A stretch of DNA of 42,444 bases, taken from assembly GCF_010672455.1 (NCBI RefSeq), contig NZ_JAAHGO010000012.1, positions 312,651 through 355,094 of the forward strand, in the 5' to 3' direction. Shown here one piece after another: positions 1 through 42,444 of this stretch; position 1 is the first letter of the stretch; each line of letters begins with the position of its first letter. The position numbers and the translations under genes were made by a program. The notes beneath the pieces are model-generated. The model saw nothing but the letters and a program-made list of their open reading frames with translations. It made no database searches and had not been told where the DNA came from. The DNA comes from Okeania sp. SIO2C9 (lineage in GTDB: Bacteria > Cyanobacteriota > Cyanobacteriia > Cyanobacteriales > Microcoleaceae).

Positions 1-315
1 ATAATTACTCTCCATGCAGATGTTGACTTTATTTACAGTAAGTTAAGTTTCTTTAATTAACTTAACTATGAATATACTGACATAAGCATTTTGTGAGACG
101 CAAGTAGTTATTAATAGTCAATCCACTTGGTAAAAACCATCATCGAAAAACACTAAATTATTTATCTCAAGAGAATTTGAAGATTTGTGTAAGAAATGTT
201 ATAAAAGTTTAATTAAATACCAAAACTTCACATAATCTTTAATAAAAGCACCCCAAACTTCACATAATCTTTATAAAAGCATATTTATGGACTATAAATT
301 TTTCTCAATATCCAT
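1..315. repeat. 315-bp perfect direct repeat, copy 1
   Basis: By eye this stretch is identical, base for base, to 2011-2325. The second copy is the region immediately upstream of the PEP-CTERM gene at 1386-2009. The first copy begins at the window edge, so the duplication may extend further left, possibly into a second copy of that gene. On the right the identity stops abruptly where a tnpB remnant begins. The segment is AT-rich, has no open frame, and contains a local near-tandem motif (CTTCACATAATCTTTA, twice around 225-282). Confidence 0.9.
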
Positions 316-430
316 TTGCACGCATTTCTTAAATTAATACTTGCGTTTAAATCGCGGTCAATAGATATGCCACACTCAGGAAATCAAAAGTTCTTAAATG
401 CAACAGCATATCCTGAATATGACCACAGTT
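316..430 (-). pseudogene. TnpB C-terminal remnant (IS200/IS605 type)
   Basis: Read on the minus strand, this fragment encodes NCGHIQDMLLHLRTF and then, in another frame, ECGISIDRDLNASINLRNAC. These are the two halves of the zinc finger and the DRDLNA motif that end TnpB proteins. The first zinc knuckle, the RuvC core and the N-terminus are missing, and a frameshift separates the halves, so it is a dead scrap. It directly abuts the end of the 315-bp repeat, which suggests the element or its decay set that boundary. Confidence 0.75.
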
Positions 431-532
431 ATACCAAATTCAAAAAAGATAGCTATCGTGTTTGATTTTGGCGATCGCTCTGAGCATACTCGTATTCTCC
501 CGGGAATTGTAGTCAATATTATTGTTTAATCA

Positions 533-613
533 TCAAATAAATTTGGGTAAAACTACTGAGCTTGCAAATCCTATCAAATAAATTTGGGTAAAACTACTGA
601 TATTGCAAATCAT
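533..613. repeat. Two-unit 41-bp tandem repeat
   Basis: Two nearly identical 41-bp units lie in direct tandem, each starting TCAAATAAATTTGGGTAAAA and ending near TTGCAAATC. They differ at a few bases (GAGCTT versus GATATT). They end about 50 bp before the start codon of the small Cys-rich peptide gene at 664, so they could be regulatory, or simply a local duplication. Confidence 0.8.
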
Positions 614-663
614 AAAGTTCTGTAGTATACTTGCTGAAATGTAAAACTCAAGGAAAATGGATA

Positions 664-819
664 ATGAACCAACCCTTAGAATCTAATGTTTCTCGCAGTG
701 AGATTACTGTTAATCGCCGTTCCCGAACAAACCTATTGAATTTAAACAGCTCTAATTCACTAGTTCAAGTGGTTTTAGATACTTGTTCTGATTGTGGGCA
801 AGACCCCTGCGAGTGCTAG
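664..819 (+). CDS. Small Cys-rich peptide, possible RiPP precursor
   Basis: A 51-residue open frame starting at ATG 664, chosen over the upstream start at 631 because an AAGGA sequence lies about 10 bp before it. The first 38 residues are polar and lack a signal peptide. The last 13 residues, DTCSDCGQDPCEC, contain four cysteines. A conserved-looking leader followed by a short Cys-rich core ending at the stop codon is the layout of a ribosomal peptide precursor, but no maturation enzyme or transporter lies nearby. A small zinc-binding protein is an alternative. The family is not recognised, and chance occurrence cannot be excluded. Confidence 0.5.
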   Translation: MNQPLESNVSRSEITVNRRSRTNLLNLNSSNSLVQVVLDTCSDCGQDPCEC

Positions 820-878
820 AGTCATGTGCTAAATACTACTTTTTTTTATCTGGGTACATCTATCTATAAAAAAATTTA

Positions 879-969
879 AGGACTTACCCACGCATACGAA
901 ATTATACACCACTTGTAGGGGTTAACGGCCGTTAACCCCTATTATGTTTGGTTGTTATGTGTAAGTCCT
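879..969. repeat. MITE-like element, AGGACTTAC family
   Basis: The 91-bp element starts AGGACTTAC and ends GTAAGTCCT, a 9-bp inverted repeat. Its centre holds a perfect 24-bp palindrome at 917-940 (AGGGGTTAACGG and its complement). Elements with the same ends occur at 9308-9436, 39325-39413 and 41558-41753. It has no coding capacity. The size and ends suit a non-autonomous element moved by a transposase encoded elsewhere. Confidence 0.75.
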
Positions 970-981
970 GTATAGTTTCCA

Positions 982-1096
982 GTGGAAAGTTATGGTGGTA
1001 AAGTTTGGATGGGTTGTCGCTACACAAAACATTTCCAAGAAGAGGGAAAGACTATTGTAGAAATGAGGCGTTTCGGGGCTGAAAAATTTACTGTTA
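982..1096 (+). pseudogene. Duplicated fragment of the FAD reductase gene
   Basis: These 115 bp align without gaps to 3075-3189 inside the intact reductase gene at 2739-4043, with about five mismatches. They encode the stretch ESYGGKVWMGCRYTKHF and following residues but have no start, cofactor motif or end. The fragment lies between the MITE ending at 969 and another dispersed repeat starting at 1097, so it was probably carried or left by rearrangement between repeats. Confidence 0.9.
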
Positions 1097-1232
1097 TAGC
1101 AATGAGCGCTGGTATATTTACAAATTGTAGGAAAGGGCAAATAGCTAAAAGTATTATATTACCGGCAATTTATTCCCCCAGATGAGCTGTTGCTTTCCGG
1201 AGCTGTTGCCTGCGCACAGCGCTATAGCACAG
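1097..1232. repeat. Dispersed repeat, copy 1
   Basis: This segment closely matches 25815-25946: both carry GCGCTGGTATATTTACAAAT, GGCAATTTATTCCCCC and GCACAGCGCTATAG in the same order. The ends show a weak inverted similarity built on TATAGC and GCTATA, as in the element at 11432-11536. It is non-coding and probably a degenerate mobile element. Confidence 0.75.
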
Positions 1233-1385
1233 GAGTTGTCAAGTTATCAAGGGATAGCTTTGATGCCACTGAATAAAGCTACAACATATCCTAAATAGAT
1301 TTCTCAGAAAAAAAATTGTAGGAACATTCTATGGCATATCCCTACAATGGTTGCTCGAAAAGACTGGTATAATTTCTGAAAAATT

Positions 1386-2009
1386 CTATTTGCGCTTTAA
1401 CATTGAACTAGCACCCATAGCACCAAATGCTAATAAACCTAAAATTGAAGCAGGTTCAGGAGTTGATTTTGGTGTAGGGTTGAAAGTAAAGTCATCAATA
1501 CCGATCGCTACTTGATTTACATCTTGAATCTCAAATCGCACAATACCTAGACCGGATATGGATAAAGTCTGTGCTGTTATGTCTGTAAAAGTGTCAGAAG
1601 CAACAAGGTTGTCAAAGTCATCGAAACCTAGAAGAGTTACAGTCTCAGTATCACCACTCGCATTATCTCCTGCAAAGACTGAAACAAAATCAACTGCTTC
1701 TGTGAAGAAACCGCTAATATCCCCGAATAAGGGTTCAGTACCTATAGCAACGTTTATTCCAGATTTAATAGGTGCAGCTGGATGTCCTTGAAAAATTTTT
1801 AGGTCTTGATCGAAAACAACACCTAAATCACTAAAAGTATCACCGGAGATAGTTTCAAAGTGGCTAAATCCCTCAAAATCAAGAGTTACTGCTTTAGCTG
1901 AGTTATTCCCTATGAAAATAGGAGCTAAAATAGCAAGAGAAGCTAAACTTTTTACGGTCGTAGACCGTAAAAAGTTGATTGCATTTTTTTTGTTTACTTG
2001 ACTAATCAT
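1386..2009 (-). CDS. PEP-CTERM sorting-domain protein
   Basis: A 207-residue protein for export and anchoring by the exosortase pathway. It starts with a signal peptide: basic residues, the hydrophobic stretch SLASLAILAPIFIG near residues 21-34, and a likely cleavage after AKA. A beta-rich, acidic body rich in Phe, Asp and Gly follows. The C-terminus has the PEP-CTERM signature: TPEPAS, a hydrophobic segment (ILGLLAFGAMG) and a terminal basic tail LKRK. The expected location is the cell surface or extracellular matrix. The domain between signals is not recognised beyond its general beta-rich character. No exosortase gene lies in the window. Its upstream 315 bp is duplicated at position 1. Confidence 0.9.
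   Translation of the reverse strand: MISQVNKKNAINFLRSTTVKSLASLAILAPIFIGNNSAKAVTLDFEGFSHFETISGDTFSDLGVVFDQDLKIFQGHPAAPIKSGINVAIGTEPLFGDISGFFTEAVDFVSVFAGDNASGDTETVTLLGFDDFDNLVASDTFTDITAQTLSISGLGIVRFEIQDVNQVAIGIDDFTFNPTPKSTPEPASILGLLAFGAMGASSMLKRK
1946..1976. repeat. Perfect 31-bp palindrome inside the signal-peptide coding region
   Basis: AACTTTTTACGGTC and its exact complement are separated by only GTA, giving a 14-bp perfect stem. It lies within codons of the N-terminal signal region of the PEP-CTERM gene. It could form a strong hairpin in the mRNA just after the start codon and reduce translation, or it may be a small palindromic repeat that inserted in frame. Confidence 0.85.
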
Positions 2010-2010
2010 G

Positions 2011-2325
2011 ATAATTACTCTCCATGCAGATGTTGACTTTATTTACAGTAAGTTAAGTTTCTTTAATTAACTTAACTATGAATATACTGACATAAGCATT
2101 TTGTGAGACGCAAGTAGTTATTAATAGTCAATCCACTTGGTAAAAACCATCATCGAAAAACACTAAATTATTTATCTCAAGAGAATTTGAAGATTTGTGT
2201 AAGAAATGTTATAAAAGTTTAATTAAATACCAAAACTTCACATAATCTTTAATAAAAGCACCCCAAACTTCACATAATCTTTATAAAAGCATATTTATGG
2301 ACTATAAATTTTTCTCAATATCCAT
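2011..2325. repeat. 315-bp perfect direct repeat, copy 2
   Basis: Identical to 1-315. It begins one base beyond the start codon of the PEP-CTERM gene on its upstream side, so it should contain that gene's promoter and leader. The identity ends at 2325, where the sequence becomes unrelated to that after copy 1. Confidence 0.9.
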
Positions 2326-2340
2326 AATTTATGTTTCAAT

Positions 2341-2530
2341 AATGGATAATGGATAATTAATAATTACCTATCCCTAAAAAGAAGAGGATTGAATAAAAGG
2401 AAAATTTTTTCTCTCTTGGTCGATTGGATATGACGAGGTCTCCTCGCCATCCCACCCTACGGGAAGCTGCGCTAACGACCGCTTGTTTCTCCTTTAAAGG
2501 AGAGGCTTTAAACCTTAATTATTCGGTAAA
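2341..2530. repeat. Dispersed repeat family A, copy 1
   Basis: The block contains, in order, an AATAATTACCT stretch, GAAGAGGATTGA, CTCTTGGTCGATTGGATATG, a purine-rich GAGG/CCTC hairpin, CGACCGC, a TCCTTTAAAGGAGAGGC palindrome and AATTATTCGGTAAA. Related copies lie at 26240-26410, 34855-35030 and 39420-39690. An open frame across it (2424-2606) is considered incidental. It also carries a small CCTACGGGAAGCTGCGCTAA element near 2457. Confidence 0.8.
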
Positions 2531-2738
2531 TTTTAAGAAGGGGACAGTTTTTGAGGATGGGCAAGTATCGTACCATTTCTCAAAAACTTTTCTATATTTT
2601 CTATAGTTGAAGTGTTGCCTAAGTATAGTATGACTTTTGGTAATCCCTTCCGGAGTACTGCGCAAAACCTGTCTGTCGCTTCGGACGAAAATACCTTGTA
2701 ATGTGTAAGTCCTACAAAATATTTTCTCAAATATTTCT

Positions 2739-4043
2739 ATGAGTAAATCAGAAATTATGAACAGTAAAAATGAATTTAATGTGGTAGTTATTGGAGCAGG
2801 TCCGGCAGGTTGTCAATGTGCTAGAAGTTTGGCAAAATTGGGACGCAAAGTTTTATTAGTTGAACAACACGAAACATTTAATAAAAATGACTTTTCCAGT
2901 GCGGCAACTCCTCAAGAAACTCTCGATAAATTTGACTTACCAGAAACAGTAGTCGGTAGTTATTGGCAGAAAATTAGTATTGTGACAACTAATGTTAATC
3001 ATACCTGGGCGTCACCAAAAATATTAGGATCAGTTTTAAATTTTGCCAAACTTAGAGAATTTTTGGCGGGAGAGGTGGAAAGTTATGGCGGTAAAGTTTG
3101 GATGGGTTGTCGCTACACAAAACATTTTCAAGAAGAGGGAAAGACTATTGTAGAAATGAAACGTTTCGGGGGTGAAAAATTTACTGTTAGTACAGAAGTT
3201 TTGGTTGATGCAACCGGACCAGCAAGGGCAGTAATGTATGATAAAAAAAGCAGGCAACCTCAATTTTTAACGGCTGCGGGAATTGAATATTTAATTGAAG
3301 TTGAAGGAAGAGAATATGAGAAATATGCTAAGGATTTGATTTTTTTCTTAGGTCATAAATGGATGCCGAAAGGTTATTCATGGATATTTCCTATGGAGGC
3401 AGAAAAGCACAGATTAAAAATAGGTGTGGCGCGGTTTAATCTAGAACATAAACAAATAGTTGAAACCAAATCTATGAGATGGTATCTAGAACTATTGATT
3501 CAAGATTATATGAAACTTGAGGAGTATGAATTAATTGATTCTCATGGTTCAACTGTTAGATATTCTGTGGGATTAAAGGATATTTATTATCAAGATAATA
3601 TTATTGCTATTGGTGATGCTGTATCTACTATTAATATGTTGGGTGGGGAAGGAATTAGACATGGTATGGATAATGCAGAAATAGCTAGTAAGTATATAGA
3701 AAAATATCTTGATAAACGTTTATCTAGTTTTCGTTCTTATCAAAAAGAAATGCAGAGACGATATGCTATAAAATGGAACATTTCTGAACAAATGGGGCGC
3801 AGAAGATATATGCAAGATAGTGATGAGTTGATTGATAAAGGAGTGAATTATTTAAAATCTTTGACAGTAGAGGATATGATGAATATTTTATTTGCATACA
3901 ATTTTCAAAAGTTGTATAAAGGATTGGGTAAGTACATACAACGCAAGGTAAAATTAGGATGGCAACAAATGCAAGCATTCAGCGGTCAGCTATCAGCTAT
4001 CAGCTATGAGTTATTAACTCATTATTTTGGCAAGAAGAATTAG
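2739..4043 (+). CDS. FAD-dependent oxidoreductase, geranylgeranyl reductase family
   Basis: A 434-residue flavoprotein. The N-terminal dinucleotide-binding motif VVIGAGPAGCQCAR (about residues 16-29) is followed by the acidic VEQHE at the end of the second strand. The second FAD motif, AIGDAVSTINMLGGEGIRHG, is present near residue 290. The family reduces isoprenoid double bonds or cyclises related lipids, but the substrate cannot be told from sequence. The start at 2739 is used because it is the first ATG; 2757 is possible, and neither has a clear ribosome-binding site. The tail AFSGQLSAISYEL is encoded by an intergenic-type repeat (GTCAGCTATCAGCTATCAGC), so the gene has probably read into a repeat at its 3' end. 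It stands alone between repeat-rich spacers. Confidence 0.85.
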   Translation: MSKSEIMNSKNEFNVVVIGAGPAGCQCARSLAKLGRKVLLVEQHETFNKNDFSSAATPQETLDKFDLPETVVGSYWQKISIVTTNVNHTWASPKILGSVLNFAKLREFLAGEVESYGGKVWMGCRYTKHFQEEGKTIVEMKRFGGEKFTVSTEVLVDATGPARAVMYDKKSRQPQFLTAAGIEYLIEVEGREYEKYAKDLIFFLGHKWMPKGYSWIFPMEAEKHRLKIGVARFNLEHKQIVETKSMRWYLELLIQDYMKLEEYELIDSHGSTVRYSVGLKDIYYQDNIIAIGDAVSTINMLGGEGIRHGMDNAEIASKYIEKYLDKRLSSFRSYQKEMQRRYAIKWNISEQMGRRRYMQDSDELIDKGVNYLKSLTVEDMMNILFAYNFQKLYKGLGKYIQRKVKLGWQQMQAFSGQLSAISYELLTHYFGKKN

Positions 4044-4802
4044 TCTCGAAGAAGGATAGACCTCTGTAGGGAAGTAGGGGATTAGAGGAGTAGGGGAGTA
4101 GGGGAGATTAAATATTGAAGTATAAACAGATATTATATAACCAGATTCTATGTGCAATTAACCGGATTTGATATTACGCAAATTAACTTTTAGGCATTGC
4201 ATAATTGCGGGATGATTTTGTCACCAGAGCACAAACCATAATCCCCCTGTCTCCCTTTCTCCCTGTCTCATATAGAATCCGGTTATACAGTATATGTTTA
4301 TAATTCTATCCACACTTTCGGATCCTTCAATCTCTCGACCTCCCCTTCTCCCCACACTCCCCACCCTCCCCACACTTCCCACCCCCAAACATAAGATAAG
4401 TATTCAACCGGATTTTATATCAGTGGAGCGCCAAAATCATCCTAGTATTCAGCAACGCCACTTTTAGGTGGTGGTGCATTGTAATGGTCGTGCATTGCAT
4501 TATTTTTGTTAGGAGGTACGGCAGTGGGAGCATCTTGCTCCCGTGCCAACCATTCTTTGTTACTTGTATAATTACTATGCAGGAATACCAACTCTTTAAG
4601 CACCATTTGTAGGGGGAAATAGTATTTTTTATCACTATATGTAGAGTCTCTGCTTAAGTCCTGTCAAAAAAAATCTATCGATCGCTGACCGCTGACTACT
4701 TCTTTAAAATGACTATGATTATTAGGTTGCGCTGTCGCTTAACCCAACCTACTATATTGATTATCTGAATTTGATATTATCTATGATATATGGGGAAAAA
4801 TT
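4044..4802. other. Repeat-rich intergenic region
   Basis: No convincing gene is present. The region holds an AGTAGGGG tandem tract near 4069-4106, CTCCC-type low-complexity tracts (4225-4270 and 4340-4385), and oppositely oriented CCGGAT/ATCCGG motifs near 4158, 4266 and 4409 that resemble the TATCATGTCCGG element ends seen at 6192-6629. A strong hairpin lies at 4520-4547 (GGGAGCA, loop TCT, TGCTCCC). A GGGG sequence at 4792-4795 is the likely ribosome-binding site of the next gene. Confidence 0.6.
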
Positions 4803-5843
4803 ATGATGTCTAAAAATACAGAAGTTAATCCTATTATCTGGCAAAATGACCGTGTTTTATTAATCGACCAAACTTGCCTACCAGGAGAATATAAAACTGT
4901 AGAAATTAATAACTCTACAGAGATGGCAAGAGCTATTAAAACAATGATAGTTCGTGGGGCACCAGCTATTGGTGTATCAGCAGCTTATGGAATGTATTTA
5001 GGGGCGAAAGAAATTTCTATAACTGATAGAAATGAGTTCTTAAAACACTTAGAAGAAGTGGCTGTAATGTTACGACAAACTCGCCCAACTGCTGTTAATT
5101 TATTTTGGGCAATTGAGCGAATGTTAAAAGTAGCAAATGAAACGAATAGCTCTGTAGAAGAAATTAAAACGACTTTATTAGAAACTGCTAAAAATATTCA
5201 AGCAGAAAATTTACAAACTTGTAAAAATATTGGCGATCGCGGAGTTAAAGTTTTACCGACTTCTCCAGGAAAATTAAACATTTTAACTCACTGTAATGCT
5301 GGTGCTTTGGCGGGTACTGCAGTCTTAAATGTTATTGGATCGGCATGGCGAGGGGGTAGACTAGGGAAAGTCTATGCGGATGAAACTCGTCCCCGTCTCC
5401 AAGGTGCAAAACTCACGACTTGGGAATGCGTGCAAGAAGGTATTCCTGTAACCTTAATAAGTGATAACATGGCTGCTCACTGTATGAAACAAGGTTTAAT
5501 TCATGCTGTAGTAGTTGGAGCTGATAGAATTGCTGCTAACGGAGATACTGCTAATAAAATTGGTACTTATAGTTTAGCGATCGTTGCTAAAGCACATAAT
5601 ATTCCTTTTTTTGTGGCAGCACCTCTATCAACAATAGATTTTAAAATATCTGATGGTAGTCAAATACCAATTGAAGAGAGAGATGCGGTGGAAATATATC
5701 AAATAGGAGAAACGCGCATTTGTCCAGAAGGGGTAGAATTTTATAATCCTGCATTTGATGTTACCCCTGCAGAATTAATTGCAGGAATTATGACAGAATA
5801 TGGTACAGTTGCGCCAGGAGATTTAAAACAGTTTCAGGAATAA
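4803..5843 (+). CDS. mtnA: S-methyl-5-thioribose-1-phosphate isomerase
   Basis: A 346-residue enzyme of the methionine salvage pathway, converting 5-methylthioribose 1-phosphate to 5-methylthioribulose 1-phosphate in the cytosol. Family landmarks are present in order: [13 protein letters not shown] near residues 51-63, THCNAGALA containing the catalytic cysteine (C164), [12 protein letters not shown] near 193, and [17 protein letters not shown] with the catalytic aspartate (D240). The length is normal. Two consecutive ATG codons open the frame; GGGG about 7 bp upstream supports this start. No other salvage genes are adjacent, so it is probably transcribed alone. Confidence 0.97.
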
Positions 5844-6191
5844 TCACCTGGGTGTGGGGAGTCAGTCCAGTAGTGGACTGTTTCATCTAAAATAGTGCAA
5901 TAGAATACCAGCCAAAAGTTACTATTGGACTGACAAGCGATCGCTCTTCAACAGACAACCAAAAACAGGCGATCGCTCTTCAATCAAGATAAAAAATAGG
6001 TGTTGGCGGAGCAAGTGCGACAGCTACATCACTATTGAATTGACGGTGACAACACAATGTAGTGGATTGTTTCACCTAAAATAGTGCATTAGCTTTTTTC
6101 GTCACCCCATCCCCCCATCACCCCATCACCCCATTTTCTATTGCAACATTTTAGTTGAAACAGTCCAGTAGGGTGTGTTAGCGGTAGCGTA

Positions 6192-6438
6192 ATATCATGT
6201 CTGGATAATTAGTGATCAAAAAACTTTCTCCTTTTCCTCCTCTTTATTCTTTCTTCTTTCTTCTTTCTTCCCTCCTGAATCCTGACTCCTGAGGACTCCG
6301 TCATTTATTTATACAGCGGTTTTCATTTGGGTAGACCACAGTAGGGACGTTCCATGGAACGTCCCTACAAGGTTTTGCTTGTGAAGATGTGGTTCATCAA
6401 TTTGAAAAGCGCTGTAAGTATTCAACCGGACATGATAT
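6192..6438. repeat. MITE-like element with TATCATGTCCGG ends, interrupted copy
   Basis: The left end reads ATATCATGTCTGG and the right end CCGGACATGATAT, an inverted repeat with one mismatch. The internal sequence (GATAATTAGTGAT, a CTTCTTT-rich tract, CCTGACTCCTGAGGACTCCG) matches the intact element at 6470-6629. The 105-bp element at 6312-6416 is inserted in its right part, which accounts for most of the size difference (247 versus 160 bp). Confidence 0.8.
6312..6416. repeat. 105-bp palindromic MITE, copy 1 (nested)
   Basis: The element starts TACAGCG and ends CGCTGTA. It contains a perfect 28-bp palindrome at 6341-6368 (GTAGGGACGTTCCA and its complement). A second copy in the opposite orientation and of the same 105-bp length lies at 28137-28241. 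It is nested inside the 6192-6438 element, so it arrived later. Confidence 0.85.
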
Positions 6439-6469
6439 AACGCACCACATCCTATATCTATTGTCAGTC

Positions 6470-6629
6470 ATATCATGTCCGGATAATTAGTGATAAAAAA
6501 AACTCTCTCCTTCAACTCCAGTTATTCTTCTTCCTTCTTCCTTCTTCTTTCTTCCCTCCTGACCCCTGACTCCTGACTCCTGAGGACTCCGTAGTTATTT
6601 ATTTATCACTGTTCAACCGGACATGATAT
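6470..6629. repeat. MITE-like element with TATCATGTCCGG ends, intact copy
   Basis: This 160-bp element has perfect 13-bp inverted ends, ATATCATGTCCGG and its complement. The interior contains a TTCTTCC heptamer tract and CCTGACTCCTGAGGACTCCG, shared with 6192-6438. A related element with diverged ends lies at 34226-34341. It is non-coding. Confidence 0.85.
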
Positions 6630-6775
6630 CAGTCCTATCTGTATTAGGATGAAGTAATTTTGCAATTACTCTATAATATTATGTGCGGATAATCTGCGAT
6701 AGAACTCCGTTCCGCTTACGCAAACCCAAAAACCTTATCCCTTTGAACCAATATTTCCTTCTGTCTTCGTTCCTT

Positions 6776-8659
6776 TTATTCACAACGCCAAATTTTTACA
6801 GTATTGTCACTACTTCCACTCACAATTGTATTATCATAGCCGCTAATTGCCACAGAATTTACATCCTTAGAATGCCCGTTTAAAGTCTTAATAACTTCTC
6901 CAGTTTCCATCTGCCAAATCTTAATAGTTTTATCTGCACTGCCACTAATTATTGTTTTTTTATCCAAACAAATTACAGACCTAACCCAATCAGAATGCCC
7001 AGTAATTGTTTTGATTAATTTACCTGTTTCTACAGACCATAATTTAATTGTTTTGTCGCTACTACCACTGACTAAAACTTTACCATCAGGACTAAAAGCA
7101 ATTGTATTAATATCTCTAGTATGTCCGATTAATTTATCTATAAGATTACCTGTTTCTACTTCCCATAATTTAATCACATTGTCACTACTACCACTAGCAA
7201 GAATTTTACCATCTGGGCTAAAAGCAACTACATTAATGCCACGAGAATTTTTGATGCTGTACAAAAGTTGACAAGTTTCTTGATGCCAAATTTTAATAGT
7301 CCGGTCATCACTTCCACTGGCAATAAAATCTCCATTTGGGCTAAATACTACTGGCATTGAAACAATAGAATCAGAATGTCTGGATAAACTACAACTGATA
7401 GTTCCTGTAGCTAAATCCCAAATATTAATAATTCCACCGACATTACCAATAGCTAGGATATTACTTTTAGGATTAAAAGCAATTGATAAAACTATATTAG
7501 AAGTTATAAAAGAGTCTAATAATTCTCCTGTAGATAATTTCCACAATTTAATAGTTCGGTCAAAACTACCACTAGCAATCATTTGATTATCTGGGCTAAT
7601 AGCAACTGATGAAACTGAGCTTAAATGACCGGAAATAGTTTGAGGTTTTCCCCAAGAATAAAGATGTAATCCTGGTACATAATTTGTATCTTTGAGAGAA
7701 ATTTTTGGGAATGAAAATTGGAGAAAAGATGGTGTGGGTGGGGGTGGTAATTTCCCATGATTTAAATCTTTTAAGACATCTTTAGCAGACTTATAACGTT
7801 TGTTTGTACCTTCAGAAATTAATTTATTGAGAATATTTCCCAATTCTTTGCTAATCGGATTATCAATTAAATAATCTCGCCATACCCATTTATTTTCCCC
7901 AGTATCAAATAGTTTAAATGGAGAAATATTGGTTAGTAAATTGATGCAGGTTACGCCTAAACTGTATAGGTCACTGGCAAAATTTGCTCTACCTTTGAGT
8001 TGTTCTGGGGCTACATATTCGGGAGTACATAATATTGTGCCTGGTTTAAATATTGGAGTTCCAGTCAACTGTTTTGCTACATCAAAATCTACTAATACAA
8101 ATTGACCTTTTATTCCAGCTTGATAAGCAGAATTTGATGGTAAACGACGAATTATATTTTCAGGTTTAATATCTTGATGAATAATTTTGTGGGAGTGAAT
8201 AAATTCTAGCACTGGCAGAAGACTATTTAATAGTTCTCGAATTTGATATTCGGAAAATATTCCTTCTGTTTCTAAAACTTGAGCTAAATTTTTTCCAGGT
8301 ATAAATTCTTGGACTAAATATTGACAATAATCATCGTGTAAATTGGCTAATAATTCAGCTATTTGAGGATGTGTTCCTAAAGTATCTAGTTTTCCTGCTT
8401 CTTCTTCAAACAAAGCGATCGCTCTTTTTATATCTACTTCATTTTGTGAGATAAAATAAAATTGTTTAATTACACATGGTGGTTTAGAAGGTTTATCTTG
8501 ATCTACTGCTAAATAAGTTTTACTTAAGCCTCCTTGACCAATCATTTTAATTGCTCGATAGCGGTCTTTTAGAAGTAACATAGAACCACAGGTTAAACAG
8601 ATTCTCGTTTCTGGTGGAGAATTAGGATTTTTGCAATTTTCTTTAAGGCAGTAATTCAT
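6776..8659 (-). CDS. Zinc-ribbon Ser/Thr kinase-like protein with WD40 propeller (atypical catalytic motifs)
   Basis: A 627-residue signalling protein. Residues 4-24 form a zinc ribbon (C4, C9, C21, C24). A Hanks-type kinase domain follows at about 34-300, with the ATP-binding lysine in CVIKQF (K65). The catalytic loop reads HQDIKPEN instead of HRD, and the metal-binding motif reads DFD instead of DFG. The glycine loop is also altered (GQGGLSKTY). After a proline-rich linker, seven WD40 repeats (about 340-627) form a full propeller. The kinase may therefore be weak or a pseudokinase scaffold, while its paralogue at 9509-11407 has canonical motifs. AGGAG about 12 bp upstream supports the start. 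It is probably the last gene of the minus-strand signalling island, although a repeat-filled 0.85-kb gap precedes it. Confidence 0.93.
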   Translation of the reverse strand: MNYCLKENCKNPNSPPETRICLTCGSMLLLKDRYRAIKMIGQGGLSKTYLAVDQDKPSKPPCVIKQFYFISQNEVDIKRAIALFEEEAGKLDTLGTHPQIAELLANLHDDYCQYLVQEFIPGKNLAQVLETEGIFSEYQIRELLNSLLPVLEFIHSHKIIHQDIKPENIIRRLPSNSAYQAGIKGQFVLVDFDVAKQLTGTPIFKPGTILCTPEYVAPEQLKGRANFASDLYSLGVTCINLLTNISPFKLFDTGENKWVWRDYLIDNPISKELGNILNKLISEGTNKRYKSAKDVLKDLNHGKLPPPPTPSFLQFSFPKISLKDTNYVPGLHLYSWGKPQTISGHLSSVSSVAISPDNQMIASGSFDRTIKLWKLSTGELLDSFITSNIVLSIAFNPKSNILAIGNVGGIINIWDLATGTISCSLSRHSDSIVSMPVVFSPNGDFIASGSDDRTIKIWHQETCQLLYSIKNSRGINVVAFSPDGKILASGSSDNVIKLWEVETGNLIDKLIGHTRDINTIAFSPDGKVLVSGSSDKTIKLWSVETGKLIKTITGHSDWVRSVICLDKKTIISGSADKTIKIWQMETGEVIKTLNGHSKDVNSVAISGYDNTIVSGSSDNTVKIWRCE

Positions 8660-8976
8660 ATTTTTTCTACTCTCCTAACGATAAAATTTAGTCAGCACAC
8701 CCCATAATTTAGTTCTAATCCAAAAGTATTATACTTTACTGTATAAATACTCTTTCTTCTAGACTCCTAAAAAGGGTAAGCATTTCCTGCGGAATACTGC
8801 GTAAACAGCTATTAGCAGTCAGCTATTCCTTTGGAATGCTGCGCAAACAGCAATTAGTAATGAATAATTACTTCTAAGGTTTAGTCCGGGGACTTTGGTC
8901 ATAACTTTTATTCTTTCTCAATTTCTTTTACCTTCCCCATAATTAATAGCTAATAGCTGACGGCTGAATGCTTACT

Positions 8977-9306
8977 AAAAAGGTGCTTTAGAGGAGCTTA
9001 ATTGACATAATAATAATTTTTGACTTTTGATTTTTGACTTTTAACTTAAAAAAGGTGCTTTATAAGAGTTTAATTGACATAATAATAATTTTTGACTTTT
9101 GACTTTTGACTTTTAACTTAAAAAAGGTGCTTTATAAGAGTTTAATTGACATAATAATAATTTTTGACTTTTGACTTTTGACTTTTAACTTTTAACTTAA
9201 AAAAGGTGCTTTAGAAGAGTTTAATTGACATAATAATAATTTTTGACTTTTGACTTTTGACTTTTAACTTAAAAAAGGTGCTTTAGAAGAGTTTAATTGA
9301 CATAAT
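8977..9306. repeat. 72-bp tandem array with internal TTTTGAC heptamers
   Basis: Five successive units begin with AAAAAGGTGCTTTA. The GGTGC landmark falls at 8982, 9054, 9126, 9205 and 9277, giving spacings of 72, 72, 79 and 72 bp. The one longer unit has exactly one extra heptamer (TTTTAAC). Each unit contains AATTGACATAATAATAATTT followed by runs of TTTTGAC. The fifth unit is interrupted by the element at 9308-9436. Confidence 0.9.
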
Positions 9307-9307
9307 C

Positions 9308-9436
9308 AGGATTTACGCACGGACACTAAATCTAGTGAGGGCGTTTTGCTCCGCAACATATAAAGCGGAGCTTGACGTTAGTCAATGCCATTCGCCCCTA
9401 CATATGAGGTTTTAAAGGTTAATTTGCGTAAGTCCT
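9308..9436. repeat. 129-bp MITE-like element, AGGACTTACGCA family, inserted in the array
   Basis: The left end is AGGATTTACGCA and the right end TGCGTAAGTCCT, an 11 of 12 inverted repeat. Inside is a GCTCCGC..GCGGAGC hairpin and CATTCGCCCCTAC. The flanks (GACATAAT on the left, AATAATAATAATTTTT on the right) rebuild the fifth unit of the 72-bp array, so the pre-insertion site can be inferred. The exact target duplication is masked by the AAT repeats. Confidence 0.85.
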
Positions 9437-9508
9437 AATAATAATAATTTTTAACTTTTAACTTTTAACTTTTAATTTTTGACTTTTGACTTTTGACTTT
9501 TGACTTTA

Positions 9509-11407
9509 TTACTGTTGCCAAATTTTAATTGTATTATCACTACTACCACTAGCTAAACTCTTTCCGTCCTGGGAAAAAGTAACAGAATTAACATATTTTG
9601 AATGACCTTCTAAATTGGCTATTTGCTGACCTGTTTCCCAATACCAAATCTTAATAGTTTCATCTTCACTACCACTAGCAATAATATCTCCTTGAGGACT
9701 AAAAGCTATGGCACAAATATCTCTTGAATGTCCCTCCAAAGTCTTTAATATTTCACCTTTATCTATTTGCCAAATTTTAATATTTCGATCGCGACCACCA
9801 CTAACTAAAGTTTTACCATCATAGCTAAAAGCAACTGCATAAATATAATGTATCCCCTGATAATAGTTGCATAGAGTCTGAACAGCATTACCTAAATTTA
9901 GATCCCATAATTTAATCGTATTATCTTCACTGCCACTCGCCAAAATTTTCCCATCAGGACTAAAAGCGATCGCACGCACTGGTTGTAAATGTCCAGTCAA
10001 AGTCATTATCACTTTCCCATAGTTAGGATCGTAAATATCGTCCCCAAGTCGCCAAATTTTAATATTGTTATCCTTACTTGCGCTAGCCAAAATTTTGCCA
10101 TCGGGACTGAAGGCGATCGCCATTACTCCCTTAGAATGACCAAAATATTCTCCCAGACTCCAGTCACCAAGAATACAAAGAAGTTTCCCTGTTTTAACTT
10201 CCCAAAGTCTAATAGTTTTGTCTTCACTCCCACTAGCTAAAATTTTGCCATCCCGACTAAAAGCAACAGAGTTTACATAACCAGAATGTCCAAACATAGT
10301 CAATATTTCTCTACCACTATCTACTTGCCACAACTTAACAGTTTCATCCTCACTCCCACTTGCCACAATATTGTCATCAGGACTAAAAGCAACGGAGCAA
10401 ACCCATTTTTGATGACCTATGAGAGTATGTAGACATTTCCAAGTTTGAGTCGGTAGGGGTTCAGGTGTAACCTCCGGAGTTTGGATAGCAGTTTTATCTT
10501 GAATACGAGTCAAGTTGACTTGAGTATTAGCATTTAAAGTTTTGATGACTTCATAAACAGACTGATAGCGACGGTTAATCGCATTTTCCACCAGTTTATC
10601 TAAAACATAACCCAACTGTTCGCTCACAGAATTACTCTTTAAATAACGTCGCCACACCCAAGTACCTTCACCCACATCAAATAACTCAAATGGGGAAATG
10701 TTGGTCAAAAGATGTAAGCAAGTTACCCCCAAACTATATAAGTCACTCGCAAATACTGCTTTGCCTCGGTTTTGTTCGGGGGGAGTATATTCCGGAGTGC
10801 CAATAGTAGTACCTGTTTTCAACAGTGCTGTACCGAGAGCATATTTGGCAGCACCAAAATCTACTAATACTAATTGACTGTCATTGTTTTGACGACGAAT
10901 AATATTGTCTGGTTTGATGTCGCGGTGAATAACATTGTGAGAGTGGATAAATTGCAGGACTGGCAGTAAATTTTTGAGTAAAGCTTTAATTTTCTCTTCA
11001 TTGTAAGGCCCTTCGACTGCCAGAGCTTGGCCTAAATTTTGTCCGTCGATGAATTCTTGCACTAAGTATTGTCGCCCATCCTGGATGAAGTGGGCCATTA
11101 ATTCGGGGATTTGGGAATGTCTGCCCAATTCGTCTAATCTTGTAGCTTCTTTTTCAAAGAGTTGGGCAGCTTTACTGATATTGTTTGTGCCTTGGGATGC
11201 TGGGAAAAATTGTTTAATTACACAATAGGGTTTGGAAGGTTTATCTTCGTCGATAGCTAAGAATGTTCTGCCAAAACCTCCTTGTCCAATGAGGTTAAGG
11301 GGACGATAGCGGTCTTTGAGTAGTAGTTTTGAGCCACAGTTTTGACAGTATATGTTCCAGTCTGGGTTTTGGGGAATTTGACAGTTGGGGTTGAGGCAAT
11401 GACTCAT
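9509..11407 (-). CDS. Zinc-ribbon Ser/Thr protein kinase with WD40 propeller
   Basis: A 632-residue protein with the same architecture as its paralogue at 6776-8659. The zinc ribbon has C4, C9, C21 and C24. The kinase domain has canonical motifs: GQGGFGRTF, ATP lysine in CVIKQF (K65), catalytic HRDIKPDN, DFGAAK and GTPEYTPPEQ. Seven WD40 repeats follow from about residue 340 to the end, most ending in IKIW or IKLW. It is expected to be an active cytoplasmic kinase whose propeller binds partners or substrates. It lies downstream of the Hsp70-like gene and two unknown proteins on the same strand, 0.5 kb after the latter, so it may belong to that transcription unit. The high similarity to the neighbour indicates tandem gene duplication. 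Confidence 0.95.
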   Translation of the reverse strand: MSHCLNPNCQIPQNPDWNIYCQNCGSKLLLKDRYRPLNLIGQGGFGRTFLAIDEDKPSKPYCVIKQFFPASQGTNNISKAAQLFEKEATRLDELGRHSQIPELMAHFIQDGRQYLVQEFIDGQNLGQALAVEGPYNEEKIKALLKNLLPVLQFIHSHNVIHRDIKPDNIIRRQNNDSQLVLVDFGAAKYALGTALLKTGTTIGTPEYTPPEQNRGKAVFASDLYSLGVTCLHLLTNISPFELFDVGEGTWVWRRYLKSNSVSEQLGYVLDKLVENAINRRYQSVYEVIKTLNANTQVNLTRIQDKTAIQTPEVTPEPLPTQTWKCLHTLIGHQKWVCSVAFSPDDNIVASGSEDETVKLWQVDSGREILTMFGHSGYVNSVAFSRDGKILASGSEDKTIRLWEVKTGKLLCILGDWSLGEYFGHSKGVMAIAFSPDGKILASASKDNNIKIWRLGDDIYDPNYGKVIMTLTGHLQPVRAIAFSPDGKILASGSEDNTIKLWDLNLGNAVQTLCNYYQGIHYIYAVAFSYDGKTLVSGGRDRNIKIWQIDKGEILKTLEGHSRDICAIAFSPQGDIIASGSEDETIKIWYWETGQQIANLEGHSKYVNSVTFSQDGKSLASGSSDNTIKIWQQ

Positions 11408-11884
11408 GCCGATATTTTTAGCTAAGGATAGTATAGCGCTACGCGCAAGTTAAAATTCAAAAGTCAAAAGTCAGAAGTAATCTCTGACTAACTTTGAGCA
11501 TTTATAAATGTCCTAACCTATTTGCGTAGTGCTATATTGATTATATTTTGCTTAGGAATTTTTGACTAAATTTGATTTAGTGGGGTTGAGCAATTTATTG
11601 TCATTTTTTAAGAATAGGCAAGATAAATTTTGAGAGTTTTTTATTAAATATATTGTTGTTTTTGTCAGTATTGGTTTAAGTTAAGCATAAATTAATTTTT
11701 CTTGTTTTTTGTGTGGAGTAGCATTCGCGATCGCTTTTTTAGAAGGAAGATTGAAGGAATAAGGAAGTCAGAAAGCTGGTTGAGAAGCAAATGAGTGAAT
11801 ATTTTTTCAAGGGAATGTTTTTAGTTGCTATAGAGATGACTTATCAGTTTAAAACTTTTGCAAAAATTAGCTTACTTAAAATTA
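11408..11884. other. Intergenic region with one small inverted-repeat element
   Basis: The only structured part is an element at 11432-11536. The remainder is AT-rich with a HIP1-like CGCGATCGC near 11726 and no recognisable gene. Confidence 0.6.
11432..11536. repeat. MITE-like element with TATAGCGCTACGC ends
   Basis: The left end TATAGCGCTACGCGCAA and right end TTTGCGTAGTGCTATA form an imperfect inverted repeat. The 105-bp element contains a short run of AAAAGTC heptamer-like sequence and has no coding capacity. It sits just upstream of the kinase-WD40 start codon at 11407 and may separate that gene from the promoter upstream. Confidence 0.65.
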
Positions 11885-12301
11885 CTAGATTTCTAAACGT
11901 AATTCTATAAGAGGTACTAACACCATTCCTTTCCAAAGCTTTTTGAATGATATTCCCTTTTTTGTAATTAGATCATATGCTGTTGTTTCTGTATCTTTGT
12001 TGCTATATATTAGTCGAAGCAAATATCTACCTGCTTTGAGATTGTCAAAAATCCAAGACCCTCCATCTCCAGCAGCTATTTTAAGTTTAAATTGGTCATT
12101 TTTTTTCCACAATAATTTGGCATGAGGAAAGAAAGTAATACTTTTTCCTGGCAATGCTAAAAGTAGATCTGATACTAATATACTTTTCAAAAAATTGCTG
12201 GTGTAATACTCCTGCACTATTTGCCAATTTGGGGCGATAAGTTGAGGAATTAGTGTGTTGTAAAAATTAAAATAAAAGTTAGTATTACTTTTGTTTGTCA
12301 T
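11885..12301 (-). CDS. Hypothetical protein sharing a domain with its upstream neighbour
   Basis: A 138-residue protein of unrecognised family, with no signal peptide or membrane segment. The block from about residue 64 to the end (LLWKKNDQFKLKI, then FDNLKAGRYLLRLIYSNK, then MVLVPLIEL) lines up in order and spacing with the upstream protein (ICWKKDLLQLQLL, FDGLKPENYQLRFIYYSS, NLPLVEL). This suggests a shared beta-rich domain duplicated within the operon. Only 24 bp separate it from the upstream gene, so the two are probably cotranscribed after the Hsp70-like gene. The function is unknown; a partner or substrate of the Hsp70/kinase set is a guess from context. Confidence 0.7.
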   Translation of the reverse strand: MTNKSNTNFYFNFYNTLIPQLIAPNWQIVQEYYTSNFLKSILVSDLLLALPGKSITFFPHAKLLWKKNDQFKLKIAAGDGGSWIFDNLKAGRYLLRLIYSNKDTETTAYDLITKKGISFKKLWKGMVLVPLIELRLEI

Positions 12302-12325
12302 ACGAATACCAATTTTTACTGATGT

Positions 12326-13078
12326 TTATACACCAGATTTTTTCTCTGGTAAGGTTAATACTGTTCCTGGCAGTGTAGTTTCAAAGCGGATACCATCTAC
12401 TTCTATTGTTTTATCATTTGGTTTAGGGAGTTCAACCAAGGGTAGATTTAAACAAGAAGTTGTTAAGCGATCGCCTTTTATTTGTTTGGCATTTCTTCCC
12501 TGTAAAGTTTCTTTTTCAGGCTGAGGTTTGATTTTACTGCTTGAATAATATATGAATCTGAGTTGATAATTTTCCGGTTTTAGACCATCAAAAAATGAGC
12601 TATTCAAAGCTTGATATCTATTAGTTAACAACTGTAACTGTAGTAAATCTTTTTTCCAACAAATATTAGCAGTAATGGAGATGAATGTTGCTCTTTTGGG
12701 ACTCACCCAGGAAATACTTCTTTTGGTAAAATGATCGATTAAATTTGAAATAAAATAGGCTACTTTATTGACTAAGTTATTTCCTTGATAGGGTCTGTTC
12801 GCTTCATTTTCTCGATTATCAGTAGTTAATTCTCTTTCTAAAAATTTACCATCGGGTGCCATTAGTTCTGCAATAATGATTTTATTGGGATGAATTTTCC
12901 AAGGTTTTGCTGTCTGATTAGTCAACTTCAGCCATAATCGAAAAGAAATATTTGCCAGTGGGGTTCTTTCTGGAATGGGTAATACTATTAAACTTGGTTC
13001 CCATATTTCTAAGAGTATGCTATTTGCTTCATTTTTAAAGCTAATACCATTAACTTCGATAAAATCACTTTCATTCAT
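12326..13078 (-). CDS. Hypothetical protein of the Hsp70/kinase island
   Basis: A 250-residue soluble protein not assigned to a known family. It begins EVNGISFKNEANSILLEI and repeats a similar motif near its C-terminus, EVDGIRFETTLPGTVLTLP (about residues 226-244). The middle has LWLKLTNQTAKPW, a strand pattern reminiscent of immunoglobulin-like beta domains. Residues about 135-215 resemble the C-terminal half of the next protein. It follows the Hsp70-like gene with a 173-bp gap that contains a small repeat (13117-13230) and precedes the 138-residue gene by 24 bp. Confidence 0.75.
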   Translation of the reverse strand: MNESDFIEVNGISFKNEANSILLEIWEPSLIVLPIPERTPLANISFRLWLKLTNQTAKPWKIHPNKIIIAELMAPDGKFLERELTTDNRENEANRPYQGNNLVNKVAYFISNLIDHFTKRSISWVSPKRATFISITANICWKKDLLQLQLLTNRYQALNSSFFDGLKPENYQLRFIYYSSSKIKPQPEKETLQGRNAKQIKGDRLTTSCLNLPLVELPKPNDKTIEVDGIRFETTLPGTVLTLPEKKSGV

Positions 13079-13116
13079 AAAGCATAATTTTTTTTATTTC
13101 CTCCTCAAAAATTACA

Positions 13117-13230
13117 TATAGCAATCCCCATACTGGTGAGGTACAAAATTTTATCTTTGAGGGAACATAAAACAGGGAATAAAAAGACAAAAGAATAACT
13201 CTATCTCACTAATTTGAGAAACGCTATATA
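13117..13230. repeat. MITE-like element, TATAGC family, copy 1
   Basis: This block starts TATAGCAATCCCCA and ends GAGAAACGCTATATA. Its reverse complement matches 26738-26857 along its length, sharing GAGGTACAAAATT, GGGAA and GAGAAACGCT in order. The ends are loosely inverted (TATAGC and GCTATA). It lies between the Hsp70-like gene and the 250-residue gene, so it may interrupt an older operon. Confidence 0.75.
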
Positions 13231-13251
13231 TATTGATTGTCTAAAAACAGA

Positions 13252-14844
13252 TTAACTCAACTGCACAACAACTTGCTCATTTAATAAAATTTCATTAGTT
13301 AATAAATCCTCTACTGTTATTCTGAGAAATCTAGATTCATCCACCCAAAACAAAACCTTAATTCGATCGCTTCCAGGATTTCCGGGAGGATTTAATTGAG
13401 CAATATTACGACCTCCTTCTTTATCATTTAAAGGCTGTACTGAAGTTTCCTCTCCTGATATTTTTCTAGTAATTAAGCGATCGCCATCGAAATAAACTTC
13501 TGTGCCGCCAGACTCAGCACCCAATTCTCCCAAAATTAATTCAATACTTGGTTGACTATTGACCGAAGCACCCAAAACCAACTCTACAGGATTACCCATT
13601 GGATATGGTTGACCAGATTTAATCAAAGGATGCCAACTATGAACATTTTTCCTTCTATCCCAATAGCGAATACCATAACTGTGATACAAAAAATCCTTAA
13701 CCTCAACCCCTTGAGTTAATTGTAATGCTCCCTGAGAAATTGCTTCAAAAGGTTTTTCACAACGAATTCTTGCAGCATCAAAATATTCTTTTACCCACCT
13801 CTGTACTGCTGGAATTTGTACCGTACCTCCCACCAACAAAACAGCATCAATTTCTGATAACTCTATTCCTTGTCTTTTTGCCTGTAGTAAAACCTGATTC
13901 ATCGATTCATCAAGACTGGTAAAAAATCCATTTTTCTTGATAATTTCCTCAAAGCCATCTCGCCCTAATTCCAATTCATAACTTTCTAAACTTTCATCAT
14001 CAAAAAAAACTTCTGTTGCCTGCTGTTGTAAAGACAATTGAATCTTCAACTTTTCTGCCAAACGAGTAGTTAAAGGAGTCTTTTCAATACCCTGATTTTC
14101 CACAAAATAATCTACCAACCAATTATCAATATCCGAACCACCTAAATTTTGTCCCGCCTTTGCCAAAACCCTCGCCGTTTTTACCCTTTGATTTGAACTT
14201 TTACCAAACGACTTTTCACCCCATTTCAGAATAAAACCCAAAGGTTGTTTTTGTATCGAATTATCCAACCTTACCAAAGATAAATCTAAAGTTCCCCCAC
14301 CAAAATCAACCACTAATAAAATTTCTGCCTCTTTCATTCCATAACCCAAAGCTGCGGCAGTAGGTTCATCAATCATTCTTACTTGTTCAACTTCTAAAGA
14401 CTGACAAACTTCCCCCAACCAATTACGATAAGCCTCAAAACTATCAACTGGAACAGTAAAAATTAAAGATTCTACAGGCAAAGGAACATTCCGAATACCA
14501 GCTACAACTTCTTCTAAAAATAATTTTCCTACCTGTTCAAAAGAAACTATTTGACCATCAAGCTCAGGCAAAAATCCTTTAATATCTGAGCCAATACCCC
14601 GCTTAAAGTTCCGAAAGAAGCGAGAATCTGTATTTACATCGTAACCCCTATCTCTAACTTGCTGACCTATTACTACCTTATTTTCAGCAGCATTCTCTAC
14701 ATAAACCAAACTCGGAATTAGAGGTGGATTTTGTCCAGAAATAATTGACAAACCTGGTAATTTAACAATTTCAGGCTGTTGAGTTGTTTGATTCCAACGG
14801 GAAATTACCGTATTACTTGTTCCGAAATCTATAGCTATAGTCAT
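13252..14844 (-). CDS. Hsp70-family (DnaK-like) ATPase
   Basis: A 530-residue member of the Hsp70/actin ATPase family. Landmarks are the phosphate-1 loop IAIDFGTSNTVI at residues 3-14, the connect-1 region RMIDEPTAAALGYG near 155-170, phosphate-2 VVDFGGGTLDLSLV near 180, and the adenosine motif LLVGGTVQIPAVQRWV near 340. The nucleotide-binding domain is complete. The remaining 150 or so residues form a short beta-type substrate-binding part, and the usual helical lid and EEVD-like tail are absent, so this is a divergent Hsp70 and not the housekeeping DnaK. No CIRCE operator was seen upstream. It heads the minus-strand island with two unknown proteins and kinase-WD40 genes, which suggests a signalling or quality-control role (inference). 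Confidence 0.93.
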   Translation of the reverse strand: MTIAIDFGTSNTVISRWNQTTQQPEIVKLPGLSIISGQNPPLIPSLVYVENAAENKVVIGQQVRDRGYDVNTDSRFFRNFKRGIGSDIKGFLPELDGQIVSFEQVGKLFLEEVVAGIRNVPLPVESLIFTVPVDSFEAYRNWLGEVCQSLEVEQVRMIDEPTAAALGYGMKEAEILLVVDFGGGTLDLSLVRLDNSIQKQPLGFILKWGEKSFGKSSNQRVKTARVLAKAGQNLGGSDIDNWLVDYFVENQGIEKTPLTTRLAEKLKIQLSLQQQATEVFFDDESLESYELELGRDGFEEIIKKNGFFTSLDESMNQVLLQAKRQGIELSEIDAVLLVGGTVQIPAVQRWVKEYFDAARIRCEKPFEAISQGALQLTQGVEVKDFLYHSYGIRYWDRRKNVHSWHPLIKSGQPYPMGNPVELVLGASVNSQPSIELILGELGAESGGTEVYFDGDRLITRKISGEETSVQPLNDKEGGRNIAQLNPPGNPGSDRIKVLFWVDESRFLRITVEDLLTNEILLNEQVVVQLS

Positions 14845-14888
14845 TTAGTTATCTAATTAAATATCTAATATTTTCAGCAATTATATTG

Positions 14889-14971
14889 GTTGACAAAGAG
14901 AAACTTGACATGATACTATAATCATAATGGAAAAGGTGCGCTCATATATACTCAAATTAATTGGACTAAAA
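14889..14971 (+). promoter_or_regulatory. Conserved 83-bp upstream element, copy 1
   Basis: The sequence carries two TTGACA hexamers 15 bp apart, then ATAATGGA or TATAATCATAATGG, then a block AAGGTGCGCTCATATATACT shared exactly with copy 2 at 15828-15910. It lies 45 bp upstream of the Hsp70-like gene but is oriented as if driving the plus strand. TTGACA with an AT-rich hexamer around TATAAT suggests a promoter, though the spacing is not standard. Confidence 0.6.
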
Positions 14972-15025
14972 TATACACTATTTATCGAACAAAATACCAA
15001 AAATTATTCAGAACATAGGGAGTAG
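14927..15025 (+). CDS. Micro-ORF with MEKVRSYILKLI start, copy 1
   Basis: A 32-codon frame from ATG 14927 to TAG 15025. Its first 12 codons encode MEKVRSYILKLI, the same peptide start as the micro-ORF at 15866-15949, with two synonymous third-position differences (GAA/GAG and TTA/TTG). After residue 12 the two diverge. No ribosome-binding site is obvious. It may be a leader peptide or a coincidence of a conserved regulatory DNA segment. Confidence 0.35.
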   Translation: MEKVRSYILKLIGLKYTLFIEQNTKNYSEHRE

Positions 15026-15516
15026 GGAGTAACTTACCGAATAATTAATAATTAAATAATTCAGCTTTATTAGCCACCCCTTAGCTGCGCTGCGAGCTGT
15101 AGCTCTACAAGGGGAAAAAAAGAAATAAAATTCCCTTATATTTATATTAAATTCTGTAATGGTTTAAACCTGATGTAATTATCCATTATCCATTAATGAA
15201 AAGGATAGACTTAGGGTGAAAGTAGACTTAGAAGCACAAATGTCTCCTAGCTTCAAATAATAAACAATTAAAAAATTTAGTTATCGCTTCAACCAAGCAT
15301 TTAATCCAGCAATGATAGTCACTTTTTTCTCCCAAGTCTTCCCAGTTCTCCTTGTCTTGTAAAAACTAGAAAGTAAAAAACCTACTCTTGACAGGTAGGG
15401 AGTAAATAGGTAGGCATAAATAAACGTTAAAACAAAAAATCTGAAAAAGAACCCAGGAACAACTTATCAGTGGGTTATCAGTATTTTGAATCTTCATTGC
15501 TATTTTACGGATAATT

Positions 15517-15787
15517 AGGGTTTGCTGAAAAAGTCTTATGGGCGAGGGTAGGAGACAGGAGACAACCCACCCCTCGCCCCTCCCCATCCCAGGAGGGGAA
15601 GACAGGAGAAAAGGTTCGGGAGCAAGAAGGTAGGAGCTAAGTTTTGTCCTTTGATTTTTCTGCCCAACTATGAGCCTAAAATACTAGCTTTTTGAGCATG
15701 AAGAGCTGAAAACCAGGCACTTTTTTCGACTCCAAAAAGACACTTACCTTTATCTGTAAATACTTTTATATTTAATCAGCAAGCCCT
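15517..15787. repeat. Non-autonomous IS-derived element with AGGGTTTGCTGA ends
   Basis: The 271-bp element begins AGGGTTTGCTGA and ends TCAGCAAGCCCT, a 12-bp inverted repeat with one mismatch. It is flanked by AATT on both sides (15513-15516 and 15788-15791), a likely 4-bp target duplication. A related element with the same left end and similar right portion lies at 26156-26560. No transposase remains, so a full element elsewhere must have moved it. Confidence 0.8.
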
Positions 15788-15827
15788 AATTAAACTCATC
15801 TAACTTAGAAAGAAAGAATTAAAGCTA

Positions 15828-15910
15828 GTTGACAAGCAAAAACTTGACATGATATTGTATGTATAATGGAGAAGGTGCGCTCATATATACTCAAATTGAT
15901 TAGGCCAAAA
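15828..15910 (+). promoter_or_regulatory. Conserved 83-bp upstream element, copy 2
   Basis: The element matches 14889-14971 over its length, with the same paired TTGACA hexamers, a TATAAT and the exact block AAGGTGCGCTCATATATACT. Here it lies 46 bp upstream of the kinase start at 15957 and in the same direction, so it is the better candidate for a working promoter and leader of that gene. Confidence 0.6.
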
Positions 15911-15949
15911 ACACCATATTTCTCAGGTAAAGGAAAGTCTGATAACTAA
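15866..15949 (+). CDS. Micro-ORF with MEKVRSYILKLI start, copy 2 (possible leader peptide)
   Basis: A 27-codon frame from ATG 15866 to TAA 15949, ending 7 bp before the kinase start codon at 15957. The first 12 residues equal those of the micro-ORF at 14927. Position and spacing suit a leader peptide translated just before the kinase, but translation has not been shown and the similarity could reflect only a conserved DNA element. Confidence 0.4.
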   Translation: MEKVRSYILKLIRPKTPYFSGKGKSDN

Positions 15950-15956
15950 AAAAATC

Positions 15957-16799
15957 ATGCAGTCTGGAAAAATCCTGAGAAACCACTACAAAATTATCGA
16001 CTCTCTCGGAAGTGGAGGATTTGGAGATACCTACTTAGCAGAAGACTTAGACTTACCAGGAAAACCGAAATGTGTCCTTAAGCATCTTAAACCTAAAGGA
16101 AGCAAAAGAAGGGATTTACCTTTTCTGCAAAAATTCATCCCTTGGTTGAGCAACAATAAAAGTTCAGACCCAGAAGTTTTAGCTATTGCCCAAAAATTAT
16201 TTGAGAGAGAAGCAAAGACTCTCTACAAATTAGGCAAAGACTCAGACCGAATACCAAAATTATTTGCACATTTTCAGGAAGGAACAGAATTTTACCTAGT
16301 ACAAGAATATATAGAAGGGCACGATATTAGTAGAGAACTTACGTCGGGGAGAAAATTAAGCGAGTCTTATACCATTGCCTTACTCATAGGAATATTAGAA
16401 GCATTAGCAGTAGCTCATCAAAATAATATTATTCATCGAGACATTAAGCCACAAAATTTGATGCGTCGTAAGTCGGATAACAAAATAGTATTGATAGATT
16501 TTGGGGCAGTAAAAGAAATAAGTGTATTAACTAGAACTAACCAACCAGGAACAACTACTTTAACTGTAGCAGTCGGAACACCTGGGTATATGCCAAGCGA
16601 ACAAAGTAATGGGAAACCAAAATTGAGTAGCGATATTTATGCAGTGGGAATGGTAGGAATAAAAGCACTAACAGGAAAAGAACCAAAAAACTTACCAACA
16701 GACTCAAAGACAGGAAATATTATCTGGCGAAATGAAGCACAAGTGAGTGACGACCTGGAAAATATATTAGATAGGATGGTGCGGGAATATTTTTCATAG
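15957..16799 (+). CDS. Ser/Thr protein kinase domain, N-terminal half of a broken kinase-FGE gene
   Basis: A 280-residue Hanks-type kinase. It has a glycine loop GSGGFGDTYLA at residues 18-28, ATP lysine in CVLKHL (K42), catalytic HRDIKPQN, DFGAVK and GTPGYMPSEQ, so it should be active. The frame ends at TAG 16797-16799 just after MVREYFS. The next codons in the same frame read RYENAMKVLEVL and continue directly into the proline-rich and FGE part at 16815-18170. Kinases of this type normally run through this point as one helix (FxxRYxxAxxVL), so the TAG most simply replaces a CAG glutamine codon. It may be a true nonsense mutation, a sequencing error or a read-through site. Confidence 0.9.
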   Translation: MQSGKILRNHYKIIDSLGSGGFGDTYLAEDLDLPGKPKCVLKHLKPKGSKRRDLPFLQKFIPWLSNNKSSDPEVLAIAQKLFEREAKTLYKLGKDSDRIPKLFAHFQEGTEFYLVQEYIEGHDISRELTSGRKLSESYTIALLIGILEALAVAHQNNIIHRDIKPQNLMRRKSDNKIVLIDFGAVKEISVLTRTNQPGTTTLTVAVGTPGYMPSEQSNGKPKLSSDIYAVGMVGIKALTGKEPKNLPTDSKTGNIIWRNEAQVSDDLENILDRMVREYFS

Positions 16800-16814
16800 C
16801 GTTATGAAAATGCC

Positions 16815-18170
16815 ATGAAAGTATTAGAAGTATTAAAAGTATTAAATTTTCAAACTCCACCACCCCCTCCACCAGAACCAACACCAGAACCAACACCAGA
16901 ACCAACACCAGTCCCCCCACCTATTCAAACAGAAACAGTAGTAGCAAAACCCCAACCCCAACCTAATAAAACGAATAAAACTAGAAGACAAATATTGATA
17001 TTAGGAGGTTTGGCAGGAAGTGGGTTTGTCGCAGCAATATTAAGTAGAGGTTTTGGGAATAAACCATCTCCAGAAAATGTTTCTACTTCCCAACCAACTT
17101 CAGAACCAACACCAGAAAATATTTATCCCCCCGAACCAACAAGAGAAACTCCCCCTCCACTATTAATATTAGGAGGTTTGGCAGTAGGTGGGTTTGTCGC
17201 AGCAATATTAACTAAATATTTGTGGAGTAAAACACCTCTAGAAAATATTTCTACTTCCCAACCAACTTCAGAACCAATACCAGAATCTCCCCCTCAACCA
17301 CAACCCACACCAAAACCTACCCCTCCACCACAACCAAAATTTCCCATTCAGACATTTACTACCATCACAGTTAACAGGAGAGGAGAAATAATAAGTCGCC
17401 GTAAAGGTAAAGCAGAAGTAATCACAGAAAATCTCGGTAATGGAGTCTCCCTAGAAATGGTAAAAATTCCTGGAGGTAGATTTCTCATGGGGTCTCCAGA
17501 GACAGAAGCAGAAAGAGATGATAGTGAAAGTCCGCAACATTATGTAGATGTGCCAGAATTTTTCATCGGAAAGTATCCAGTCACTCAAGCACAATGGCAA
17601 GCAGTTATGGGAAATAATCCTTCTTCTTTTAAAGGAGCAAACCGTCCTGTAGAAAATGTAAGTTGGAACGACGCGACAGAATTTTGTCAGAAACTCTCAC
17701 TTAGAACAGGTAAAAAATATAGTTTACCCAGTGAGAGTCAGTGGGAATATGCTTGTCGAGCTAGAACTTCCACACCATTTCATTTTGGCGAAACTATAAC
17801 GTCTGAGTTAGTTAACTATTTTGGCAACTATCCTTACGGCGATGCACCTAAAGGAAAATATCGTAAAGAAACAACAGAAGTGGGAATTTTTCCACCCAAT
17901 AATTTTGGTTTGTACGATATGCACGGTAATGTTTGGGAATGGTGTCACGATGTTTGGCACAGTAACTATGAAGGAGCGCCTACTAATGGTAGTGCTTGGG
18001 AAACTGGAGGAGATAGTCGTAGAAGACTGCTCCGTGGTGGTTGCTGGTACAACGATTCTTGGTATTGCCGGTGTGCCAGGCGCGACTATGACTATGCCGA
18101 CGTCCTCAGCTACTATAGGGGTTTTCGGATCGTCTCGTCTTCTCCGGTGGTTTCTGCCTTTCGTTCCTAG
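16815..18170 (+). CDS. Proline-rich, membrane-anchored FGE-sulfatase domain protein with DGR-like variable tip
   Basis: A 451-residue frame, the C-terminal half of the kinase gene before it. The order is: the end of the kinase helix; a proline/glutamate repeat linker (PEPTPEP); a hydrophobic segment ILILGGLAGSGFVAAIL near 55-72; a second, similar one (LLILGGLAVGGFVAAIL near 117-133); another proline-rich linker; then a formylglycine-generating-enzyme-like domain from about 200. That domain shows EMVKIPGGRFLMGSP, VTQAQWQAVMGNNPSSF, RPVENVSWNDATEFC, LPSESQWEYACRA and GLYDMHGNVWEWCHD. The last 46 codons, from RGGCWYNDSWYCRC onward, have the composition of a DGR variable region. ATG 16815 is only the first ATG after the TAG, with no ribosome-binding site, so independent translation is doubtful. 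Confidence 0.88.
   Translation: MKVLEVLKVLNFQTPPPPPPEPTPEPTPEPTPVPPPIQTETVVAKPQPQPNKTNKTRRQILILGGLAGSGFVAAILSRGFGNKPSPENVSTSQPTSEPTPENIYPPEPTRETPPPLLILGGLAVGGFVAAILTKYLWSKTPLENISTSQPTSEPIPESPPQPQPTPKPTPPPQPKFPIQTFTTITVNRRGEIISRRKGKAEVITENLGNGVSLEMVKIPGGRFLMGSPETEAERDDSESPQHYVDVPEFFIGKYPVTQAQWQAVMGNNPSSFKGANRPVENVSWNDATEFCQKLSLRTGKKYSLPSESQWEYACRARTSTPFHFGETITSELVNYFGNYPYGDAPKGKYRKETTEVGIFPPNNFGLYDMHGNVWEWCHDVWHSNYEGAPTNGSAWETGGDSRRRLLRGGCWYNDSWYCRCARRDYDYADVLSYYRGFRIVSSSPVVSAFRS
18033..18170 (+). other. Putative DGR variable region at the 3' end of the FGE domain
   Basis: Between the invariant RGG-W and GFR-V landmarks, codons 18042-18116 are almost all NNC or NNT: TAC, AAC, GAT, TAT, GCC, CGC, GAC, GTC, CTC, AGC. 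This is what adenine-specific mutagenesis of AAC and AAT codons produces. The conserved 3' part (18120-18170) is GC-rich against an AT-rich background, as in the initiation-of-mutagenic-homology end of such regions. FGE/C-type-lectin folds are the standard targets of diversity-generating retroelements, and kinase-FGE targets are known in cyanobacteria. No template repeat with AAC codons and no DGR reverse transcriptase was found in this window, so it would be a remote target. Confidence 0.75.
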
Positions 18171-18267
18171 GAATCTTCCCCTTTATTCTTTTCCTCTTTT
18201 CCCCTTTTCTCTCTTTTTCTTTTTTCTTTCCTCCCGCGAAGCAGGTCAAATTTTTTTTTAAGAGCGG

Positions 18268-19640
18268 GACAAGTCAGGGCAAGACAGGGATTTTGTTACC
18301 GAGAAATTAAGGTAAGGTATAAAGCCTCTCCATTCATGGGAGAAAGAAAAAAAAAATTCCTTGAGCGCTAATCCTTCTATTACAGAAGAGGTAATTATTC
18401 ATTATTGTAAGGATGCAGGGATGATAAAATCTGCATTTTGTGGAGCTACAAGATGCCGAAAAGACTTTCCCCCTTGCGTTGAGAAAAAATTTCTGATACA
18501 ATTTATTCATTGGGGCTTGTTCGCCCCTACACATGACTTTTTATTCAACACAAAAAATACCCCACAACTGAATGAGTCATATCGAAGTTTTAAATCTTCC
18601 CTCTTTAAATCTCTGTATTTTTGATCCTCATTCCTTAAGTTTAGCGATCGCCTAATTCAATATAATCCTGACAAATTCAGCATTACCCAAATCCCAAACA
18701 ACCGTGAAAAAGTCAGAGTAAGACAAGGATTTTGCCACAGATGCACAGATAAGAAGATTTGCATTGTGTGAAGCTACCAAAAAAATCCGCAAGGATATTC
18801 CCCTTGCCAGCAGAAAAAATTTCTGATACAATTTAGTTATTGGGGGTTGTTTGCCTTTACGCATGACTTTTTATTCAACACAAAAAATACTCCACAACTG
18901 AATGAGTCATATCTAAGTTTGAAATCTTCACTCTTTAACTTCTGTATTTTTGATCCTCATTCCTTAAGTTTAGCGATCGCCTGATTCATAGAATCCTGAC
19001 AAATTCAGCATTGCCTAAATCCCAAACAACCGTGAAAAAGTCAGAGTAAGACAAGGATTTTGCCACAGATGCACGGATAAGAAAGCTTGCATTGTGTGAA
19101 GCTACCAAAAAAATCCGCAAGGATATTCCCCTTGCCAGCAGAAAAAATTTCTGATACGATTTAGTCATTGGGGGTCGTTCGGCTATAAGCATGACTTTTT
19201 GTTCAACACAAAAAATACCCCACAACTGAATGAGTCATATCCGAGTTTGAAATCTTCCCTCTTTAATCTCTGTATTTTTTATCCTCATTCCTTAACAGTA
19301 GCGATCGCCTGAATCAATAGAATCTTGACAACTTCCGCATTGCCTAAATCCCAAACAACTGTCAGATAAGTCAGAGCTAGACTTGGATTGCCACTGATGC
19401 AGAAACAATGAATCTAAATCTGCATTCTGTGAAGCTACTAAAAAAATCGGCGAGAAAAGGAATTTCCCCTTGCATCGGCAAAAAATTTCTGATATGATTT
19501 AGTCATGGGGTGTCGTTCGCCCCTGCACATGACTTTTTGTTCAACACAAGAAATAGCCCACAACAGAATAAGTCATTTCAAATTTTTCAACCTTTGCCCT
19601 TTAAATTCTGTATCTTATTAAATCCTCATCCTTGACCTTA
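18268..19640. repeat. Four degenerate ~330-bp tandem units with coding remnants on the minus strand
   Basis: The landmark AAAAAATTTCTGATA recurs at 18484, 18814, 19142 and 19480, giving periods of 330, 328 and 338 bp. Each unit has CATGACTTTTTNTTCAACAC, a HIP1 octamer and GTCAGAGTAAGACAAGGATT-like sequence. On the minus strand, units 2 and 3 keep open frames encoding TKLYQKFFLLARGISLRIF and SYSDFFTVVWDLGNAEF. Unit 4 reads TYLTVVWDLGNAEVVKILLI in frame to a stop but has a stop earlier. The first unit carries extra sequence near 18290-18420. This looks like a small gene amplified in tandem and then decaying. The protein family is not recognised. Confidence 0.75.
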
Positions 19641-20448
19641 GCGATCGCTATCTGAAAAGTTTTAATTATCAATCTCAGTTTCTAATTTTAAAATTTTCAA
19701 CTTTGTCATCAATCTCTGACAAAAAACATCAAAAAAAACCTAAATTAGCCAACAGAATTTCAATAGTTTCAGCCTTTTTGCGATAAAATCAAGAAATTAT
19801 AATCAAAGGGTAATTATTACCCAATGGAAATTTTCAGCCCAAAACCCTAATTATTTCGTTCTTTAAGTAAGCGATCGCCTAAAATTGATTCAACGATGAT
19901 GAACTAATTTTTGTCAGTTACTCTCATAGTAGTTTGACGTATTTATAAATATATGGTAAGCAAAAAAAATCAATGAAATAGACCGAGAATAAGAACAATA
20001 ATCCTCTTATCCACCGTTTGACTTAACCTGATAACGACTCAATGGATAGACAACTGAATAAACTTACTCATTTTAGTTTGATAGCTATATTTATGAGTAA
20101 GTTTAATAAATTTTAGAGAAGTTTTTGCTTTCTGTATTTACCCCTAAAAATTGTATCAAATCCGCTTAATGAGGTATAAAAAAATTTTACATCTTCAGCA
20201 AAGAGGAAATCTTTCTAAATTCTCTTCCCTTCCGACTCCTGTACAGGGGAATTGCCATTCGCCCCTACAACCCCTGACTCCTAGATTAACTTTCCAAATA
20301 TACCGATGCTACCAGATTTGATATTAGACATCTCCAAACAATAAAAAATAAAATCAATTATCGTACAGAAACCACCAATTATTTCACCCTATTTCCTACT
20401 CCCTAAAATTTACCGAATAATTAATTATTAATTGTTAATTGTTAATTG
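19641..20448. other. Intergenic region without recognisable genes
   Basis: AT-rich DNA after the tandem units. It has one HIP1 octamer near 19872, a GAATTGCCATTCGCCCCTACA phrase near 20249 that recurs in other spacers, a CATCTCCAAA phrase near 20329 that recurs at about 39816, and a TTAATTGTTAATTG run at 20424-20448 next to the sodX stop codon. No tRNA or small gene was seen. Confidence 0.6.
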
Positions 20449-20823
20449 TCAGTTATTAATTATTACAGGAAACTTGCTAGTAACCCTACCAATTATCTGT
20501 TGCCAACTCACACAACCAAAAGAACGACTATCATTACTTTCTTCCTTATTTTCTCCCATCAAAAAACAGTCACCTTTTTCATCAACAAAGGCAACCCACT
20601 TAATTATTTTCAAATCTTGACGATAGGGATGTTCAGCCACCACCAGATCGCCAATTTCTGGTAAAAAGTGGCGGTAGGCTCTTGTATCCACAAGAATTTC
20701 CTCCCCAGGCTTAAGTAGAGGAAACATAGAAAATCCAGTGACACAAAACCGTTGACGCAACCTTAATAACCAAAGTAATAACTCTTTATTACTACTTTCC
20801 TGTATCAACTTTTTACCTACCAC
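20449..20823 (-). CDS. sodX: Nickel superoxide dismutase maturation protease
   Basis: A 124-residue S26-type (signal-peptidase-like) serine protease. The nucleophile lies in TGFSMFPLLKPGE (S32), and a general-base lysine is expected in DLKIIKW (K72 or K75). GENKEESNDSRSFG matches the conserved GDN.SxDSR-type block of the family. It is short and lacks the long membrane anchor of housekeeping leader peptidases. It lies 16 bp downstream of sodN on the same strand, the usual pairing, and is expected to remove the SodN propeptide so that the histidine becomes the N-terminus that binds nickel. Confidence 0.93.
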   Translation of the reverse strand: MVGKKLIQESSNKELLLWLLRLRQRFCVTGFSMFPLLKPGEEILVDTRAYRHFLPEIGDLVVAEHPYRQDLKIIKWVAFVDEKGDCFLMGENKEESNDSRSFGCVSWQQIIGRVTSKFPVIINN

Positions 20824-20839
20824 CTCAAACTCAAAAAAT

Positions 20840-21298
20840 TTAGCTAGCCTTAACCCAAGCTACATCACGTTCCTTAGTAGCCCAGAACATACCGTGAATT
20901 TTCTCCACAGTAGCTAGTAACTCAGTAGCATGCTCCAAACTAACTTCTACTTTACAAGCAGAGCATAACTTAGCAGCCTTCCAGAAAGTATCGTGGAGGT
21001 CTGGGTACTTTTCTAAATGTACAGGCTTAAAATAATCAGTCCAAAGAACGAGTAAATCTTCCTTAGTCTTCTGAGCTTGCTCTTCCTTAATTGCAATATA
21101 ACGAGAAAGAGTATTAGCAGTCTTATGATCTCCAGCTTTTGGGTCAAGCTCCAGGATTTTCTTAGTCATAGACAATACAGCTTCAGCGTAAATGCGAGCA
21201 GAAGCGGGGTCATAAACACCACAAGGGCCATCACAGTGAGCGCTAACCTCTGGTGCTGGGAAGTACTTTCTAATCTGAGTAGCAATTCTATTGAGCAT
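20840..21298 (-). CDS. sodN: Nickel-dependent superoxide dismutase
   Basis: A 152-residue precursor that disproportionates superoxide using nickel. The diagnostic nickel hook HCDGPCGVYDP begins at residue 21, right after the short propeptide ending VSA, so cleavage after A20 would expose H21 with C22 and C26 as ligands. The remainder is the four-helix bundle typical of the family (for example KILELDPKAGDHKTANTLSRY). The start gives exactly the propeptide length expected. It is the first gene of the sodN-sodX pair and is divergent from ocp. NiSOD is typical of marine cyanobacteria in iron-poor water. Confidence 0.97.
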   Translation of the reverse strand: MLNRIATQIRKYFPAPEVSAHCDGPCGVYDPASARIYAEAVLSMTKKILELDPKAGDHKTANTLSRYIAIKEEQAQKTKEDLLVLWTDYFKPVHLEKYPDLHDTFWKAAKLCSACKVEVSLEHATELLATVEKIHGMFWATKERDVAWVKAS

Positions 21299-21410
21299 AG
21301 TTTTCTAAGATATTCCTATCTGTATGAAAAATGTAAAGTAATGTTACGATGAAATAGTGGTTCAGAAGGAAAGATTTTCCTAATAATTTCCACCAACCCT
21401 AGTTTAAATC

Positions 21411-21483
21411 AAAAGTGTGGGTATTTCTCAATTTCCGATAATCCCCACCCACCCCATTTGAAATAAAAAGTGTGGGTATTTCT
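21411..21483 (+). promoter_or_regulatory. 18-bp direct repeat upstream of ocp
   Basis: AAAAGTGTGGGTATTTCT occurs at 21411-21428 and again at 21466-21483, 55 bp apart start to start, in the sodN-ocp divergent spacer. The flanks are also similar (AAATC or AAATA before, CA or GA after). The second copy ends 37 bp before the ocp start codon. It could be an operator for a light- or stress-responsive regulator, or a small duplication. Confidence 0.5.
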
Positions 21484-21520
21484 GATTTTGAATTTTTGAT
21501 TCCTTTATGAAGATAAACCT

Positions 21521-22480
21521 ATGCCATTTTCAATTGATACAGCTCGTAATATCTTTCCCAGCACGTTATCAGCTGACGCAGTGCCTGCCACTATCGCTCG
21601 CTTCAATCAGCTCAGTGCAGAAGACCAACTAGCTCTCATTTGGTTCGCCTACCTGGAAATGGGAAAAACCATCACAATTGCTGCTCCAGGAGCTGCCAAT
21701 ATGCAGCTGGCAGAAAGAACTATGAATGAAATTAAGCAAATGAACTTTCAGGAGCAAACCCAAGTAATGTGTGACTTGGCTAACCGCGCCGATACTCCAA
21801 TATGTCGCACCTACGGTACTTGGACTCCAAACATTAAGTTGGGTTTTTGGTATCAACTTGGAGAATGGATGAATCAGGGACTTGTTGCTCCCATACCGGA
21901 GGGTTATCAGCTTTCTGCTAATGCTTCAGCCGTTTTGGGCACTATTCAAGGATTAGATTCTGGTCAGCAAATTACAGTTTTGAGAAATTCTGTGATTGAT
22001 ATGGGTTTTGATGTTAAAAATATGGGCAATTATACCCGAGTTTCTGAACCTGTCGTTGCTCCACAGAATATGGCAGAGCGAACTAAAGTTACGATTCAAG
22101 GTGTTGATAATCCTACTATCTTGAATTATATGAATAACTTGAATGCCAATGACTTTAATGCATTGATTGAGTTATTTACTCCAGATGGTGGCCTACAACC
22201 TCCTTTCCGTAGACCAATTGTGGGCAAAGATGCCATTTTGCGATTCTTCCAAGAAGAATGTCAGAATCTCAAGTTAATCCCAGAGCAAGGAATTTCTGAA
22301 CCTGTTGAGGATGGTTTTACTCAGATTAAAGTTACTGGCAAATGCCAAACTCCTTGGTTTGGAGCTGGTGTAGGTATGAATATTGCTTGGAGATTTTTGC
22401 TTAATCCTGAAGGTAAAATTTTCTTTGTGGCGATCGACTTATTGGCATCTGCCAAGGAACTGTTAAATTTAGCTCGGTAG
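21521..22480 (+). CDS. ocp: Orange carotenoid protein
   Basis: A 319-residue, full-length, two-domain photoprotective protein that binds a keto-carotenoid, converts from orange to red in strong light and then quenches phycobilisome energy. The all-helical N-terminal domain spans about residues 15-165, a linker follows, and the NTF2-like C-terminal domain spans about 190-317. Residues known to matter are present: W41, Y44, W110 and R155 at the reference positions, and Y203 and W290 in the C-terminal domain, equivalent to Y201 and W288 of Synechocystis. The region 241-246 (RFFQEE) contains the acidic partner expected for R155. A terminator follows at 22571, and frp lies downstream, the usual arrangement. 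It acts on the thylakoid-attached phycobilisome. Confidence 0.98.
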   Translation: MPFSIDTARNIFPSTLSADAVPATIARFNQLSAEDQLALIWFAYLEMGKTITIAAPGAANMQLAERTMNEIKQMNFQEQTQVMCDLANRADTPICRTYGTWTPNIKLGFWYQLGEWMNQGLVAPIPEGYQLSANASAVLGTIQGLDSGQQITVLRNSVIDMGFDVKNMGNYTRVSEPVVAPQNMAERTKVTIQGVDNPTILNYMNNLNANDFNALIELFTPDGGLQPPFRRPIVGKDAILRFFQEECQNLKLIPEQGISEPVEDGFTQIKVTGKCQTPWFGAGVGMNIAWRFLLNPEGKIFFVAIDLLASAKELLNLAR

Positions 22481-22570
22481 AAAGAGATAGGTAATTAAAT
22501 ATCGTAGTAGTTGGAGCTAATGTTAGCAAAGCTATTTAACTCCAAGAAAATAAGAGATAAATAAATTTTA

Positions 22571-22603
22571 AAGAGTGTCTTCAAACAGAACACTCTTTTT
22601 TTT
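22571..22603 (+). terminator. Rho-independent terminator after ocp
   Basis: The stem AAGAGTGT pairs with ACACTCTT around an 11-base loop and is followed directly by a run of T residues. It lies 90 bp after the ocp stop, so frp at 22742 probably has its own promoter or depends on read-through. Confidence 0.9.
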
Positions 22604-22741
22604 GTTAGGACTTAATAAAATTGTCTTGTAAATTAATATAAATTTTATTTTATCTAGCTACTGAATTAGATTATATATGCTACTATTAACAACTACATAA
22701 AAAATCATAATCATACATAGATTTTAAGAAATTAAGTAAAG

Positions 22742-23074
22742 ATGATGCAACTTACTGATACTCCGTGGTCCATAACAGAACAAGGTATTGCCCAAGCAGC
22801 TTTAGAAAAAGCTAAAGAACGAGAAATCAATGCCTTAATCACAACAGTGCGCCAGCAAGCAAGTGGAATTCAAGAATTTGATGATTTATGGTATCTACAT
22901 GATTTTCTCAGTGCCAGAAGATACGATCTAGATGGCAAGTATGACTCCAGAAATGCAACTGTAATTTTTGCTCTAGCTGGCTTAGTAAAAGAGGGATGGT
23001 TGAAGATAGATGAGCTAGAAGGCTTGGATAAAGAAAAGCTCACAAAAGTATCTGCCATGACCCGCATTATCTAA
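22742..23074 (+). CDS. frp: Fluorescence recovery protein
   Basis: A 110-residue protein that binds the C-terminal domain of active OCP, detaches it from the phycobilisome and speeds its return to the orange form. The family core DDLWYLHDFLSARRYDLDGK is at residues 47-66, with the functionally important W50, D54 and R60 at the reference positions, which supports the first ATG as the start. The protein should be an all-helical dimer. It lies 262 bp downstream of ocp on the same strand, separated by a terminator. Confidence 0.96.
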   Translation: MMQLTDTPWSITEQGIAQAALEKAKEREINALITTVRQQASGIQEFDDLWYLHDFLSARRYDLDGKYDSRNATVIFALAGLVKEGWLKIDELEGLDKEKLTKVSAMTRII

Positions 23075-23148
23075 TATTATCTGAAATGTAATCTAAATCA
23101 AGGGCGGGTTTTGAAATGAAGTGCGGTTCCCATCTAGACCCGCACTAT

Positions 23149-24006
23149 TTAAGCTTGATGATCTGGCAGTAAATTTGGTAAGACGCGATCGCAACAAAAT
23201 AAAGTCCCTGCAGCGACACACAGTGGAATACCTAAAAAGTTAACTATGGGAATAGTAATTAAAGCTTGACAAATTAACCCAAAAGTGGCACTTGCTGGTA
23301 AGCTACGACGCACCACTGTTAACTTCTCTCTAAATCTTAATTTTCTTCTCTCCAAAAATCCATCAAAAAAGTCAAGACAAACAATGGAAGTTGTTAAAAT
23401 TATACCACCAATAGTTGCTATTAAAGAGCCTCCAGGCAAAAAGTTGATCAGCAACATCGGTAAACCTATGACTAACAGTAATCCAATTTTTTTTAGTTCA
23501 AAAAGTATGGCTCGCCAAATATCTTTGAGAGAGCTTAATAAACTTGGAGGAGTTTCAGGGAATGTGCCAGTTCTAATTTTTTCTAATTGTTCAGAAAGTT
23601 GACCATAAAAAGGTGAACCTAGAATAGTTCCAAATTGTACTAACAAAAATCCAATTATTAGTAATAATATTGCGAACAGAATGACTTGTACAAGTTTATA
23701 TAAAACATTATCTATATAACTTAAGAAGTTTAACCATGTTGGTAATTGAGCAATCAAGGCATCAAAGCGTAAAGATAAGTTATTAAAAATAGTATTAATT
23801 AAATCAATGCCGGGTAGAAGTAAACTAATATAAAGAAGAATACCCACCACGATATTAATCAAAATTGGAACAACTATATAACCTATTAATTTTGGATTTT
23901 TGAGAAATATTGTTAGAGCACGAAAATGGTAAGTTGCCCCTGCAAATAATCCGATAGGAGCCTCAAATATAGATAATATTGACTTAATTTTTTTTTGTTT
24001 AACCAT
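23149..24006 (-). CDS. EI24-domain (CysZ-like) integral membrane protein
   Basis: A 285-residue membrane protein. Hydrophobic segments are visible near residues 40-64 (LIGYIVVPILINIVVGILLY), 105-130 (LVQVILFAILLLIIGFLLVQ), 170-190, 195-215 and 245-270. The motif GSPFYGQLSEQLEKIRTG after the second segment is typical of EI24/CysZ proteins. Bacterial relatives include the sulfate transporter CysZ, but that role is not established for cyanobacterial members and no sulfur genes are nearby. It is convergent with frp. The HIP1 site and reading frame look native. Confidence 0.85.
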   Translation of the reverse strand: MVKQKKIKSILSIFEAPIGLFAGATYHFRALTIFLKNPKLIGYIVVPILINIVVGILLYISLLLPGIDLINTIFNNLSLRFDALIAQLPTWLNFLSYIDNVLYKLVQVILFAILLLIIGFLLVQFGTILGSPFYGQLSEQLEKIRTGTFPETPPSLLSSLKDIWRAILFELKKIGLLLVIGLPMLLINFLPGGSLIATIGGIILTTSIVCLDFFDGFLERRKLRFREKLTVVRRSLPASATFGLICQALITIPIVNFLGIPLCVAAGTLFCCDRVLPNLLPDHQA

Positions 24007-24492
24007 GAATTAATTGAGAGTAGTTATACCAAATTGATAAATTTTTGCTACAAATAGCTAGGATATTTCTTAGGAGTCAACCCACCCCTAACCCCTCCCA
24101 AAAGCACCGAGTCAGAATGAATAGCTTTAATGGCAGTTTTTAGATATGAATTTATCTTTTTAGTCCAAAAGGCATCTCCTATAAAGTAGGGGCGAATGGC
24201 CATATACCCTCACGGCATGGGCTTCGCAATTGCGCCCTTACTGCCCTGATTATTCGTAACATTCTTTTTTTACCTAGAATCACTCTTATGGCCAGCGCTA
24301 TAATTTTTAATGAGCGCGCCTGGATGAATGGTGCGTGTATAATTATGATTTCCTACGGAATGCTTCCCTATGGGATGCTGCGCAAACGCAAACGATGTCA
24401 TAATTATACACAAATATTAATAGTTTATCTAGTAGACATTTTGGGTAAATTTAGCTATAACAATAGATGTAGTCGAGGAATTAATAATATCT
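24007..24492. other. Intergenic region with small repeats
   Basis: No gene is supported; the 72-codon frame at 24288-24506 is considered incidental. It holds a half-copy of the CCCACCCCTAACCCCTCCC element (24079-24100), a GTAGGGGCGAATGGCC phrase near 24188, and a doubled small element CCTACGGAATGCTTCCCTAT with GGGATGCTGCGCAAACGC at 24354-24390. Confidence 0.6.
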
Positions 24493-25730
24493 TTGCTAGT
24501 AATTGAGGCTAAATTAAAAGGCAGTCAAAATCAGTACAAAGTTTTAGATGAAATGATTCTCACAGGTCAATTCATCAGAAACAGTTGTTTGCGCTATTGG
24601 ATGGATAATAAAGATGTCAAGCGCAACGACTTACAAAAGCTTTGTTCACAACTAGCAGGCGGATAGTAATTTTCCTTGGGCTAAAAAGTTAAATTCCCAA
24701 GCAAGACTTGCATCAGCCGATAGAGCATGGCAATCAATACAACGATTCTACAAAAATTGTAGACTGAAATTACCAGGTAAAAAAGGTTATCCTAAATTCA
24801 AAAAATTCACTCGTTCAATAGAGTATAAAACAACTGGTTATAAGCTATCCCCAGACAGAAAGAAAATTGAGTTTAAAGATGGTTTTAAAGCAGGTGTATT
24901 TGAGTTATGGACAAGCCGTGATTTAGTCTGGTATTCACAACAACAAATAAGTAGAGTTAGAGTTGTTAGACGTGCAGATAGTTATTATTGTCAATTTTTA
25001 GTAAATGTAGAGAGAAAAGAAACTCATAATTTTGAAGGCAATGTAGTAGGAATAGATTTAGGTTTAAACGCTTTCTATACTGATAGTAATGGTGATGTTG
25101 TAGAAAATCCTAAGTATTTGAGTTCCTCAGAAAAACGACTAAAAAAGCTACAAAAGAGAGTATCACGTCGCCACGAGAAAGGTAAAAAGCCACAGTCAAA
25201 TAACTACCATAAAGCCAGAAAGCAATTAGCCAGGCAGCATCTCAAAATCAGCTTTACTGCGTAAAGACCATGCAGTAAAGACTGCAAGGGCGTTAATCCA
25301 ATCTCACGACTTGGTAGTCTACGAGGATTTGAAGATTGCTAACCTAGTTAAAAATCATCACTTAGCTAAATCTATATCTGATGCAAGTTGGTATCAGTTC
25401 ACCGAATGGCTGGAATATTATGCTAAGTCCCATGGAATTGCTTGCATAGCAGTACCTCCACATTTCACATCTCAAAATTGTTCTTCTTGTGGTCAAACTG
25501 TTAAAAAATCGTTGTCTGTTAGGACTCACAAATGTCCTCATTGTGGTTATATAGCAGACCGTGACCATAACGCAGCAAAGAACATTTTAGCTAAAGGTTT
25601 AGAGATGTTAGGAGCAATAGTCAACAGTACCGAGGGGCACTCGGAATCTGGGGGAGACCCAAAAGCTACGGGAGAGTCCGACCTCTGGATTAGTAATAGC
25701 AATATTTCGCTCTTTAAGTTGTCTCTATGA
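24493..25730 (+). pseudogene. tnpB: TnpB pseudogene (IS200/IS605 family, IS1341-like)
   Basis: A nearly full-length RNA-guided nuclease gene of the TnpB family, disabled by frameshifts. Segments read in order: VIEAKLKGSQNQYKVLDEMI; a break near 24665; NSNFPWAKKLNSQARLASAD; GNVVGIDLGLNAFYTD with the first RuvC aspartate; a break near 25255; LVVYEDLKIANL with the RuvC glutamate; and the zinc finger CSSCG..CPHCG followed by DRDHNAAKN. The last frame (25311-25730) alone is open for 139 codons. The nearest possible start is TTG 24493. No tnpA is present. The 3' end normally overlaps the guide RNA, so the sequence after about 25650 may be the old right end. Confidence 0.92.
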
Positions 25731-25814
25731 GCGTAGAATCATCAATGATGAGAATCCCGCATTGCGTTACTCTGATTTGATGCCGGGAGTATGTCAAGCT
25801 GGGTATTAGAAGTC

Positions 25815-25946
25815 ATAGCAGTGTGCGCTGGTATATTTACAAATTGCAGGAGGTGCCCAATAGCTAAAAGTCTTATATTATCGGCAATTTATTCCCCCTA
25901 TTGCCAGATGAGCTGTTGCCTGTTGCCTGTGCACAGCGCTATAGTA
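25815..25946. repeat. Dispersed repeat, copy 2
   Basis: The segment matches 1097-1232 in order and orientation (GCGCTGGTATATTTACAAAT, GGCAATTTATTCCCCC, GCACAGCGCTATAG) with scattered substitutions and small gaps. It lies just downstream of a tnpB pseudogene. Confidence 0.75.
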
Positions 25947-26155
25947 GCTATGAGAGGTTGTTTGTAAACAAAAGATTAAGTAGGATATGTGACAGCATCC
26001 TTACAATTTTCTGTTTTCTGGAATAATGGTTGGTTTTTCTGTGAGGCACCCTATGAGTTAGTGGAGATTCAGATTTTTTGTAGAGGAAAAATCCCTACTC
26101 TATAAAAGTATTAAATTATTTGTAGAAAATCAGATTGTTATACATATTTATATTT

Positions 26156-26560
26156 AGGGTTTGCTGAATAAGTCTTTTGGTAAAAGTAGGAGTCAGGAGG
26201 ACTGAGTCAGGAGTTAAGGGAATTACAGAGGAGGTATTCAACAATTAATAATGAATAATGAATAATTACCTCTCCTTGAAAAGAAGAGGATTGACAAAGG
26301 GATGAAAATTTTTCTTCTCTTGGTCGATTGGATATGGCGCAGGTTTCCTCGCCATCCCTCGACCGCTTATTATCCCCTTAAAAGGGGAGGCTTTAAACCA
26401 CAATTTTTCGGCAAGAATAATTGTTCCTCTATCTTTCTGTACTTGTCTGCCCAAAATCCTAGCTTTTGGCCGCTCAAGCTGAAAAAGTTGCACTTTTTTT
26501 AGCTCCAAAAAAGCTAAAACCTTTATCTGTCAGTATTTTTAGATTTAATCAGCAATGGCT
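26156..26560. repeat. IS-derived element with AGGGTTTGCTGA left end, carrying a nested repeat
   Basis: The left end AGGGTTTGCTGAATAAGTCTT and the right portion (CTTTATCTGTNNNTATTTTTA, then TTTAATCAGCAA) match the element at 15517-15787; the last bases of the right end are degenerate. ATTT flanks both sides (26152-26155 and 26561-26564), a possible 4-bp target duplication. Family-A repeat copy 2 lies inside, which explains the larger size. Confidence 0.75.
26240..26410. repeat. Dispersed repeat family A, copy 2 (nested)
   Basis: It has the same block order as 2341-2530: AATAATTACCTCTCCTTGAA, GAAGAGGATTGA, CTCTTGGTCGATTGGATATGG, TCCTCGCCATCCCTCGACCGC, CCCCTTAAAAGGGGAGGC and AATTTTTCGGC. It lacks the small CCTACGGGAAGC insert present in copies 1 and 4. 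Confidence 0.85.
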
Positions 26561-26737
26561 ATTTAGCTTCTCTATTTTTCAATTATCCCCAGAATATTTT
26601 TTATACTAACTACAATAGAAAGTTATATCAAGTCTCATTAATTAGCCATAATCAAAATACTTTCTCTGATAAATTTGCCCATTTTCCCTGTTACCCATTC
26701 CCTAAAATTTTTATTGTGGGTATTTAAATAAACATGA

Positions 26738-26857
26738 TATAAGCGTTTCTCAGTCTAATGAAGTAAACCTATCTTTATTTGTCTTCTATTCCCTGTTCCC
26801 TATTCCCTAAAACCAACGAATTTTGTACCTCACGCTTCTTGGGAATGGCTATATATA
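26738..26857. repeat. MITE-like element, TATAGC family, copy 2 (inverted)
   Basis: This is the reverse-complement relative of 13117-13230. It starts TATAAGCGTTTCTCAG and ends GGGAATGGCTATATA, and shares AATTTTGTACCTCAC and the GGGAAT-type tracts in reverse order. Confidence 0.75.
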
Positions 26858-26971
26858 TTAGCTATATTTAACATATAAAAATTATGGGATGATAGAAGAT
26901 TTATATTAGTAAATCAACCAATAATGTTTAGCTTTAATCTCATCCCAAGACCAATTATAGTAACCTATAGT

Positions 26972-28039
26972 TTACAGTGGATAAACCCAACCGTAAGGAT
27001 CAGTCAATTTAGCAGTTTTAATATCTTCTAATTTTTGTAATACTTGAGGAGCATATTTTCGTTCAGAAACAGGAGGTAAAATCATATCTTTACCTTGATA
27101 ATTAATAGTAGAAATATGAGCAATTGTAGCAGCAGTTCCCATACCAAATGCTTCAGAAAGATTACCCTCTTCATAAGCTTTTGCCACTTCATCAATAGAA
27201 ATTAATCTTTCCTCAACTTTAACACCCATATCTCTAAATAAAGTTAAGACACTATCTCTAGTAATTCCGGCTAATATAGTGCCAGTCAATTTAGGAGTAA
27301 TAACAACATCATTAATGACAAAAGCCACATTCATTGTGCCACATTCTTCAATATATTTTTTTTCCTTCCCATCCAGCCATAAAACATTATCATAACCCTG
27401 TTGTTTAGCTTCTTTATCTGCTAATAAACTACCACCATAATTACCAGCACATTTAGCTGCTCCTGTTCCTCCTTCAGCAGCTCGTATATATTTATCTGTA
27501 ACAATTAACTTAACTGGTTCTGAATAATAAGCACCAACAGGGCAAGAAATAATAATAAATTTATAACTACTTGCTGGTTTAAGACCAACAGATTCATCTG
27601 TAGCAAAATAAATAGGCCGAATATATAATACACTACCTGATTGAGTAGGAATCCAGTCAGAATCTAGCCTAACTAATTCCTTTAAACCATCCAGAAAAAT
27701 ATCTTCAGGAATAGTTGGCATACATAATCGAAAAGCTGATTCATTTATCCGTTTATAATTAGCTTGTGGGCGGAATAGTAAAGGTTTTCCTGTGGGACTT
27801 CGATAAGCTTTTAAACCTTCAAAAACCGCTTGACCATAATGCAAAACTGACAGAGAAGGAGCCATTGAAATATTGCCATAAGGAACAATTTTCACCTCTT
27901 GCCAATTACCATCCCTGTAGTCAGCAACTAACATATGATCGCTAAATACTTTGCCAAAAGAACTATTATTAATATCTTGTTCTTTAATACGAGAGTAGCT
28001 AGTTTTTTCTATAGATATTTGAAGATTTAGCGTTTCCAT
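26972..28039 (-). CDS. ilvE: Branched-chain amino acid aminotransferase
   Basis: A 355-residue class IV PLP-dependent transaminase that catalyses the last step of leucine, isoleucine and valine synthesis and the first step of their breakdown. Landmarks are LHYGQAVFEGLKAYR at about 66-80, YIRPIYFATDE near 139, GGTGAAKCAGNYGGSL with the PLP lysine K196, EECGTMNVAFV near 232, and LTGTILAGITRDSVL near 253. The length and N-terminal extension suit the long bacterial/eukaryotic-type subgroup. The gene is monocistronic and faces repeat-rich DNA on both sides. Confidence 0.97.
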   Translation of the reverse strand: METLNLQISIEKTSYSRIKEQDINNSSFGKVFSDHMLVADYRDGNWQEVKIVPYGNISMAPSLSVLHYGQAVFEGLKAYRSPTGKPLLFRPQANYKRINESAFRLCMPTIPEDIFLDGLKELVRLDSDWIPTQSGSVLYIRPIYFATDESVGLKPASSYKFIIISCPVGAYYSEPVKLIVTDKYIRAAEGGTGAAKCAGNYGGSLLADKEAKQQGYDNVLWLDGKEKKYIEECGTMNVAFVINDVVITPKLTGTILAGITRDSVLTLFRDMGVKVEERLISIDEVAKAYEEGNLSEAFGMGTAATIAHISTINYQGKDMILPPVSERKYAPQVLQKLEDIKTAKLTDPYGWVYPL

Positions 28040-28403
28040 TATTACTTGGCTTGTCTAATAAATGTAATCTTTCTATAATAACATTTATCAGTTACGAGGT
28101 AAGCATTCAGCTATTGGCGGTTAGCTTTCAGCTTTTTACAGTGCTTTTCAAATTGATGAACCACATTTTCACACATCAAACCTTGTAGGGACGTTCCACG
28201 GAATGTCCTTAGTGTGGTTTACCCAAATAAAAACTCCTGTAAACAAAGAACTGAAGCACAAGAAAATAAACTTAAATTGTCCATTCAAGGTAATAAAAAG
28301 GTAATAAAGCTGTTTGCGCAGCATTCCGTAGGAATAGCTGACCGCTGAATGCTTACGTTACGAGTAGCCATTGATACTCCCCGACCTAAAGGTAAGGGAA
28401 TTC
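28040..28403. other. Intergenic region with nested small elements
   Basis: The spacer holds a CAGCTATTGGCGGTTAGCTTTC tract like that fused into the reductase tail at 3979-4011, the second copy of the 105-bp palindromic MITE (28137-28241), and a 21-bp small element near 28316 (TGCGCAGCATTCCGTAGGAA). No gene was seen. Confidence 0.7.
28137..28241. repeat. 105-bp palindromic MITE, copy 2 (inverted)
   Basis: It is the reverse complement of 6312-6416 with some substitutions and exactly the same length. It starts TACAGTGCTTTTCA and ends AAAACTCCTGTA. The central palindrome (28184-28211) is now imperfect: GTAGGGACGTTCCACGGAAT. Confidence 0.85.
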
Positions 28404-29691
28404 TTAAGCAATCCAAAAGTGGATTCTTAAAGGCATTATCAAAGTGCCTCTACTGACTCCTTTGAGAGAAAATTTCAAAGTTGTCGCTACTTTTTTGAGG
28501 ATATTAGCTGCGCCATTAATATCTGCATTAACTAATAAACCACATTGAGTTTGATATAAACCTCGCTTAATTCGTTTTCCAGACGCTTTCCAGCTTTGAG
28601 GTTTTTCACCGATAGTTGGCAAGAAATCATCATCTAAAAACGATACTTGTGAAGTATAAGATTCTTCGGTTTCTATCAATTCTATGCCGTACAATTCGCA
28701 TAACTGACTAATCCGTTATTTGAGTTTTGCTGTAGGAATTTGTACAAACTTTTGGTTGTTTTTGCCTCCAATGTTAATACTATCTTTTTGCCTCTTATTA
28801 AAACCAAAAACAATTCTACCAATGCTATATTTTAAGCAGTTGTCGATCCCTAATCTGGCTGCTTTATTGACAGCATCCCGCATTTTTCGATTGCGTTTCT
28901 CAGTTATGCCAGCTAGTTTTTTTGACCAAAATCCTTGGGGTTTACCTTCTTTAATTGTCGCAATTTGTTTGTTGTACCAACCCACCCCTATCCCCTCCCG
29001 GGAGGGGAACTAAAGGGGTGGGTGTTTACCATCAATAATGAAGCTTATTCCTACATTGGAGACACAACTTAACCAATTATCAACCCCGTGGTCAATGCCT
29101 AAGACTTTGGCTTTATATAACTGAGGTTGAGCAGCTTTTAACTCATAAACCCATTCGACATAAAAGCAATCATTACGTGGCAAAATCCTAATTTATCTGA
29201 TTTCTTTAAACTCAAGATTACTGGGAAAATCTAAGAAAAAACTGTCAATTTTAAATGCTGCTTTAACCTTTAGTCCCAGAGGTAATTTAACTTTATCCAA
29301 TTCCAACTTTAAAGCTTGTTTGGGGTAAGTTATAACTGCCATTCCTCCTTTTTTATGGTATTTAGGCAATTGAGGCCGTTCTGTTAATTCTCCTTTTGTG
29401 TACTTATGAGAAAGTTCTTTATAAGACTTAAATGCTTCTGCTACCCCTCTAAGAGTTTGTTGTGCTGCTTGAGAATACAAAAACTGATAATTCGTATTAG
29501 ATTTGAGCTTTTTTTCTAAGTCGTATTTTCCTATCTATAATATACCCAAACTTAAAATACCATTGTCTGGCTAAATAAATCCCGCAATTAATAAGCTTAT
29601 TTGCTGTAATACATAAGTATTCTAAAAACGGGACATTGTCTGGACTTTTAATTAACTCTTGTTGGCATCCATACATCTTGAGCACCTCCAT
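28404..29691 (-). pseudogene. tnpB: TnpB pseudogene, interrupted by a 42-bp palindrome
   Basis: A decayed IS605-type TnpB read on the minus strand in several pieces. The N-terminal part begins MEVLKMYGCQQELIKSPDN and runs into YSQAAQQTLRGVAEAFKSYKE. The middle carries VLGIDHGVDNWLSC, where the RuvC aspartate is kept. The central part is WYNKQIATIKEGKPQGFWSK, and the C-terminal part is GIELIETEESYTSQVSF with KRGLYQTQCGLLVNADINGA. Stops or shifts occur near 29495, 29192, 29010 and 28700. Between IIDGK and WYNKQ a 42-bp palindromic repeat (28981-29022) has been inserted and supplies an in-frame stop. The typical zinc-finger cysteines are largely absent in this subgroup. Confidence 0.9.
28981..29022. 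repeat. 42-bp palindromic element inside tnpB, copy 1
   Basis: The sequence runs CCCACCCCTATCCCCTCCC and then GGGAGGGGAACTAAAGGGGTGGG, an imperfect palindrome. A copy of the same length occupies 33079-33120 in another tnpB gene. Diverged or partial copies are seen near 15568, 24079 and 39872. Confidence 0.85.
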
Positions 29692-29950
29692 ATTACTATG
29701 CTCCCATTAAAGAATAAATGCAGGACAACTTTTTAAGGTGTTAAAATTCCCCCCTCGTTTTTCATCAACGCTTTAAAAAGACGTGTCTTTCAAACTCTCG
29801 TCCTTTTTTCGTAATTAAAGAATTTAAAGTATAAAAATTAGCCGTATTGTAGAGATAGGTTTAGGATAATATTATGATTGTCTGTAACTTCAGAAATAAT
29901 CAAAAAACCTTCCCCTATCTCTACACCTAAATTACTTGAGTTAAAAATTA

Positions 29951-30115
29951 TTAATCATGCTTGGCAATAACCCAAATAGCATGAACAATACCACCAATAT
30001 AAAAACCAAAAATAGTTAGGAGAAGATTAATCCAAAAAGCACCGCCGAGACCAACGGTCAAGAAAACACCTAAAGGTGGTAAGAATATAGCAGCTAGAAT
30101 TCGTAGTATAGTCAT
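29951..30115 (-). CDS. YqaE/Pmp3-family small membrane protein
   Basis: A 54-residue protein below the usual ORF cut-off. It reads MTILRILAAIFLPPLGVFL at the start, then a second hydrophobic segment (WINLLLTIFGFYIGGIVHAIW) and a short charged tail AKHD. The PPLGV motif and the two membrane helices are diagnostic of the YqaE/Pmp3 family. Its members sit in the cytoplasmic membrane and are often induced by salt or cold stress; the molecular role is unclear. The start follows AAAATG with no strong ribosome-binding site. It stands alone between a tnpB remnant and the aminopropyltransferase gene. Confidence 0.9.
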   Translation of the reverse strand: MTILRILAAIFLPPLGVFLTVGLGGAFWINLLLTIFGFYIGGIVHAIWVIAKHD

Positions 30116-30225
30116 TTTAGTTACTCTTGTAATTTTTAAACTATTGTTCTTTCAGTATGTGGCAGTCGCCACAAAGGCCAGGAATTATAGAATAGCCGAA
30201 ACAAAGGAATTTTATATAGTTAATC

Positions 30226-30266
30226 TTCTTCCTTCTTCCTTCTTCCTTCTTCCTTCTTCCTTCTTC
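30226..30266. repeat. TTCCTTC heptamer tandem repeat
   Basis: About six perfect copies of a 7-bp unit (CTTCTTC/TTCCTTC) lie just after the stop codon of the aminopropyltransferase gene. Similar heptamer tracts occur at 6240-6273, 6528-6562 and 35940-35986. Period-seven tracts are typical of short tandemly repeated sequences in filamentous cyanobacteria. Confidence 0.9.
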
Positions 30267-30273
30267 TATAGCT

Positions 30274-31218
30274 TCAACTGTTAGTAGAACCTTTTCCGAA
30301 AAATTTTGGAGGTTTTGCTAAAGTATATACCTCAGTCTCAGTGGCGATCGCTTCTCGTAAATGTTTAGGTATTTGCAACATTCCCAATAAGGTAGTCCCA
30401 TCCAACATCCGAAACCCACCAGTAGTTTTTTCTCTCAGAAGTTGATTAACTGTTTCTGGGTCAGGACGACTATTAATCATCTCTCTCGAACCAATGACAA
30501 AACCCCAAGGTCGGCCATAAGTAGGAATATAACTACTATAGGATTGGACATAAGGAAAAACTTCTTTCATTGTATTCACAATTCGAGCATGAAGTTTCAT
30601 TTCTCCTGGTGAAATAGGGCCAGCTTGCAAAACAAAAAACCCTCCAGGGGTAAGCACCTGTAGAATTTTTTCAAAGTATTCCTTTGTAAACAACTGAAAT
30701 GAAGGTCCCTCTTCAATAGGGTCAGAAAGGTCAGAGATAACTACATCCCAAATTTCAGCAGAAGTCTGCAAAAATTCTAAAGCATCACCAATGACCAACT
30801 TGAGGCGAGAGTCATCAAAAGCATTAGCGTGCATCTCAGGCAAATGTTGACGACAAGCTTCAACCACTTCTCCATCAATGTCAATCATGGCCACTTCTTC
30901 TAGTGTTTGCCAACGTAAAACCTCCCGAATAGTGGCTCCTTCACCACCACCAAGAACAAGAACTTTACTAGGAGATCCATGAAAAACCATGGCAGGATGT
31001 ACCAGAGGTTCATGGTACAAAAATTCGTCTCCTGTACAAGATTGCCATTTACCATCAAGAACCAGTGCTTTACCATAAATACCTGTTTCTACAATGTACA
31101 TATCCTGATAAGCAGTTTTCTTGTAGGCAAGTACCTTAGTAATACCATGAACATAAATATCCCAAGGTGTGATATACTCACTTACCCATAGATCTGCACC
31201 AACTTCACTACCTGCCAT
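30274..31218 (-). CDS. Aminopropyltransferase, spermidine/thermospermine synthase type
   Basis: A 314-residue enzyme that transfers an aminopropyl group from decarboxylated S-adenosylmethionine to a polyamine. The N-terminal substrate domain (VETGIYGKALVLDGKWQSC) leads into the Rossmann fold with VLVLGGGEGATIREVL near residues 87-102 and AMIDIDGEVVEACR. The catalytic region reads VVISDLSDPIEEGPSFQLFT, and QAGPISPGEMKLH follows. The DL-DPIE-GP pattern and the later PYVQSYSSYIPTYGRPWGF resemble plant ACAULIS5-type thermospermine synthases more than classic SpeE (which has DSTDP). The product could be spermidine or thermospermine; the latter is suggested but unproven. It is single, with no decarboxylase gene nearby. 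Confidence 0.9.
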   Translation of the reverse strand: MAGSEVGADLWVSEYITPWDIYVHGITKVLAYKKTAYQDMYIVETGIYGKALVLDGKWQSCTGDEFLYHEPLVHPAMVFHGSPSKVLVLGGGEGATIREVLRWQTLEEVAMIDIDGEVVEACRQHLPEMHANAFDDSRLKLVIGDALEFLQTSAEIWDVVISDLSDPIEEGPSFQLFTKEYFEKILQVLTPGGFFVLQAGPISPGEMKLHARIVNTMKEVFPYVQSYSSYIPTYGRPWGFVIGSREMINSRPDPETVNQLLREKTTGGFRMLDGTTLLGMLQIPKHLREAIATETEVYTLAKPPKFFGKGSTNS

Positions 31219-31755
31219 AAGGCGTACTCCTGAATGACATATTTATCTCAATACTCAATATTGGGACAGGATATATTTCTTAGCACAAAATGGTTTTAGA
31301 TTCCAACTATACTGAATACAAATTTGAGGTTTAACAGGTATTATTATTGAAATGAGCTAAAATTTTATCCCGATGAATAGAGTAATTTTACTCAATCGCT
31401 TCAAGAGCAAAAAAAATTTTTCCTAATTATTTTCTTAATTAAAACTATCCAAATTAATCAGTTAAGTCTTACTTTTGACTGTCTTGCCGATTTTCCTTTC
31501 TATTTGTTGATTTGATATGTTAATTAGGGAGAAAATCTCTACATCCCTTTACTCGTGAAATAGGGGATCGGCACTTTTAAATTTTGACTGGATAGGTTAT
31601 TACCCTGAATTCAAGTATAATCTATCAGAGAATGTTGAAAGAGTTCGAGCAGCTATAATTTTTAATTTAGCGGTGAGATGAATTTCAACCAGCAAATTAA
31701 TTGAGCAGTAGCTAATCAATATAGTATTAGTTATAATATAGATAGTTATTAACCT
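31219..31755. other. Intergenic region without recognised features
   Basis: AT-rich sequence upstream of both the aminopropyltransferase gene and a tnpB gene. No repeat family, tRNA or small gene was recognised. The part near 31700-31755 probably contains the left end of the IS200/IS605-type element. Confidence 0.5.
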
Positions 31756-32442
31756 TTGATTACTTTAACTTACCAATATAAACTTAAGCCAAACAAACAA
31801 CAAGAAACTGAAATAAACCAGATTCTTGATGTTTGTAGAACTGTGTATAATTATGCTCTGAGAGAGCGTAAAGATTGGTTAAGTTCAAGGAAAGTAGCAA
31901 TTAATAGTTGCTCAATTCTAGCTGAATATATTATCCAGGCTGATGCAGCTTATCCTAATTACAATTATCAAGCCAAAAACCTAACAATAGTTAAGAAGAA
32001 TAATCCCAGAATAAAGTCAGTTAATACTCAAGTTTTACAACAAACTTTAAAGACTTTAGACAGAAAATTTTCTGAAATGAAATATCTTGGTAAAGGCTTC
32101 CCTAGATTTAAGAAAAAGTTGAGAAGCTTTGTTTTTCCTGCTATGCTGAAAAACTGTCTAGGTAATAGTAGATTTAAACTCCCTCAGCTAGGTTGGATTA
32201 AAATCAAACAAAGTAGGCCATATCCGGAGGGTTTTCAAGCTAAACAAGCTAGGATAGTGAGAAAAGCTACTGGTTATTATTTGATGATTACCTTTTCTTC
32301 ATCAGAGTCAGTTCCAGAAAATCCAGTAGGTGAAAGGTCATTAGGCATTGATGCCGGAATCGAAAGTTTTGTCGCTACTTCAACAGGAAAGTTAATCAAA
32401 TCTCCTAAGTTTTTGTTAGGTCAACTGCGCGAGCTTAAATTG

Positions 32443-32640
32443 GCGAGGGACCCCGCGTCGCCTCCAGGCACAAGCGGTCAGACCCCGCGTCGCCTCCAGG
32501 CGCAAGCGGTCGGAACCCGCGTCGGCGTCAGACGCAAGCGGTCGGAACCCGCGACGACGCCAGTCGCAAGGGAACGCCGACCAAGAGAGGGAACGCCGAC
32601 CAAGAGAGGGAATGCTGACCAAGAGAGGGAACGCGCGAGC
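32443..32640. repeat. GC-rich in-frame tandem repeat insertion in tnpB
   Basis: It contains about four units near 33 bp (CCCGCGTCGCCTCCAGGCGC, then AAGCGGTCGGA) followed by about three units of 19-20 bp (GGGAACGCCGACCAAGAGA). The 198 bp equal 66 codons, so the tnpB frame is preserved. GC content is far above the surroundings. A 10-bp GCGCGAGCTT occurs at 32427 and 32633, at either end of the block. Confidence 0.85.
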
Positions 32641-33000
32641 TTGCTGCAAAGAAGACTTAAGAAAAAAAAGAAGGAGTCAAGTAATTGGTTAAAACTTCAG
32701 AACAAGATAGCTAGGCTACATGAAAAAATAGCTGATGCTAGACGAGATTGGCATTTCAAACTAGCCCATCAACTTTGCGATTTAACAGATAATATTTTTG
32801 TTGAAGATATTAACTTCAAATCTTGGTCTAGAGGTATAGTTAGAAAACAGTCTTTAGATTCTGGTATAGGTCAATTTATCAACGAAATACTTCTTTATAT
32901 ATTCTGGAAAAGAGGTAAGTATTACGCCAAAGTTGACAAAAATTATACTTCTCAAGAATGCCCTAAATATGGTCATATAGGGAAGAAAAAACTTTCTGTT

Positions 33001-33021
33001 TGCGTAGCATTCCGTAGGAAT
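33001..33021. repeat. 21-bp small dispersed element inside the tnpB zinc finger
   Basis: TGCGTAGCATTCCGTAGGAA plus one T inserts seven codons (CVAFRRN) between LSV and RKHNC. Near-identical sequences occur at 28316-28336, and in the other orientation at 8786, 8826, 24354 and 39545. Confidence 0.85.
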
Positions 33022-33078
33022 AGAAAGCATAATTGCAGCCATTGTAATTATCAAGAAAATCGCGATGTAGCTGCTGCA

Positions 33079-33120
33079 CCCACCCCCATCCCCTCCCGGG
33101 AGGGGAGCAAGAGGGGTGGG
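33079..33120. repeat. 42-bp palindromic element inside tnpB, copy 2
   Basis: It matches 28981-29022 with a few substitutions (CCCACCCCCATCCCCTCCC and GGGAGGGGAGCAAGAGGGGTGGG). It is inserted after the DVAAA motif, and its right boundary creates the TGA stop. Confidence 0.88.
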
Positions 33121-33301
33121 TGAGGATTGATAGCGGTAGGGCATACCGTTAAAGAAGAAGCTTGTGGAAACGGTCTGACAGGGGTACAACTCAACTTGTT
33201 TGATTTGTTATCTAGTTAAGAGTTCTTGAAGCAAGAATCACTCGTTATAATCTCCGATTTAACGGGCGAGTGTCAATGAATAAGTTACTCTTCATAGTGC
33301 T

Positions 33302-34111
33302 ATGGAAAATAATACAACTAACAACTTCCCAAATATATATTTCAATGAGCGGAATGCAGAACTGTATGAAAGTAAACATTCTTTTGTTTCTAATTTGGCA
33401 ATAGATTTATTAGAATTGCTCAGTCCTCAGAGTGGAGAAAAAATTCTTGACCTTGGTTGTGGAACAGGTCATCTGACCTATAAAATCACTACAAAAGGGG
33501 CAAAAGTTGTAGGAATTGATAATGCTCCGACCATGATTGAACAAGCACATCGTTGTTATCCAGATATTAAATTTTTAGTAGGAGATGGAGTTAATATAGA
33601 CTTAAAAGAAACATTTGATGCTGTGTTTTCTAATGCAGTACTTCATTGGATTAAAGAACAGAAAAAAGTTATCTGTAATATTTGGCGCGTCCTGAAACCT
33701 GGAGGTCGTTTCGTTAGTGAATTTGGTGGCCAAGGCAATATTAAAACAATTATTAAAAGTATTTATGAAGCCTTAGATGCGGCTGGTTATAGTAGTAATA
33801 AACAACTTAATCCTTGGTATTTTCCTAGTATTGGAGAATATGCTACTCTCTTAGAATCAGAAGGTTTTGTGTTGACTTTTGCTAGTTTATTAGAAAGACC
33901 AACTAAACTTGAGGATGGAGAATATGGTCTGCGTAATTGGCTGAAGATGTTTGCAACTTGTTTCTTTGAAGGAATTCCTGAAAAAAAACAAAGTATTATT
34001 ATTGATGATATTGAAAATAGATTACGTCCTCATCTATATAAGAAGGGTAGGTGGACTGCTGATTATAAGCGAATTAGGATTATGGCTTTTAAGGAAGGTA
34101 ATATTGAATAA
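33302..34111 (+). CDS. Class I SAM-dependent methyltransferase
   Basis: A 269-residue cytosolic methyltransferase. Motif I, ILDLGCGTGHLTYKI, is at about 48-62, motif II VVGIDNAPTMIEQA near 69-82, motif III FDAVFSNAVLHWI near 108-120, and the post-motif VLKPGGRFVSEFGG near 132-145. The pattern SNAVLHWI and the C-terminal part resemble trans-aconitate methyltransferase (Tam) and malonyl-ACP methyltransferase (BioC) relatives. The substrate cannot be assigned, and no biotin genes are present. It starts 79 bp after the tnpB remnant. Confidence 0.9.
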   Translation: MENNTTNNFPNIYFNERNAELYESKHSFVSNLAIDLLELLSPQSGEKILDLGCGTGHLTYKITTKGAKVVGIDNAPTMIEQAHRCYPDIKFLVGDGVNIDLKETFDAVFSNAVLHWIKEQKKVICNIWRVLKPGGRFVSEFGGQGNIKTIIKSIYEALDAAGYSSNKQLNPWYFPSIGEYATLLESEGFVLTFASLLERPTKLEDGEYGLRNWLKMFATCFFEGIPEKKQSIIIDDIENRLRPHLYKKGRWTADYKRIRIMAFKEGNIE

Positions 34112-34225
34112 ATAATGACTAAATTACTGATTATTTAAGTTATTGTTGTTTTCTACAATAATTTATATGTGTTGCTAATTTATATTTCATTTCACTTATA
34201 CCATTTCTCAAAGATTAATGCTTTA

Positions 34226-34341
34226 ATCATGTTCGGTTGAATAGTTATAATTGATTAGGTAAAAGGTGACAGGGGGGAGGGATTTCATGGAACTGCTATA
34301 CATAGAGACTTATATTAATAACGCTTTCATCCGAACATGAT
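34226..34341. repeat. MITE-like element, TATCATGTCCGG-related
   Basis: The ends ATCATGTTCGG and CCGAACATGAT are perfect 11-bp inverted repeats. The interior (GTAAAAGGTGACAGGGGGGA) differs from the copies near 6200-6630, so only the ends are shared, as expected if one transposase recognises them. Confidence 0.7.
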
Positions 34342-34854
34342 ATTACCTGATAACTATTTCCACTATAAAGAAAAAGGAAGAAATGAAGTTAAGGTAGAGG
34401 TATAGTAAAAATTAGATTGCAAAAATTTTCTCTATGCATAATTTTTTAATTTCCTTTCTGTAAGTGGATTTCTCAGTTTTAGCTAATATCAAGTCCGGCA
34501 GCATCGGTATTATAAATAGTGGAAGTATCTTGCTAGCAATTAAGGAAGAAGGAAGAAGATTTGAAAGAAAGAAAAAGTAGATATTTCCCAATTTTTTACA
34601 CAAACAGTACCAACAGACATTATATAAATCAAATTTTTTTTGGGGAAACAATACACAAAGCCCTTTATTTTAGTAATAAAGTAAAATTAATTGTATATTT
34701 GATGACTGGGTAATAGCAGTTGCACATTATGGAATAATATTGCCAAAAATTAGTTTAGATTTTGACTGAAAAAAACCTAATATTAATCATTCTAACAATT
34801 CTCAAATCCAAAATCCTTTTCGTTAAAAATCTAAAATCATTTTTCAAGAATTTA

Positions 34855-35030
34855 GAATTAATAATTTAGAATTTTAGAATTACCTCTCCTTGAAAAGAAG
34901 AGGATTAGGTTAAAAGGATTTTTTTCTTCTCTTGGTCTATTGGATATGGCGCAGGTTTCGGAGGCATCCCTCCACCGCTTTTTTCTCCACGGCAAGTGAG
35001 AAGATTTTTACCTTAATTATTCGGTAAAGA
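34855..35030. repeat. Dispersed repeat family A, copy 3
   Basis: It contains AATTACCTCTCCTTGAAAAG, GAAGAGGATTAG, CTCTTGGTCTATTGGATATGG, a GGCATCCCTCCACCGC segment and AATTATTCGGTAAA, in the same order as 2341-2530 and 26240-26410, but the AAAAGGGG palindrome is degraded. Confidence 0.8.
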
Positions 35031-35260
35031 TGATTTTTAGAGTCACTACTCAAGCACAAAAGTATATTTTTTTGCCCTGCTGCCTACTGCCTACTGACAA
35101 ATGTTAAATTAATTTTGCACAGGTACTTAAGAAGATTTAGCAAAATTTTTTAGATTTGGAATTATCCAGTTAATCTCTAGAAAAATGTATAAATAAATTA
35201 AGTTGCTCTAAATAGTTCATAAAAACAATTATTTTTAACATCTACCTACTTCTATAAAAC

Positions 35261-35581
35261 TTAAAGTAACTTATCAAGTGCTGCTTTGAAAGTTTCATAA
35301 GGAGAAACACCAACTATATTTTCTACAAGTTCGCCACTTTTAAAAAACATCACAGCTGGAATGCTACGAATACTAAATTTATTGGCAGTTTCCTTATTTT
35401 CAGAAATATCAAGTTTTACTACTTTGGCACGACTTTGATATTCTTCAGCTAACTGGTCAATATAAGGACTAATTTTTTTACATGGACCGCACCACGACGC
35501 TGTACAATCTACGACAAAGATTGTTTCAGAAGTTAAAAGTGCATTAAATTCACTGTCATTTATATAAGTTGCTGTACTCAT
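35261..35581 (-). CDS. trxA: Thioredoxin
   Basis: A 106-residue thiol-disulfide oxidoreductase with the active site WCGPCKK (C31 and C34). The rest of the fold is standard: VVDCTASW before the site, VVKLDISENKETANKFSIRSIPAVMFF with the cis-proline, and a GVSPYETFKAALDKLL end. It acts in the cytosol as a reductant for target proteins. It lies 46 bp downstream of the 75-residue gene on the same strand and may be cotranscribed with it and the glycosyltransferase gene. It is one of several thioredoxins expected in such genomes. Confidence 0.95.
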   Translation of the reverse strand: MSTATYINDSEFNALLTSETIFVVDCTASWCGPCKKISPYIDQLAEEYQSRAKVVKLDISENKETANKFSIRSIPAVMFFKSGELVENIVGVSPYETFKAALDKLL

Positions 35582-35627
35582 TATAATTCCTGATACTATA
35601 GATAATAATCAATTATATAGTAATTCT

Positions 35628-35855
35628 TCACTCTAAAGTTATATTCTGATTATTTCGAGCATCAATCCATTGCTTGGCACGCCTAACTACCTCTTGTCGA
35701 GAAGAAGCATAAGGTACTGCCACAACACAACCTAACTTGTAGTTTGCCCAAGCCGCATAAGTGGCAGATCCATCCATTTCACCTTGGTCAATTTCAACCT
35801 TCCAACCTTTGTAGTTAAAGGCCAACACAATATGAGGAAAATCAGGTTCAATCAT
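35628..35855 (-). CDS. Small hypothetical protein
   Basis: A 75-residue soluble protein: IVLAFNYKGWKVEIDQGEMD, then ATYAAWANYKLGCVVAVPYAS and a basic-acidic helix QEVVRRAKQWIDARN. The alternating strand-turn-strand-helix pattern suggests a small alpha/beta fold, but the family is not recognised. If the group II intron upstream is removed, the glycosyltransferase reading frame runs to a TAA that overlaps this ATG (TAATG), which would imply translational coupling. It lies 46 bp upstream of trxA. Confidence 0.7.
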   Translation of the reverse strand: MIEPDFPHIVLAFNYKGWKVEIDQGEMDGSATYAAWANYKLGCVVAVPYASSRQEVVRRAKQWIDARNNQNITLE

Positions 35856-36054
35856 TATTTTTTTTCTTTTGGGTTTAATACCCCGCCTTCACCTGCGGTG
35901 TTTACAAGCTTGTTGGGGTTTGAGTCCCCATCTACTTTTTCTTCCTTCTTCCTTCTTCCTTCTTCCCTCTTCCTTCTTCCTTCTTCAAGCTCAATATTTA
36001 CATCAGTAGCATAGTTAGAGTCGATAGGAGCGTCTCCACTTCTACCTCTCCTTC

Positions 36055-36089
36055 AAAACCGGACGTGAGACTTTCACCTCATCCGGCTC
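36055..36089 (-). ncRNA. Group II intron domain V
   Basis: A 35-nt hairpin starting GAGCCGG and ending CCGGTTTT, with a GAAA-type loop (GTGAAAGTC). It is the most conserved ribozyme element and carries the AGC triad, confirming that the adjacent reverse transcriptase belongs to a group II intron. Confidence 0.85.
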
Positions 36090-36120
36090 CTCAATAACTC
36101 CATCCTTGTTATGGATACGT

Positions 36121-37836
36121 TCAGACTTTCTCGTTCTTGCTCTTGTGGAGGGAGCCATCTGATACAGTCTTAGTGTCATGGCAATGTTTGTGTAAAAGTT
36201 GTAAGTTATCGTAGGTGTCTTTTCCACCCAGACTTTTAGGCACTATATGGTCAACTTCTGCAATGTCTGTATCTGTGAAATACAGACCACAGTGGGGGCA
36301 TTTCCCTTTTTGCCGTTTCATTAATTTGGCTACCCTTGTGGGTGTTCCGGGATATTCCCCTTTACGCTTGCTCCAATATTTCCAGTCACCATTGTACGGA
36401 CTAACCTCTCCCTTGACTTTGATATGTCTAATAATGGGAGTTTCTGAGTGTGTTCTTAGTCTTAATCCGTTTTCTGTGCTGAAACACCAATGTTGTTCGC
36501 CTACCGTTCTCCAGTATTTGTCCTTATTGATGCTACCTTTTCCCCGACCTTTTGCCCACGCTCTTAGTTTTTGATACACAAGGTAATCTAATCTTGAAAA
36601 TGTTTCCTTGCTAACTACGGTCGAGTAATAGTTTGACCACCCGCGTATAATTGGGTTCAGCTTGCTTATGAGGGCAGCTTGTGGGGCAGTCTTATGGGTG
36701 TCTATTACTTCCCCGATTTTATTTAGATGAGCCTTGATGCACTTTTTGGAGGGGGTGATTAGTGTATTAAAACCTAGAATTTCTTTGTGCGGATTCTTTG
36801 CACTTCTGTAGTTTCCTACTTTGTACTGTTGTATGTGGAATCCTAGAAACTCAAACCCAGTTTCCTTCTCGTGTGTTCTGAGAGTATGGGTTAATCTTGT
36901 TTTTTCCGGTTTTTATTCCAATCCCATGTCACTTAGCCACTCTTCAATTATTTGTTGGCAGGATTTAATCACACCTAAGTCCTCATGGATTATCACAAAG
37001 TCATCGGCGTAACGGATTAGGTTCATTTTATCCTGGTTTGCTTTTTTGCCACCTTTAAGGGTTCTTGCAAATTCCTTAATCCGTTCTTCCATACCATGTA
37101 AGGCAATGTTTGCCAATAGAGGTGAAATTGTTCCTCCCTGTGGTGTACCCTTATTAGTAGGGAAGAAATTATCTCCCTGGTCAATGTATCCTGCTTTTAA
37201 CCATTGTTTTAGAATCCGGTTAAGGATGGGGTATGTATTGACCTTCTTAAGCAGAGCTTGGTGGTTGATACGGTCGAAACATTTTGATATATCCGCGTCA
37301 AGCACATATTTGGCTTTGTACCGGATACTATTAAATATGGCTCCGATACCATCGTGGCATGAGCGTCCTGGTCTAAAACCATAACTGTTTGGCTCGAATT
37401 TGGCCTCCCATTCTGGTTCTAACGCTTGTTTTACTAGCGTCTGCAAGGCACGGTCATAAATTGTCGGTATTCCTAGGGGTCTTTTCTCGTCACTGTTTGG
37501 TTTTGGAATCATTACCCTCCGTGTCGGGCGTACTTTCCCAGTAATTCTCAAGTTGTTTGCTAGGTTCATACGGGCTTTTGGGGACAATGATTTGACACCA
37601 TCCACTCCTGCCGTCTTTTTCCCTTGGTTATCCTGAGTGACCTTCCTTACCGCAAGTAATCTTGCTGACCAAGACCTAATCAACGTTTTTTGAAGCTTGC
37701 GTACTGCTTTAACATCACCACGTTTACTCGCTTGAAATATTCTCTTTTGCAACTTAAATGTTCGTATTTCGACTTTACGCCAATTTACGTTGTCCCATTC
37801 CATCATCGGGTTTTCCTGTGCTTTAGACTTATTCAT
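36121..37836 (-). pseudogene. ltrA: Group II intron reverse transcriptase/maturase with one internal stop
   Basis: The frame starts MNKSKAQENPMMEWDNVNWR and contains the RT blocks: RRVMIPKPNSDEKRPLGIPT, SYGFRPGRSCHDGI, DADISKCFDRI, GTPQGGTISPLLAN and the catalytic LIRYADDFVII. The frame stops at TAA 36915-36913 after LSDMGLE, yet the same frame continues at once with KPEKTRLTHTLRTHEKETGF and runs 263 more codons through the maturase (X) domain to an HNH endonuclease: CPHCGLYF, then VDHIVPKSLGGKDTYDNLQL and HCHDTK, ending at 36121. Without the stop it would be a 571-residue protein of normal size. One nonsense change, probably of a leucine TTA, inactivates it unless the base is an error. Confidence 0.9.
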
Positions 37837-38385
37837 TGCTACTTAATCAATTTCCTTGAAGTTACCGTGAGTCTGTCAGCATATCCAATCCATTACAGAT
37901 CAGCGTTGGCTTCTGACTCTATCCCTCTCCCGAAATCATACGGTTAGCACCTACTAGGTTATCGACCTGTCCTAGAGATTTTTGGGAGTTAATTCGTTCC
38001 GATTACCTATTGTTTTGAGTCTTGAGCGTGAATACTTTCCACCGGGTTTCTAAGCAGTGCTTATAGGTCAAGCTATTAATTGCCTACGCCTTATCCTTGC
38101 CTTTTGGCTTGGCCTTAATCAGTCGTTTTGGCCATCTGTACTAACGGTGGTTCAAACGTATCTTCACTTGCGTTACGCATGGACTCTTGCTTGACAGTCA
38201 CCAGATTCGACTACCAGTGTTTCTGTCTTTTATCCCCGCTTTACTCTATAGGTTGCTTATGTCTATGTAGTAGGGGAAATGCTTTCACTCCTGCACCTGG
38301 AAGGTGGGACTGACGGTTTCCCGCTTCACCCACATAAATAATCAGTTTTCCTGGCAAATGGGCCAGTATTACCGTCCCTTGGGTT

Positions 38386-39303
38386 TTAGTCCCAATTTAG
38401 GCTAGCGAATCGCACAACAGCTTGTACATTATACCAATTCAAAAATATCCGAGAAATTTCTAAAGCTAACTGCGACTTACCTCGGTCAATTAACCATTGC
38501 AAAAAAACAGCCATTGTCTTTTCATTTAATCTTCCACCTAATGATAAAACTCCCCATAATAATTTGTGTAGCCAAGTCATTTGAATCATCATTTTTACTT
38601 CCAAAGTCGGATGTTTTTGATAAAACAAAACTCCCATTTTTCCCCTTTGAATTTCTCGCTCAATCATTCCTGGTAATTGCTCCAAAGAAAAAGGTGGATG
38701 CCAATGATAACCAACAGCATCAGGACACTTAATCAATTTTAAACCCAATTTTTTTAACCTAATTCCTAACTCCAAATCTTCCCAACCATACTGTTCAAAA
38801 CGAGTATCAAATAATCCAGCTTCAATTAAAAAATGACGAGCGATAGCTACATTTCCCGTAGCAAAAAAAGCTGCCGAAAAATCAGTCAACTTATAAGGTT
38901 CTGAAGTGGGAAAATCAAAATTACAAGTATTAATAACTCTGCCATAAGTAAATACATTTTCCCCTTCTGCACTAACTAAACTATTTGCGTGTGACTGTAG
39001 AAAAGAATCTGTTACCACCAGGTCACTATCAATAAAAATAATAAAATTTCCTTTGGCCTGTTCAACACCAAAATTCCGAGCTGCTGCTGGCCCTTGGTGG
39101 GACTGAGAAAATAGTTGGACATGGGGAAATTCTTTGGCCTCTGTTTCTAACCAGGGGACAGTGTCATCCGTTGAGCCATCATCGACAACTATTACTTCAT
39201 AATCTATAATTGGGCGGTCATAATCCTGATTTTCCAGAGCGCGAAGACACTTTTCTAAAATCGGTTTGCGATTATAAGTGGGGATAACTACACTGAAAAA
39301 CAT
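38386..39303 (-). CDS. Family 2 glycosyltransferase, 3' end interrupted by the intron
   Basis: A GT-A fold glycosyltransferase that transfers a sugar from a nucleotide sugar, probably for cell-surface polysaccharide. It begins FFSVVIPTYNRKPILEKCLR and has the donor-binding VVDDGSTDDT near 41-50, GPAAARNFGVEQAKGNFIIF, the DSD metal site near 93, and GWEDLELGIRLKK containing the ED catalytic pair near 173-185. As written the last nine residues (VRFASLNWD) come from the group II intron, whose GTGCG begins at 38415. After splicing the frame would continue from 36010 for 51 residues. It is likely the first gene of a unit with the 75-residue protein and trxA. Confidence 0.88.
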   Translation of the reverse strand: MFFSVVIPTYNRKPILEKCLRALENQDYDRPIIDYEVIVVDDGSTDDTVPWLETEAKEFPHVQLFSQSHQGPAAARNFGVEQAKGNFIIFIDSDLVVTDSFLQSHANSLVSAEGENVFTYGRVINTCNFDFPTSEPYKLTDFSAAFFATGNVAIARHFLIEAGLFDTRFEQYGWEDLELGIRLKKLGLKLIKCPDAVGYHWHPPFSLEQLPGMIEREIQRGKMGVLFYQKHPTLEVKMMIQMTWLHKLLWGVLSLGGRLNEKTMAVFLQWLIDRGKSQLALEISRIFLNWYNVQAVVRFASLNWD

Positions 39304-39324
39304 TTTTTCTCCTAACTAAATTGG

Positions 39325-39413
39325 AGACTTACGCAAAGGCACTACATATAGTAGATAAAAACTATAGCACTATGGCATATATGGCGTTTTTGTCGGGAAA
39401 ATGCGTAAGTCCT
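39325..39413. repeat. MITE-like element, AGGACTTACGCA family
   Basis: The 89-bp element starts AGACTTACGCA and ends TGCGTAAGTCCT, an inverted repeat with one base missing. The interior includes CACTACATATAGTAG and CTATAGCACTATGGCATATA. It lies just upstream of the glycosyltransferase start codon. Confidence 0.8.
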
Positions 39414-39419
39414 TTCATT

Positions 39420-39690
39420 AATTGATAATGAAAAATTGATAATTGATAATTACCTCTGGTTTTAACCGTTACGGAATTGAATATAAGGAATATTTTCTTT
39501 TCTCTTGGTCGATTGGATATGGTTAGGAAACCCATCCATCCCACCCTACGGGAAGCTACGCTTTACATGTTGCGTAGCAAAACGACCGCTGTCTTGGTCG
39601 ATTGGATATGGCGAGGGGACCTCGCCATCCCTCGACCGCTTTTTCCCCTTAAAAGGGGAGGCTTCAAGGCGCGAATTATTTAATTATTAA
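39420..39690. repeat. Dispersed repeat family A, copy 4 (partly doubled)
   Basis: The CTTGGTCGATTGGATATGG core occurs twice (about 39503 and 39594). The first is followed by CCCACCCTACGGGAAGC, and a small TACGCTTTACATGTTGCGTA hairpin lies between. The second is followed by CCTCGCCATCCCTCGACCGC and CCCCTTAAAAGGGGAGGC. It looks like two copies fused, or one inserted into another. Confidence 0.8.
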
Positions 39691-39905
39691 TTATTAATTA
39701 TTCGCTAAATGGAAATCTCCAAAAATCCAAAATAAAATCAATTCTGATCTATAAATTATCAATTATTTCCCTCTACTCCCTACTCCCTACTCCCTCTTTA
39801 GGAGGAAATGTCTAATAAACATCTCCAAAAATCCAAAATAAAATCAATTCTGATCCATAAATTATCAATTATTCCCCTCCTGGGAGGGGGAGGGTCTAGG
39901 GGTGA

Positions 39906-39947
39906 GTTGCCTGTTGCCTGTTGCCTGTTGCCTGTTGCCTGTTGCCT
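39906..39947. repeat. GTTGCCT heptamer tandem repeat
   Basis: Six consecutive copies of GTTGCCT. This is another period-seven short tandem repeat of the kind seen at 30226 and 9020-9505. Confidence 0.92.
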
Positions 39948-40203
39948 CTTTTGGAGAAGATGTCTAATGGAATAAAAGTTAAAGAAGGTAAACAAGGCAG
40001 GAGTAGGCACAACAGAAGAAGCAGAAAAGTTTTGATGTGGTATTTTTCCTCTGTGGGTCTCTAGTTTTTTCTACACCCTATTACCCACTTTTCATTCCTC
40101 TGAAAATTAGGATACACTCTAGAATCTGTACTTTGCCTGACAATAATTTTACAGGCTAAGTCCGATAATAAAAACCCAGTTGTTAATTTCTAGAGAAGAA
40201 TCT

Positions 40204-41406
40204 ATGAGTCGTGCCACTAAAGTTGTATTAGCTTATTCTGGTGGAGTGGATACCTCCGTTTGCATTCCTTACTTAAAAAATGAGTGGGGTGTTAAAGAAG
40301 TAATTACTCTTGCTGCAGATCTAGGACAGGGGGATGAGTTAGAAGGAGTCCGCAAAAAAGCATTAGATTCGGGTGCAGTAGAATCTTTGGTCATAGATGT
40401 TATCGAACCTTTGATTCAAGAATATGCTTTTCCTGCTATTCAAGCAAATGCTCTATATGAAAATCGCTATCCTTTAGCTACAGCATTAGCTAGACCTTTA
40501 ATTGCCAAAATATTAGTAGATGCAGCAGAAAAATATGGTGCTGATGCGATCGCCCATGGTTGTACTGGAAAGGGTAATGACCAAGTAAGGTTTGATGTTG
40601 CTATTGCTGCACTTAATCCGAAAATCAAAATTCTTGCTCCAGCACGAGAGTGGGGAATGAGTCGGGAGGAGACTATTGCTTATGGTGAAAAATATGGAAT
40701 TCCTGCTCCAGTGAAAAAGTCTTCTCCTTATAGTATTGATAAAAATTTATTGGGGATGGCGATCGAAGCAGGGGAGTTGGAAGATCCTTGGGTGGAGGCG
40801 CCGGAGGAAGTTTATAATATGACTAAAGCGATCGCTGATACTCCTAATGAACCGGAATATGTTGAAATTGGTTTTGAGGGAGGTATTCCTGTTAGTCTCA
40901 ACGGTCAAGGAATGGGTGGTATTGAGTTAATTACTAAACTTAATCAGATAGCGGGAAGTCATGGTGTTGGTCGTATTGACATGATTGAAAACCGTCTTGT
41001 GGGAATTAAGTCACGAGAAGTTTACGAGTCTCCGGCAATGTGGGTTCTTATTCAAGCGCACCGCGACTTGGAAAGTTTAACTTTGACTGCTGATGTGACT
41101 CGTTATAAGCGGGGTATTGAGGAAACTTACAGTCAGTTGGTTTATAACGGTTTGTGGTTTAGTCCGTTGAAGGGTGCATTGGATGCTTTTATTCAGCAGA
41201 CTCAGGAAAGGGTGACTGGTGTTGTGCGAGTGAAGTTGTTTAAGGGTAATGCGATGGTTGTCGGTCGTCAGTCTGGCAATTCTTTGTATAGTTTTGATTT
41301 GGCGACTTATGGTGCTGAGGATGAGTTCGACCATAAAGCGGCGGAAGGGTTTATTTATGTTTGGGGTTTGCCTACTCGTGTTTGGTCAGAGAAACTTAGA
41401 GGTTAA
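40204..41406 (+). CDS. argG: Argininosuccinate synthase
   Basis: A 400-residue enzyme that joins citrulline and aspartate with ATP to make argininosuccinate, the penultimate step of arginine synthesis. The N-terminal ATP P-loop [16 protein letters not shown] is intact. [32 protein letters not shown] and the [11 protein letters not shown] block are all present. ATG 40204 is chosen over an upstream TTG at 40180 because it gives the family's usual length and is preceded by AGAGAAGA. It is followed by a terminator at 41439, so it is probably monocistronic. Confidence 0.98.
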
Positions 41407-41438
41407 GAAATTGGCGATTTTTTAACTTTAATTAGTTG

Positions 41439-41483
41439 TTCCTGTAGGAATATTTTTTTATTTCTACAGGAATAATTTTTTTT
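41439..41483 (+). terminator. Rho-independent terminator after argG
   Basis: TTCCTGTAG at 41439 pairs perfectly with CTACAGGAA at 41464, and the stem is followed after four bases by an eight-T run. It lies 33 bp beyond the argG stop codon. Confidence 0.88.
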
Positions 41484-41557
41484 GTGTAGTTTGGGTTAAG
41501 CGATCGCGAAGTGAAATAGATTTTCTATTGCGCAACTCAAAAAATTTCTAAATAATT

Positions 41558-41753
41558 AGGACTTAGACTATTTCTCCATGAAGTTGCACTTAATATAAAG
41601 ATGAGAATAGTCAGTTTAATCAGGTCTGAGCAATAATTGTTAAGCGCATTGTTACAGAGAAATGGTATTAGACATTACAAGGTATTTTCGTCATTGCGAC
41701 CGACCGGGAAGCAATCTCAAATCCTATTTTTTCATACCTCATGCGTAAGTCCT
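41558..41753. repeat. MITE-like element, AGGACTTA family
   Basis: The 196-bp element starts AGGACTTA and ends TGCGTAAGTCCT. Inside is TCATTGCGACCGACCGGGAA with GCAATCTC, a phrase common in bacterial dispersed repeats. It is longer than the other copies, so it may itself carry an insertion. Confidence 0.65.
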
Positions 41754-42014
41754 GATGATGTTGGGTTTCCTACCTCAACCCAACCTAGAACCTATCCCAC
41801 TATTTTTAACAAACTTATTCCTTGAAGTAAAATGTGCTTAAAAAGCTTAATTCTTGGTTTTTAACTCTCAAAATATTGAGGGTTTTTAGCAAAAATATTA
41901 TTAGCGGGATAGGTTCTACATTAACTGAATCAATATTTTTCTAATCTTGATTTTTGAATTTATCATTTTGCTCTGATTTTTCTTCAATTTCTAATTTTTT
42001 TAGCGGTTATTTTT

Positions 42015-42401
42015 GAAGTGAAAACTGAAAATACCCGCAGAGACGATGAAGATTTTAAAAAAGTATTTTACGAACAATTAAAAGTACAGGAATGTTGGTG
42101 ATTTTACCCTAAAGGTGAATGGATAGAAGAAAAATTGCAAGGGTATCGTCTGGCAGAAACAAATTATAAATTAATTACAGATGGTCGGAGCAAACCTTTA
42201 GGATTACGTTTAGAAGTAGAGGATAAATTGATAAGATTTTATCGGGAATATACGGGAGAAAAATTGGTGATTTCTGATAAATTACGAGAAGTTTTGAATC
42301 AGGAAATTGGGGCACGACAAGAAGCAGAAAAACGAACCGAAGAATTAGAATCTTTACTGTCTCGTTATCGCGATCGCTTTGGAGAATTACCTGAAAATTA
42401 A
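42015..42401 (+). pseudogene. Uma2-family endonuclease C-terminal remnant
   Basis: The frame reads EVKTENTRRDDEDFKKVFYE, LKVQECW, then a TGA stop at 42099, and in the same frame FYPKGEWIEEKLQGYRLAET, then LGLRLEVEDKLIRFYREYTG and a coiled-coil end rich in Glu, Gln and Arg. This is the C-terminal half of the restriction-like Uma2 (DUF820) proteins that are very common in filamentous cyanobacteria. The N-terminal half, including the catalytic core start, is missing and a stop interrupts the rest, so it is a pseudogene. The last 88 codons (42135-42401) are open and could still make a short coiled-coil peptide. Confidence 0.75.
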
Positions 42402-42444
42402 CAAAGGAGAATTAGGCTAAGGAAAATTCTTTGGCTTAATTATT

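What the first reader, a model, noticed from the sequence alone, without database searches (positions are those of the whole stretch)
18033..18170. FGE domain of a kinase fusion ends in what looks like a DGR variable region
Seen: between RGG-W and GFR-V nearly every codon is NNC or NNT (TAC, GAT, TAT, CGC, GAC, GTC, CTC, AGC). This is the outcome expected when AAC and AAT codons of a template are mutated at adenines. The following 50 bp is GC-rich, like the fixed end of such regions. Known: FGE/C-type-lectin folds are the standard targets of diversity-generating retroelements, and remote targets exist in cyanobacteria. Inference: this kinase fusion has a hypervariable ligand-binding tip diversified in trans, because no template or DGR RT lies in the window.
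Basis: partly seen in the sequence, partly recalled or inferred. Interest (0 to 1): 0.9.

Follow-up and report, generated by a model that had tools for sequence, protein, structure and literature searches.

The report
Kinase-linked sensor diversified in trans
The end of a kinase-linked sensor gene in a large-genome cyanobacterium matches a template stored on another contig at every letter except 14 template adenines, so a mutation-making retroelement very probably rewrites it from a distance; that retroelement unusually carries two separate templates for one enzyme.

Summary
Window 18029-18170 is the variable repeat (VR) of a diversity-generating retroelement (DGR). Its template, TR2, lies on another contig (G000:C2; L028:10477-10618), just downstream of a DGR reverse transcriptase with an Avd gene. 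Over 142 bp the VR differs from TR2 at 14 of 31 adenines and 0 of 111 other positions. A search with this RT found no second one like it in the genome (next best 27% identity).

That one RT is flanked by two complete template RNAs. TR1 matches the VR of the cis target (10 of 31 A, 0 of 96 non-A); TR2 has no cis target and matches two remote kinase-FGE genes, this one and C250. Both are followed by the same structured spacer RNA (Rfam RT-14; TR1's copy scores under the gathering cut-off), and their differences inside helices keep all pairs. Of 21 DGR loci checked, only this one has a second template-plus-spacer.

Remote kinase-lectin targets of cyanobacterial DGRs are published (PMC7517822), so the window feature alone is a new member of a known kind; one RT with two templates splitting cis and remote targets is the variant. 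The window gene has an in-frame stop between kinase and FGE parts, absent from the G002 orthologue. Present activity is inferred, not shown.

The parts
15957..16799 (+). Ser/Thr protein kinase ORF (280 aa), ends at an in-frame TAG near the end of the kinase domain
   Evidence: Pkinase E 7.7e-30, best stretch residues 80-259; stop positions; the G002 orthologue is open for 726 codons
16815..18170 (+). FGE/C-type-lectin ORF (451 aa) with proline-rich linker; the remote variable protein
   Evidence: FGE-sulfatase E 6e-55; fold like Treponema denticola variable protein 1, PDB 2y3c, TMq 0.76, sequence E 1.9e-24
18029..18170 (+). DGR variable repeat (VR), 142 bp, matching TR2
   Evidence: 14/31 template adenines changed, 0/111 other positions
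18042..18116 (+). Hypervariable codons of the VR: all 14 changes lie here; 13 of 25 codons changed
   Evidence: codon table
18117..18170 (+). Constant 3' tail of the VR, identical to TR2 (long type); the presumed address region
   Evidence: TR1 has a 15-base shorter tail
18171..18240 (+). Pyrimidine-rich flank resembling that after the C250, C256 and cis VRs; the TR-VR match ends at its start
   Evidence: sequences printed; no 8-bp hairpin directly after the VR was reported

Best explanation
Window 18029-18170 is a remote DGR variable repeat. TR2 (L028:10477-10618 = G000:C2:242476-242617) is transcribed with a structured spacer (transcription inferred). The Avd-RT pair copies it with errors at adenines (inferred from the family), and the cDNA replaces the matching 3' end of FGE-domain genes elsewhere in the genome, including this one and the one at C250:20652. 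The FGE (C-lectin) tip is thereby varied; 13 codons differ from the template (shown), presumably changing what the kinase-linked sensor binds (inferred). The same RT has a second template, TR1 (L028:8195-8321), whose 3' tail differs and which matches the cis target VR. The two tails therefore probably act as addresses that assign targets to templates (inferred from perfect tail matching of three VRs).
For: TR2 vs window VR: A 14/31, C 0/37, G 0/36, T 0/38. TR2 vs C250 VR: 9/31 A and 2/111 non-A, both non-A differences within the first 10 positions. TR1 vs cis VR: 10/31 A, 0/96 non-A. Window VR against the wrong template TR1: 10/96 non-A differences and a 15-base gap. RT: PHROG 1423 'Reverse transcriptase' E 5.9e-121; closest PDB sequence 8ub7_A, E 1.9e-52, named only 'Reverse transcriptase' in that list (I recall it as the BPP-1 DGR complex). 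Avd: Pfam bAvd and PHROG 'Avd protein of DGR'. A search of the own genome with this RT (all 41 candidates scored) gave next-best 27% identity. Spacer RNA RF02921: TR2 at 48.4 bits (gathering 48.1), TR1 at 44.1, under it. 39 of 40 consensus pairs form in each, and the 6 differing paired columns all keep pairing, one pair by a double change. Consensus structure over 21 sequences: 95.5% of cells paired against 81.6% in shuffles, 29 of 40 pairs with two-sided changes. Apart from the terminal TAG codon, no adenine change in TR1 or TR2 can give a stop codon.
Against: No reads or near-identical strains were available, so ongoing diversification is not shown. The gene is split by a stop codon in this genome, so selection on the hypervariable tip may be relaxed. 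In 17497-17916 the FGE part is closer to the C250 paralogue (5-10% different) than to its G002 orthologue (11-19%; G004 9-11%), so some of the VR could have come with a gene-conversion tract rather than by direct retrohoming. No BPP-1-type hairpin was reported directly after the VR. C256 fits neither template cleanly (8/96 non-A differences to TR1, 15/111 to TR2).
Confidence: 0.92

Rival explanations
1. The VR pattern was made elsewhere (in a gene beside the DGR) and reached this locus by duplication or gene conversion between FGE paralogues; there is no homing in trans.
For: FGE part closer to paralogue C250 than to the G002 orthologue in 17497-17916; many FGE paralogues in the genus (list cut).
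Against: Window and C250 VRs differ from each other at 14 of 31 adenine sites but only 2 of 111 others, so the two patterns are not copies of each other. The only VR found beside the DGR belongs to TR1, not TR2.
Confidence: 0.15
2. A relic: homing stopped after the gene was split by the stop codon, and the VR is decaying.
For: In-frame TAG between kinase and FGE. In the four congeners searched (G001-G004, drafts) no match to this RT at E <= 1e-30 was found, and the 8 congener VRs compared all carry non-A differences to TR2.
Against: 0 of 111 non-adenine differences to TR2, whereas the G002 orthologue has 8 of 111; RT and Avd are open frames and both template RNAs keep their pairs. The FGE ORF restarts with an ATG 15 bases after the stop codon.
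Confidence: 0.25
3. Ordinary fast evolution of a binding loop, with the codon bias being chance.
For: FGE/lectin tips are variable in many families (recalled).
Against: All 14 differences on adenines of one strand of a template beside a DGR RT, P 3.3e-11.
Confidence: 0.01

Closest known systems
Remote variable proteins of cyanobacterial DGRs (PMC7517822; results section parts 1 and 2 of 3 and passages read)
   Same: C-lectin domain at the C terminus fused to a Ser/Thr kinase, VR at the 3' end, DGR elsewhere in the genome; kinase is the most common partner domain there.
   Different: Here the gene is split by a stop codon, and the RT has two templates; the words 'TRs' and 'two TR' gave no hits in that main text; its supplements were not seen.
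Thiohalocapsa PB-PSB1 DGRs (PMC10907252; section 8 and passages read)
   Same: Targets at DGR 4 and 5 match the DGR 2 template perfectly at all non-adenine sites; trans action inferred, with read-level variation at those targets.
   Different: There several DGR loci serve each other; here one RT carries two templates.
DGRs with more than one TR (PMC6642488; section 13 and passages read)
   Same: 216 of 271 multi-VR DGRs have only one TR, hence by subtraction 55 do not; names Stenotrophomonas sp. SKA14 with two TRs and six VRs.
   Different: No partition of cis and remote targets between templates and no spacer RNA per template in the section read; one of its multi-TR examples shows few A-to-N changes.
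Trichodesmium erythraeum IMS101 DGRs (PMC8867640; passages read)
   Same: A relative with two DGR RTs and several mapped target genes in one genome, surveyed in marine metagenomes.
   Different: Two RTs rather than one RT with two templates.
Bordetella phage BPP-1 DGR (PMC3240598 and PMC12875486; passages read)
   Same: RT, Avd, TR with structured spacer RNA, A-directed change, constant 3' tail.
   Different: Hairpin directly after VR in BPP-1, not found here; BPP-1's own target is in cis.
Treponema denticola variable protein 1 (PDB 2y3c)
   Same: FGE-type C-lectin fold; Foldseek rank 3, E 8.1e-19, TMq 0.76.
   Different: Not kinase-linked (recalled).
Rfam RF02921, RT-14 RNA
   Same: Matches begin at the first base after each TR: TR2 over the gathering score, TR1 under it.
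   Different: What its authors said of DGRs could not be read; the recalled source paper is not held.

Membership tests
DGR variable repeat | Repeat differs from a template almost only at template adenines | tested here: met
   14/31 A, 0/111 non-A
DGR variable repeat | VR at the 3' end of a C-lectin/FGE gene | tested here: met
DGR cassette (supplying locus, G000:C2) | DGR-type RT and Avd next to a template | tested here: met
   TR1 and TR2
DGR cassette (supplying locus, G000:C2) | Structured spacer RNA after the template | tested here: met
Cyanobacterial remote variable protein | Kinase-CLec gene more than 5 kb from the RT, matching its TR | tested here: met
   different contig
Cyanobacterial remote variable protein | Kinase and CLec in one protein | tested here: not met
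   TAG between them in this genome; the sister gene C250 (654 aa) and the G002 orthologue are single frames
BPP-1-type target site | 8-bp-stem hairpin/cruciform directly after the VR | tested here: not met
   at the stop codon only a 10-base palindrome in window and cis and an 8-base one in C250; a 6-bp stem lies about 67 bases further on in cis (for C250 5 of 6 pairs were shown)
Active DGR | A-directed variants within a population | not testable with these tools
   no reads; orthologues compared instead
Formylglycine-generating enzyme | Catalytic activity and active-site cysteines | not tested
   only fold and Pfam match

The most novel reading that the evidence does not exclude
One reverse transcriptase runs two template RNAs with different 3' address tails: TR1 for the sensor next to it, TR2 only for remote kinase-linked sensors, so the cell can diversify two classes of sensor separately. 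Both tail types occur among FGE genes of related genomes, and one orthologous locus has the long tail in two genomes (G000, G002) and the short tail in another (G004), which suggests that a target can change its template over evolution.
Probability: 0.45. Interest if true: 0.65.

Novelty: new variant of a known kind. Interest (0 to 1): 0.52.

Why it matters
It gives a natural system for asking how a DGR chooses among many targets: two templates, one enzyme, targets in cis and in trans, with the parts identified. If the 3' tail is the address, retargeting by tail exchange becomes testable in a laboratory cyanobacterium. It also ties Rfam RT-14 to the DGR spacer RNA, which could make further cyanobacterial templates easier to find.

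Tried and rejected
A template in the window: a search of the genome with the VR gave no second place in the window; the window RT (36913-37836) is a group II intron RT.

TR1 as the template of the window VR: rejected, 10/96 non-A differences and a tail gap.

C256, C13 and the five VR-like places at C24:541549-548246 as current targets: C256 is a doubtful older target (8/96 non-A against TR1); the other six have 24 or more non-A differences to TR1 and 33 or more to TR2, so they were not counted as targets.

Hairpin after the VR as in BPP-1: not found.

Automatic template counting (30 RT loci): a template was found in 21 (L028 and 20 others), one further hit (L170) is far from the RT and doubtful, 8 gave none. 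L058, one of the 8, does have a TR-VR pair when aligned directly, and L166 and L169 (the same places as L123 and L126) have an upstream spacer match. The method cannot see a template whose targets are all remote (it missed TR2 itself), so looked for second template-plus-spacer copies in those 21 loci: only L028 had one. L053 has a 38-base piece of the spacer at its contig end, and L054 has short copies of a stretch about 170 bases after its template.

For the RNA alignment A1, 21 of the 22 stretches listed were given; L171 was left out because its downstream part looked different by eye.

Void results: the cis VR row was off by one base and is discarded (searches give the count); the first divergence table was empty through a slicing error and was redone.

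Literature: searches. 'two template' with DGR gave 0 papers, 'multiple TRs' gave 1 (PMC4891356, passages only; it speaks of several TRs per person), 'Okeania' with 'diversity-generating' gave 0. PMC8144416, PMC3521204 and PMC8867640 were seen as passages only. A report of one RT splitting cis and remote targets between two templates was not seen in these searches; most papers of subscription journals are not held, and supplements were not read.

Full report
Observation. The described stretch is real. In codons 18042-18116, 21 of 25 end in C or T, against a mean of 11.2 and a maximum of 19 in 380 overlapping windows of the same size upstream in the ORF. The FGE domain match (Pfam E 6e-55, residues 214-440 of 451) runs into it. 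The kinase ORF (15957-16799) and the FGE ORF (16815-18170) are separate frames because of a TAG.

The template. A search of the own genome (10.88 Mb, 317 contigs) with 17960-18200 gave, besides the window itself, 18 places (the weakest, E above 0.1, look like chance), among them G000:C2:242476 beside an RT. There (L028) lie, in order: a TPR-FGE target gene with its VR, template TR1 (8195-8321), Avd (9038-9373), RT (9394-10455) and template TR2 (10477-10618). The window VR equals TR2 at all 111 non-adenine positions and differs at 14 of 31 adenines, 9 to T and 5 to G (P 3.3e-11). C250's VR differs from TR2 at 9 of 31 adenines and at 2 of 111 others, both within the first ten bases (P 1.6e-5). 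The cis VR differs from TR1 at 10 of 31 adenines and 0 of 96 others (P 2.1e-7). These three VRs fit the other template worse, much of it in the 3' tail, where TR1 is 15 bases shorter than TR2. Of ten VR-like places compared, three fit a template this well; C256 is intermediate and six are diverged.

The machinery. The RT matches PHROG 1423 at E 5.9e-121 and Pfam RVT_1; the small upstream protein matches bAvd and 'Avd protein of DGR'. In the own genome the next match to this RT has 27% identity, so one DGR RT appears to serve all targets. Directly after each template comes a conserved RNA. RNAalifold on 21 sequences (TR1, TR2 and 19 relatives) gave 40 pairs; 29 show two-sided changes and 95.5% of cells pair against 81.6% in shuffles, with slid versions at 32-46%. 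The structure was derived from this same alignment, which favours it over the slid versions. The RNA matches Rfam RF02921 (RT-14): TR2's copy passes the gathering score and TR1's falls short (48.4 and 44.1 against 48.1). After the template end, TR1 and TR2 differ at 12 alignment columns; 6 lie in helices and all keep pairing, one pair by a double change. This supports two functional template RNAs rather than one plus a relic.

How unusual the second template is. Of 21 DGR loci tested for a second template-plus-spacer copy, only this one has it. In the 20 other loci with an automatically detected template it lies downstream of the RT in 19, where TR2 lies, and upstream in one, L162; two more loci (L123, L126) show upstream spacer matches. 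So TR2 sits at the usual place and TR1 is probably the extra copy. Trichodesmium loci L053 and L058 have TR2-type long tails in both template and target.

Relatives. RT identity is highest to Hydrocoleum, Okeania and Trichodesmium records (87-90%). In the four congeners searched, G001-G004, FGE-kinase genes are present but no match to this RT at E <= 1e-30 was found; they are drafts, and 17, 17, 10 and 17 candidates were scored. The orthologue in G002 is one open frame of 726 codons; that in G004 is interrupted early, at codon 113. The G002 VR differs from TR2 at 18 of 31 adenines and 8 of 111 other sites, as expected if no matching template acts there. Long and short tails both occur in the 13 VRs listed (one, G001_C268, has lost the usual tail), and the orthologous locus is long-tailed in G000 and G002 but short-tailed in G004.

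Protein. The FGE domain model (27 sequences, mean pLDDT 81.1) is weak at 122-138, 140-147 and 246-252; ten-residue blocks over the hypervariable codons are 51, 86 and 91, so the tip is only partly reliable. Its best PDB matches are PvdO and T. denticola variable protein 1, a DGR target (that it is a DGR target is recalled). No adenine change in TR1 or TR2 can produce a stop codon except at the terminal TAG codon.

Mechanism. Shown: template, target, adenine-only differences, one RT of this type, two template RNAs that keep a conserved structure. Inferred: transcription, error-prone copying, homing in trans, tails as addresses, ligand-sensing role. Retrohoming in trans is the simplest reading, because no target of TR2 was found beside it and window and C250 carry different adenine patterns. 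Gene conversion between paralogues has probably also shaped the gene, so it may have moved VRs too.

Known or new. Remote kinase-lectin targets of cyanobacterial DGRs are described in PMC7517822; perfect non-adenine matches to a distant template are used as evidence for trans action in PMC10907252; DGRs with several TRs are counted in PMC6642488. What I did not find in the searches named under Tried and rejected is one RT with two spacer-bearing templates that divide cis and remote targets. I therefore file it as a new variant of a known kind; the window feature on its own would be a new member of a known kind.

Noticed in passing
window 17357-18028 against 15957-17076: The kinase and linker part differs 1-6% from the G002 orthologue, but the FGE part differs 11-19% (G004: 4-16%) and is closer to paralogue C250 at 17497-17916 (5-10%): likely domain-level conversion between paralogues.
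   Followed up: partly
window 17000-17225: A hydrophobic segment, the first copy after a twin-arginine-like motif, appears twice in the linker and could be a membrane anchor or signal (read by eye; function inferred).
   Followed up: no
G000:C24:539858-544771 (L031:4859-9772): A 1637-aa ORF with a kinase-like start and four FGE-like repeats in tandem (read by eye), with diverged VR-like stretches.
   Followed up: partly
window 18482-19648: 328-bp tandem repeat, 3.5 copies, 86% matches, just downstream of the gene; similar pieces beside the G002 and G004 orthologues.
   Followed up: no
window 36014-37836 (-): Group II intron with domain V and an RT whose frame is broken by a stop codon.
   Followed up: no
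L028:10619-10760 and 8322-8463: Rfam RT-14 RNA coincides with the DGR spacer RNA after each template, suggesting the family is part of a DGR template RNA.
   Followed up: partly
L149:5135-5182, L150:7871-7918, L151:6146-6193: About 45 bases of the spacer RNA occur alone, without an RT or template match in the fetched stretch; possible DGR relics.
   Followed up: no
window 6776-8659 and 9509-11407 (-): Two kinase-WD40 genes near the kinase-FGE gene.
   Followed up: no
window 31756-33123 (+): An OrfB/IS605-type transposase (TnpB-like) gene; PMC7517822 reports IS200/IS605 transposases near cyanobacterial DGR targets.
   Followed up: no
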